NCBI GenBank assembly: GCA_037043015.1
Contig: CM073324.1
Location: forward strand, 16,086,597-16,150,596
DNA length: 64,000 bases
Reading direction: 5' to 3'
Source of the DNA: Bryum argenteum
Lineage: Eukaryota; Streptophyta; Bryopsida; Bryales; Bryaceae
The notes beneath the pieces were generated by a model, which saw only the letters and a program-made list of their open reading frames with translations, had not been told where the DNA came from and did not search any database. A program made the translations under genes and the position numbers. Shown piece after piece: positions 1 through 64,000 of the stretch; positions within the stretch are counted from its first letter, which is position 1; the number at the start of each line of letters is the position of its first letter.

Positions 1-830
1 CTTTTTTGGATAAAATACACTGAAGTTTGAAGTGGTATTGTAAGTGTGTGTGTTTGAATATGTAGGGTGTGTAAGTTGTGGATGGTTCGTATCGTGTTTG
101 AGGTGGTGTTTTGCTTCCTAGTTTGTGTATTAGGGAAGCGGTTTGGTGCTTGTGTGTGTATTAAGAGTGCGGTGGAGGTAGTCCATCTTGTGCGAGATGA
201 TTGTGAAGGGTTGTTTGCTTGTGTATTGTCTTGGCTTATTTGTGTTGTGTAAGGTGTAATGAGTATGTGATATTGGGCGATAAGTGTGCAATGTGGTAGT
301 GTGTTTGTATACGTGTAGAGGTTATTTCGTGGTGAGACCACGAGAGAGAGGAAAACAGTTGCAAGCGCTCCATAGGAAGCGGTACTACGCCAGTTAACTA
401 GTCTCGACAAAAGGGGCGAGCCGCGTCGTGTCTGTGGTGAGTTTGGTGGTTGAAGGTTCCTCCATGGGAAAGCAGCAAGTAGGGACGCATTTGTGTTGAA
501 GAACACACAAGGCTTGAATTGGTGCAAGTATCGAGTATCTTCAAAGGTGGTGAGTTTCTGCTGTGGCGGTGCCGCGCGGAGGAGCACCAAGTACAAGAAC
601 GAGGCTGCTAAGGCGTCTAGGTTGCGAGAGAAGTCTCGGCGGTGGCGGCATGTTTGAGGGTTTTCGGCTAGGGCAAGGAACCTATTTCTACGGAGCTCCA
701 TCCTCTGTCCAGTCCTCGAACATTGTACCCGAACTGTCTCACTCATCCGTCGACACTGTGATATTAAAGAGCATCAAGAGTGTTCAAAGCCCATACAAAC
801 TTACTCATGTATGTTACGATAGTTTGAGCC
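1..830. other. Unassigned sequence, GT-rich then GC-richer block
   Basis: The first 300 bases are biased towards G and T on the + strand, with many GTGTG runs. A GC-richer block from about 320 to 720 follows. A short open frame at 563-835 (+) has no recognisable domain and ends where the AT-rich repeat region begins. The composition change could mark the edge of an old insertion, but I see no diagnostic terminus, primer-binding site or protein. I leave it unassigned. Confidence 0.3.
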
Positions 831-1174
831 TCTAAATTGTTTGAATGTTTGAATTAGTGTATAACTATTTCCATATGAACTTCTAATGTACTTCTTTTCT
901 TTAACGCTTATAGGACCAAAAATGAAAACTCAAATTTTATATTAATTTAGAATGAGCTATGTGCCTCATTTACACATGTTATGAATACTTCAAAAACCAT
1001 AAATTGTTCCTTTTAAAACTACAAAGTCTACAATAATAGTTTCACGGAACATTTTGGATAAGAAGGGTCATTGCACTATATAGAATTCTCATGTCATAAT
1101 ACACTCGGAAAAATCTTCGTCGTCTTATTTGATGCTAGTTTAACCCCTAAATGTCCTTGAGGTATTTTTAGCCA

Positions 1175-2060
1175 GAAACACATTTTTCATGAAAAGTGTC
1201 ATAGATAAAAATGAAAGGAAGCTATTTAGATATCAACTGTACAAACTTTTAATATACTTGTCTTAGATCATGTGGACCAAAAGTTGATTCATGAGACCTT
1301 ATAGATTGCGAGATCATAACATATTAGTACACGAACAGACTACAAGGTTCCATCATTTTCACTTTGAAGTGAAAATACTACCAACATAAAAATTGCAATA
1401 AAAAATAACATATTAGAAAGTTGTTCATCTTCTTTTTGTAGATACTTTTCTACCAAAGAAAGCATCAAAAAATATCATGGCTCTATAGTAGCCTTCTAAT
1501 GGTGAAAACTGCCTCAAAATTTACAAAGAGAAAATAGTCCAAAACTAGACCCTATAAGGCTAAAACTCAAATCCATGCCTAATGTCAATACATTAATTTT
1601 TGATTAGGTTGAGGTTTCTATCACTAAACTAAGACTATTATTGGAATTCATCCCAAAAAATGAAGTTGAAATCTAACATTGGATGAAGGAAATCTAGCTC
1701 CTCAAAAACCATTCATCTTTTCACTTTCTTCATTGTAGAAACATCATTGCAAACACAATACCAAAGTTATTTGGATCAAAAAACTTGCAGCTATAGAGTT
1801 ATTAGGATGCATCTACAGTTCATACTTTTAGAAAAATTATTTTAAATTTCACATAATTAGCTTGCAATGGTAAAACATGCCCCATGTTTGGAATTCCCAG
1901 AAACAAAAACTACCTTCACTAAAATGCATGCCATTCATTCATACTTCATTGTATGAGTCTCCAATTTTCACAGTGCAAACTAGACTTAATTTGGGACCCA
2001 ACCCAAGTGATTTCATCAAAAACGTGATATAGTTGAAGAAGTTATGGCTCTTCAAAGTTT
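1175..2060 (+). repeat. Dispersed ~0.9 kb repeat, copy 1
   Basis: This stretch matches, by eye and with many differences, the reverse complement of about 13780-14715 over nearly its whole length. Shared landmarks include AAGTGTCATA near 1195, CCTTATAGATTGC near 1297, TAGCTCCTCAAA near 1695 and AATGCATGCCATTC near 1922. Partial copies lie near 3360-3640 (+), 27105-27295 (-) and 33730-33830 (+). No coding capacity or clear termini are visible, so the class of element is unknown. Confidence 0.6.
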
Positions 2061-3359
2061 ATGCCTTTCGTCTAAAATGTCGTTTCTCGACACAAGGGAC
2101 GTCTAAGGCTATTGTTTCTAAACTTGGATCTAATTCAATTCCATAATCAGCAATTTTGTTGAAATGGTTGTATTTTATATAAATTGCAAGCACAAGTTTC
2201 AATTCAAGTTCTCCAAAACAGTCTTGAGTGGCTCCAAAATGGACTTTCTCATATTCACATAAAACAATTCATTGACTTTGTGACCAATTTGTTGGCCTCA
2301 TATAAACTCACCCATTTTTGGGTGGACAAAATCCTTAAAGAGTGACTAGGAACATGTGAATGTATGCCATTTTGGACTAGGAACATTAATTTGGATGGAC
2401 GGAGTGGAGGCCTTTTGCATCCGCAATTCCTCTACTCGTGAGCTCTCATGAATACCTAAAGGAATTGATGATATGTTTGGACCAATTTTCTCATTGTAAC
2501 CTCAAAACTAAGATTGATGGTAATAATAGCACGTTTTGCAACGTTTTTAAAACATTGTTTCTAGACGTAAGTTGCAACAATGGTTCGTAGTTTCCACGAT
2601 GCTAAGTAATAACAAATTTTTAAGCTTCAAAAAAATTCACTCCAAATTCCACTATGTAATATGGAACACAATTTTTGAATGTAAAGGCAATCGTCCATGT
2701 CATTTAAAGCTCATGATGGTGAAACAAAGCATGAGCACTAGAGTGATGGTGGTACAATATCATGTGGGAATTGCAAGCTCTAATAACTTCTATGATGTTG
2801 GGTCCTAACTTGTAACTTCAAAATTCACATGGAATGAGAGGACATCAAACCATGAGTGTCCTTGTTCCCACACTCCCTCCCATGTCACATGACTTCAAAT
2901 CCTAACACTACTCATACATACCCTCTCAAATTACTATGTAGTACTAAAGAGTATGTGTGTGAGTTGTGCATATGGGACAATACCATTCATTTGAAATTTC
3001 ATAATTGTGAAAGGAATTTCAAATACAAACATGGTACGTTGAAGTGTATGTTTACTATTACTCATAATTACTATCAAAAATGAAATTGGTTAAAACTTTT
3101 ACTTGTTATGAAGTATTTACTTATATGTTCACAAAATTTGTCTTTGATAAGGAAATTTGTCACAAGTAAAAAATTATAGCAAATCTTAATTATATAAAGT
3201 GACAATACTCATTAGTGCGAGTTTTAAGATAAAGTAATTTAGGGGTTTGTTGTGAGTTTTGTGAATGAATGACTAAACCATGATTGTAAGAGATTGAATT
3301 TATGTTTATCCCTAAATGATTTGACTTATTTGTATGAAAAAGAATATAGTTTCAAGAAG

Positions 3360-3640
3360 AGTCTTATTGATGGGAACAAAGGTAAGTTATCTAAATCTTT
3401 ACCGTAGAATCTTGTAGTAGACATATTGTACATCATGTAGGTCAAATTATGAGTCATGAAGGCTTTTAACACTAAAACAAGACTCTAATTGGAATTCATT
3501 AAAAAAGAATAGAGTTAAAATTCAACGGTGGATGAAGGAGATATAGCTCCTCAAAAATCATACATTTTTTTACTTTTTTGTCATTATTGTGAACCCAATA
3601 CCAAAATTATTTGGATCACTAATAGAAAGTTGTAAACCCT
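3360..3640 (+). repeat. Dispersed repeat, partial copy 3
   Basis: The stretch resembles copy 1, with matching phrases around GGAATTCATT near 3491, GGATGAAGGA near 3530, TAGCTCCTCAAAAATCAT near 3543 and CCAAAATTATTTGGATCA near 3602. It is shorter than copy 1, so it appears internally deleted or truncated. Confidence 0.5.
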
Positions 3641-4550
3641 TGATACGGTTCACCTTAGCAAGAACCCATTCCCGCATTGTTTAAGCTGAATTTAGTATGT
3701 TGCAATAACACGTAAACCAGTTTTATTAGCAATTTAGTAGAATTTTTGTTGCATAAGTGATTTGGATTGAGTTGCTAAAATGCTTTTGCAAGTTTTACCT
3801 CCTTCTCTAGTAATTTGGTAAATTACAGTATTCTAATCATGATGTAATAACTAAAGATCAAGTATTTTAAGCCAACTACCCGTGGCCTAATCCCATGATG
3901 TCTTAGACATATTAATGGTAATGATTTAGCTTAGAATAATTAATTCGCTTTTAAAGATTTAACCTTGTTTACTTACAGTTTCCTTGGACTGGCGTACTTT
4001 CTTATATTACTCCAAATATTGGTGCTAATCTAGCTGTTTGGCCTAAACCTCAGAAAACATTAGAAAGGTTTGCATAGTTCAACTACTCCATCAATCTTCT
4101 TCACACTTACTTTCTTTATTTTTTGTGCGCGGTTCACTTTCATATTGTTGGTCATCTTTGTTTACTTTCAATTATGCTTTGTCTCGCTCCATTGATTGAG
4201 GCGTGTTTCAAAGTTGTTGCAGAACGTACAAGTATGACTTGTGTTTCAAAGTTGTTGCGAACCGTACAAGTATGACTATATGCAATGTAGATATGCGTCA
4301 ACACAATATACTCTTCAACACTTTTCTCTTTAGAAAGTATATACCTTTTGTCATGCAGAATGAGTCACCACCAACATGTACATTTATAAGGTATCAAATT
4401 CACACTAACATTTTGTAAGAGTAGAAATCTAAATTGTTTGTAAACATTGTTTTTACAAGGTTTCAACAAGGTAGTCAACATTTAGTAAACACACCAATGG
4501 TTACCAACTCCTACCTTTTTAGACAAGATTTAAATACATTCAACAATTAA

Positions 4551-4809
4551 CCCCTAAAGATCCAAAAAATGCCAAAATGGCTTTTTGCAATTCCGGGCAG
4601 GCTAGATGAAGGGCTTAGAAGTAATATTTTTGCCTCCAATTTTTAGTGCGCTTTATACTGCTAAGTGTATGTAGTAAGATCTACAAAGCCAAATTCAAAT
4701 TTGAAAATTTAGGTTTCAAGTCCAGAATGAGGTCTCAAATTATACAAGCTGGTCAAAAAGCGTAGTTTTTGGTTCTGGAGGTCTTAAAAACGCATGAACC
4801 TTTAGTGGG
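4551..4809 (+). mobile_element. TTAA-flanked MITE, 260-bp family (copy E)
   Basis: The element is 259 bp, begins CCCCTAAAGATCC and ends GAACCTTTAGTGGG, an imperfect inverted repeat. TTAA lies immediately outside both ends (4547-4550 and 4810-4813). Length, termini and target site match the two elements at 44567-44826 and 44838-45097. It has no coding capacity. A TTAA duplication with ends starting CCC is the pattern known for piggyBac-type transposons; assignment to that superfamily is inference. Confidence 0.75.
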
Positions 4810-6646
4810 TTAAAGAACCTCACCAATTATTTATAGGTTCTTCCAAAGGTTTAGATATGGCCAAAACTTAATTTTTCTACTAACCAACAAGATTTTTGCA
4901 AGTATTTGAATGCTATGAATAATTGATAATCATACCAAATTACTACCATGGCTACGCAAGAAGGTCTTGTCAATTGGGCATGTACTCAAACCATGCCTAT
5001 CATCCGACCTTACATGGCAGAAGATTGAGAACTAGGTCATACACCGCTCACAACGGCAGGATCGAACCGGGTCGAGATCCGGCGGGTATGAGGAAGCGCC
5101 ATGCAGGGATGGATTACTGCAGCTAGCAAGGCTGCGGCCAGGGCAACAGGCATTCAAGATGCATGAAGAAGGCTGTTGTTGCCATCAACTCGTGAATTGC
5201 GTGCATTCAATTCACTTGGCTTGCAAATCCCTTGCTGTAGCTTGGCTTAGCTTGATCGCACACTCGAAGTTAGCCTCAAAGTGCTGCTGGCATGCACCAC
5301 TGATGAGTGTCCTCTCATCATTCGTGCTTGTTTGATTCCCAGGTCGTCATGTGATGATTGTTGCAGCATCATTTCCATTCTCCTTTTCTCTTCATGTCAG
5401 CTTGACCGATCGGGGATAAGCACATTTCCTTTGACAATGCCAGAACTGTATATATCACAGTGAACGAGTTCCGATACTGCCTTAATTTTTTTTTTAGGTT
5501 TTGCGGAGATTGTTGTTGTCGTAGGCATGTGCGAGTAGTACTGGAGATGAAGATGTTGTAGTGTGTGCATTCAACTTGCCGGAGGAGGACGCCGGCTCAC
5601 GTGCAGGACGTACGAAAATACTCGTGAACTGAGCTTGCCCTTTGTTTTCTCGTGTCAACACGTGTGGACAAGCTGGCGTCGTTGTAGTTCTTCTCAGCTT
5701 GAGAGGGTTAAAGGCCAGCGAACTCCGTTTCGAATTTGTCATGTACTCAGCGGCATATTCTATTCGCAAACAAACGGTTGATTGTAGCTGTCAGGCGCCA
5801 GAGAGGGAGAGAGAGAGCGAAAGGATTGGAGGACCAAGTGCTTGTGATTCGTGTGACATGAAGCAATCTTCTTCGGACATGTCCGTGGCGCTGCACGTCG
5901 ACTCTGTTTCTTGGAGAGTACGACCGATACATTGACTGGAGTACTGAAGAAATCACATCGGTTACAGTCAGAAAACCCCAAGCGACTGACATGGGAAGCC
6001 AATGCAGGTTGACTGGAGCAAGTACTCCTCTTGGCAAGGTGCGACATACATTCCTGGGAGTAGTCGGGAGCTATGTACTTTAATTTCCGATGCTTGAAAA
6101 CGATGCCTATCTGCTGGAGAAGGCCCGTTTCTCGAGGTGCGAGTTGATAATAGTTTTTTCCTACATCGAGATAGGGAGAAAATCCAGCTTGCACCTCATC
6201 ATCTTCTAGCTCTAAGGTTTGATAGCTTGGGCCCTTGCTCGGCTTTCAATAAAGTTAGTCGAGCGGCTGCATTTATCTTCTGAATGAAGGCGATTGTTAT
6301 CGAGTAGAATGAGCTTCTTTTTGAACAATTTTTTTTATCGCCATTTCTGAGATTGGGAACGGATGCTGGCTGGTTTGGATCGCAGTATAGTTGCAAGGAG
6401 CAATGAATTGATGTATCAGATGCTTTCGAATCCACTTCTATTTTACCTGAAGCTTTCTTCCGAGCTTGTGATGCAGTTTGTCCATACGTGTAAAGCATAA
6501 GTGAAAATTCTCTATATAGCAGCTCTTAACAATACTACCACTATTAAGAATTGCGCAACGTGTGTGGGAGGGTCTTGATAGTCCTGTTCTCTGCATTTGC
6601 AGACGCAAGGGAGCTCGCTGGTGGTGTGGATGGAGGCAGAGACTGA

Positions 6647-6738
6647 CTGTTGCGGAGAGGGTTGTGTTCGTAGCTGAGCGTACAGGAAGGCACTGTTGCG
6701 GAGAGGATTGTGTTCGTAGCTGAGCGCACAGGAAGGCA
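6647..6738. repeat. Two tandem 46-bp units upstream of the receptor kinase
   Basis: Two adjacent 46-base units (6647-6692 and 6693-6738) each start CTGTTGCGGAGAGG and differ at two visible positions. They end 32 bases before the start codon at 6771, so they probably lie in the 5' leader. The near identity suggests a recent local duplication. Confidence 0.85.
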
Positions 6739-6770
6739 CTGTATGCACTTGCTTTTCGCTTTGTACAGTC

Positions 6771-9700
6771 ATGAGTATCTTCACCTTAGTGCTCTTTGGG
6801 TTGCTCCTGCAAGTAGTAATCTTGAATGGAAGTTTCCGCCCGGCTTTGGCCTTGAATGCTGAGGGCTCAGCACTGCTGGCCTTTAAAAAAGGACTCAAGT
6901 GGGATGGTGCTGATCCTCTCTCGAATTGGCTTGCTACCGACGAAGAGCCCTGCACCTGGACTGGAGTTACTTGCAGCAACTTCACTCGAGTTACAACTCT
7001 CTCCCTTCGATATGGTCTTCGAGGACCTATAGTCCCGGAGCTCTGTACATTGACCCAACTGCAAGTGCTTGACCTTGGCGGGAACGCACTCTCTGGATCC
7101 CTTCCTCCTCAGATCGGCAACTTGACCAGTCTGCAGCACCTGGATCTAAGTGTAAATCAGCTGTCTGGAGTGCTCCCATTTTCTTTTTACAACCTCTCCA
7201 AGTTGCAGCACATCGATGTTAGCTACAACGCATTCTCCGGGATGCTTCTCGGTGAGATAGGGAGATTATTCAATGTGGAAACACTCGTTCTTAGTGTCAA
7301 CTCCTTCTCAGGCTCTGTTCCTAAAGAGATAGGCCGTCTCGTCAACCTTAAGCGGCTTGACCTCAGTCTCAACTCTTTCAACGGGCCGATCCCTTCTCAG
7401 CTGGGCGAGCTAATCAACATGGAGGATCTGCGCCTAAATGGCAATGGTCTCGGAGGCGAACTACCTGTACTACACAATTTGACCAGCCTCAGGACTATCG
7501 ACGCAAGTGGCAACCAATTGGCTGGTCCTCTCTCTCTCTTCTTGGACTCCTTGGGAAATGTCAAGCGCTTGGACTTGAGCAACAACTCTCTTTCTGGCGA
7601 GATTCCGAGAAAGCTTTGGACTTTGACATCCTTGGAGGAGCTGGTGCTTGGGAGTAACGATAAGTTGACGGGCAACTTCCCTAAAGATATCTCCAACCTA
7701 GTGAACCTGACCACCCTGTCCCTCCGAGGTTTAGGTCTCTCTGGTCCTATTCCAGAGGAAATTACTCAGTGTACAAAACTTGTGAACCTCGATCTTGGTG
7801 GTAATTTCTTCGGGGGTACTATTCCTGCGTCTATAGGAAACCTGAAGAATTTAGTAACACTGAATCTTCCAAGTTCATTCGTCAACGGCTCGATCCCACC
7901 CTCTCTTGGCCAGTGCGTCCACCTTCAGGTCAGTTTGCTCCCAAAGTCCATATGAGTCATGACTACTGCAAACTATAGAGCATCAATTCAAGGTGCATAA
8001 TAGGCTTAATTGAGATGTTTATACATAGATATGCTAAATTGAGATTGAAGCTCCGAAATGAAATTTGTTACATATTATTGTTTGATAGTTTCGTACTTGC
8101 AGGTATTAAACCTTGCGTTTAACACCCTTGCTGGTCCAATTCCCAATGAACTGGCCACCTTGACGAACTTAATCTCCATTTCTCTCGACAAGAATGAGCT
8201 GACAGGACCAGTGCCATCATGGATCGGCAAATTGCAGAGCCTTTCGAGTCTTACCCTTTCTGGGAACCAGCTCAGTGGCAGCATTCCACCCGAGTTAGGG
8301 AACTGTTTGAGTCTGAGGACTCTGAGCCTTGAAGATAATCTTCTGACGGGATTCGTCCCACCTGAGATCTGCAATGCGATTAATCTGGACACGGTCACTC
8401 TCGGCAGGAATATGCTGACTGGCACTATTAGTGATACTTTTAGAAAATGTACAAACCTCACCCAGATTGACCTAACTTCCAACCGGTTATCTGGTCCTCT
8501 TCCTCCATACCTTGATGAACTACCCGGATTAGTGATGTTTGCAGTGGGGGCGAATCTATTCTCGGGCACCATACCAGATTCGTTGTGGAGTTCTGGGACC
8601 TTGCTTGAACTGCAACTTGGAAGTAATAATCTTCAAGGTAATCTGTCACCAATTATCGGCAAGAGTTCATTACTGCAGTACCTGGTCCTGGACTACAACA
8701 ACTTCGAAGGCCCGATCCCAGAGGAGATTGGAAATCTGACTAATCTCTTTTTTTTCTCGGCGCAAGGGAACAATTTAAGTGGGGAAGTACCGGCTGGGCT
8801 TTGCAACTGTGTGCAATTGACCACCCTGAATCTCGGAAACAACTCTCTTACTGGGAACATTCCCTCCCAGATAGGGGCTCTCGTCAATCTAGAGCACTTG
8901 GGGCTCTCGCATAACCGTCTGACAGGCCAAATCCCCAACGAAATGTGCGCTGATTTCCAGGTGGTCCCTATTCCTACTTCTAGTTTTCTGCAACATCACG
9001 GGAAGTTGGACCTCTCGTGGAACGATCTGAGTGGTCAAATTCCACCGGAACTAGGAGATTGTGTCGTGCTAGTTGATCTCATTCTAGCAGGAAACCACTT
9101 CACAGGTTCTCTGCCTCCTGAGCTGGCCAAGTTATCGAATTTGACATCACTTGACATTTCTTGCAACAATTTGACGGGTACCATCCCCACCGAATTTGGA
9201 GACTCCCGTAAGCTTCAAGCTCTCAACCTGGCCTTCAATAAACTCACAGGGACCATTCCCTTGGAGCTTGGAAACATCAGCAGCCTAGTGGAACTTAACC
9301 TAACAGGAAATCGATTGACAGGGTCTTTGCCTCCAGGTATTGGAGACCTGATACAACTTTCTCACTTAGATGTCAGCAGCAACCGTCTTTCTGGGGAAGT
9401 TCCAAAGTCCATGGCCAGCATGGCTTCTATGGTTGATCTGGACTTGAGCGATAACCAGTTGAACGGAAGCATCGACGGCCTCTTGTCCGAAAGCGTCGCG
9501 TGGCATCAATTTCGATCACTTAGCTTGAGAAACAATGATTTTACTGGTGCCATACCTCCATCTATCGGCAACTTCACTGAGCTATCTTACTTAGATCTCA
9601 GCGAAAATCTGTTCTCCGGCAAGATTCCCAGTGAGTTTGGGAGCCTCAGGAAGCTGGTGCACGTCGATCTTTCGAACAATGACCTGCAAGGCGATTTTCC

Positions 9701-11039
9701 TTCGAGTTTGTGCGACGTCAAGTCCCTTGTCTTCCTCAACATTTCCAGCAACAGAATTTCAGGTCGCATTCCCAACACTGGCAGTTGCCAGAGACTCAAA
9801 CCATCCTCAGTTCTTGGAAATGCAAGGCTCTGTGGGGAAGTGATCAAAAGATGGTGTGCCCCCGTGACATCAGAAGGTGCTGACAGTCTAAGTATCAGCA
9901 AAGGAGCCATCGTGGGCATTGTGATTGTGTGCACAGTTGTGGTCCTTTCTTTCGCTTGTTTCGTTTTGAGATGCTGGTCAAGAAGACGACGACGTCGCAG
10001 TGGAGTACCGAGAGATGCTGAGAAGATAAAGTTGAACATGATTTCAGATGCGGATACATGCACCACCATGAGCAAATTCAAAGAGCCTCTAAGCATCAAC
10101 ATTGCGATGTTCGAGAGGCCACTGATGGCGCGTCTCACTCTGGCTGACATTCTGCATGCCACCAACAACTTTTGCAAAACGAATATCATAGGAGATGGTG
10201 GGTTCGGGACTGTGTACAAAGCCGTTCTATCTGATGGAAGAGTGGTCGCTATAAAGAAGCTGGGCGCTTCCACCACCCAAGGAGACCGAGAATTTCTGGC
10301 GGAGATGGAAACCTTGGGAAAGGTGAAACATCAAAACCTAGTGCCTCTCTTAGGCTACTGCTCCTTCGCTGAGGAGAAGTTGCTGGTGTACGATTACATG
10401 GCGAATGGAAGCTTAGATCTCTGGTTAAGGAACAGAGCTGACGCCCTGGAAGTTTTGGATTGGAGCAAGCGTTTCAAGATTGCAATGGGAACAGCGAGGG
10501 GAATTGCATTTCTGCATCATGGATTCATTCCTCATATCATCCACAGAGACATCAAAGCAAGTAATATATTGCTTGACGAGGATTTTGAGCCCAGGGTTGC
10601 GGATTTTGGATTGGCGAGACTGATCAGTGCTTACGAAACTCACGTGAGCACCGCCATAGCGGGCACTTTTGGGTACATTCCCCCCGAATACGGACACTGC
10701 TGGAGGGCCACAACTCGTGGTGATGTGTACAGTTACGGCGTCATCCTCCTGGAGCTTCTGACAGGCAAGGAGCCAACGGGGAAAGAATTCGACAATATTC
10801 AGGGCGGCAACCTCGTTGGTTGTGTACGACAGTTGATCAAGGAAGGCAATGCCTCTGAAGCTTTGGATCCTGTCTTAGCAAATGGGCCTTGGAAACAGTC
10901 CATGTTAGCCGTGCTCCACATCGCCAATATGTGTATAGCCGAGGAGCCTGTGCGAAGACCGACCATGCAGCAGGTGGTTCAGATGCTCAAGGATGTCGAA
11001 TCTAGGTCCCAGCAGTTTTCAACCTCCAGCAATTTGTAA
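6771..11039 (+). CDS. EMS1-like: EMS1/EXS-like leucine-rich repeat receptor kinase
   Basis: Two exons, 6771-7928 and 8103-11039, join in phase 0 across a 174-bp GT-AG intron inside the repeat domain, giving 1364 residues. An N-terminal signal peptide (to about residue 28) is followed by a cap with the CTWTGVTC cysteine pair, then some thirty or more leucine-rich repeats of about 24 residues. A cysteine pair near residues 950-965 closes the ectodomain. The transmembrane helix is near 987-1010, with a basic stop-transfer (RRRRRR). The kinase (about 1078-1350) has the glycine loop GDGGFGTVYKA, lysine in VAIKK, HRD in IIHRDIKASNILL and DFG in VADFGLARL, so it looks active and is of the RD type. 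Kinase wording (METLGKVKH, LLGYCSFAEEKLLVY, AFLHHGFIPHIIHRD) closely matches Arabidopsis EMS1, which binds the small secreted protein TPD1. The ectodomain is longer than Arabidopsis EMS1 (about 1190 residues in total). Family assignment is strong; ligand and role here are inferred. Confidence 0.95.
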
Positions 11040-13779
11040 AGTTTGGGAGGTACTTACTTATCCAATTTCCTCCTGGCTCGATTTTGCAGTCAACAAACCT
11101 CCAGCTGAAATACGTTGTGTAGACACATGAACGAGTTAAGCTCTCGAAATCGGTCTTTTCACCACATGCTAAAGGACTTTTATCTTCTTTGATATCAAGA
11201 TTCTCAGTTATCAAGCCTTCGACACCAGCTTGCAGGCTCTTTTCCTGAATAGCTTTGCAGGGAACAGAAGCTGACCCTTAATTGCGGTGTGTTTGCTCAT
11301 TTATAAGCAGGATACGCAGAAGTGGATGTTGTAGAAAACACCGAAAAGCTCTGTTGCAGGCATCAAACTGGCTATAAATGGTGAGAATTTCATAGCGTTC
11401 AATTTCCATTACCGAGCTTTATCTTGCCGATTAACGTGCTTACGACCTTCCTGTTTTTCCCCAACCCAAAGTAAATCAAGAACTTGATTCAGCTATTCAG
11501 CTTATTGAACCTTGTAGGGGTCAATATTTTCATTGTGTAATTTCTCATCATTTTTGAGTCCAGGGCCTGCATTGACACATTTTATAGCTCCTCGATGTTC
11601 AGGTGTGCGCAAAGGGAGGCTTGTGATTCTGTAAGGTGGAGGCTGCAATAATCATTCCTTGCACAAGTGGATACAAGCTAGGTTCACATGTATGAGGCGG
11701 TAATTATAGCTAATTGTGGTAGGTACAAACTGTAAATTAACGGCTGATTCGTTTTTGATTGAGCACTCAAATATTTCCCAGCTGCTTGTTCAAGAGACGA
11801 CCTTAATCAGAGGCTACTACTTTTTGTCCTGTAATACAATTGCATCCTTGATAGCACAATCAATTTTGTTTGATTTTGTTCCTTGCACTTTTAAATGAGA
11901 TGTGATGGGCTATGGTATAATATCTTTTGCTATACAGTACGCTATCTTTTCTTGTACTGTGCAATATCTCATGCAACCGGACCACTTTGAGTTCCTAATC
12001 TTTACTTTCACATCCGTTGTACTCTCAGCCTTTTGTACCTCAGAGATCGTCCGGAAATTGGCGTGGACCCTTACCATGACAAATAAATTACACATAAGAA
12101 CAGTTCGTGAGATTTGTTTGTCTTAACATACTGTAAACGAGCTAACCATGACTGCCATTTGTCCCACATTTGATGCGAAGTGGTATTTGATGTAAAGTGG
12201 TAGTTACCTCAAGCTCAGTGGAACTTATCCGGATAGTAAAGTTGGTCTTATCGCATGCACATGCGGTGATTGTCGCATGTGACTAATGTATTAATTCCTA
12301 GTGGAGCTAACTACCCCTTTAACTACCTCTTAAACTTACCTATATAAACCAGAAGAGAGTTTGGCTCTCTCTCACTTCTTTCTTGCATTTTGGTTTACAT
12401 TTCTCTCTCTTTTGCCTTTGCTTCTTGCTTACTTCCATTTCAAATAACATATGTAATAACTTGCAAATCAATGATTTAATATATTGAATTCCTTATCATA
12501 CTTTCGCATACTAAGAAATTTTTGATGCTAGGGGCTAATATTTGGCTAGTGCCTCATTTTAGACCCACCACACTTAAGAAGGGGCTAAAGTTCAAGCTAT
12601 TCAGAAAACCTTATATATTATATATCATAATTGGTGCAATCTGAAGAGCCAAAATTCTAGATTTAGTTTTCCATAGTCTATAAATTTCTTCTCTAGTCAT
12701 GTAATAATGCATATCTACAATTTATGAGATGAAAATCTTGATAAAAGATGAGAATTATCATGTTATTTCTTCACAACAATACTCAATTTTCATGGAGAAT
12801 TTTCTTGTTATGGTCAACTTGGAATCTATTTATATCTTTAATTTCTTTTGTATATAGTAGTAATTAAGTGAGACTAGGTGGATTAGCACAAAAAATAATA
12901 GTGCGTAATGACTTGTCTACAATAGCTTCAGGGTGCATATTGATATCTAATTGTGCTCCTAATGATATCAAAACAATTAATATAGCTCTCACTTTTTCTT
13001 GAATTTTTATAAATGTAGTAGGTTCTAATATTGCAGTTATACGGGAAGAAATTTAAGAAAAAATAAAAAATACAATAATTCATTTTAATATCATTAAAAC
13101 ACAATTTAAATAGGCATTCTTACATTAGTAAGAACAAGTCACTATGTACCGTTTGTACTATTTCTATTAGTGAAAGTCTCTATCTATTCAAAATGCTCGT
13201 TACAAAAAACGCCCAACATTTTGTGTTAAGTTTCCAAAATGCATAATTAACATCAATATAAAAATGTTAGCAACTTCCACAATGAACACTTTAAGAAAAA
13301 TAAATCAGTTGAAAATACACATGAGGAGCTAATTAAAAATAATCTCCAAATTATGATTCATATAATTAAAAGCATATAAACTATTAACACACATTTTTAT
13401 AAAAGTTTGAGGTTTGAGGTTTATGCGTGCTCAAATAATAATCATCAAAGGTTTTATAATAGGCAAATGCTCTGACTAGTGAACGTAGATTTGATGCGTT
13501 TTGAATATTGGGACAAGTTTTTACCATAGAATCATGGTTAAAATCTTGTGTACCAACTTTAATTATAATAGTTTCAAATAAATTTGAAGAAAATATACTG
13601 GAGTTGTTCAATCTCATCACATCCTATGGACCTATACTTTATTTTAACATTACAAGTTCTTAAAAGCTACTCATGAATATAGACATTACTTCTTATTTAT
13701 TTCCTACATACTCATGAACATTCCAAAGTTTAACTCTTAACCGGGCCCCATTTCAAAATTAAAACAACAATTTGGATGA
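11040..13779. other. Gene-free stretch downstream of the receptor kinase
   Basis: No credible coding frame. The first few hundred bases are probably the receptor kinase 3' untranslated region. Around 12340 a TATA-like CTATATAAACC is followed by a CT-rich tract without any open frame after it; its meaning is unclear. From about 12480 the sequence is AT-rich. Confidence 0.5.
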
Positions 13780-14005
13780 CTTCAACAACTTCGAAGAGCC
13801 ATAACATTTTTTTTTAGGGTTGTTTTTTAATGAATCACTTAAATTGGGTTCCAAATCCAGTATACTTTGTCTGGTAAAAATTGTAGATCCATATAATGAA
13901 TTATGAATAAATGGCATGCATTTTAGGGAAGGAAACTCCTGTTTTTGAGTTTTCAAACATGAGGCATTTTTTACCATTACAAGGAAATCATAGGAAATTA
14001 AAGAT

Positions 14006-14051
<46 letters not shown>

Positions 14052-14715
14052 ATCATGATATTAAGATGAAGGGTAACAACTCCCTAGTAGGTAGACTAAT
14101 GATCCACGTGACTTTGGTACTGGATTTGCAATGGTGCTGCTATAAAGAAAGAAGTGAATAAATGAATGATATTTGAGGAGCTATGTTTCCTTCAACCGCC
14201 GTTAGATTTTGGCTTTGTTTTTTTGGATTGGTTCCCATTTGATTCTAGTTCATGTGGTAGAAACCTTGACAATATTGAAGTTGAATCAAAGATATGGCGT
14301 GGAAATGAGTGCAAAGGCTTGAGCTTTGGACTTTTTTTCCATTCTAAACGTTCTGGCAGTTTCCAACACTGCAAGGCCATTATTTAAGTAAAGAAATTTC
14401 TCTTATAAATCTTTCTTTGTTCAAGGGTGTCATTGAGATGAAGTTCAACAACCTTTGTAGACGGTGGTTTTTCCATTGCAATAAGTTTATTGGTAGCATT
14501 TTTACTTCAAAGTAAAAATGTTGAGATTTTGTGATGTTTTTTGAGTACTTATATGTTATGATTCTGCAATCTATAAGGCCTCATAACTCAAAATTTGACT
14601 CACATGATTTGCAATATTTATACTACAAGATTGTACGTTTGAGATTTGAATGACTTACCTTCGTTTTCATTTATGACACTTTTTTTGAGGATGTGTTCTT
14701 TTTTTTTTACAAAGA
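13780..14715 (-). repeat. Dispersed ~0.9 kb repeat, copy 2 (inverted)
   Basis: Read on the minus strand this stretch follows copy 1 (1175-2060) from end to end. It carries a 39-base run of T on the + strand (14008-14046) at a place where copy 1 has only an AT-rich patch, so the homopolymer grew or was inserted after the copies separated. No coding capacity is visible. Confidence 0.6.
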
Positions 14716-16855
14716 GTTAAACCAATTACTGAGGGGTGAAGTGGCTCAAAGTTCAAAAGTTGTTGTGAATGTGATTAATATGAAGTTTCACCATGAAATT
14801 TGAATATAGTAAAAAATCTTTCCACTCGCAATATTATCAAAAGTTGTCTTATTTTTAACACTATCTTGCCATACCAAAAACTATCACCCAAATAGTTTAC
14901 TTACCATGAAATTTTGTAGTAGTATTCTCCCATATCAAGACAATAGTTTCAAAACATTTTAGTCTCACCTACTTTTTAACTCAAAAGTGCCACTTTTACA
15001 AAAAAAAAAAAAAAAACACCCTTCTAACAGAAATGATTTATTTTCTTATGATTGGGCAGTGGTAAGCTTGGAGTATCACTTTTTGGACACACTAATTAGG
15101 TTATTTTTATTGAAAGCCTCCAAAGTTTGTTTGATTTGTTCATTTTAATCAAGTATAAAGACCCTAAAATGGAAAAGAAAATATCATGCACCTCAATGAA
15201 ATCAAAGTATATATGCCTATAGAGTTTCTCTTAAATTTTTTATTTTTTTTTGGATCCATTCATAGATGAGGGAAAAAATGCTTAATTTGGGGATTTGCAG
15301 GCATTATAGTGCACAATGAATTAATTTTTTTATAATTAAATAAATTATTTTGTATCCTATACAAGAAGATGTAGGTCATATTCAAAAATTATATTTAAAA
15401 AAAAATGGTTGATATTCCATTTGCTTGATTCTATGGATTTTAGGTTATTGGGACATGACTTACTATTTCAACTAAAAAATTAAATAAAATTACTTCAAAG
15501 TATTTTTTTTAATTTCTAATTTTTTTTCTTGATACATTATAGACAACTAAAATCACATCTAATGAAGTCTTATTGTATTACAGTTTAAAAATGGATATGT
15601 TTGACACACCATCATTATAGAGTGCAATTGTTCATGGGACAACCTTTTTGGGTACCCCAACCAGACCATCACCCAATTTTGTCTTTTAATTCTTGCCAAG
15701 CAACAACGTTACTTTTTCCAGAAATATATTTGTAGAATAAAACCATGATACCATTGAGACTTTGAGAGTACAAACAAGTCAAGCAATATTTTTCATACTT
15801 TGCAAACCGTTAAAATAATTATAAGTCCTAATGAAATTATTATTGAAAGGGTAATAGCCCCCATGATCAAGTAGATTCATACTAACACAAGTTGCTAGTA
15901 AGCTTTAAAATGCTAGCATAGCATGTCCTGACCACCGCTTGAGCATATCAATTCAAGAAAATGCTTGCTTTGCTTCCAAGAAGTTGAACTCAAAATTAAA
16001 CGGCCTCCCGCAACCGTCGCGGTCACGAACATCCGACGATCACCGTATTAAACAGTTCAATCGACGGCCATTGTGCCAAGTTACGTCGACGTCCTTCCAG
16101 TCGACCGATTGACGTTCTTCCTGTTCGCAAACACAAACCTTCAGCTTCACCCTCCGTCCTCACTTGAACACAATCGCACTGTCTTGGAATTGATAGTTAC
16201 TTAACGCTGCTGAGCCCTTCTACGGTCAATGTGCATGATTGAGCATTGAAGCCACTATCACTGTAAGTTCACTTCACTTGCTAAGCTGCTGCACCTACGG
16301 TTAGCGTGGAACGAGATTCAATCAACGATGTGGAATTAGGATACAACCAGCTCGCATGGTTTAACGAAGACCCTGATAAGCTAGATCCATACTGTGGAGG
16401 TCGTGAAGTTTAAAGATCTCAGTCTTTGAAAGCAAAGTTTGTACTGAACATATCTTGTTTCAATTGGTAAGTGAAATGAATGTACCGATCCATGTACATC
16501 GATAATTTGATTCCCCGTAACATCAGTTGGCGGCTACTCAGCTACTACCACATTGTACATCACAGCGAAAACTCGTTAACTAAATAGAAGTCCAGCTGAA
16601 GCCCAGATCAACTGCCCACTTGCATGTATCTTCAGGCGGACAGAATGATGGCAGTATACGTAATGTTGAGACTCTTGCAGTCAACTGTATAGGAAGTGGT
16701 GTAAGTTCAAAGCCTGTATTTTGTCATAAAGGCTAAAGGTAACGAAAGTTAAGAGTTGGCACAGCAGTAGTTTCCAGTCTGGGTGAATGTATCAACAGGT
16801 TTCATTGTATCATATGCAATTTACAGAGGCGATCATTCGTTGATACATGTAGGTG
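14716..16855. other. Gene-free stretch before the phytocyanin gene
   Basis: AT-rich with short homopolymers (for example an A run near 15000) to about 15950, then clearly more balanced from about 15960 to 16850. The second part probably contains the promoter and leader of the phytocyanin gene. I see no coding frame or RNA gene. Confidence 0.5.
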
Positions 16856-18211
16856 ATGCAGGGAATTGAGAAAGTGAAGGTTCGCACGATGAGGCCCCAC
16901 AGTAGCAGATGTGATGGTAGCGGGTTTCTAGTGATGGTGGTTGCAGTGGCGTTGATTCCAGTTGCGGCGATGGCGACGGAGTACACAGTGGGCGATGCCA
17001 TAGGCTGGGACTTCGCCCCGACCTCGACCTATTACGCGGATTGGGCTTCTTCCCGCAAGTTCCTCCCCGGCGACAAGCTCGGTAAGTTCACCGCTCCCCC
17101 ATAATCCACCAGTCGCAGCTTCCCAGCGTGAGAATGTGCAGAAAACGGTAGATGTTACCGCCAGCATGTTCATGCTTCCACTCGGAAATCTCTACCAGGA
17201 TCGAGTGGATAATCCCTTTTGTCGAATGCTTTTGTAGATTTAGCGGCATTGAGCTAATTCAGAGAGGTTCTGACATGGATAGAAGGACAGCTTGAGAATG
17301 TATATATATTGCTGGTGTCATGTTTCAGTTTCTCTGAATAAGTGTCAATGTATGCTCTGTTGCATTACACTGTTGGTTGGTATAATACATGTAATTCGAG
17401 CTTTTGGCTTGTAATTTAATCGTTTGTACTGAAATCTGCTTTGGTATCGATGATGAGTTAGTTCAATTCATAGTTAGATTTGTGCATGTTTCTGACGACC
17501 TTCAGTTCCTGTGCAAGTTTCTTGAGTCCACCTTGAATATTTCTGTGATGTAAAGATTTAGATACATGTATTTGATGTAATGAAGGATAGTCAAAATCAT
17601 AGCCATTGGATTCACTTTATGAAAGAATCTGAATTACATTACATGGTGTGACTTTATTATTGAATTGTGTGGATATTAGTACTGACATTTACACTACTAT
17701 GTGATTTTCAGTGTTCAAGTATTTGCCAAGTGCACATAACGTTCAAGAGGTGTCTGAAGTCGACTACATGATATGCAACGGTCTAAATCCTATTGCCATG
17801 TACGAAAGTGGCAATGACATTGTGACATTGCCAAAGCCAGGTGAACACTTCTACATTTGTGGCTTCATCGGCCATTGTGATAAAGGTGGAATGAAACTGA
17901 AAGCTACAGTTGTTAGTCCCTCGACACCAATTGGAATAAATTCATCATCTCCAATGCCATCACCAACACCAACAACGAGTCCGCAATTGCCATCACCTAT
18001 GACAAGCATCATCCCGCAATTGCCGGGTGGAGATTCGGGGCCTCACCGTGGACAACATGATCATGGGCATAGTCACGGAGCACCAACCCCTGCTCCCGCT
18101 CCGATTTCTGTGCCAGGTGGACATTCACGTGCAACTCTTTCTATCGTGCCTTTACACGTTGTCCCACTTCTCTTATTATTAGGCATTATAACTACCTATG
18201 TTTTTTGGTAA
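16856..18211 (+). CDS. GPI-anchored phytocyanin (plastocyanin-like blue copper protein)
   Basis: Exons 16856-17081 and 17712-18211 join in phase 1 across a 630-bp GT-AG intron, giving 241 residues. An internal ATG at 16889 is an alternative start that gives a more compact signal peptide. After the hydrophobic signal comes EYTVGDAIGW, the usual beginning of a phytocyanin domain. Copper ligands are H84 (SAHNV), C125 (YICG), H130 (GHC) and M136; C97 and C131 form the expected disulfide. Phytocyanins usually have H-C-x-x-G-M; here HCDKGGM has one extra residue before the axial methionine. A proline-rich linker, a histidine-rich patch (HDHGHSHG) and a hydrophobic C-terminal tail after about residue 215 suggest a GPI-anchor signal, so the protein probably sits on the outer face of the plasma membrane or in the wall. 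Specific electron partner unknown. Confidence 0.92.
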
Positions 18212-19349
18212 ATGGTACACAACCTTCTAATAGGTGATGGTAGGCTCATCATGGAGTAGTGATAATGAAATTTTAATAGACTTTTATTGAAGCTTCAATT
18301 ACATAGTTGCTTTGACACGTGTGCTACAATGAGATTTCTCCTTCTATTTATTATGCTATGTGCACAAGAAAAGTAGAAGTGAATAAATCTTCAGTGGATT
18401 GAAATAAGAAATAATTTTATATTTTATGTGTGGGGTAACTATATAACATCAAAAAGGAGAGGGTGCGACCACATCTCAACAAGATTCACTTGTTTCACTT
18501 CTATCTCCAATTTTTCTAAGTTGTGCATATTTTGAATAACAAAGAGAGTAAATGAGATAACAACAATTTCGTGAAAAATCAATTTTGATTATTCATGTAA
18601 GTGCAAATAATAAGTTAAGAACTGACACATCCTCAACCATGCTTGCTTTGATTTCTTTAGAATGGTTCCAATCATAATACCATGTTGGATTGAGTGATGA
18701 TCACAACCCCATTACATATTCAGTATTATACTAAGATATGTATGTACAAATTTGTTACAAATAAATGCGTATACACAGAATACACGTCACACAAGATAGT
18801 AAGTTGCACACTTCATGTTTTCATACAAGTTGACCCATTCATAACATTCTACTTTCTTACACGGTATCTTTTCAATCAATGCTCGTAACAATTCCGTTCA
18901 ATGAGAAGGCACTCAATTGCATGATAGAATCCATAAAGTTTTACAAGTGATTATGCTTACACATGTAATGAATAGAACCTTAGCAATACATTCAGACACA
19001 GAGAAACTAGAATCAATTATTCTGTTCTTCATAACTGCATTGGTAGAGTGCAATCACATAAACTATTACTATCACATCATTCAAGATAGGCATCTTCGGC
19101 ACAAAGTTGATTGCTCCAGTATTAACAAAATTCACAAGATTCTTCGATAAGCCTCATTTGTTCATCCACCGGAACTAGATCAAAAATGATGTCCCAACTG
19201 CATCAAGGAATAAATGGACCTACTCATACCATCAACAGGAAAAGTGAGGTCAACTAACAACTAAGCATCCGATTGAAAGGAAGATAGGATTACAAAATTC
19301 CAATTTGCACTGAATCACCTCTCAAGGAGCATGCTCCATCCAACTCTAC
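18212..19349. other. Gene-free spacer between phytocyanin and eS1
   Basis: AT-rich spacer between the 3' ends of two convergent genes. No protein family or RNA gene is recognisable. Confidence 0.5.
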
Positions 19350-20637
19350 CTACGCTCCGGGCACGGGTGCAGCCTCCCCAGCTGGGACCTCGGCATCGTC
19401 ACCAGCAGGCCTCTCAATCTTGGCTCCCACTTCCTCGCTGTAGTCCCCGTGCACCTCCATCAGCTTCATCAGATCGAACTTGGGCGCCTTGAGGATCTTC
19501 ACCTTCCGGATGAAGGTGCTCTGCAGGGGGTAGATGCCCTGCGTCGCCTTCTCAATCTCCTTTCCAATCACCTCCGGAATCAACTTCGCCACCAGCTCCT
19601 TCAGGTCGCAACTCTGCGCTTCCTTCACCATGATCTCGCGCATCTTCCGCCGAATCTGAACAACATGCGACGCTCAATTTGGTTCAGCCGAATAACGGTG
19701 TAAAGAAGAGGCTTTATCATAAAACTAAAAGCTTTAACCAATTGACTAGGTTCCATCCATGATGTTCGATGTTCAGAATCCTTATGAAACGGAATTGGTT
19801 TAAGGATTCCTTCCCCAGTTGAGTTCTGAACAATTTACTGAGGATGCCGGAGTGATGCAGGGAAAGATTCGAACCTGACGAATCTGGCTGGACTGGGCGT
19901 AGCAGGTCTTCTTGATCTGGTTGGGCCTCTTCTTCGTGAAAGCAATACAGAACATGCGAAGCTGGAAGTTGTCGGTGGTCTTCACGTCAACGTGAGCTTC
20001 AATCAGACTCTGCCACTTGCGCACCAGCGACCGCAGCTTGTCGGTCGTGAAGTCCATGCCCTGCACCCACAACATCGCATGTCACTCTCTGCATCGAATT
20101 TACCCACTCTGCGTAACCCTAATAAGATCGTCTCGTGCACATACCCAGAAGTTGGTGAGGACATTCTTGCCCTGCACATCTTCGGCCCTGAGCTTGATCT
20201 TGCGGAAAGCCTGGTCCTCATCGCCCTGCAAGTCAGCCAACGACACCTCGAACACACGTCCCTTCAACCCATCGGAAGCAATCTGTTCCACCACCCACCA
20301 AACACGTCAATCCCACTCGTTTGTCAACCTCAAGCTCCACAAAAGCAGAAAAACGACGAACGCACCTTGGTACCCTGCGTCCTGGTGACGAGAGTCTTGC
20401 CCAAAGACCTCACCGAGAAGGTGGTGGGGGCCTTGATATCATACCAGTCCTTCTTCGAGAAAGGGTCGACACTGCAATCCAACGAACCGTGATAAGTGAA
20501 AGCAAAGCCGCAACCCTAATCAGAAAAAATGCGACGAGACCTACTCATCAAACGCGATGAGGGGCAAAGGGATGGTACATTTTCTTCTTGCCACCCTTCT
20601 TGCCCTTGGAGATCCGCTTGTTCTTGCCGACCGCCAT
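19350..20637 (-). CDS. RPS3A: Small ribosomal subunit protein eS1 (RPS3A)
   Basis: Five exons on the minus strand: 20637-20579, 20471-20366, 20282-20145, 20060-19875 and 19655-19350. They sum to 795 bases, encoding 264 residues, very close to the 262 usual for plant eS1. The product starts [19 protein letters not shown] and continues [15 protein letters not shown], then [40 protein letters not shown] and ATQGIYPLQ, all family hallmarks. It is a 40S subunit component acting in cytoplasmic translation. The first intron uses a weak-looking donor (AT then GTACCA), chosen because it keeps the frame and the KKK-x-VDPF sequence. The C-terminal tail (alanine and acidic rich) is divergent, as is common in this protein. 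Confidence 0.97.
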
Positions 20638-20735
20638 GGTTGCTAGCTCGGAGGACGACGAGAAACGGCGTCGAAAAGGGCTTCAGCAGCAAAGCCCCAG
20701 CGTGTTTGAAGGCGCACTTCTGCCCAGGAGCGTTC

Positions 20736-20743
20736 AACCCTAA
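20736..20743 (-). promoter_or_regulatory. Telo-box motif upstream of eS1, repeated in its introns
   Basis: AACCCTAA lies about 100 bases upstream of the eS1 start codon. The same octamer recurs in intron 1 (20512-20519) and intron 3 (20115-20122). Telo-box motifs (AAACCCTAA) are known in promoters and first introns of plant ribosomal protein genes, so a role in co-regulation with other translation genes is plausible. The motif is short and partly expected by chance. Confidence 0.45.
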
Positions 20744-20829
20744 TTCCAGATGCATTCACACGGGCAGTTGGTAATGCCTTCAAATTAGTGTGCTCCTAAT
20801 AGTATAAACATTTACCTTAGCCTTTTATG

Positions 20830-20939
20830 TAGATCTTGGGTGCCCTTAGAAAGGACTGGAGTTTCTATCTATTTATCTAGATCTTGGGTGCCCTTAGAAA
20901 GGACTGGAGTTTCTATCTATTTATCTAGATCTTGGGTGT
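20830..20939. repeat. Tandem 48-bp repeat, about 2.3 units
   Basis: Two identical 48-base units beginning TAGATCTTGGGTGCCC start at 20830 and 20878, and a third partial unit starts at 20926. Identity of the full units points to a recent duplication. It lies upstream of the eS1 gene, outside its likely leader. Confidence 0.9.
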
Positions 20940-21016
20940 CATCTTGGGCATACTCGAAGTACTCTATAAGAGTGCACAATATGTTGGTTTTAGTCAACAT
21001 TCCTCTTTAATCCTTG

Positions 21017-21047
<31 letters not shown>

Positions 21048-23854
21048 CATAGATTTCCCATCTTTTTAGATTTTTTGTGTGGAAGATTTTTATTTTTTTT
21101 AAATTTTCTATTCTTGTTTTAAGTTTATTGGTTTACATTTTTATGCTTTGCACTTTGAAAAAGATTTATGATTATATGCATGACCATAGCCATTATAAAA
21201 TTGGAAGAAAATCTATAAAAATTGCAAAATCTAAATGTCTTCTTCTAGGTCAGTCCAATTTTGTGACGTGATTATTTATTTGATGTCATTAATGCAATTA
21301 TATGTTATTTAGATCTAGTTTAGATCTCAACTATACAATCAAGTACTTGACATTTTGTAGATAATGTTATAAACTCCTAACAGGCCTTGTTACGAAATTC
21401 CCTAAATTCTTAAAAACGACCTTTTTCTACTTCAAGATTATAAAAACTCTTTTGAAGCATTATTTACAAGGTCCAACCGTAGTATCTTAAAGTTGACATA
21501 GCCTTCTATTCACAATACAAAATTCAACTGTTGATTCTTCATTTCTTAGCAAGCAGAGTTGGTGAAATTTTCTTTCTGCAAGAACTGTCAATAACCCGTT
21601 TCGGGTTTTTGAGATCTTTAGGATTAAAATTTGGAGAAACGGGTTTTAAGGATCTTTAGGATTAAAAGTTGGGGAAACATGGCAGTGTACATTTTATTGG
21701 TATATAAATGTATTCTGAAATCATAAATTGCTATTATGGAGTTATTATTCTACAAACCTCAATATCTAACCTATTATGGTTATATGACTTATGGTTGTGA
21801 AAATTGTTAAGATATTATCCATTCAGTCTTTAGAACCTTCTCTAGAACCTACTTGTCTCCACTTTTTTGGTCCTTATCTTAATAGCGTATTTATTACTTT
21901 ACTTTAGTGAACTCGTGGTTAACTGGTTGTATTTATACAATATACATACATGGTGCAATGGAGCTCTTTGCTCATTCTCTTAATGCTAGTCGTACACTGC
22001 ATGTCTCTGGTAACGTGTTATCAGCAGTATTAGCTCATTTTTTGGACCTTTTCATGATAGCATGTTTATTAATTCACTTTAATTAACTCATGGTTAATTG
22101 GTTGTATTCAAGTAGTATATACACATAGTGCGATGGAGCTCTTTGTTTGATGCTAGTCATATATTCCCTGTCTCTCGTAACGCGTCATCAGCATCGTTGG
22201 CCCGTTCTTGTTCTTGCTTTTGATACTCCGCCATAGCTTTCAGTAATTCTTTGTCAATCTTGCAGTTGTCGTTTTACACCCTCTTCTTTTTTCTCCTCAA
22301 TTAAAATTATTTCTCTGCTAATAATTTGTTTTCACACTTATTACAAAGTGTTTTTGCAATTTTTGGAGAGAGCTTGCACATGGTTTGGTATATAGTTTTT
22401 TGTAAGGGGCTTGCTTAGAGTTTGCCTAAGACCACAAGGTATCACTGCACAACGCCTGTACCAGTTCAATACAACAGAGCTTCAATCACACTCGAATCCC
22501 TCACTTCTATTTTTGTCATTTACATTTCTTGATTTACTTCATGATGCAATATACAATATTTTTGACTATAAACCTTATCAGTAAACTAATTTTACTTCTA
22601 AATTGTACACAAGAAGCTAGTACCTATGTATAAATACTGGAGCAGGAAAATGATATCAATGAGGAGACAAAAGATTTTGAAAATTTCGTGCAAGCCACAA
22701 GAGACTAATTATGTATTTGAGGGTCTATTCAAAAGTTTGCCGATACCATACTTCAAGGGGGGTTTGGCACTTTCGTGCCAAATGTTGATCAATTTGGGAT
22801 TTTTGCCAATTTCTACTTTCACATCAACCAAGGTCATTTGGTGTACAAATACAACTGAATCCTAGACAAGGAATTTTTTTCCAACAATAAAGTATCTATG
22901 GTGAAACCACCTATAAGCGGGCACCTACCTAAAGGCGTGCACCCAAGATTCTTTCTTTCATAAAGATCTAACCTCCCTTGCATGTACCTTATGCAAACAT
23001 AATTAGGGTGCCCGCCTTTAGGCTACTGCTTCTAAAATTTATATTTAATTATGTGTGTTTTTTTTAAATTCACAAAAATAGGGAAAGTGAGTATTTTCCT
23101 ATTCCTCATCTCTGAAAAATAGTAACCCACTCATTTCTCTTTCCAATTATATAGATTCCCTCGATTTTCCTTAAGTGCATGACAATAGGTGGTTTCACCA
23201 TAAATGTTTGCAGAACATACCTCGTAAGTACAACAAATCATTAAAAGAGATACAAGGCTTGCCTAAATTATTTTTCAGATTTTATTTGATTGAAAAAATA
23301 AAAAATCCTTACATTGAATGACTTGGAAATGTGAAAAATGCCCATAGAAAATGTAAAGATTTACATTCAATATGAGACAAAGTCAACAACACATAGCATG
23401 CTTGACACATGTTATCAACACATCTTTTATACTCTCATAGTCATAAACTATATACCATCAAACAATCAGATGGTCACAAACAAATAATTTGAAACAATAC
23501 ATGATATAAAAATCATGACTTAAATAATGTCCAAATGAAAATTGGTCATTGTCATACAAATAAAAATGATTTATGTCTTGTCATATTTTATTTGAGCATC
23601 ACAAGAAGATGATGTATATACTAATCTCAAAACCCCAATGGAAGAGCTTTTAACTACAAATTTGCAGGAAACGTGCACAATGTCAAATCCCTCGTCCTCT
23701 TCCTCCATCAGTCATAAGCAACATCCAACCTCTTCCTCCATTAGTCACAAGGCAACATTCAATTTCTCAAAAAGTAAGTGTACAACCTGAGCATATGATT
23801 AACCTCTATGAATAGTCAACTTATTTGGGTCCAAAAAGCAAAGACACAGTTGTC
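20940..23854. other. Gene-free AT-rich stretch
   Basis: No credible gene. It holds one MITE (22897-23202). Around 21385-21665 is a stretch that, on the minus strand, resembles the 260-bp TTAA MITE family in wording (the AAACGGGTTTT region) but has no clear ends, so it may be a decayed relative. Two similar AT-rich blocks near 21900-22010 and 22060-22190 (both with AACTGGTTGTA or AATTGGTTGTA and GGAGCTCTTTG) look like a diverged local duplication. Confidence 0.45.
22897..23202. mobile_element. MITE with 18-bp terminal inverted repeats
   Basis: The 306-bp segment starts TATGGTGAAACCACCTAT and ends with its exact reverse complement. The outermost TA on each side may be a duplicated target, leaving TGGTGAAACCACC as the repeat. 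The interior is non-coding. Family not assigned. Confidence 0.75.
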
Positions 23855-26037
23855 TCAAGCAGCGACGGCTGCCTCCTGATAAGAATGTCCTTGGTTGAAG
23901 TTGGGAGGCTTGGGGATGAGACCAAGAGTCTGGAACATCTGTTGATCTTCGTCTTTATCATTGTTTGGTGTCGTCAGCAACTTCTCTCCGGTGAAAATCG
24001 AGTTGGCTCCTGCCATGAAGCACAATGCCTACACCCATACAACCATGGATCAGCCATTGATCAGTATCTTAAGTAACGTGAGAGACAGAGAATAACTCGA
24101 ACTGCTGAAACCTTCATTTTGAGTTCTAGTCTTTAACTCATCCTTCAGTATTAAATAGTATATATCGCATTTCACTTATCTTCAATATGGAATGTGGGCT
24201 TTCACTTATCCTTCAAAACAGGACATATCTCATTATGCAACCGGTCTATTGTATTCTACTGATAGTTAGATTATGGCCTTGCAAGAACAGGAAGTACTCA
24301 CAAAAGCCCCTGGATTTTGGACCCTGGACTCTACATCGAAGCCCTTTACTCCATGGATATTATAAATTTATCTTCTATCTAAATTTCTTACCTCCTTTCG
24401 TTTCACTCAATCTACACTCAATTCTGGTTCATGATGGAACTCAATCCTGAGTTAAGTAGCAGATATTGGAACATCCATTCTTGCTCTTTTGTGGAAGGTA
24501 GACCTTCTTCATAAAAGGCAGAGTTTCAAGAGCCCTCCCTTCTACATTTCAAGTAACCATCCAATTGAGAGTATTCCATAGTGAGAGAAGAGGTACCTGC
24601 TCGGGCTGAGAGAATCGCACACGACCAGCTGACAAGCGCACCATGGCTCCCGGCATGGTGATACGAGCCGTGGCGATCATGCGTACCATCTCCCAAACCT
24701 CCACTGGCTGCGGCATAGCACAGGCTGAATCAGTCAAGATGGCTCCTACATTTTAATAACAAATGCGTTGAACATGAGAGATAAGATTGCAACCTTTTGA
24801 TTCTCGAGTGGAGTTCCCTTGACTGCAAGAAGCGCGTTGATAGGCACACTTTCAGGATGCTCTGGCAAAGTTGCTAACGTGTGAAGCAGTCCCACTCGAT
24901 CCTCTTCAGCTTCACCAAGCCCAATGATCCCTCCTACATCACGAAAATCAAACGATCAGATCCCATGATAGACAGTTTTGAGTGAATGAAAAACGAAGAG
25001 ATCTGGGACGGACCTGAGCACACGCTGATTCCAGCCTCTCGAACCAGTTCGAGAGTTTTGAGTCGCTCGTCATATGATCGAGTGGTGATGATATTCGGAT
25101 AATACTCTCGTGAAGTATCCAAGTTGTGGTTGTAAGCAGTAAGGCCGGCTGTCTTCAGTTGCTCAGCTTGCTTCTGTTCTAACATACCCAACGTGCAGCA
25201 AACCTCCATTCCCATACCCCTGCAGGAGAAAGCAAAAAGCTCAGAATGCTGCTATGCTTGAAGAGGACAGACCTTTAGGGTTTTAAGCATTACCGAATCT
25301 CCTTGACGTATTCGAGGATCTGGTTGAAGTTCGTTTTCCTGCCGACAGTGTCTCGCCAAGCAGCACCCATGCAGAACCTGGAGCTTCCTGCTTCCTTAGC
25401 CTGCGGACAAGATTGATCAAGTCAGTAAGATATTACTAAAGAGTCGAGAGAGAGAGAGAGGAAAGTTCAAGAGAGAGTAGAGTACCTTCTTGGCAGCTTC
25501 AAGAACGATGTCTTCCGAGAGGAGCTTCTGTGCTTTGACGCCCGTGTCGTAACGGGAAGATTGAGGACAGTAGGAGCAATCTTCGGAGCATCCGCCCGTC
25601 TTGATTGACAACAATGTGCACTGCTGCACTTCTCGCCATTTGTGCGTGTGTTTGTGCACTTGCGCCTGGCACACAATGCGTGCATCAGAAAAGAAAACTT
25701 GCTAGGAATCAAATGAAATGGCACGAAGGCTTACCCCGTAGAGCAGAAGGTCCATCAATGGCGAATCGTAGACGGCTTGAACCTCCTCTCGGGTCCAATC
25801 GTTCCGCGATTCGTTTCGCATTGCGTACTCTGCAGCGAGCGCAGCCGGAGACAAAACTTCCTGGCGGGGAGCCTCGTGATACTCTCGCACCATGGCTGAG
25901 CCATAGCTTGAAGACTGTGGCGTGACCTGAACAGGTGAAATCGAATTGGAAGGTGCGGGACTGTAATGCGAGGGTGAGACTAGACGACGCAGAAGTGAAA
26001 TGCGGGACGCTAGAGGACGCATTCTTGCGATCGCCAT
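23855..26037 (-). CDS. BIO2: Biotin synthase (BioB/BIO2)
   Basis: Seven exons on the minus strand: 26037-25735, 25665-25486, 25400-25294, 25219-25014, 24933-24794, 24707-24597 and 24028-23855. They total 1221 bases, encoding 406 residues, a little longer than Arabidopsis BIO2. The enzyme inserts sulfur into dethiobiotin, the last step of biotin synthesis. The radical-SAM cluster motif is C127-SED-C131-SY-C134. The likely [2Fe-2S] ligands are C171 (FCMGAAW), C204 (MEVCCTLG), C264 (CSGG) and R341 (LSAGR). All key residues are present. About 60 arginine-rich, acid-poor residues precede the conserved core, fitting a mitochondrial presequence, the location known for plant biotin synthase. The start is the first ATG in frame; MRPLAS five codons later is an alternative. 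All splice sites are GT-AG and each join preserves frame. Confidence 0.97.
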
Positions 26038-28268
26038 AGCTGCTGCAAGCCGGTACAACGCCTTCTAAGAGAATGGAATGGGGTTTCAGATACTCATTGG
26101 GTTTCCGAGAACGGAATCAAAATTTAGTGATTAAGTGACTCTAGTGCAATTGCGCAAGAGTTCGAAATGGAATCTCCAGTGGACAATAAGCAGCTCCCTT
26201 GGTCGTCAACTGGATTGGGCGTACTGGAGCCCTAGTCGGAGTCTTTGAGGGGATGACCGATTCCGCACGGAAACCGTCGAGGCGACGTTGATTACGAGGC
26301 GACGAGCGTACTTAATTTTTTTATATTCTTGTAATTCCAAGTTATTCTAATGTTTGAATCATGGTTTCCGGAGTACAAAGAATATGTTGTATTTGTTTCA
26401 GGAATCTTTTACATACATAATTTTTTTTTCTATTTCTTTAGTATTCAGAGTATTCTAATGATGGGTATATATAAGTACAAAAAATGATTTGTATGTATGT
26501 GTAAATTTAGCCAAAAGTACGTAGTCGAATTTTGAAATTATAGGAATATTTTTGTATTCCAGTAACCTTGGTTTGAAAAACTATGGGAGAATATGGATGA
26601 AGGATATCAAAAAATCTGATGTGGTACTAGATTTGAAATATCCATGTATCTAGTAAGGATATCTCAAATCTATTGCCCTGTAAGATCTTTCAATATTGAC
26701 TTGAACCATGCGTAACTCTAATAACATGCTTGTAAGTTCAAAATTTCTCTCCAATAGTTCTCTTATAAATAAGACAATTCATGATATTAACCTAATAGAT
26801 GTATAAAGTTTGTGGGAGAATATGTTATGAAGTTCGAACTTTGATCCTACATGTAGTTATAAGATCTATACAGTTTGGAGTGACTTTTAGTCCTTACAAA
26901 TACTTACACTTACAAAATTGTTAAAAATATCAATAATAGATCAATCAACATTCTTATAGATTTGTTCATAAGTACGGAGTATTCTTTATAATTAGTAAGC
27001 TTGCTCTGAACTTGTGTAAGTCTTTAACGCCTAGTTGTGCCGACCATTAAACCCTAAACGCGCCGAAGGTAAAAAAAACTACATTATGGGTGGAAGGCAA
27101 TTTTTTTGAAGAGCCATATCTTCTTAATCTAAGGTCCATTTTGGATGAAATCACTTGAGTTAAGTCCCAAATCAAGCCTTATTTGTGTGGTAAAAATTGC
27201 ATATTCAAAAAATAAAGTATGAATTAATGGCATGCATTTTAGTGAAGACAACTCTTGTTTTGGGTTTCCAAGCATGGAGCATGTTTTATGTCTAGGTATC
27301 TAGGTACTCCTATGGATCCTTTAATGAGGATGATAGAGAAGCTCTTAATACTATATTTTCCTACATAGACCATTCACACATGATATTATTTGAAGAAATT
27401 TCTATGAATTTTCAATGATAAAGTCAAACAACACTATTCTTATCAAATCTCATGTAAAAAAAACCTTCTTGAAAGATTGGCTTAAAGGTTTCAATGGAGG
27501 TGGCTATAATTATTGCAACTTTTATCATAATCGACATTTGCAAGTAGAAGTTCCCTTAATTCTCTTTAATTCACTATACTTTTAGCACTTAGTTCTTCTT
27601 GCATTCTATATCAATGTACACTTTTAGATTTTCAAACCTAAAGTACACAACAAAATTAGGCAACTTAGGGCCAAAATTGACTTTTGGTACTTCAAAGTAC
27701 AAAGTACTTGTCCGTAAGTGTGCCACCCTAGTGTGCTTCCATCCTTAAGAGAATACACAACATAAATTTTAATTCTTATACCATTTACACATCTCAACAT
27801 GTAGGATTGACAATTGCCCGTTATAATGAGTATTTTGAAATTAATGTAGCTATACTTTGCTCATATATAATTTTAGTATCCCTTATTTGTAGATTGGACA
27901 CGGTCTACTTCCCGATAGGGATGAGGTACTCTTACATATACTTACATGTGACTTGTGACGACAATGTATAAAATGAGAACAAAATTGGTGACCTTTTTAC
28001 AGACATCCAAGACCTTTGGTCATATTCATTGATTCTATTCACTAACCTCAAAATAGGCATGGAGTTCTTGCGAAGTGATGGTTGGGTTCTCATGGCCGTA
28101 GCCGGGGACGTGACGCATCGCGCGCTTGCTACGAGCATGAGTGCCAAAGGTCGCCTTCCATGCGCGCAAGCCCATCAGTATCATAGAAATAAAGTTTAAG
28201 CGGAGGAATTGCACACCATCAAGCTGCATACTCCATAGCCGAAGCTAAATGCAGTGTGATTAACAACA
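26038..28268. other. Intergenic stretch between biotin synthase and the RCC1 gene
   Basis: The two genes are divergent, so the ends of this 2.2 kb spacer should hold both promoters. The middle is AT-rich and includes a partial dispersed repeat at about 27105-27295. No coding frame is recognisable. Confidence 0.5.
27105..27295 (-). repeat. Dispersed repeat, partial copy 4
   Basis: On the minus strand this matches the last 200 bases of copy 1 (about 1890-2060), with shared wording around AATGCATGCCATTAATTC and GATTTCATCCAAAA. It is in the same orientation as copy 2. Confidence 0.5.
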
Positions 28269-30535
28269 ATGGCACGACGAGAATCTCTTGAGGATGCGCG
28301 GGTGACAGTTGTGCAACTCGCTGCCGGAAAAGCCCACACTCTCGCTCTCACTGGTAAGCACTTCGATCCGATCAATGTTGCAGCGCTAGAATATTGCATG
28401 AAAGATTGGACGATGACTGATTGAATGTACGATGGATGGTTTGAAAGCGCAGGGTCGGGAGGGGTGTACTCATGGGGGCGAGGTTTGTGCGGGCGATCGG
28501 GAGTGGGCGTGTTCCAAGACGAGCTATTTCCCACTCGCGTTGTGGTGGGCAACGATTCCGACGATGAAGACGACGACGGGGACTCGAGGGGGAGCTCGCA
28601 CTCATCCGCTGCTCGAGTCAGGGACACCACTAACACCTTGAAGGGCTCCAGAGTTACGCAGATTGCAGCTGGCGCGCACCACAACCTTGCTTTGACAGCG
28701 GACGGTGCGGTGTGGTCATGGGGCTACAATGCCCGTATCCTGCGATGACCTCTGGCTTTGAAAAATGCTTACAATGTGTGTCTGTCTGTCTTTTAATTTC
28801 GATAGTAAGAGCTCGTTTCTTAACTAGACATGGACGGTCAGCTTGGATGTGAAGAGACGACTTCGCAGCTTTCACCAGTAACCTTCGTCATCCGAGATCC
28901 AGCTGAGGAGGTTCGTCGCGGCGCGGTGCTGTGGCTCCAAGGAGGCGCCGCGGACAAGCGTAAGCAGCCTAAGGTAAAAACAAGTGAATTGGTGGTGAGC
29001 ATCGAAAGAGTGATGAGGATCGAGTGATAAGCATCGTACGTGCAGATCGTTGTAGTGGAAGCGGGAGGCATGATGTCGAGTGCTGTGGACAAGGACGGCG
29101 CGCTTTGGCTATGGGGAGCTGTGCCGAACCCGTCCGAGTACTTGGAGAATGCTGTTGTGAGCCGCACCAGGAATCACCTCCTGGTGAACGTGGAGAAGCC
29201 GGAGCGAGTGCGCGGGTTGTTGGGGCTTAGGGTGTACCGCGTGGCGTGCGGAAATGAGCACATTGTGACAGTGGCGGAGGGACGAGAGAATGACGTCGAG
29301 TGCTACGCATGGGGGAGCAACCAATTCGGCCAACTCGGGCTCGGGGACGCCCGGGCCCGTCTTCAGCCCCAGGTTGTGAAAGCCTTGGCAACCTCCACCG
29401 TGGGCTCGATCGTAGACCTCGCGTGCGGCGGCTTTCACACGGCCATTCTCGCGGTGAAGGATGTCGACCAGAAAGCACAAGACAATGATCGCAAATCAGA
29501 CAATGGGAGGTTTGAAGCTGTCAGCAAAGTGTCCACGTGCTGGACGTTCGGACACGGCGAGAATGGGCAACTAGGTCACGGCATTAGTTCGAACAGCGCC
29601 CATCCTGCGCCCGTAGAAGGACTATCAAAGGACGATGGGCTGCGAACTGTAGCGTGTGGGATGTTTCACACCGCAGTGGTGACGGAAGCAGGGGACGTAT
29701 GGGTGTGGGGAATGGAGAAAGCACACAACACGCCAGCGCGCGTATTTGGTGAAAGTTCAGCGAGTTGCCATCCCACGACGGGAGCCAAAGGAATTGCCTG
29801 CGGCGCCGCACACACAGTGACAACTGCCAATGCAGGAAAAGATTTGTGGGCGTGGGGACGCGGCCAGAGTGGCGTCCTCGGCTTGGGCCACACCTCCGAC
29901 AGCTGGTTTCCGTGTCCTGTGTTGTGGCCACCCGTCCACTCCGCGCCCTGGTCGGATGCTGGCAAACTCAGTATGCCCCTCCCATTCTCACACATCATCT
30001 CTGCAACCAGCGTGTGACACAAGCTAACCCATCTATTGTTGCAGCTCCACCGGCTGCAGAGACGTGCAGCCCCGCGGAAGTGAAGAAGAAGTTCACGCGC
30101 GACGAAGTGGAAGCGATGAAGAAGGAGTTGGCGGGTGTGCGGCGATACGCTGAGAGCTTGCATGCAGCTGTGTATGGAGAGGTGGAGGTATTCTCGCCAC
30201 TGCAAGCTGACGATCCTGCAAACAAAACAAGCTCTCAGGATAGTATCGATTGCGCACTGCAGAAGAAGAAAGCCCTGCATGAGTGGGAGCGGCGCGTGGA
30301 AGCGGCCTCTGACGCTGACCTCGCTCGTTTGGATCAGTTCTATCGAAGCATGCGGGCGCGGCTGAAGGAAGTGCTGTTTCAGCGCAAGATGGATGAGTGG
30401 TGTCGACGCTGCAGGTCCGCCATCACACATTCCTCCAGCCACGGAGCCGGTGCTTCCATGGAAACTCCACCGCAGCGACGGGAGTTCCTCAGCTGCTACT
30501 CCACGGCCAGCACGCCGTCGCTGGATGGACTCTAG
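28269..30535 (+). CDS. RCC1-repeat (UVR8-like fold) protein with C-terminal coiled coil
   Basis: Five exons: 28269-28353, 28453-28734, 28828-28973, 29046-29970 and 30045-30535, all GT-AG, totalling 1929 bases and 642 residues. Repeated RCC1 signatures occur through residue ~470: QLAAGKAHTLALT, QIAAGAHHNLALT, VACGNEHIVTV, LACGGFHTAIL, VACGMFHTAVV and IACGAAHTVTT, alternating with WGxxxxGQLG segments. This predicts a seven-bladed propeller. An acidic loop (NDSDDEDDDGD) interrupts the second repeat. After residue ~480 a lysine/glutamate-rich helical region (about 490-600) probably forms a coiled coil, ending in a serine-rich tail. RCC1-fold proteins include the Ran exchange factor and the UV-B receptor UVR8, but this one lacks the extra domains that would name it. 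Exact function unknown. The exon 2-3 join (CAC codon at the junction) was chosen to keep the WGYNAHMDGQLG repeat. Confidence 0.9.
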
Positions 30536-31005
30536 CTACAGCTGCTGCTTAGATCCACACAACTACAACCCACTCTAAAACGAGAATACATTCGAAACCG
30601 ATTGGGCACATCGAAGACCACGTTATTCCAGCAAAGGCCAATATGTTCGTCACGGCATGATCTCGATATCCTGAATTGAACGGAAAGCCCGGACGAGCGC
30701 ATTCTTTATAATGTGCTATCATGCTTCGACTATGGTACATCACACATGATGTTACACTACACATGTCGCGCACTTGAGGACAAACAGTGGCACCAAAGAA
30801 GTAGTTGCTGTAACATTTTATGTATCATATGTGATCCTCGTCACACATCACATTTCATTTTCAGAGCAGCTGCCGTCAATACTGTACACAGACAATGTTG
30901 TTATTATACAGACCCGAGCCATGCTTATGCATTGATCATCATCATATAGGGCTTCCTGCGATGAGATGGGTTCCCTCACGAGTACGCAGATTTGGGTACA
31001 GCTGA
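30536..31005. other. Short spacer between convergent genes
   Basis: This 470-bp spacer lies between the 3' ends of the RCC1 gene and the F-box gene. It should contain both 3' untranslated regions. Nothing else is recognisable. Confidence 0.5.
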
Positions 31006-32100
31006 TCAGACGGCTGCATCTAATCGGGGACGAAATTCAAAGCCTCCAAGGTAGGTGTTGCTTTGGCTAACAGGGCAGCCATCGACAAGACACCATTTTC
31101 GTTGTTGTAAGCTGTATGTAGCAAGTTTGCTGGAGCCTCGAGCTAAGCAGGTGGAGTAGATGAAATTGCCCACACCAACGTGATAGAAAAGGCCAGCGCT
31201 GGAGCTCCATTCCTGGAACAAGCTCGATGGCATGCGGGCCACTTCCTCCCACTCTTCTGCGCCTGCTTCAACGATTTCACGTTTCCGACCCCAGATGTTG
31301 ATGCTTTCCATGCGACCAGCTCTCCAAACCCTTGTCACCAGATACGGATTCCCATCGCAGTCCACCATCTTGGCGTCCAGCACGGCGTCCAAGTTGCGAG
31401 CCAGAACTTCGGTCCACAGCCCTGTTTTGAGATTGAAAGCCATCATGCGTCGCGTTGTGGAAGTGCGACAGTGGAGCGATCCCGCGCTCGCCGAGCAGCC
31501 TTGGATGAACCGCAGGTCCATGGGCGTGTCCTCAGTGGAGGTCCATCGACTCGAGACCGAATCGAAAACCTCTGTGAAGAGCTCAGAGTGCGGCTGCAAC
31601 TGCCCCACTCGGATCACGATGTACGAGTTCACGTTCGCCACCATCTTTACGAAACACGTTGACGCGTGCGGGTGCGGCATAGCAGGCAAGTCCCGCCATG
31701 CCCTCGTGAGGGGGTTGCATACCGAGAGAATGTGGGCGCCATCTTCCACTCTCTGGCAGCACACTAAACCGCCGCCGCTGCCGTGGATGTAAGCGTCGAC
31801 AGGAATGCAGTCCAGTGAGAAGCGCTGCCAGTGACCGATGGTGGGATCATGAAATGCCGCCAACAGCACCCCGTTCACCCTGATCAAGTGCAGGAAGCAT
31901 GAGGGTTGCATCGGCACCCGCGAGTAGGCTTCCCGGAACCCTTGCGATTCCATGATGCTGCGCCATTTCTTGCATACACACCGCATGCGGAAGAGCGACG
32001 GGAGTGGCAGCCATGCCAGGACTAGCTCCATCACCTCGTCTGCAAGCTCACTCCACAATCCCTCTTGAAGCTCATTCCCCGATTCTCTGAAGAGCTCCAT
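31006..32100 (-). CDS. F-box protein, probably with a kelch-like or associated C-terminal domain
   Basis: A single-exon frame of 364 residues. Residues ~15-60 form an F-box (LWSELADEVMELVLAWLP, then FRMRCVCKKWRSIM), the motif that docks to SKP1 in SCF ubiquitin ligases. The rest has the diffuse pattern of F-box/kelch-repeat proteins: GGGLVCCQ, VCNPLTRAWRDLP, VFDSVSSRWTSTEDTP and a final TYSLQQRKWCLVD, suggesting a beta-propeller for substrate binding. The substrate cannot be deduced. The ATG at 32100 is chosen as the first in the frame; a 5' untranslated exon further upstream is possible, since a frame-neutral stretch at about 32400-32620 has a splice-donor-like end. Confidence 0.9.
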   Translation of the reverse strand: MELFRESGNELQEGLWSELADEVMELVLAWLPLPSLFRMRCVCKKWRSIMESQGFREAYSRVPMQPSCFLHLIRVNGVLLAAFHDPTIGHWQRFSLDCIPVDAYIHGSGGGLVCCQRVEDGAHILSVCNPLTRAWRDLPAMPHPHASTCFVKMVANVNSYIVIRVGQLQPHSELFTEVFDSVSSRWTSTEDTPMDLRFIQGCSASAGSLHCRTSTTRRMMAFNLKTGLWTEVLARNLDAVLDAKMVDCDGNPYLVTRVWRAGRMESINIWGRKREIVEAGAEEWEEVARMPSSLFQEWSSSAGLFYHVGVGNFIYSTCLARGSSKLATYSLQQRKWCLVDGCPVSQSNTYLGGFEFRPRLDAAV

Positions 32101-34092
32101 CACCTCATCTGAACGCTCCCCACAACATTTCGGCCGTCAGAGAAATCGCTCACCCGTCTTCTCACATAGATGATGTACGGGCAGGATGTCTCGAATGGAT
32201 CATGCACACTTCGATCATTCGGACAGGTCTATCCTAAGCCCGTGTGCGGTATATCCAACCATGGTTACAATGGAACCGCCGCTGGTTGTCTTGGCCACGC
32301 TATCGATACCCATCGATACCGTTATGAAACAGTTTCAGCTTCCCACATAAAATACTGACATGTAGATAGATGGATCAAATGGAAAACTTTCTTCAAAATC
32401 AGAGAATTGACCTGATGAAGTCCTGTTGATGTTGTTGGCAGTGAGGCCGGTTTCGAGGTAGAGTGACTTGGACCATCTGCGCTTCCCTCGCAGGGTCGCT
32501 ATGGCGAACGACAACGCCTGCTCTGCTTGACCCAGACATCGCCACGACGGGTTCCGCGTCGCCAGCAGCAGCCTCACAGGATCAGTGTGATTGTAACTAT
32601 CCCCCGGCCCCCGCCCTACCCACATGGAGCCTTACTATGAGTCAGTTGATGCTTCTTCCAATCGGTCGCTCGCATGCAGGACCCGATTGTAGCTAGAATG
32701 TCACAATTACGAAGCAGCTGCCGTGTTATTGCGAGACGATGGTGATAAGGGAGAAGAGATTGAAGAGCTTGCTTGCGTGTGCGAAAAGGTGCGCTGCGCA
32801 CCGGTAAGAGTCTAATCTTCGGGATACGAAAGAGCACTCACATCCTCCGAATGTCGCACTCTAGAATGCATGAACTCAAGTATCCATCCCCAAAATCATA
32901 TTTGCCATGGACAACAAGGAGCAAATTTCACCACGGCAAACAGTAGTGAAGTTAGTTTTGGGAGCAATTTGTGTACATGACCGAAGTAGGTACAGTAGTG
33001 GACTGGACTTTCTTAAAATAACATTTTTAAACCCTTTTAACCCCTAAAAATCTAAGCGTTTCCTCACCCTCCACAACCAAAAACTGCCAATTTTCACCTC
33101 TGTTGGAAAATGGGGAAATGGAGAATTTTTCTTTTCTTGTTTTAGACTTTGAACCGTAAGATCTTGTACCTAACTTGTACACAAAATACTGGTGAGAATT
33201 TCAACCGTTGGATGCTTGTCATTTGTGTGAATGATCCTAACAATCAAAGTTTGTCGAACACTTTTTTTTGCCGTTGTGCGAGAGGCATTGTCTAAATGGT
33301 GCCAAGGGCAACTTGATAATTGTTACTCCAAACATTTTTCCATGTAGGTAATCAAGTTGGGTAAGCTCATGCAAAATTTTAGAGACTAATTCCACTTTTT
33401 GACCTTAATGTACATTGTTTTATGAAAGAAGGTCTAAAAACAACCATATAGTAAAACAAGCACCACATATGATGTATTAAGTTTAAGAAAAATTTGGACG
33501 GTGAGTAGGTGCCGTTATGAGTATGTGAGTTTTGGAAAAAAAAATCTTGGAAAAAATCCAAAATCCCAAATTTTGGCAATTTTTGAAAGAAAAAATTGTA
33601 AAATTACTAAAAATTGTGAAGATTGTTTTTGAAAGTTTTGGAGGCTGCCCTTGTAAAATTGGTAAACTTTTTGACTTTGGACACTTTGGAATTTGGATAA
33701 TAATTTGATATTAAAGGGTTTAGGAAGAAATTAAAGATAAACCAAATTTGATTTCACATAATTGGCTTGAAAAACACGTTCTATGTTTGAAAACCCTATA
33801 ACAAAACTGCCATGATCAAGCAATCAATTAGCCCATGGGTAATCCCAAGTTAACCAAATATTTCACTTTCTACATAAACTTGATGAGATGAAATTCCCTC
33901 TACTTCCTTCATGCTCATTTTCTTTGTTTATTTTCTCTCGTTTTAGTTTTAGGGAGGAGCGGGCAGGTGTAGCAGGGCGGGCAGACAAGTGCTCAGGGGC
34001 AGGGCCTCCGCAACAGCCGTAGGCAAAAGAAGCGCGGCCGTCGCTGCGAGCTGGTTCGTGGCGGAGACGATCGAGCAGCAGCGATCACAGCG
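32101..34092. other. Intergenic stretch between divergent F-box and Mago genes
   Basis: About 2 kb containing both promoters. The middle is AT-rich and holds a lone TTAA-CCCC end like the 260-bp MITE family (33037-33044) and a fragment of the dispersed repeat (about 33730-33830). No coding frame is recognisable. Confidence 0.5.
33730..33830 (+). repeat. Dispersed repeat, partial copy 5
   Basis: Wording around TTTCACATAATTGGCTTG and CATGTTTGAAAA-like text matches copy 1 near 1855-1915. Short and diverged. Confidence 0.4.
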
Positions 34093-35063
34093 ATGGCGGC
34101 CGCGCCCACTGCCGCCGCCGAGGAGTTTTACGTTCGCTACTACGTCGGCCACAAGGGAAAATTCGGCCACGAGTTTCTAGAGTTTGAGTTCCGTCCAGAT
34201 GGCAAGCTCCGCTATGCCAACAACTCCAACTACAAGAACGACACCATGATCCGTAAGGAGGTCTTCCTCACCCAGGCCGCGCTCAAGGAATGCCGCCGCA
34301 TAATCACTGACAGCGAGGTCCCTTTTTCCCCCTCTTCACCCCCATCTTTCTCATCTTTTAGGGTTCCATGCTCAAATTAGGGTTTAGCAACCGGACTGAT
34401 ACTATACGGCACTACCTCCAGTAGAGATCCCGCTTCTGGTGGAAGTATTCAGTTCCCAGTCCAGGGATTTTGTTCCTATCATGAATTTGATTTTTAGCTT
34501 CTGCATTGAGATCATCATTGTCTTGTCTGACTTCATTTCGGGATCTCGATTTTGTGTTTATGTAGTATCTGGTGGTTATGGTGTTAGTTTTCCATCGTAA
34601 ACTCAATACAAGAAGAGCTGAATGGCAGGCCTGGTCGCGTACGTACTGCAGACACTGTCATGTTCTAAGTCTATGTGCTGTGAAATTTGCAGATATTGAA
34701 AGAAGATGACAATAATTGGCCAGAACCTGATAGAATTGGAAGACAAGAGCTGGAAATTGTGATGGGGAACGAGCACATTTCATTTACAACGTCAAAGATT
34801 GGTTCTCTGCTTGATGTACAGAGCAGTAAGGATCCTGAGGGGCTCCGGATATTCTATTATCTTGTCCAGGTACGAGTGTGTCTATGCTTTGTGTGTATAT
34901 CGCACTACTGTTAGAAGTCCGCGGACGTTCTTATGAAGGCAATTCTCCATTTTAAGTTTCTTCCCTCGTTGTTTATGCGATTCATGCGATAATTGCTTTG
35001 CAGGACTTGAAATGCTTCGTTTTCTCCCTCATCGGTCTCCACTTCAAGATCAAGCCCATCTAA
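34093..35063 (+). CDS. MAGO: Mago nashi, exon junction complex core subunit
   Basis: Three exons: 34093-34317, 34693-34869 and 35004-35063, all phase 0 with GT-AG introns, giving 153 residues, the usual size of plant Mago. After a short alanine-rich start the sequence is near invariant for the family: [77 protein letters not shown] and the C-terminal HFKIKPI. Mago forms a heterodimer with Y14 (RBM8A) and locks the exon junction complex on spliced mRNA in the nucleus, with roles in mRNA localisation, translation and decay. No unusual features. Confidence 0.98.
34356..34385 (+). promoter_or_regulatory. Telo-box-like motifs in Mago intron 1
   Basis: TTTTAGGGTT (34356-34365) and ATTAGGGTTT (34376-34385) lie within 70 bases of the first donor site. 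They are reverse-orientation telo-box motifs, often found in 5' introns of plant housekeeping genes. Function here is inferred only. Confidence 0.4.
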
Positions 35064-38000
35064 CTGCCCTCTTACTTGCTGTGGGAACTTCAAGATTCCC
35101 ATTATTACAGAGAAACTTTACCTTACGTATGTAGATTCAAGCTGATGCATGCGTTTGAGCTATGCATTGCAGTTCACCCATACTGTACATTAGTCGCTTA
35201 TGACTAATAACAAACATGTTCAATTCGATTGACATTCTTTATATCATCCTTTGCAGCTATCTCGATTGTGTCACTTTCAGCTCCAGTTTTGAAATTGTTC
35301 GTTGTACTGCTGTATGATAATTAATTGGTTTCCTTCTTTTTTAGCCGTTGAAGTAATGCTCAATATCTTAGTTTTGAGTCTTTGTCTAAAGTGCTCAGCA
35401 TTGGTATGCGCACATCTGGATGACAACAGCTTGCGAGCGGCTTTTTGTAGGGGTTCGTTTCCGTCTGAAAGCATGATGCAAGTCAATGCTTATTTTCTTA
35501 TGCACATGTACAGACGCTCTCACCGAACATCCAACAGTGTGTCAGAATCTTAGAGTGCACTGTGGATTACGTCAATATGGACGTTGCATCGCATTTAGGA
35601 CTTAAATATAGCTAGTAGGTCATATTGTTATGTATCAAATTGCCATTGTTTAGCTCTTGGGTCAAGTAACGGGTCCTTCATTCCTTCCATGCTTCTGAGG
35701 GTGCAAAACAGTCGCCTCTGACACGAATCTGAGAATAGCGGCAGAGCTGGACCATGCTGTTGTGAAACTATTTTTGCAGCAGGTATGACAAGCAGATACA
35801 TCTTTACAGAATGTCAATATTCTTACTTCATGTTCCTATACTGGCGCCGTGTGGACTCATGTAGTTGCAGCCCAACATGGCTATCGATCACTTGGCGCTC
35901 GATGTTTCCTGTCTTTTCCGAAACAACCAATGTACCAATGAGATGTTACATCCGTTTTTCAACGTTTGCATAACCTCTGTTTGCGATGGTAACAGAATCT
36001 GATAATAATAGAGGCGCGGTCGGGATTCAGATGGGCATCTTCGAGGAATGTCAAGTGGAACTGACAGCCAAATGGTATGGCATTCAGGTGCGCAGCAAAT
36101 CTGACAGGGCTCATAACTTACGTGGTGGGGAATTATTCTGGATGCAGGTAGGGGTGCAATTTATTTACCACGCACGTCCACGCTGAATGGGATTTGGCAG
36201 GCGAGAGAGTATGTGAGAGTATGTGAGCATGCACGAATGATTCCGAGTGGACAACGTGAAAGTGAGTGCACCTGGGCAAGCATTAACATACCAATCTGAG
36301 CACAAGCGGAAGCTTCCGCATTGCACGTAGTGTCCCTAGTGCGGGCTTTATTAAGTGCTCCACTTCCTTCAACGCAGGATGTGGTGTGTATTTATGGACC
36401 TCGCTTTCGAATTCAGACAACCTCCCCCAATTCCATGCCCTTCAATATTCCCTCCACTCCCACTGTAGGAGTGCGGTCTTGTTTTTTCCTTATTTCTATT
36501 TCCCCCCCCTCTGACTCACCAAAGCATTAAACAATTGCCCAGGTACGTGGGGCTGGAGTTATTATCGACAGACCAGTGGGTGCGTTACCTCTATGCCTCG
36601 TGGGAGAATAATAACTCCTCTCACAAAATCATTTAACAAAGCTCACCGGATTGCATCGACAAATCTCCTTCATGCACAACTAACTGGAGCAGAAGGTACA
36701 CATCGTTTTCCTGCAGGAACTCGAAAAAACTCTCGCTCACGTCTTGAAGCAGCTCAAATCAGTGAAAATTTTAAATTTTTATTGAACCGTGCAATCATCG
36801 AAATGCTCCCTCGCGAGCCATTTGCATGGATTCTGTGTACCCGAATTGCGTTATTATTTAAGCGTTCGTAGCGGGTACGATTCGAGAGTGTAATTGAGCT
36901 GCTGCTAGAGTGACAGGCATATGATAATATTAACAATAAGGCGGGGGCGGGGGGGATGGATTCGAGACATGGGGATGCTTGCGCGATGGGTTGCAAGCGC
37001 TCGGCACTGTACGAGCAAGCGGAGGGAAGCATAAGTTATTGAGAGGCAAGAGAGGGAGGGAAGGGAAGGGGGGTTCACGACTCACGACTGAGCGGTGCTT
37101 TATTAAGATGGGATCTGATCCAGTTTCGATCTTTGGGGCGAAAGTTCTGACAGCGGCACTGACACATTGAGACCGCCAGGTAAGCCATCTTAAAATGTAA
37201 ACAGGGGAAGAGCAAGAGTGCAAGACTGTAGCAAGCGAATTAAGCTAAGCATCTGGAACAGAAAAAGAAAGTAGGGATCCGCCCGGCGATGTCCCTAAAA
37301 TGCAGGCACTGTGGCGCTCACGAGCCATTAGCGGAGCGGAGCGAGTAAGTACCGTAAGTAAGAAATAAATAAATGGCTAGTAAGTACAGTAAGTAAGTAA
37401 GTAAGATGCCGTTCACGAGTGAAAACGTGCACACTCGTTGTTCGGTAGTCTAGCCAGCCTGGGCCTCGATAAATGCTGCTGCTGTTGGCTCCAAGTAAAG
37501 CTAGATCTGTATTGTACCCGGCACTACCAGCACTGTGATGATGATGATGGCATGGCCCCATGTTTGCACACTCCAGGATTAGGGCGTCCATTTGGCACTG
37601 CCACTAGGTACACCTCCTCGTTGCACGATTGCGGATGCAGGACGCTTTTATTGCAACGTATTTGAATCACCGTTACCACGGGATCCGGACCAGACCTCCC
37701 CTGCGAGCCCTCCGTGCCATAAGTAGCTGCATATCCCGCCTCCTTACGGCACTTGTATCACCGCCTCCTCTCGCTCTCTCCTCCCCCACCTTCTCTTTCT
37801 CATAGCCCTCACCAACCGTTACCCATGTTCCAGTGCTAGTGACTGAGTGTCGGTTTTCTCATAGTTTTTGCGTACCATCGAAAGTCGATAGGGTTTTGAT
37901 ACTGGAAGGTCATGAATCGCGAATGGAAGCTTGAGGTTTCTCGCGGTCTTGCGCTTGAGGATTTCTCAGGTCCGCGACCCACTGATTAGGCGCTTGATGT

Positions 38001-40972
38001 TTGCGATTGAGGATTTGTCAGGTCCGTGGCTCACTGATAGGGACCGAGATTGAGGGATGATTCGAAGTCAAGGTCTGTGTCTCACTGACATCTTGGAGTA
38101 CTGCATCTTCATATCTGCGCGCGTCGGAGCGTCACCCCAGTTGCTTGAATACATGCAGTTGAAAGGTCTTGGGTGATGTGAGAACGCCGCAGGTGAAGAT
38201 GCAGCACTACAAGAAGTGCGTGAGTTACGGACTCTTGGGAACGGAATTCGATCAGTGAGTGATCGACAACGTACTCACTACAGCAATTCTGCTACGATCG
38301 TGCGGAGGAACTCGTCAGTGACGTAATTCCTTTTCATTGCGGCGCCTTCGAGGCTACAATTCCCATGCCGGGATTCCTTCTGCCTAGTTTAGAGTTATAT
38401 TACTCCGAAAGCTATGCTATCTTCTCCTCGAAATGTGACAACTGACAGTAGGTGAAAACATCGACACTGTTGCCTGTGTTAACGTGGCAGGTGCGAGGGG
38501 TTCCCGACATCCAGGACACGCTATCCGTAAGATGACCAGTCGGAGCAAGGAATCTCCTGAACTACGCTCACACATATTGCTTGTTAACTGATCAACGACC
38601 TTAGTTTTACACTCTGTCGGCTAGCATCCTTGCACTCGGTAAGATGAGGGAATCTCATATTGCTTGTTATTATACTCTATTAAAGTTGTTAGGTTATTCG
38701 GCTGTTCGATCACTGACTGACTGCTGGTTCATGTACCTCGCTACAAGTTGCGATCTTTCCGAGCTGGGCTCCGGAGGCTGCGGGTACTTTTTCAAGTTAC
38801 TTACATGCATTTAACTGACCGGAATTCGATCTTCATACAGTACACACAAGACTACTGTCGAAGTGTATTGTCTATTAATTGTAGTAATTCATTTGGGGAA
38901 CCTACCACTTGGAAGGCAATGATTGACGGGGCATTCGAGAAGCGCAAGTCAGACATTCACCTGGACTACTTTGTGTACGAACGAACTAACGTACTAACTT
39001 TGAGCCGCTCTGGCCAAGTTGGTGTTTGGATTTCTCGGTCACCAGTTTCGTTGACTCGCAAATGAAATGGAGAGGTTCTCTGCGGAATGATCGGCTTGAC
39101 ATAGAAAAAGTGGAGCCTGCCTGTTTTTGGGGAGCTGTGTTTTCTGCGTCGGCTATTTATCTGCCAGCACCCCTGCTCATGTTGTCGTGCAGCATCTCTC
39201 CAGAAATCGGCTCATGTTGGCTCGTACCGTCGAAGTAAAATAAAAGCTGCTCGCGGTAATCCCATAGGGCATTGCACAGTCCGATCACTGTACTGTACAT
39301 TCTTCTTGCAATGAACTGTTTTATCAACTTCCGTTTACGTCAAAGACAAAAAGCTTGCGGTATTCCAAGCATGCAATTCCACGCATGTGCAAGCACATTC
39401 GATAGCAACACTTTATGCGCTGAAAAAGATGTTGTACATCTCTCAAACTGTTCATGTGTGTTGTACAGTATCAAGCAGTACGAAAAGGCATATTAACAAG
39501 AAAGGATACCTCTACCTCGAACTGATATCCGATGCCAAGAATATCTCGATCTTACAACTGGTTGTGTGTTTTGAAAACAGTGCTCATTTTCATGGCTTAT
39601 AAATTGCGTGATAAGTACTTTCAAAGTGGAAAAGAACTGGAAGTAGAAAGTTCAGTTATCTAGAAGAACTCCAAGTCATCGAAGATACAGTAGGCGTGAA
39701 TATTGTCTTCATTCAATCTAGCCTACATTCATCTTCGTTTTGTGAATGAGGGATTCTTTAGAAAATAAATGTGATATGTGACATCAACAGCGATATGGAC
39801 TCCTTAAAATCCAACGTGAAAACTTGAATTTGACACTGCTATGTGAGGTTCTAGTATGATCTCTTGAATGATTGTATGTTTGCTTTTGCCATTCAAGTAA
39901 GAAACGAATGCTCAAATGTTGATTTACAAATAACCCTCTTAAAATATCTGAAGAGAGGTCACCCAAAGACAAATGAATAACATACATCAACCAGTAGAAA
40001 GATGAAGAGATCAGGTGTATGTAATCAATTTTGCTACAGATACAAACATACATCAGGTAAGACAAATGCTGCTTTGCCATGAAAGGATGAAAACGCTCCG
40101 TCCACTACTGCGGTGTCCGAACTTCATGAAACAAAAGGACTAAAAAGTCAGGAGTCGGATGCTAAATTAGGCAACTTGTCTTATTTAGGGTTTATCTTGC
40201 TACTGCAACGTATCTTCCCGGAATAGCGAAGTGGCACTGGGGTGTAAAATAGATGCAAAGTAGATGCAGCCAAGCGCAGAATTAGGGCATCAGTCTATTA
40301 CTACAGAAGGACTGAAATGCTAGAGGAGAGCTGAAATGGACTAATCACTTCCGACATCAGCGCCACTCCGCCTTTTTATTCTCCCACTTGAGTCTCCATC
40401 ATTATGATATTGTTCACTTGCTGTCTGTCTGTGAAGAAGGTCAAGCTCTCCTCGATCCCCATATTTTGGCTTGTTATACCGTAATCATGTGTCCATTTCC
40501 TCCACTTTCGGTATCACAATTGGGTTGTTTACACACCCTGTTGAGCCTGCTGGGAGTTTCTATTTCCACTTTGGAAATGAGACTCCGAATTAGGTGGCTG
40601 GCAGGTAGCCGAGGTCGTGGTAGCAGCTGCGCAGCAGACCCAGTAGGCTCCGGAAGAATCCAAGAAAAAAACAGGGAAAATCCAAGAAAAAAGCTCCAGT
40701 TTGTAAGTTCCAGTAAGTAATATTCACTTTTCTGCCTGCCGTGCCGGCAGGAAGTGTAAACGAAAGCCGCGGCAGCAGGCTCCGCAGGCTCAGCACAATG
40801 TGTAAACAACACAAATGATCGATGGAAAGTGCCCATTAGCTCCACTTGATTTCTCAAACTACCTGCTGAAATCGATGAAATTTACAAGAAATATTTCTAC
40901 ACTCACTATGAAATGAGGGAATTCGATCGTGGAATGGTTTCAAAAAACCAGTTGGAAACTCAAAGGATATTT
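35064..40972. other. Gene-free stretch downstream of Mago
   Basis: Nearly 6 kb without a recognisable protein. Composition is more balanced than in the AT-rich gaps. A stretch near 37860-38100 contains two similar phrases (GAGGATTTCTCAGGTCCGCG and GAGGATTTGTCAGGTCCGTG), a small diverged duplication. Non-coding transcripts are possible but nothing in the sequence proves one. No tRNA-like or snoRNA-like structure was noticed. Confidence 0.45.
37325..37405. repeat. Simple (GTAA)n-type microsatellite
   Basis: Runs of GTAA and AAAT tetranucleotides, interrupted, for example AGTAAGTAAGTAAGTAAG near 37390-37404. Confidence 0.85.
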
Positions 40973-41189
40973 CACTACACTAAATAGGTAGATTAGTGTT
41001 AAATACACTAGTTCATATAAACATGTTATAAGTTTTTACTTTTGGTCAATATTTTTACCCTCTACATCTGTCAAGATGGTGATCCTTCCACAGTATTGGA
41101 ATCAATACTCTTGGTAATTTTTTTCATCAAAAGTAAAAACTTACAAATCTTATAAAATTCTAACACTAATCTACCTATTCAGTGTAGTG
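40973..41189. mobile_element. Foldback MITE with CACTA-like ends
   Basis: The 217-bp element starts CACTACACTAAATAGG and ends with the near reverse complement CCTATTCAGTGTAGTG. The arms (about 85 bases each, 40973-41057 and 41104-41189) pair over most of their length, including the AAGTTTTTACTTTTG segment. The CACTA start recalls CACTA/En-Spm termini, but the flanking 3-bp are not an evident duplication, so the family is uncertain. No coding capacity. Confidence 0.7.
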
Positions 41190-43014
41190 CATATGTGGTT
41201 CGAGTACACCGGAAGTGGCTTTAAAGACCAAGCCACTGACCTTTATGCACTAGTGTTAGCCAATATGAATGAAATTCTTTCCCAATTCGTGTTGTACTAT
41301 TTATTTTAAGAGTTCAATCATTTATTTTTTTTCATCTTCAACTTTGGTTGAGGAGTAAAGAGTGATTTTTATACTTTTCCTTTGAAAACACTAGAGTAGA
41401 AAAGCTCAAGGCATGGGTGTGTTTATAGGTACCACCACTCGTTTAAGGAATTGATTGAGGAAGGTTCAAATTGTGTGCACATGTCTCGCGAAGAACATTT
41501 GGTAGACGTGCGAAACTGCTTAAATTCCACTAACACCCGCAATCTTGGTGTGTGCACAATAGCTCTGTGCATCATTCGCTTCTTTGTGTATAGCTTCTTC
41601 ATGTCATTATCTCAAACTAGATCTATCTACTGGCTTCGAAAGTGATTGCACATAGCTACATTTGTTACGGAAATAAGTGGGCTTGAAAAATAATGCGTCC
41701 ACGGACAGAATCAAGAAAAATACCCACCACTACTATCCACTGAAACTTGCCTGCAGGGTCATTAATTCATTAGAGGCTTGGAGTCTTCGGGGAGTTCCAG
41801 CCTGGGGGGCAAGGGGCCTGCACGGCTTGGAGGGATTTATCCCATAGTGTTTGGAGTCGCTTCCTCTCCCTAAAAAGTATAAGAGGGTTGGGGGCAGGGT
41901 CGGACGGAATGATATCTTAATTTTGAATGCACCCCAGGTCCATGTGGCAAAACAGGCCCCCACAAGCTTCATCTTGTTAATTAATTAATTCAAAAGTATA
42001 GCCAGTGACTATACACCTTAAGTGCCTATTACTATACTATACACAATACGGTTTAATTGATGAATGACTATGCTATTAGGTTGTTAGGAGATGATAGAAC
42101 AAGGAACCAGAAATCTTTTTATATTCAACCAACAAATTCTCCTCGTTCATGCCATAGTCGGCTAGAAAAGTGTTCAATTTGAGCATTTTTTAGCCCGACA
42201 TCAATTGAAATCACCAAATTTATTAAAGAGGTAATAGTGGGTAAATGTGAAATATAGGTGCGAGAACAATGTTGAAATATTTGACATTTGGCGACAACTT
42301 TCAACTTGTAATTAACATGAAGAGAATATGCTATTCTAAGTCATATTTTTGATGCAAGTATATAGTCAATGAGTGATATTGTGTTGTGTGGTACAATCAT
42401 TGGCGCTCATAAATTTAGATTGGTTTACTTTGGCACCTTGTTAATTCTACAAATAATGGATTATGTAAAAGTACCTGAGAACAATTTACTCAATTACTAT
42501 TGTATCCCATATATACTTTCTAGGTGTAAAATTACCAAGTAATTTGAGATTTACTAAAGCCTATCGTTCACACAACATCTCTACGTGCAAGTTATTACTA
42601 CCAAGAAAATGTTATGTGTAGGTAGATAAAATCCTCAACACATCCATCTAAGAATCTTGAAATAGTGCAAGGTCACGCTAACTTTGACAAAGATGTCATT
42701 GTACTAGATAGGGACAATTTGCATAAGAAGTTATTCTTGAGCGAGCCTCGAGGGTGAGACCTATGACAACAAACAATGTGGAATCTTTTGCACTCGACTT
42801 GTTCTCAAGCGTTGAATGCACCTATGGCAGATTTGTGCATGGTTTTGGAACTAGTTACCAACCTTCTTAGCGTTAATTTTTTTGAAAATTGATGAAACTG
42901 CCGGTTAGAGGCGAAATCGGCACCACATACCAATTTTGAGATTTTAATATGTACCTGAATCAGATTTAGGTGCATTCAACACATGCAAAAGACCATTGTT
43001 TATTTGTAGGAGAA
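41190..43014. other. Gene-free stretch
   Basis: AT-rich with no recognisable protein. A short GC-richer patch at about 41740-41960 has no assignable content. Confidence 0.45.
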
Positions 43015-43345
43015 ATTTGATCTACAACATCTTTTGGACTTCTAAGGCATCATGAATAGTGCACTTTTTGAACTTGAGCATCATAAATGAACCAATCAAT
43101 GATGAGCTTGCAACCTCCTACAAGGTTATATACAACCCTAACCTACCTACCACAATCCATTCAAAGCACAAAATCACTCATACAAAATGCGATGTGAAGT
43201 GAAAAATTTCAATGCATCACAAGAAGGTGACCAGTTTGACATCAAAATATAAGTGAAAAGGTGAGTACAGTAAGATCTACAAAGCAAATTTTGTTGAAAA
43301 AAATAAAAATAAAAAAATCCTCGGGCTTGCTTGGGCGTTCAAGGG
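43015..43345 (-). mobile_element. 362-bp TTAA MITE family, truncated inverted copy (A)
   Basis: On the minus strand this copy begins CCCTTGAACGCCCAAGC and follows copies B and C for about 330 bases before diverging near 43015. It lacks the far terminal repeat and the flanking TTAA. It is inverted relative to copy B, which starts 112 bases away. Confidence 0.75.
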
Positions 43346-43456
43346 CCCAAGAAACGTTACATTCAAAGGGGCAGATCCGGTTGGCGGCTGGAACTGGCCT
43401 TCATCCGGCTCACCTTCCGGCCAGCCCAAGTGGATGCAAAAGCCGACCTAAATTAA

Positions 43457-43818
43457 CCCTTAAACGCCCAAGCAAGCCCAAGGGGCATGATCCCAACAGA
43501 ATCTTCCGTGTAGCTCTCACTGTACTCAACATTTCACTTATATTTTGATGTCAAACTAGTCACCTTCTTCCGATGCATTCAAAAAGTGAAATTTCACAAT
43601 TCAAATCACAATTTGTATGAATGATCTTGTGGTTTGAAAGGATTGTGGTAGGTAGGTTGGGGTGGTACATAACCTTGTAGGAGGTTGCAAGCTCATCATT
43701 GATTGGTCTATTCATGATGCCCAAGTTTTAAAAGTGCACTATTCATGATGCCCAAGTCCAAAAGATGCTGTGATCCAATTTTGGGCTGCCCGTTTCAGAC
43801 CCCATGGGCGTTTAAGGG
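43457..43818 (+). mobile_element. 362-bp TTAA MITE family, complete copy (B)
   Basis: Exactly 362 bp, beginning CCCTTAAACGCCCA and ending with the perfect reverse complement. TTAA flanks both ends (43453-43456 and 43819-43822). No coding capacity. The TTAA duplication and CCC ends resemble piggyBac-type elements. The terminal repeat itself contains a TTAA, making the element a target for its own kind. Confidence 0.88.
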
Positions 43819-44207
43819 TTAAGTTATCATAAGTGAAGTCCCAAATTCGCTCAACGAATATGAATAAAGAGTGAGCATGAAAGGGGGCTCACTATGAAAG
43901 GTGAGAATGAAATTGTTGTGGAAAGTTATCAATTCCTGTGGCAGCCCTGAAAGTGGGAAAGGCATGTACCACTCTTTTTGGGCCTGTGCTATTGAGACAA
44001 AGGCGAAATCCCTTATGCCACACCAGTTTGGATTTCTCCTTTACAATTGATTTGCCTTCCACCTCCTCTTTCAGTCTCCTTTTATGTCTCACCAACAAAC
44101 ATTCTCACGGAATTAGAAAAATATAATAGAACAATTCATCAATCAATTCATTCTTTTCTATTTCTTGTGTGGCATGCAATAGCCACGGCTTCATTGGTTT
44201 CGCTTAA

Positions 44208-44833
44208 CCCTTAAACGCCCAAGCAAGCCCGAGGGGCATGATTCCAACAAAATCTTCCCTGTAGCTCTCACTGTACTCAACATTTCACTTATATTTTGAT
44301 GTCAAACTAGTCACCTTCTTCTGATGCATTCAAAAAGTGAAATTACATAATTCAAATCACAATTTGTATGAATGATTTTGTGCTTTGAAAGGATTGTGGT
44401 AGGTAGGTTGGGGTTGTACATAACCTTGTAGGAGGTTGCAAGCTCATCATTGATTGGTTCATTCATGATGCCCAAGTTCAAAAAGTGCACTATTCATGAT
44501 GCCCAAGTCCAAAAGATGTTGTGATCCAATTTTGGGCTGCCCGTTTCAGACCCCATGGGCGTTTAACCCCTAACTCTCCTTAAAACCCGAAACGGGTTTT
44601 GGAGGTTCTCGCAGGAGAAAAACTCGGCCAACTTTGACCATTATAATCTCAGAAATGAGAAAGAATGAACGGTTCAAATTTGGTATGTGAGAAGAATGTT
44701 AAGTGAACTTTGAGATCTTACGGTTGAATCCTTCAAATAATGCTTAGATTGAGAATTTTTGAACTTAATCTAAGGGAAGGTCAAATTTTGTGACTTAGAC
44801 CGTTTTGCAACAAGGAGATTTAGGGGTTAAGGG
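44208..44833 (+). mobile_element. 362-bp TTAA MITE family, copy C split by a nested MITE
   Basis: Copy C starts CCCTTAAACGCCCA at 44208 after TTAA (44204-44207) and matches copy B closely. Its right terminal repeat is interrupted after the internal TTAA (44563-44566) by a 260-bp element (44567-44826). After that element come a second TTAA, the missing GGG (44831-44833) and copy C's own flanking TTAA (44834-44837). Subtracting the insert and one TTAA leaves 362 bp, the same as copy B. Confidence 0.88.
44567..44826 (+). mobile_element. 260-bp TTAA MITE, copy D1 nested in copy C
   Basis: 260 bp, starting CCCCTAACTCTCC and ending GGAGATTTAGGGG, with TTAA on both sides (44563-44566, 44827-44830). 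It shares body text with D2, including CCAACTTTGACCATTATA and TACGGTTGAATC. Non-coding. Confidence 0.87.
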
Positions 44834-44837
44834 TTAA

Positions 44838-45097
44838 CCCCTAAAGGTCCAAGAAAGCGGAAATTGATTTTCGGAATTTCCGCAGGGAGAAAATTCAGCC
44901 AACTTTGACCATTATATTCTCAAAATTGGAGAAAAATTAACGGTTCAAATTTGACATTCGAGAAAAGGGTCAAGTTAACTTCAAGATCCTACGGTTGAAT
45001 CTTCTAATCAATGCTTAGATTGGGTTTCTTTGCACCTGAAGTAGTAGAAGGTTCTTTTTGATAATTTAAACAATTTTGTATCAAGGACCTTTAGGGC
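44838..45097 (+). mobile_element. 260-bp TTAA MITE, copy D2
   Basis: 260 bp, starting CCCCTAAAGGTCC and ending GGACCTTTAGGGC. TTAA flanks both sides (44834-44837 and 45098-45101); the left one is also the right target duplication of copy C. Body similar to D1. Non-coding. Confidence 0.87.
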
Positions 45098-45101
45098 TTA
45101 A

Positions 45102-45882
45102 TCATAATGAGGTTTAGGATTAGAAAGTGAAGGAATGGAATTTCTTTTTGTATGCTAATCGTGTAGATACTGTAACTAGAAAAAGGAAATTAAGGAAAGG
45201 AATTTGGTGGTGGGTTTTAAAAGAAAGGTTGACCTCAATTTTATAGCAAAGTTTTCTTTTGTAATGAGGCCTAATGACAAAAGCCAAATAGTGGAATCTG
45301 TAGAAGAACAATTGATCCTTTGAAGAATTACAAACAACAAAGGTGTATTTTGTCAACATGAATATTTCAATCCTCTCAAGGGTGTAGAGACTAAAGTGAA
45401 TAACAATCAAATAGATTATTAGAAACTTGGTTACTTGATTTTCATCATTTAGGGGAACCAAGGATGTCAAAAGTGGTTTAATATGTTGTTTCACGCAGCT
45501 TAGATGAAGGTGTTAAAATTAATATTTTTGCATGAGATTTTTACAGAATGCTCCTTATACTCTCATGTGTGCACAAGAATTTGCAAAGGCGTATTTCAAA
45601 TTAAGAATTATTTAACGCAGATTTTAGTTTTCCAGTAAAGTGGGGTTGGGGCAGATTTGAATTTAGTTTATTTATAGTTTTTTATTTGAAAATCAGTTCA
45701 TAACTAGATCACTACTTTAATTCCAAAGTTCCCCAAGCCAAAATGTTTACCAAATCTAAAAGGGCACCCTCCCAAATTTAAAAAAAACAAGCATCAAAAT
45801 GTTGCAAAAAACCTTTTGCATCAACTTTGGACTTATGATCTCACAAATGGTAAAGACCCAACGTTTGTTGAACATGGTGTTA
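45102..45882. other. Gene-free AT-rich stretch
   Basis: A 124-codon frame at 45120-45494 (-) shows no domain and is in AT-rich DNA, so I do not call it a gene. Nothing else is recognisable. Confidence 0.45.
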
Positions 45883-46391
45883 GGGTCGCTTTACACTATG
45901 GACCATGAAGATTGACTATGGACTTCTAAAATCTGTGATTGAAGAGTAAAGTGCTCTTGGTCCAATTTCGCTCTACACTACCTTGAAAAAAGGAGAATGA
46001 CCACTAACTTTGAGGTCCCCAAAGTATGCTAAATTTTTCATAGCAGATCATAATGTTTTCATGGTCTCCTAAAAGCAAATGCCTCGACTCAACTACAATC
46101 AAGGAGACCATGAGGCTCAAAAATCATTGATTGGCTAGAGTTCAATATTTAAGAAGAAAGGAGAAAAAAAGGGGAGGGTAGAAGAGAGAATGATGAGGAT
46201 TTATATTAGAAAATTGAGCTTAAAACTGTCCTAGACTAAATCCACTTTAGACTATAAGATTGACCAAGCCACTCAGTAATCCATTTTTGATTTTATCATA
46301 ATCACAGCTCTTGGTCAAGAGCCATGACCATGAAAATGATAATAATTTTCTTGGTCATGGCTCTTGGTCCATTGATAGTGTAAAGGGACCC
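45883..46391. mobile_element. Tourist-like (PIF/Harbinger) MITE, 509 bp
   Basis: Starts GGGTCGCTTTACACTAT and ends ATAGTGTAAAGGGACCC, an inverted repeat with one mismatch in the first 17 bases. A TTA trinucleotide flanks both ends (45880-45882, 46392-46394), the target duplication typical of PIF/Harbinger elements. The interior is non-coding and includes further inverted segments built from TTGGTCATGG-type text. Confidence 0.82.
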
Positions 46392-46666
46392 TTAGTACAG
46401 TGTTAAGGGGGTTTTCTATAAAACAATCTTAACGAGAGAAGGGTTGAGAGTTCTAGTCGAATGTAGAACCACACACACATTATAGAAAGGTATAATAATT
46501 AGATTTACTTTCCGACACCGTTCAACTAGAGCTAATCTAACTTGCATTACATCCAGGGAGGAGATCCAACAATCATTCAACTATACAATGTTACTTGAGT
46601 TTATGCACAAAAACTATTGTAGTTCCATGTACCTTGTTGTGTAGAAGATCCAGTTGCACAAGCTTA

Positions 46667-47061
46667 GGGCATGCCCACCCATAGGGCGCCCTGAACTGAA
46701 TCCAGCAACTGAATTCATGAAATCCATCACCCTGAATAGTGAGGGCGGAGGAGGAGCCCCACCCATGAACACGAACAGCTTGACGGTAGCCAAATTCCGT
46801 GTCACCATCGGCGAATCCCGTGTCAGCCTCGGCGATGAGGGGCGCCACAAAGTCAGCACCTTGACAAACGGATTTGTCTCATTCGGTGTCTCATTCGGAG
46901 TTCACGCCCACCCACTTCCCTGCAAAACGCCTCCCTTTTGCAGGTCAACCTGAAAAAAACGGATGTAGAGTAGTTCAGGGCATCCGTTTTGCCGGTTCCA
47001 CCTCATGTGAACTACTCTACATCCATTTTTCAGTTCAGTTCAGGAGTGGGTGGGAATGCTC
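46667..47061. mobile_element. Tourist-like (PIF/Harbinger) MITE, 395 bp
   Basis: Starts GGGCATGCCCACCCA and ends TGGGTGGGAATGCTC; the two ends pair with two mismatches over 15 bases. TTA flanks both ends (46664-46666, 47062-47064). A subterminal inverted repeat (CCTGAACTGAA near the left, its complement near the right) extends the pairing. Inside the right half, GGATGTAGAGTAGTTC and its complement form a second hairpin at about 46960-47025. Short open frames inside are chance frames in GC-richer MITE sequence. Confidence 0.87.
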
Positions 47062-47481
47062 TTATGGCGGCATTGAACAAGTTTGCGATGTGTCGTCTCC
47101 AAGGCAAGAAGTGGTCGTAGGAGGCGCTATCTTATCAGAAGCAAGAAACCATTTCAAATAGAAGCAACGCTTCTGGAACGGAAGGCAGGCACATAGCTCT
47201 GTACCGACCGAGACTCCTAGAAAGGAGCCCAAGCATGATCGAGGTGAACCTGGAAAAGCTGATGAACAAGTATTCATGAGAGGGGCCTTGCTTGTAACAC
47301 ACATCGACTAGTTGGATTGCTACTTGTTCAAAGCTATTGAACAGATTAGAGAAGAAGAGAGCAAGCGCAACGGCGGCGATGTTCTCCATGTGAGTGTGCA
47401 CCTTCGAGCATTCCATGGGGTTTCAGGTAATTACTTTGATTTATATGTGGTCGATCTTATTAGTATGCAGTTTCACACAGG

Positions 47482-47634
47482 GTTGTCTTATCAGACAAAA
47501 TTCCTATTCATTTGTCAGTCACAATTTTAGATGAGGTGTACATCTAAGACATTTTCAATGTATCAAATGTACATCTCATCTAAATTTTGTCTGACAAGTG
47601 ACAAATGAATAGGAATTTTGTCTAATAAGACAAC
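47482..47634. mobile_element. Foldback MITE, 153 bp
   Basis: Starts GTTGTCTTATCAGACAAAAT and ends with the near complement. The arms (about 70 bases each) pair along almost all their length, including CCTATTCATTTGTCA, TAGATGAG and TGTACAT. Similar text TTTCACACAGG and TTTCACAGG lies near the two ends but is not directly abutting, so the target duplication is unclear. Confidence 0.78.
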
Positions 47635-50098
47635 ATTGGTTTCACAGGCTGTTTTGGAACTAGACATTTCATTCCAGTGATTATGTTCATGCACGAGCTA
47701 GGTGCTCATCTTTTGATGTAGTTACGTATTTATGCATCCAATGAACTTGTGACTGTTTGGGATCTTGAAATAATCCTTCAGAAAACAAGCAACTCAAACT
47801 TGCTCGCAATGTGAGAAGAGGTTCAATGAATCTTAAGTGGAAGCGAAGCTCTAATGAGAAAATTGAAGTATATGGCCTCCTGACAAAACTTCTTGAATGT
47901 CTTTGCATTTTGGAACATTAGCTAGTTGATTGATGTGAAGCCCAAGCATTATTAACTTGAGCAGAAGTCCTAATAATACAATCTATTGCTATGGAGGGAG
48001 ATAGATCTTGTTTTGAAGTATATTCTAAAACAAACTTTGAGTGGGGAGGAAAGAATGTTACTATGGGAATTCAGGTTTTATTTGATGTCCGAGAAGCGTG
48101 CTCTTAGCAAGTTCCTTATGAGTGATGCTTAGGTCAGTTTTAGATCTAAACAGAGAGTGAGTAGAAGGTGGATACTAATGAGTTATCAACCATTTTGATG
48201 CTACAAATAATCGAGATTGTACATTGCAAGTGTTTGCGAGTTTTTTGTTTCTATTAAAAAGCAAAGCATGCTATGGATTTGATGAGACCATGGGCTCCTA
48301 TACATATTGTAGATGCTTTAGAGCTTCTTACCGGTATTTCTGATAGCGAAGAGATACACTACTCCTCCAAGAAGTGCATTTCAAGATATTCTTTCTCTTC
48401 TTCATAATTTGTGGCATGGGGGCCATTTATTGATGATGAGTGCTTGTTTTCATGTTGAAAAATATGCCGTGACGGTGCTTGAGGGAGCTGAAGATGAAGA
48501 ATTCCAATGCTACTTACTTTAGCTTGTGCAAGCCCTTCGCTATAAATGTTATGGCAAACAAATGGCACATGTAAATAAGATATACAACTTGTGACGATAT
48601 ATGACACGTTACAAATGCTTATGACGTAGCAACAACAGAGAACTCAAGGCAAATCCGCAACAAATACGACTAAATTAACATATGATCAACAACAAAACCC
48701 TGTTGGAAAATGTTCAAATCAACACGACCGGATCAACAACCATAATCAACACACTCTTGTTAAATTTCTCTTGAAGTGGTCACAAAGAGTTTCTAGTATT
48801 GAACCCTTAGGGTCTATGTATATAAACCAATCTAAAATGTTTGATGAAAACATTGATAAATGTAGTTTAAAGTTGGAAGCTATTAAAAGTGTACTATACC
48901 TTCTGTTTAGATGCCTCTAATGTGTGGTTTCTTGATGTTATGTGGTTTCCAAACTTTTACCTTACCTTTATCTTACAATGTTAGCACATCAAACTTCTTC
49001 TCAACACATGAAAACCAGTTGACTTTTAGTTAGAAGAGAGGAGGATTGATAGCGATATAAGTTGCAACAAATTTTAAAAAGGGGTCAAATATGAATGATC
49101 CTTTCTAAATTTTTGTGTCACAAATTACCAAAAATGAGTTCTTGTAATTTTAGGACTTGTAAATCTTGATCTTAGAAATATTTCATGAAATCAAGCCATA
49201 AAATCTTAGAGTTAACTTAGATTCACTTGTTGTGATTCACTTTGATATGCTAATTATTCATTTGATTATAAAATTTAAATATAAAAAATGGGTGAAAATA
49301 GGCTTTTCAAAGACCAATGTTGATTTTGAAAATTTACAAAAATATAAGGAATAATCATAATGTCCTCATGGCCTATATTTTTGTAAAATGCCAATAGTGA
49401 TAATGCACAAAATTGTTGTATTGGAATGGCATGAAGTAAAGTAGACAATCCTAAAACCAACCATGCTAAGTTTCAAAATGTTCACTCTATGTTTTGGTCT
49501 ACTTACTACTCTTGAAATTAAAAATGCACCTCATATGCACATAAGTAGAATGAGTGATTTTGGGCAATCTTTTTCATATAACATTCGAAACTCATATATA
49601 TATTTTGTATAAATAACTCAAATATATTACAAAATTATGAAGATTTTCAATTTTCACCAATTTAGAAACAAAATTTGGGTTTCTTAGATTCATACTGTAA
49701 TCCATTGAACATTTTGAGCTCAAGTAATCCATGACACATTCTTTACCAATATTATAAGGAAAGGCACAGCACTTACAATTCACTAATCACAAATAAGTAT
49801 AGATTTCATCATGTTCCTTGTCATGCTTTCACACATTTGCAACACAATGTTTTATTTTTTGTTGGTTAAAAATCACATTCTTGTCTTGGGGGCGGTTTCA
49901 AGCTAGATTAGTCTACGCCACTCCAACTTCTAAACACTACTATCAAAATTACCCTATTAAAATTAGTACGTATGAGAACTGTGTTCTGAACAATACAATA
50001 CTATGAACCTTGTTTAATAAGGCATGATTGAGTTTCAGATATTTCTTATAGATGTGGAGATGCTCCCATATTTCCATCTAGGCATTGAGAAGAGTAAC
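47635..50098. other. Gene-free AT-rich stretch
   Basis: No recognisable protein or RNA gene. Positions near 50000 are probably the 3' flank of the expansin gene. Confidence 0.45.
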
Positions 50099-51611
50099 TT
50101 AGAAGTTGGGTCCTTCAAAAGTTTGACCAAAACTCCAACCGGAAGGTGCGACATTGTTTGCAAGAAGAGTTGCACCATTGGAAGTTGTGATGAGAAAGGA
50201 GAGCGCTTGGCCTGTCATGTCACTCATGTCCGCCCAGTTTTGGCCCCAATTGCGCTGCATGGGCCGCCATGCTCCATTGGAGCCTTTGATTTTTACAGCA
50301 ATCACGTCCCCATCGCCGGCGACATTATAAATGAGCACCAAATTGAAAAATGCATGTCCTTGGACTGTGAACTTCACACCTCCTTTCCTCACGCAACTCA
50401 CCCTGCATCCAAGTATCCACAAAATATGTATACTTTAATTAAAGCAAGTTCCATCCAACATTTGACTTTCTTTTTTTTCGTAATTATTTGCAAGTATCAT
50501 AATACAATGCTCCTATTTTGTAAATGTAGTAAACAAAATCATGGTAGAATTCCTTTACAAAAGAAAACAACACTCATCTTCAAGTGGTTACTTGCAACAT
50601 CTCACAAGTTCAAAATGTTAATTACAAATTTATACATAGCAACCACAATGTTCATTTAGAACAAATTTATGCTCTCCTATGGAGAAGAAACAGAGCAAAA
50701 AACTACAACAATTCACTACGTTTAAAGTATTACTCACAATCTGATACATAGTAACTACATGACAAACATATACAATCCTTTGTGAACGCAACCAACAACC
50801 ACTTTTCAACTTAAATCTGTAACAAAGCACAGGTTCAAGAGTCACCCATATCACATTCTTACTTAGACATTCTACATACATTCGACTATCTCAACAGCCC
50901 AGTGAGAGTTGACGGATTAGAGTCCAAGCCTCGAATTCTCACTGGAGTTTAAGCAGAGATTTGAAGATCGAAAGCAATGAACACTCAAGAAGTGGGATGT
51001 ACAATCGGTGCATAGAAGTTCATTCATAAACGAGGATGTGAAAGGAAGCAGATGTTTCGATTTATGCACCTTTTGTACTGGAGCGGGAACCAGCCGTCGC
51101 GAGTTTGAGCGATGGATGCGAAGGCAGGCTGCGCGAGGTCGAAGTGTTGCTTGGGGGAGTCGCACCAGCCGCCGTTGCTACCCTGCGGGCACAAGTTGGT
51201 GGCGGTGACGATGAGCGACGGGTTTCCCGGGTAGCACGCCGGCGAGTCCACGCACTTGAGCTCGAAACACGCGCCGCACGACACGCCCGCGTTGAACAGC
51301 GGCGCACTCAACGCCGTCGTCATCGTCCCGTACCCCAGACTGAACACATTCGCGTACCCGCATGCCCCATCTGCAAAACCATCCATCACAGTTTTAATTC
51401 CGGCTCTCTCGATCGACAGCTGATCTATTGTCGCGACTGGAGGCTATGGTGATCGATCCTACTCACCGTTCGTGCCCCTGGCGTCTGCTCCGCCGTAGAA
51501 CGTGGCGTGCGCCACTCCAGACTGCGCCTCAGCAAGGCTCAGATCGTGAGCTAGCATCACTCCAATCACCGCCAGAATGCTCCATTTCACCTCCAACATT
51601 CTCATCCACAT
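50099..51611 (-). CDS. EXPA: Alpha-expansin (EXPA)
   Basis: Three exons on the minus strand: 51611-51467, 51370-51070 and 50402-50099, totalling 750 bases and 249 residues, standard for alpha-expansins. The signal peptide (to about residue 27) is followed by [26 protein letters not shown] and [10 protein letters not shown] of the six-stranded double-psi barrel, with the HFD motif at residues 124-126. The C-terminal domain (about 150-249, carbohydrate-binding family 63 type) contains [22 protein letters not shown] and GWSFGQTF. Expansins loosen cell walls at acid pH by disrupting contacts between cellulose and xyloglucan without hydrolysis. The first exon could also start at the in-frame ATGs two or four codons later. 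The second intron (about 670 bp) is the longer one. All key residues look intact. Confidence 0.96.
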
Positions 51612-53557
51612 CCCCGACCTGCGACACAACATTGAACAAGACTGCTGTCGGTACCGATGACTCCTCAGACCGCAAATTCTATCTTCACAGAAGAAAAGAG
51701 TGCTCACTGTAAACTGCAGGATACTGGAGCTTAGAAGGAATCGAATTAGGCTCTTGAATTCGCAATCCTGCCACCTTGCAGTGAGTTCTTGCAGGATACT
51801 AGCAACACACGGTACCCGTGCGACAAGTTAAAAGATAGACTTAAAAGAACTGAAGAAGTGATGTAACGTACTTGCTTTGATGAGCCATGAAGGCAGCTTT
51901 CTGACTCGATCGCTTCAAAGCGCTGGATGGGACACAATGTGCATCGAGGAGATCGATCAACCCACATGTGCAGCTGATGGATATGGAAAACAGAAGAGAT
52001 TGACTGGCATATATGCGGAGGAAGGTGTTCGGATTCGTAATCCGGAGTTAGCAAGCGTTAGATGCGGCCGAATTAGCGCTTGTTTGAAGTTCCTGACTGA
52101 CTGATGGTACGTGCGTGCGCTGTCTGACTTGAGAGTACTGTCTGCCTACACGCCCCCCTTTCTTCCCAACCACGCTGCAGGCGAATGGAATAATAATTTG
52201 GAATAAGTCACATGGAGGCCGGTGAGTTATGGCCCATCGCCATTCGACCTTGTGCCCCACCGCCTTGCTCCCTCCATCATTGCCGCTAACTTACCAATCT
52301 CCTGCAGTTCCGCACATGCAGTACCGAGAGTAACATCAGTAAATCAACCCGCATTTACGTCACCTGCATATCTACTGTTCAATCCGATAGCTCACTTTTG
52401 AGCTCTCTGTCTCTGAAATCATGGCGCCTGTCGATCATGCGCTTCCTCAGTATTCTTTTCCTCAGTCACATCGAATTTTTTATGGATTCGTCTCGAAGTT
52501 CTATGGGATGATCTGAGTCCATTACGGTTCGACTCTTTTGTTGCAGATTTAGTAAATTTAGAGGGATGTATGGATATTTGGTTCAGTTGTTTCTTACTGA
52601 AAGCGTGTGTATAGCGACCAGTTACTGCAAACAGAAGAATTGCTTCCAAGGGCCCTCAACCCAGAACGAGGGTCACCATATGCCTGGCATAGATTTCACC
52701 TTCCCTGTTGGCTAAAACTCAACTCCCTCCTGTACTTATCCTTTGCCCTAAGAAAACGTTTTCCGTTTGGCCTGTCAAACGCTCCCTTATGCTTCTTACG
52801 TCATCGTCATTGATTTATAAAAGCTTTTTTCTAACTCACCGTTCCAATATGCTTGTTGCACGAATCAATGATCCTCAAACGTATTCAGAACATAGCACAC
52901 TAAAAATTCGTTAACCATGGCCTCCAATGGGTGGCCGCGCTCTAAGTTTCTTACTTTTCATCAGCTCTCAGTAAGCATCTTAGGGTACACAACTCCAGCC
53001 TCAGCAGCGGTTTATTCTTTTCCCTGCATTGTTTTCTTCCTGTTGTATCTAACGATTCTTTACCGGAAAGGGGTGCCAGGTTACCAACCAGCATGTGGAA
53101 CTTTTTGCCTTTTGGGGAGAGCCATAAATGAGAGTGGCAAGGTAGTGCTTGACGGACATGGAGAGATGACAGAGCCTCATCCTCATGGTCGATGGAGCAG
53201 TCAGTCAGAGTAAGCAAATGGACAGGACGGAGAAAAGCTGATGCACAGAACATGCATTGCGAGTACTAGCTAGCTAACTGTTGTGCGATTATATTTTTAC
53301 AAGTTAGGTTGAAGAGCCAAGTACCTATGCTTATAAAGTGCAATTCTGAAGACAATTGTAGCCACATGTATTCAAAAGTTGCAAGTCACCATGTAGTTGA
53401 CAAGAGAATTAAGCCTCTACTCAAAAGTTGCACTTCAACACCGAATTTGTGAAGCTCTTCAACCACATCTAAATTGTTTTGTTGAAATGATGTTTCAAAG
53501 TAATATGAATAATGAATTTGTTCTGATTTGTATGCTTGTAAACATGTGACTTGAAAA
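51612..53557. other. Gene-free stretch upstream of the expansin gene
   Basis: Should include the expansin promoter. Short frames (for example 52917-53213, +) show no domain. Nothing else is recognisable. Confidence 0.45.
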
Positions 53558-54712
53558 TCACGCAATGATGATTGAAAGCCGCTTGAAAACTAAAACCATA
53601 CTATCATGAAAAAGTTTTTGCATGTATCGGGGGGAACCAATGAATGTTGCAGGTAAGACAATACGACGCCCAATGCGTGCTCTATCGTCTCTCTGCAAAG
53701 CATCCACAACCCCCTGATAGCATTCTGCACGAAGTTCGGTTTGATGTTGTCTAATAAAAAGCAAATTTTCATGTTCTACTCGTAAATACTGATCCACCAC
53801 GTATTGTTGGAATAATCTACTAGCCCTATGTAATACATTAGGTTCTGGCCGCTTTTGAAGCAAATAATGGACATATGACTTTAAAGTCACTCCAGTATCA
53901 GCTTTAAAAGCCGGTGACCACCCACATCGCCCATCGGGAAACAACAAAGGATAGGATAACGCATCGTAAGCTGGGTGAATTTCTTTTATTCGTAATAAAT
54001 TTCCACCACGTTGGTGGAGAATAATGTCCCTACCAAAATTCATGTGTTGTTCGTCAAGAACAATAGCAGCAACTTCTGGAGCTACTTGGCGATTATATCG
54101 GCGAGGATGTTCACCAGAAGGAACCTCACCGGAGATACGAAGTCCTATGTTTTGTCCCCCTTGAAGAACATCACGCGAAGACTTAAAACCACGAACCAAC
54201 GTATTTATAGATTCTAACACTTCGTGAATATTGTCAACAATATCACGATGAAGATCATCAAAAATCTCCAAACTGCGATTTGTTTATAAATTATCATCCA
54301 AGAAATAAATTTGTGCAAATCTAGCACCTTGGTCTAAATCGGGTTGTAAATTTCCAATGTGATGGCATAACTCTCCGTTTACACGAAAAGTATATACCCC
54401 TCTACCTCCAACTTGGCTAGACTGAAACTTACTTCTCATACTCGTAAATGCAAAAGCTTGGTTATACTTTCGAATAGATTTAATAAAATCTCAAGATTTA
54501 GGTGTTGTGCCCATATAAAGCTCATTAAGCATTGGATGGACAATGGGGTGATTAACATATTCATTGGCAATTTTGCCATTGTAACAACAAATAGTATTTT
54601 TTTCTTTTTTAAAACGAAACGCTAAACATTTTGGACATTGGACGCACATTAATCCAACATTATCAACATTGACATCTACAAAATTATCAATAGTAGACAA
54701 AGCACGAACCAT
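53558..54712 (-). mobile_element. Helitron replication-protein remnant (N-terminal part)
   Basis: One reading frame on the minus strand, interrupted by in-frame stop codons near 54491 and 54286, keeps the Helitron-like N-terminal domain. It has a zinc-finger start (CVQCPKC then ICCYNGK), TPKS, AFAFTSMRSK, YTFRVNGELCHHIG and ARFAQIYFLD. The second part has HPAYDALSYPLLFP, GYSP-like GWSPAF, DQYLRVEHENLLFIR and the typical LPATFIGSPRYMQ. It stops at about 53558, before the HUH nuclease and helicase domains, which are absent from the window. So it is a truncated, non-autonomous relic of a rolling-circle DNA transposon. Only two visible stops suggest moderate age. Confidence 0.88.
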
Positions 54713-55377
54713 TTTCGAAAAAGTGGAATTTATGATAAGATAATAAAGATCCTATAGTAAATTCTAGATTTAGTATAGGATTAAAAAAATCCTATCTTAA
54801 ATCTTAAATTCCACAAAACCAATACTAATTCAAATACCAAAACCGTTTCAAAATTCATAAAAGGCTCTTGATAGTACCTCAAATAGCTTTGCTCCAAAAA
54901 AGTTGCTCCACTCCAAAAAAGTTTACTCCACTCCAAAAGGTTTACTTTCAATGCACTACACTTCAAAGAAAAAAAGGAAATTAGGTTTTAAAATTTTTGC
55001 ATCCTAACATAGAATTTCAGTTTCAAACTTTTATGTTTGAAATTATTTAAAATTTATTTAAAATTTAGATTACCAAGTTTCGAATCAAAACTTATAAATT
55101 TATTTAACCTATTTCATCAAAACCCCCACTTTCCTCTAAAAAAAATAAAAAAGATCATGAAAATTTAAAATTATTAAAAAATATTAAAAAGTAAAAAATA
55201 AAAAGATTTAAATATTAAACAATTTAAAAATTACTTTAAAAAATTTAAAAATTACTTTAAAAATTAAAAATTGTCAAAAATTAAAAGTTTCTACATTATG
55301 CACTATACAAAACTGTGCCCAGCAATAAATGTATTATTATTAATATATTATATATTTAAAAATTTTAAAAAAATAAA

Positions 55378-55379
<2 letters not shown>
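54713..55379. other. Very AT-rich stretch
   Basis: Extreme A/T content with repeated AATTTAAAAATTAC text near 55220-55270 and CACTCCAAAA repeats near 54900-54940. It may be the upstream part of the Helitron copy. No gene. Confidence 0.5.
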
Positions 55380-55417
<38 letters not shown>

Positions 55418-55450
55418 GATTTGCAAAGAGCTGTGCCCAGAAAAACCCAT

Positions 55451-55506
<56 letters not shown>
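55380..55506. repeat. Inverted homopolymers: T36, 37-base loop, A54
   Basis: A run of 36 T (55380-55415) is followed by 37 mixed bases and a run of 54 A (55453-55506). The two runs are complementary and could form a hairpin of 36 base pairs. Homopolymers of this length are prone to assembly and sequencing error, so the exact lengths are doubtful. Confidence 0.85.
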
Positions 55507-55510
<4 letters not shown>

Positions 55511-55639
55511 TTCACTGCGCACGCTGTTTCAGCCCTGCGCGAGACAGCAGCTGCTGTCCTTCATATTTTTTGTGTTTTTTTAAAAATTTGTTTTTGGGTG
55601 TGTGTAATCTTCAACCAAATCACCACATCTTCAATCTAA

Positions 55640-56190
55640 GTTGAATCTTCAATGTTTTAAAACTCAAATTAATGACATTAATCACCAAAGTACTTAACAA
55701 TCTTTCAAACTTGAAAATTTAAAGTTTGCAATCTCAAAGTTTGCAATCTTACCTCAAAGCTTGCAACTTCAATCTCCACAACTTGCACAACTTCAATCTC
55801 CACAACTCCAACTCACAACTTCAACTCACAACTTCACAACTTCAATTTCAACTCACAACTTCACAATTCATAATTCACAACTTGCAATTCACAAAATTTT
55901 TTGAATCACTTTGAACATCACTTTGAACATCACTTTGAACATCAAGTTTGTACTTGCAACACACAAATTGGGCTTTGGGTTTCACAAATTGCCACACAAA
56001 AGCTCAAATTTCACAATCAACTTCAACGTTCAAATTTCAGTAAAAAATGCTACAGTCAAACGCTGAAAAGTAAAAGTAAAAGTAAAAGAGTAAAAGTAAA
56101 AAGTAAAATAGAAATAAAAAGTAGAAGTAAAAAAGTAAAAAGTAAAAAGAGTAAAAAGTAACAAGTAAAAAGTAAAAAAAGTAAAAGTAC
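55640..56190. repeat. Strand-biased low-complexity tract
   Basis: Positions 55700-55890 are built of CACAACTTCAA-type phrases, 55900-55945 of three tandem ATCACTTTGAAC units, and 56065-56190 of AAAGT/AAAAGT units. The + strand is almost free of G in the first part. It ends at CCGCTACAGCTACAGCGG (56190-56207), an imperfect palindrome. Confidence 0.8.
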
Positions 56191-56207
56191 CGCTACAGCT
56201 ACAGCGG

Positions 56208-57200
56208 ACAGAGCTTGTGATTTTAGTAGTATGATGATAAGTGTTGGTGTATCTTTGGAAAGATGCGCATCGCCGCAGCTACCAAGTGATCAGTCGATCC
56301 CGGGCGGAGAGTAGCTGAAGGTGCGGTGTGGTGAGGGTCTGGTACCCGTCCGTCCGTCTGTGTGTCAGAATTCATTCCGCCATGATTATCGCTTCTGTTC
56401 CCTCAACCGGTCGGCTCTTGTAGTCACTGTTGAATTCTTAGGTGCACTAGACTCACGTTGACATGCCACCAACCGACTGCTCAAGAGCCACGCACATTTT
56501 TGCACAGGGCAATCCTCAGTAGGAGAGGATCCTCAGCTTTTTGTGGAGGGTATATGGCTCTATTCGTTAAATCGATCCTTTTTCAAGTCTCATTTTAGTT
56601 TGATATTGTTGCAAGCTGAGGAGGAGTAAAGGCAAAACACAACAAAAATATTGTGTGCACAAAGTAGCATTATAAGTCCCAAGAACCTCATGAATGTTAT
56701 GTTGATTTAACGAATATGGTCGTGTAGTGTTTAACATGAACCAATGATGAGAATATCATATGTAAGGTGGATGAGAAAGCTGTATTTTTGGATTACTGAG
56801 TGTATTTCCTATGATTTCCTATGAGACAAGAATGAAGTGAAATTATCATTCGCCAAATTGACAAGCAAGGATTCCAACGCTCGTGGTTAACAATTGATAG
56901 AAGCAGCATTCATGAATATTTGTACTTGTTGAACTTCAAAACCCTTGGGACTTAGCAAGTGCAACATAGCAATTTAATAAGTATTGTCCTTCATATATAA
57001 AAAGTGTTGCATCAATCTGCAAAACCACGAGTTTACTTAGTTGTTTTTGCATGTGAAGTTATCAACGCTTTAGGTGCATCTATGTATTTTTTTCTTGGAG
57101 GCTCCCTTGTATTGTAGAATTGGATCGTAAATGGCTAGTATCACCTTTTGCCTCACAAACTCCACAAATTCTCATACAAGTATAGATACAATTATTCATT
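56208..57200. other. Unassigned stretch
   Basis: Balanced composition to about 56560, then AT-rich. No protein family or RNA gene is recognisable. Confidence 0.4.
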
Positions 57201-57343
57201 ATGTGGTTTAAGTATGCGAAACGAGTAAACCCGAAGTGGCACAAAGGACCCAAGCTTGGGTAAACCCGATGTGGCACAAAGGACCCTAACTTAAGTCCTT
57301 TATGCCACTTCACGTCTACTCACTCCCTTTACTCAAACCACAT
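57201..57343. mobile_element. Foldback MITE, 143 bp
   Basis: Arms starting ATGTGGTTTAAGTATGCG and ending ACTCAAACCACAT pair over about 50 bases, including GAAGTGGCACAAAGGAC against GTCCTTTATGCCACTTC. A TA sits at the boundary on both sides. The left half also contains a direct repeat of AACCCGAAGTGGCACAAAGG. Non-coding; family unassigned. Confidence 0.7.
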
Positions 57344-58287
57344 ATGCACTAGTGTATGATGTGACTATAATGACATAAGAATGCTTATATGACTATTAGA
57401 AATGCTCATAGTTCTAGTATCATCAAACTCTACTATTTGAATTTTGTAGTATAATGTTGCCCAATACTTGTATTATAATTTCAAAACACGTCCAAAGAAA
57501 TATAGGTGAGATATGCATCACAATAAAAGTCGGGATAACAAAGTGACAGTATTGGCTCTAAATTTGACATAATAATATCAATCTAATAACAAGTCTGAAA
57601 CTTCGGCATCAAGTACCATTGCTAACCAAGTACCATTGCTAACGGGTACATCCTCACTTGGCATAAGAACCACTATTAGAAAATTTACCAACAGTAAACC
57701 CCAACACACATGAACAAAATTCATTGTTTTAGTCTTTATTAATAGCACTTCTAGTAATGCTAAGTGAGAACAAACCTGCTTTAAAATCCTTACATAAATC
57801 CTTACAGCAATGAAAATTTCATAAAAAATCAAAGAATTTGGTAAATGGGTGCCAAACTTGCACCTAAAACTTACAATTCCAAACAAGAACATTGTCACGT
57901 TGAATATTGCTCCTATATTTTGAGGGTATGAATGCCAAACCTATTTGTTGAATGGCGATCAAAAGCCATCTAGTTTCAAGAAGAATGTCACCACTTTGCC
58001 TACAATCTACTTTACTGTACAGTATAAGGTAGGAATGTAAACCTTAATTACACAATTGCAGACCCGTCCTTACCGGCGTTGCAGAGTATTCTCACCTCTC
58101 ATCTGCAAAATTGGCAAAATCATAACCATGAATCTAAAACCTGGAATGATCGTGAAAGTATTGCAATTATCGTACAGGGACAGAGTAACCTTTGAAATTC
58201 GAGAAACTATTGATCACGGGATTTGATGATATTGAGAAGGCCTGAATGTTGGGTTTTGGGTTTAGGGTTTAGGGTAAGGAGTAGTAG
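57344..58287. other. Unassigned stretch
   Basis: A frame at 57578-57898 (-) includes a hydrophobic run but shows no family and has AT-rich composition, so I do not call it. Telomere-like TTTAGGG repeats (two units near 58259-58274) lie just past the stop codon of the membrane-protein gene. Confidence 0.4.
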
Positions 58288-59834
58288 TCATCCTGCCAGG
58301 CCGTTCCCTTCTTCATCCTCGGAGGAAATGGGAGGCAGGATGGGAATGGCTTCCAGAAGCTCCACGCCCCGTTCATGGTGGCCATAGTAATATTCACCAG
58401 CTTCGATGATCACCGCAGCTTTCTTTTGCAGAGCGAACGCTGTAGCTCCCAAAAGGATAACGAGGCCCCAGCATGCAACTTCGTAACACCAAAACAACGT
58501 CACAGCACACGACGTTCCCAATCCCAAAGTGAAGAGACCGAAAACCACCGAAAGAATCATGAACGTTGTCATGAATATTAAGTTGAGCGTTGAAAGACAC
58601 CGCACGCTACCTGCATGGACCCACACAACTTCAACGTGAACCCTGTCTCTAAGAAATCACCGCCGACTGGATTGTCAATGCTAGCATGTGAGATGCACAC
58701 ACCTCGCTTTGATGCACAGCAGTCGTATTCTACGACCTTCAAGCAGCTATGCCTCTCTGGAGCAACGTAAATCACTGAGATTCCTGCGAAGACATGCAAC
58801 AGATGTGGATTAGACAATCACAGATCACTAAAAGAATGACCACGATGAGTCAAAATGTTAGAATTCGGCACTTCGATCGATCCACAAGCTCCAATCTGCT
58901 GGTACCCATGCATGAATGTCTCAATTGGATCCAACAATTTTGTAGTAAACTATCGGTAGGTAATGAAAGTTACCACCTCACTAGTTGCAACGGATTTAGG
59001 AACAATGCAAATTCATCAATAAGAATGATGAAAGACTAAGGGAGCTGAACAGATAAGGGTTTACAGCATACTAAAGAGAGAGTCATCAAGAGTGTGCATC
59101 ATTCGATCTCAACATCGTATCAAGTCACCGGACGTTGAACAAGATTCGATCAGAGTCTGATCGTAAGCCAATTCTCAGTTCATTGCAGCATCCAAGGTTA
59201 CCCACAATGGCAAAAATCGCCTGTAACCTATTTGTGTACGTGAGCTGGAAATCAAATGAACGAGTGCAGGATATTCTAGATTGTCATCAGTAGGTGTATC
59301 AGTAATCGGTTTCCTAGCGACACACCCATCGTTAAATAAAATTCGAAGCGATGCGGAACCCTACTGTGAAGCGAGAAATAGATAAATTTGAAGTGGTGCC
59401 CATTCAGATCAGTGATCTCCGTCGTGTTCTCTGATTCCTTGTGCATTGATGATTCGAATTGTTTCTAAAACCCTAATTCTTTACTAGATGGGCAGAGGAG
59501 TACCGGCAAAGAGGTAGATGGCGGAGAAGACGAAGACGACGGAGGACGGAAGGAAAACGACGAGCCAGAAGGCATCGACAGCGTCTTCTTCAATATTGCC
59601 AGCACTGCTAGCGACGAGATTGTACGACGGCAGACGCCGAGGCTGGCAGAATGGAAACGCATCGCCACTGACGGCGAAGACGACGTCCACCATGAGCATG
59701 AGGGCCACCACCACGGCAGTCCACACCACTAGCACCGCCACCATGCACAGCGGCTTCAGTAGCCTCGCCCACGCCAGCTCCATCGCCCGCAGACCCTCGT
59801 AGTCTTCGCGCGACATCACTAACGCCTCGTCCAT
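58288..59834 (-). CDS. Uncharacterised plant protein with four predicted membrane helices
   Basis: Three exons on the minus strand: 59834-59504, 58783-58703 and 58610-58288, totalling 735 bases and 244 residues. Hydrophobic helices are predicted near residues 29-57, 87-111, 146-172 and 175-198. The loop after helix 2 is cysteine-bearing (SCLKVVEYDCCASKR) and the tail is acidic (SSEDEEGN). I do not recognise the family. The short second intron (92 bp, donor GTGTGC) was chosen because it joins the two clearly hydrophobic frames in phase; reading through exon 2 instead would end soon after. The gene is divergent from the MIA40-like gene, with about 500 bp between start codons. Function unknown; a small integral membrane protein is the only safe statement. 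Confidence 0.75.
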
Positions 59835-60330
59835 CGTGAATCAAGCTCCAGATTCTCCCTCACACTAGCGCCATCATCGCCCTTTCACTTACAGATTCTT
59901 CTTCGATTGTTCCACGCCCATCGCGCTATTTTGCGAGAAAGGGCGAACCCAACTCTGGTAAGCTTGCAATTATGCGATCGGCGACGGTGAACTGCGAAGG
60001 ATTTTGAAACTCTCACTCAAATTGAACAATCGGAATCATTACAATCTGACCGCAGTCATTCCAGGCGTCACGCACACCAGCTACTCAGGTGGACGAGAAT
60101 TTGATGAATGAAATACCGTCGAGTGGATGAAAGTTGTGTTTGAAGATTGCCTGTTCAAAATGTTAAAGTGCCCACAACGTTGACGCCCAGCTCCCAGAAA
60201 ACGAAACGGCCAAGAAAGTTTCGTGAAGCTGCCCGGACATAGGCGGGCAGCGACCCAAAGGCGGCGGTTGGAGGAGCAAAGCGTTTGAGGAAGGAGGAGG
60301 AAAGAGAGACTTGAACAGTCAAGCAGCACG
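59835..60330. promoter_or_regulatory. Shared 5' region of a divergent gene pair
   Basis: The 496 bases between the start codons of the membrane-protein gene (-) and the MIA40-like gene (+) must hold both leaders and core promoters. No TATA box stands out. A bidirectional promoter is possible but unproven. Confidence 0.5.
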
Positions 60331-61262
60331 ATGGGCTTGCCGGCAAGCAGCGATGGCGATGACAACTCTAAAGAGGAGGCCACTCCACCTGCGCCTTCCA
60401 ATCCATTGAACACATTGGCTGCAGGTATGATTGCTTTCTTCAGGAAAAATCTTGCGATTGATTCTATAATCTACTATTTCTTGTTTTAGGGTTTTCCATT
60501 GTGCCGATTGCAACCAGGCAAATTTATGCAAGCCCTGACAATTTTGAGTGCTCGGATGTAATACAGAAGCAACAAAGGCATCGGCGGAGGGTGATGGCTA
60601 TTCAGAGGTCTGTAGCTTAGCTTTCTCTCCAATACGTAAGTGCTATCTATAATCGAGATTTTCTAGGGTTACACAATTTCCAATTCTGTATGTATGCATA
60701 CAAGCTAGGGTTTCGCATTCTTTAACGAGGTTCTGTGTGTGTGGGAGCAGCTTTCACGAGAAGAAAGGGCCCGGAAGGCGTTGGAATGTGAATGTGTGGC
60801 CGAGCTTCGTAATGGCCCTTGCGGCTCCGAATTCAGTGAGGCCTTTTATTGCTTTCTCACAAGTACAGCCGACGATCAGGCATGCCTTTTGAACGAGTCT
60901 TCAGAAAGAGCACGATAGTTTCATGCTAGTGGCTCATTTCCTAATGTCTTCCGAATCTTCATTTCTTTTCAGAAAGAGCATGATGATTATTTGAATGTTC
61001 AATGCTAGTGAGGGTGATTTTTTCATGTGCTGCTTCTCTTTCTGGTCCATCGCTCATGTAAGCATGTTCCACTTACAGTCTGTTTGAAATTGCGTGGGAT
61101 GTGCAGGGATCTGACTGCGTAAAGTCGTTCATTGCAATGCAGAGGTGTATGACTGCCAATCCTGAAGCCTTTGTGAAGAATAATAGTGATGGATCGGAGA
61201 AATCAGAGGAACCTATGTTGCCTACTCCACCGCCAGAAGCGGTCAGATACCCTCTCTTTTAA
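60331..61262 (+). CDS. MIA40-like: MIA40/CHCHD4-like intermembrane-space oxidoreductase
   Basis: Four exons: 60331-60424, 60490-60611, 60751-60879 and 61107-61262, totalling 501 bases and 166 residues. The conserved core (residues ~75-135) has twin CX9C motifs, C96-x9-C106 and C119-x9-C129, with GPCGSEFSEAFYCFLTSTADDQGSDCV, split here as GPCGSEFSEAFYC and GSDCV, as in plant MIA40. MIA40 oxidises and folds small cysteine proteins in the mitochondrial intermembrane space (and peroxisomes in plants). Its redox site is normally CPC; here it reads C85-E86-C87. Intron 3 has a GC donor (CAG|GCATGC), supported by frame and by the conserved TADDQ-GSDC join. Exon 2 and its donor (TCT|GTAGCT) are less certain, and an extra C-terminal exon is possible after PPPEA, where a GTCAGA could be a donor. 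The mitochondrial location is inferred from the family. Confidence 0.82.
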
Positions 61263-62286
61263 TATTGGAAGAACCCGTTCAAACTGACTAGAGTTAGTGT
61301 CCGCTCATGCACGACTCTGAGCAATGAAGCAGGGCAGATTGATCGACCCAACTTTGAATCGGGTTCTCATTCAAGCTTACACATTATAAGATTATTTCAG
61401 AAGACCATGTCAACACTGAATTCTAATTATGATGTGCCGTGTATGTGCCCTTCAAAATTGTGTTTTGTAAGAAAGAGGCTAAGAAGGCTATGGATTGATG
61501 ATTGACTTCTTTATGTAACAGCTAGTAATAGATTCCCTTAGCAATAAGCGTTGCTGTTACACTTAAGAGTAACGGCTTGCTTTGTACCTCTGCCACAGAG
61601 TTATCATAAAAGAAAAACTCCCTTTTTTTCCCCTCTTTGATCCCTTCGCTTGTATTTTTGAGAGAAAGAAATATTCAACTTGGGCAACATAGAGAAGATG
61701 ACACTATGTGGTCACTACAGCGAAAGACATGTCACATCTCAACAACAAACATGTCACATTTTCGAAAACACTGTTCCAACGTTAAAACATGTTTACTTCC
61801 GGATCTCCCACGTTTGTGGAAGAGAGGCTGCGTAACCGGTGTTGGGAGTACACACAATGTTGTAAAGAATAAAGTGCATATACTTTGATCATCAATTTTA
61901 ATAAATATTCAATTCAAGGTACAGAATGTTTTTAAGTTCTGCATATGGTCAGCCTGTCTGTTCCTTCTATTCAAGGCATTCTCAAGTAATGTGAGTTACA
62001 TTCTTTTTACCTTAAATTAGGAAACGCGGTAGAAAGTTAAATTACACCTCAATTTCAAGGAAAATTCTCTAGTACGTAGACACTCTGAGGTGGGGGACTT
62101 GTAGATGCCTATAATAAGCCATCGTGATCATGGCTCCACCTATCAAGAACAGGCTCACTCATTAGCATCCTAATCTTCAGGACCAAATTTCAGATCAAAA
62201 CCCTCATAACTCGAATCTGATTATTACATGTATCAATACTCCAACGTGTACCTTCCCGACCACAAGTAAACAAGACCAGTTATATA
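61263..62286. other. Unassigned stretch downstream of the MIA40-like gene
   Basis: Probably includes the 3' untranslated region. Short frames have no domain. Nothing else is recognisable. Confidence 0.4.
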
Positions 62287-63197
62287 CCGTACCTTAGGGG
62301 CAGCTTCGGCATAAAATAATTCTAAAAATAGATGTCGGAAATTCTGGGAAATTCTGGGCAGCTTTTGCCGAATTTTATGCAAATTATAATTCAAAATTGC
62401 CGAAAACATAGAAATTTTTATTTTTCAGCGGATTTTTCCTTGCTTTGAAGGTCTGTGTTAATTTTTATGAAGAGAAGGTGCTCCTTTTGTATTCAAGCCC
62501 ACTTACACTCGTTCTCAAAGACTATGGGTTAAGAAGTAGGAAGACTCTAGGTGAGGCTTTTCAAATGTGTTGTACACAGATTTTTGAAGTGCAATTGAGC
62601 ATAGAAGATGAAGTTTTATGAGAATGAGTTAAACTAAGAAAAGTTGTGAAATCAAGTCTTCTTCCACCTCCAACAGATTTTGTGTCATAATAATTTTTTA
62701 TGCAAAAGATATGAACAAAACAACATGTAAAGTTCCATGTTTAAAAATGCGTTCCGAACAGTTTTTTGAAGCTCATTTGTGCATAGCAAATCAACTTTTT
62801 TGGAAATATTTTGGTCATACAAAATCTTTAAGATCGTGTTATCTTTCACCTCCAACAAGTTTTATGTCATTTGAAGACTTTTTGCAAAAGCTATGCTTGT
62901 TGTAGAAATGAGGACTAACTAGTTGTTTCAACTCAAAAATTACATATCCCACATGCATTGTTGGATACAACTCCACTCCTCTAGTATAAGTCACAGAGCA
63001 TTCTAGGACTCTCAAGGCTCAAGTCCGACATCCCAACCAACAGGTGGGAAGTGGACTTAATAATATGCCGAATTTTAAAAAATTAGAGATTAAAACTGCC
63101 GAAATTCAAAAAATTACTTTTTTAAGCGCCGGACATTAAAATTTGAAATTAATTAATTATTCGACGGAGGGGTGCCGAAGCTGCCCCTAAGGTACGG
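62287..63197. mobile_element. Non-autonomous DNA transposon, 911 bp, 25-bp terminal inverted repeats
   Basis: The ends are perfect 25-base inverted repeats beginning CCGTACCTTAGGGGCAGC, with TA immediately outside both (62285-62286, 63198-63199). The interior is AT-rich with short subterminal GCCGAATTTT-type repeats near both ends and no transposase frame. A TA duplication is seen in Tc1/mariner elements, but the ends do not match the plant Stowaway consensus, so the superfamily is left open. Perfect ends suggest fairly recent activity. Confidence 0.85.
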
Positions 63198-64000
63198 TAC
63201 TACTCACTACACAAACTACTCTAGAAGCTTTTCGAGCAAAAAGTTAGTATTCGTTTCATAAGAGCCACAGTGAGGAGGTTGATAAAATTCAAAGCCTCCT
63301 ACAGAGAAAAAGAGAAATCCTCCAATTGTTTACATTTCACACCAGATGATTCAAACAAATGCGTGGAAATAATTCTACATAAACCTCAGTACGTCCACAA
63401 ACATCAAACGAGTAGAACTTCTCCCGATCTATTCCACCAAAAAACCCTAATTTACTAAGATACTGTCACCTTCAAAAGAAAAATTCAAAAAGCTTACGTC
63501 CACGAATCCATCAATGTCATTAGAATTACCTGGCTACTTGATCCACTTTCACAGGGTCAAGTCGAAGTGCGACGCATTGCAGAACACAAAACTTCAGACA
63601 CCTTGGAGAGAAAACTTTCGCGAAAGTAAAGCAGAACCAACAAATTCGAGATTTCGGCAACCGATTCTCTCAATTGAATACAAGAGTGCAGCGAATTCGA
63701 TTATGATCACCAAAAGAACCCCAGGTGCTCACACAGCAATTCAAAAAATGCACCGGTGATCCGTGCCCTACAACCGATCCTGCTCTAAGCTCCTTCCCTA
63801 ATCGTCAAGCTGGTAATTCATGGTTCGATGCACCTATTCGCCCTTCTTCCTGAAGGAGCACCCTTCCGTGAGGCGTGCCCTTCCTCCAGTCGGCTGGCAC
63901 AGCACCGTCGAGCAGCTCCCGCACAGCACCACCGTCTGCGAGTGGCTAAACACCGTCGTACTGCACCATTCCCACAAACAACTCCTATCATTCCCCTTTC
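63198..64000. other. Unassigned stretch at window end
   Basis: A frame at 63514-63759 (+) shows no domain. Composition becomes GC-richer after about 63770, which may be the edge of a gene lying outside the window. Cannot be assigned. Confidence 0.35.

Follow-up and report, generated by a model that had tools for sequence, protein, structure and literature searches.

The piggyBac transposon excises seamlessly, a property that has made it a common tool in animal research; descriptions of such elements mostly concern animals and certain other eukaryotes. In Daphnia, the MITEs of the Pokey element target TTAA. Two of them, mPok1 and mPok2, appear in the available parts of two reports as MITEs of a piggyBac-superfamily element (PMC4912750, PMC3849761). 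As for plants, PiggyBac is listed among angiosperm MITE superfamilies in the accessible text of a review (PMC10004981), and the accessible part of a fern study has a repeat table with 1230 PiggyBac entries covering 122,417 bp (PMC6890710). An earlier, sequence-only reading of the DNA analysed here stated that piggyBac does not ordinarily belong to plant genomes, a claim that has to be limited in view of these two sources. No description of piggyBac elements in mosses was found among the literature matches listed, most subscription journals lying outside their coverage, which is weak evidence of novelty. The word does occur in one moss paper (PMC10619864), where it means "expression piggybacking" and not the transposon. 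The superfamily itself is known; the notable point here is that a land plant holds a large and diverse set of piggyBac elements, part of it very young.

The window, i.e. the whole stretch of 64,000 nucleotides of the moss Bryum argenteum that was analysed, contains a 0.9-kb segment which is almost certainly a stack of three non-autonomous piggyBac-superfamily MITEs, putative derivatives of transposase elements residing in the same genome. The stack and its neighbouring copies are composed as follows (window coordinates).

43013..43296, minus strand: copy A, remnant of a B/C MITE, truncated and in inverted orientation (found in the window with B as blastn query, positions 42-329, 84%; inverted repeats I1, I2, I5 and I6)
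43453..43822, plus strand: copy B, an intact 362-bp MITE with both TTAA target copies (TIR 14/14)
44204..44566, plus strand: left part of copy C, TTAA and 359 bp ending in the TIR-internal TTAA that is the D1 insertion point (95.9% to B over 363 bp)
44567..44826, plus strand: D1, a 260-bp MITE within the right TIR of C (TIR CCCCTAACTCTCCT / CCCCTAAATCTCCT, 13/14; both ends match the transposase element L033)
44827..44830, no strand: TTAA, right-hand copy of the target site duplicated around D1 (window sequence)
44831..44833, plus strand: GGG, the final 3 bp of copy C, severed by D1 (intact copies end in GGCGTTTAAGGG)
44834..44837, no strand: TTAA shared by C, as its outer right target site, and by D2, as its left target copy (window sequence)
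44838..45097, plus strand: D2, 260 bp, representing a second MITE subfamily and ending on the right in C, not G (left end matches L022, L030 and L034)
45098..45101, no strand: TTAA, right target copy of D2 (window sequence)

Copy B lies between TTAA at 43453-43456 and TTAA at 43819-43822, and its 362 bp (43457-43818) carry the TIR CCCTTAAACGCCCA, paired at 14/14 positions. Copy C follows a TTAA at 44204-44207 and is made up of 44208-44566 and the GGG at 44831-44833, with its outer TTAA at 44834-44837. D1 is bracketed by TTAA at 44563-44566 and at 44827-44830; when D1 and one TTAA are subtracted, 362 bp of C remain, the length of B, and 347 of the 362 positions are the same in both. These coordinates confirm the nest as the sequence-only reading had described it, with C interrupted in its right TIR, at an internal and duplicated TTAA, by the 260-bp D1, with C restored to the length of B once D1 and one TTAA are removed, and with a second 260-bp element, D2, at the target TTAA of C. 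Its picture of two families has to be corrected in two respects: D1 and D2 are two distinct subfamilies, because they are only 74.5% identical, and the terminus of D2 is imperfect, its final base being C. The B/C-type and D-type elements have the properties of MITEs, i.e. short and uniform length (362 and 260 bp), TIRs, high copy number (958 and 2069 by exact pattern) and no coding capacity. No ORF of at least 150 aa was found within the nested stretch.

A TIR scan of the window alone found two TTAA-flanked 14-bp TIR pairs (B and D1; D2 was missed owing to its terminal base), compared with two flanked by AATT, two by TATA and three by ATAT. As TTAA was no commoner here than other AT-only sites, the case rests on genome-wide counts. 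The genome (258.8 Mb in 25 contigs) was scanned with exact end patterns, so that diverged copies were missed. The B/C-type end pair CCCTTAAACGCC / GGCGTTTAAGGG, spaced 330-360 bp, occurred 958 times (reversed-pattern control, 0), and the D-type pair CCCCTAA / TTAGGGG, spaced 232-262 bp, 2069 times (control, 16). Single ends were more numerous still, with 17,696 of the D type (TTAACCCCTAA; 8758 + 8938; control, 317) and 4219 of the B type (GGCGTTTAAGGG; control, 26). The TTAA duplication that the sequence-only reading expected around genomic copies was found on both sides of 873 of the 958 B/C-type and 1659 of the 2069 D-type elements, while none of the D-type control pairs had it. Exact TTAA was missing on one or both sides of 85 B/C-type and 410 D-type elements, which we assume to reflect decay or nesting.

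These flanks bear on the class to which the MITEs belong. MITEs of the PIF/Harbinger (Tourist-like) class, which duplicate 3 bp (TTA/TAA), are the usual and common ones in plants, and the ends of Harbinger elements start with GG. Although TTAA includes both TTA and TAA, a 3-bp duplication would leave the fourth base variable, whereas the full 4-bp TTAA, and not a 3-bp TWA, stands on both sides of most copies here (873/958 and 1659/2069). Moreover, the ends start with CCC, not GG, and elements with matching ends carry the piggyBac transposase domain PF13843 (see below), which makes a PIF/Harbinger origin very improbable. In the available text of the angiosperm review, TAA/TTA is named for PIF/Harbinger-type MITEs (PMC10004981).

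We searched the genome with the profile PF13843 (piggyBac transposase, DDE_Tnp_1_7). All 116 scored stretches were above the family cut-off (best E-value 7.4e-82); these came from 776 first-look candidates and represent a lower bound, i.e. at least 116 stretches. Twenty of the 116 loci were sampled as segments of 9.6-9.7 kb with flanks of about 4.3 kb, and L067 was added later; the end pair of L067 is doubtful, as its second end may belong to a neighbouring B MITE. A CCC-starting, TTAA-flanked terminal pair with at least 11/14 matching bases surrounded the domain at 15 of the 20 loci (a count made without a shuffle control), and at 11 of the 20 the pair matched at 13/14 bases or better. At four of the 20 loci no TTAA-flanked TIR pair was found within the roughly 4.3-kb flanks. 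The remaining locus had a non-CCC pair, indicating that 11/14 matches also arise by chance. L018 spans 5191 bp between two TTAAs and has one ORF of 886 aa. The units L017, L022, L030 and L033 measure 4.9-6.5 kb, and the longest ORF in each is 447, 809, 533 and 872 aa, respectively, the reading frame of L017 being split (447 and 399 aa). Internal stops were present in four of 21 PF13843 domains.

Ten ORFs (705-1125 aa) were scanned against Pfam; each contained PF13843, and no other family was found in them at E 0.001 or better. In phmmer searches, L018 matched the piggyBac transposase 6x67 (2e-29) and the piggyBat transposase 9c0f (7.4e-24), the alignment to piggyBat running through the Cys-rich C-terminus, so that L018 possesses the cysteine-rich C-terminal domain. 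L033 matched 9c0f (2.6e-25) and 6x67 (2.2e-24) in alignments that end before the Cys-rich tail. The catalytic aspartates, whose positions we take to be D268, D346 and D447 of piggyBac, were present in 21/21, 20/21 and 21/21 of the aligned domains, with L018 also aligned to 6x67; the one exception was L023, with E at the second aspartate, and in L019 the neighbouring fourth was A. The moss elements thus share with insect piggyBac (6x67) and bat piggyBat (9c0f) the DDE_Tnp_1_7 domain, the aspartate triad, the TTAA target, CCC ends and, in L018, the Cys-rich C-terminus. They differ in that the moss ORFs (705-1125 aa in the ten scanned) have a long N-terminal part when compared with the PDB entries (578-594 aa), and in that the host is a land plant with at least four lineages, 39-45% identical to each other, in one genome. 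In the tree of 21 domains on which this comparison is based, CCCTTAAA ends fell into one clade (five of six members with a pair, the doubtful one of L067 included) and CCCCTAA ends into another (eight of nine members), while further lineages had CCCTAGAACG, CCCCAAAG and CCCCTCAAGG ends. TIR type therefore tracks transposase clade wherever a plausible end pair was found.

Next, the MITE ends were compared with those of the transposase elements, TTAA being counted as part of the end. The left end of B matched one end of L018 (36 bp, 91.7%) and its right end the other (42 columns, 85.7%), i.e. left/right polarity is kept; L017 matched both B ends in the same manner. D1 is similarly related to L033: 38 bp at its left end (89.5%) and 23 bp at its right end (95.7%) match opposite ends of that element. 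As for D2, the left end matched L022 and L030 (29 bp, 93.1%), and a 22-bp identical internal stretch is common to D2, L022 and L030. The D2 left end also matched L034 (38 bp, 89.5%), where no unit was defined. The D2 right end had no match to an end of L022 or L030, and the partner of D2 is thus less sure. Beyond the ends, MITE interiors resemble the autonomous elements little. Another locus, L031, was tried as D1 partner and rejected: its end match reached 94.7%, but it lies 3 kb from the transposase, no end pair was found and the transposase belongs to a different clade.

Kolobok and Sola3 duplicate TTAA as well, and one of these superfamilies might own the MITEs, with the piggyBac genes as bystanders. 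Transposase and MITE-like ends, however, stand together in single TTAA-flanked units (both ends in L017, L018 and L033, one end in L022 and L030), and TIR type follows the piggyBac transposase clade; we consider such ownership highly unlikely. The piggyBac-type assignment proposed from the sequence alone is instead supported, both by the TTAA flanks and by PF13843 transposases between matching ends, and the transposase gene with ends of the same type that it implied does exist in the genome, with both ends for B/C (L017, L018) and D1 (L033) and the left end only for D2 (L022, L030). For the plant MITEs labelled PiggyBac, no autonomous partner is named in the available text of the review (PMC10004981), whereas here transposase genes with matching ends are found in the same genome.

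The stack can be explained as follows. A B/C-type MITE first integrated into a TTAA. Within the terminal repeat of this MITE, CCC-TTAA-ACGCCC, lies another TTAA, which is a legal target and received D1, and D2 went into the outer TTAA; the sequence fits either order of D1 and D2. Each MITE would be a short derivative keeping the ends of a longer element with piggyBac transposase, the putative parents being L018 and L017 for B/C, L033 for D1 and probably L022 and L030 for D2. Transposases supplied in trans would cut the MITEs and paste them into TTAA, duplicating the 4 bp, and excision would presumably be seamless. The B/C MITE may differ from the Pokey MITEs in having TTAA inside its terminal repeat, so that its copies become targets for other elements.

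Nests of this kind are recurrent. Counting exact patterns only, 97 places in the genome have a D-type end directly at the TIR-internal TTAA of a B-type element, and 67 have one at the outer TTAA. The sequence-only reading took the nest as proof of the target-site rule; the nesting is real, but with 97 such sites it is no single telling event, and it is what a family that targets TTAA and carries TTAA within its own ends ordinarily produces. The reverse arrangement, a B-type element in the internal TTAA of a D1-type element, was seen in three of 23 listed adjacent pairs (L008, L037, L046). The presence of C+D1-like arrangements at other loci would also be expected if C and D1 were a composite that moved to the window site as one unit. 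Junctions, however, vary between loci, and when nine nested B parts were compared with 31 intact ones, the closest relative was an intact copy in six, three were ties and none was the other way, although 31 intact against eight other nested copies favours intact relatives, the sample had been selected for its resemblance to the window, and 20 bases of D1 are included in the L043 slice. Copy C of the window shows 98.1% identity with intact copies, and no nested copy comes closer than 96.7%. Joint movement of C and D1 is thus unlikely, though less so than the two alternatives above. Since the nearest relatives of nested B parts are intact copies or ties, the nests look like repeated separate insertions.

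The TIR-internal TTAA might even be preferred. Depending on whether TTAA density is estimated in the window or in the 20 loci, 27 or 45 insertions would be expected there, and the 97 seen correspond to a 2.2-3.6-fold excess, while for the outer TTAA the same crude densities give 54 or 89 expected against 67 seen (0.75-1.25-fold). Because the two density estimates differ by a factor of 1.7, this preference is tentative and should be taken as a lead only. One unit, L043:153-772, has a B-type end on the left and a D-type end on the right but no residual GGGTTAA; it may be an element with hybrid ends or a nest that has decayed.

Some of the elements are very similar to each other. B copies at different loci were up to 99.73% identical (one base apart), with a median pair at 93.5%, among 31 copies that had been selected for resemblance to the window and hence represent the top end; between L018 and L017, identity was 97.8% over 4.5 kb. 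Such values suggest that elements moved recently, and the elements may be active at present. It is possible, as a tentative reading of these sequences, that an endogenous, multi-lineage and still mobile piggyBac system forms a main repeat class of this land plant, with B/C MITEs that carry a preferred TTAA inside their ends and on which insertions stack. If true, an abundant native moss system would give plant biology a piggyBac of its own and raise the question of how piggyBac entered or persisted in land plants. In the genome of another moss, Ptychostomum knowltonii, TIR elements account for 29.13%, with CACTA as the largest share, and "piggyBac" is absent from the main text as available (PMC11704416). 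Such elements may thus have been assigned to other TIR classes when moss repeats were annotated; that the annotation of P. knowltonii hides piggyBac elements is a guess.

Several further observations were made. Contig C1 (44.1 Mb, 17% of the genome) was strongly depleted of these elements, with 13 of the 958 B MITEs, 49 of the 2069 D MITEs and 82 of the 4219 B-type ends, all three counted along contig-ordered matches, and five of the 116 listed transposase stretches; it is possibly a sex or heterochromatic chromosome. B-type end pairs 596-597 bp apart occurred at C1:1956257-1956852, 5243290-5243886 and 29682089-29682685 and perhaps represent another MITE length class. Head-to-tail pairs of B MITEs, with one TTAA common to both neighbours, were found at C3:28420920-28422660 (L057) and C2:2293600-2294620 (L058). 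The psaB product of the 114.6-kb contig C12 (653 residues) scored highest with 7ksq, 6l35 and 8htu (1516 bits, against 1476 for the next entry), which come from the moss Physcomitrium patens, in line with a moss host. Rfam and tRNA scans of the window gave no match. Elsewhere in the window, a degenerate D2-like element with the D-type end TTAACCCCTAAA lies at 4547-4813, and single D-type ends (TTAACCCCTAAA) at 1140 and 33037. Window ORFs encode LRR receptor kinase, plastocyanin-like, F-box and RCC1 domains, and an ORF with a Helitron_like_N domain (PF14214, 1.1e-19) is located at 53558-54271 on the minus strand.
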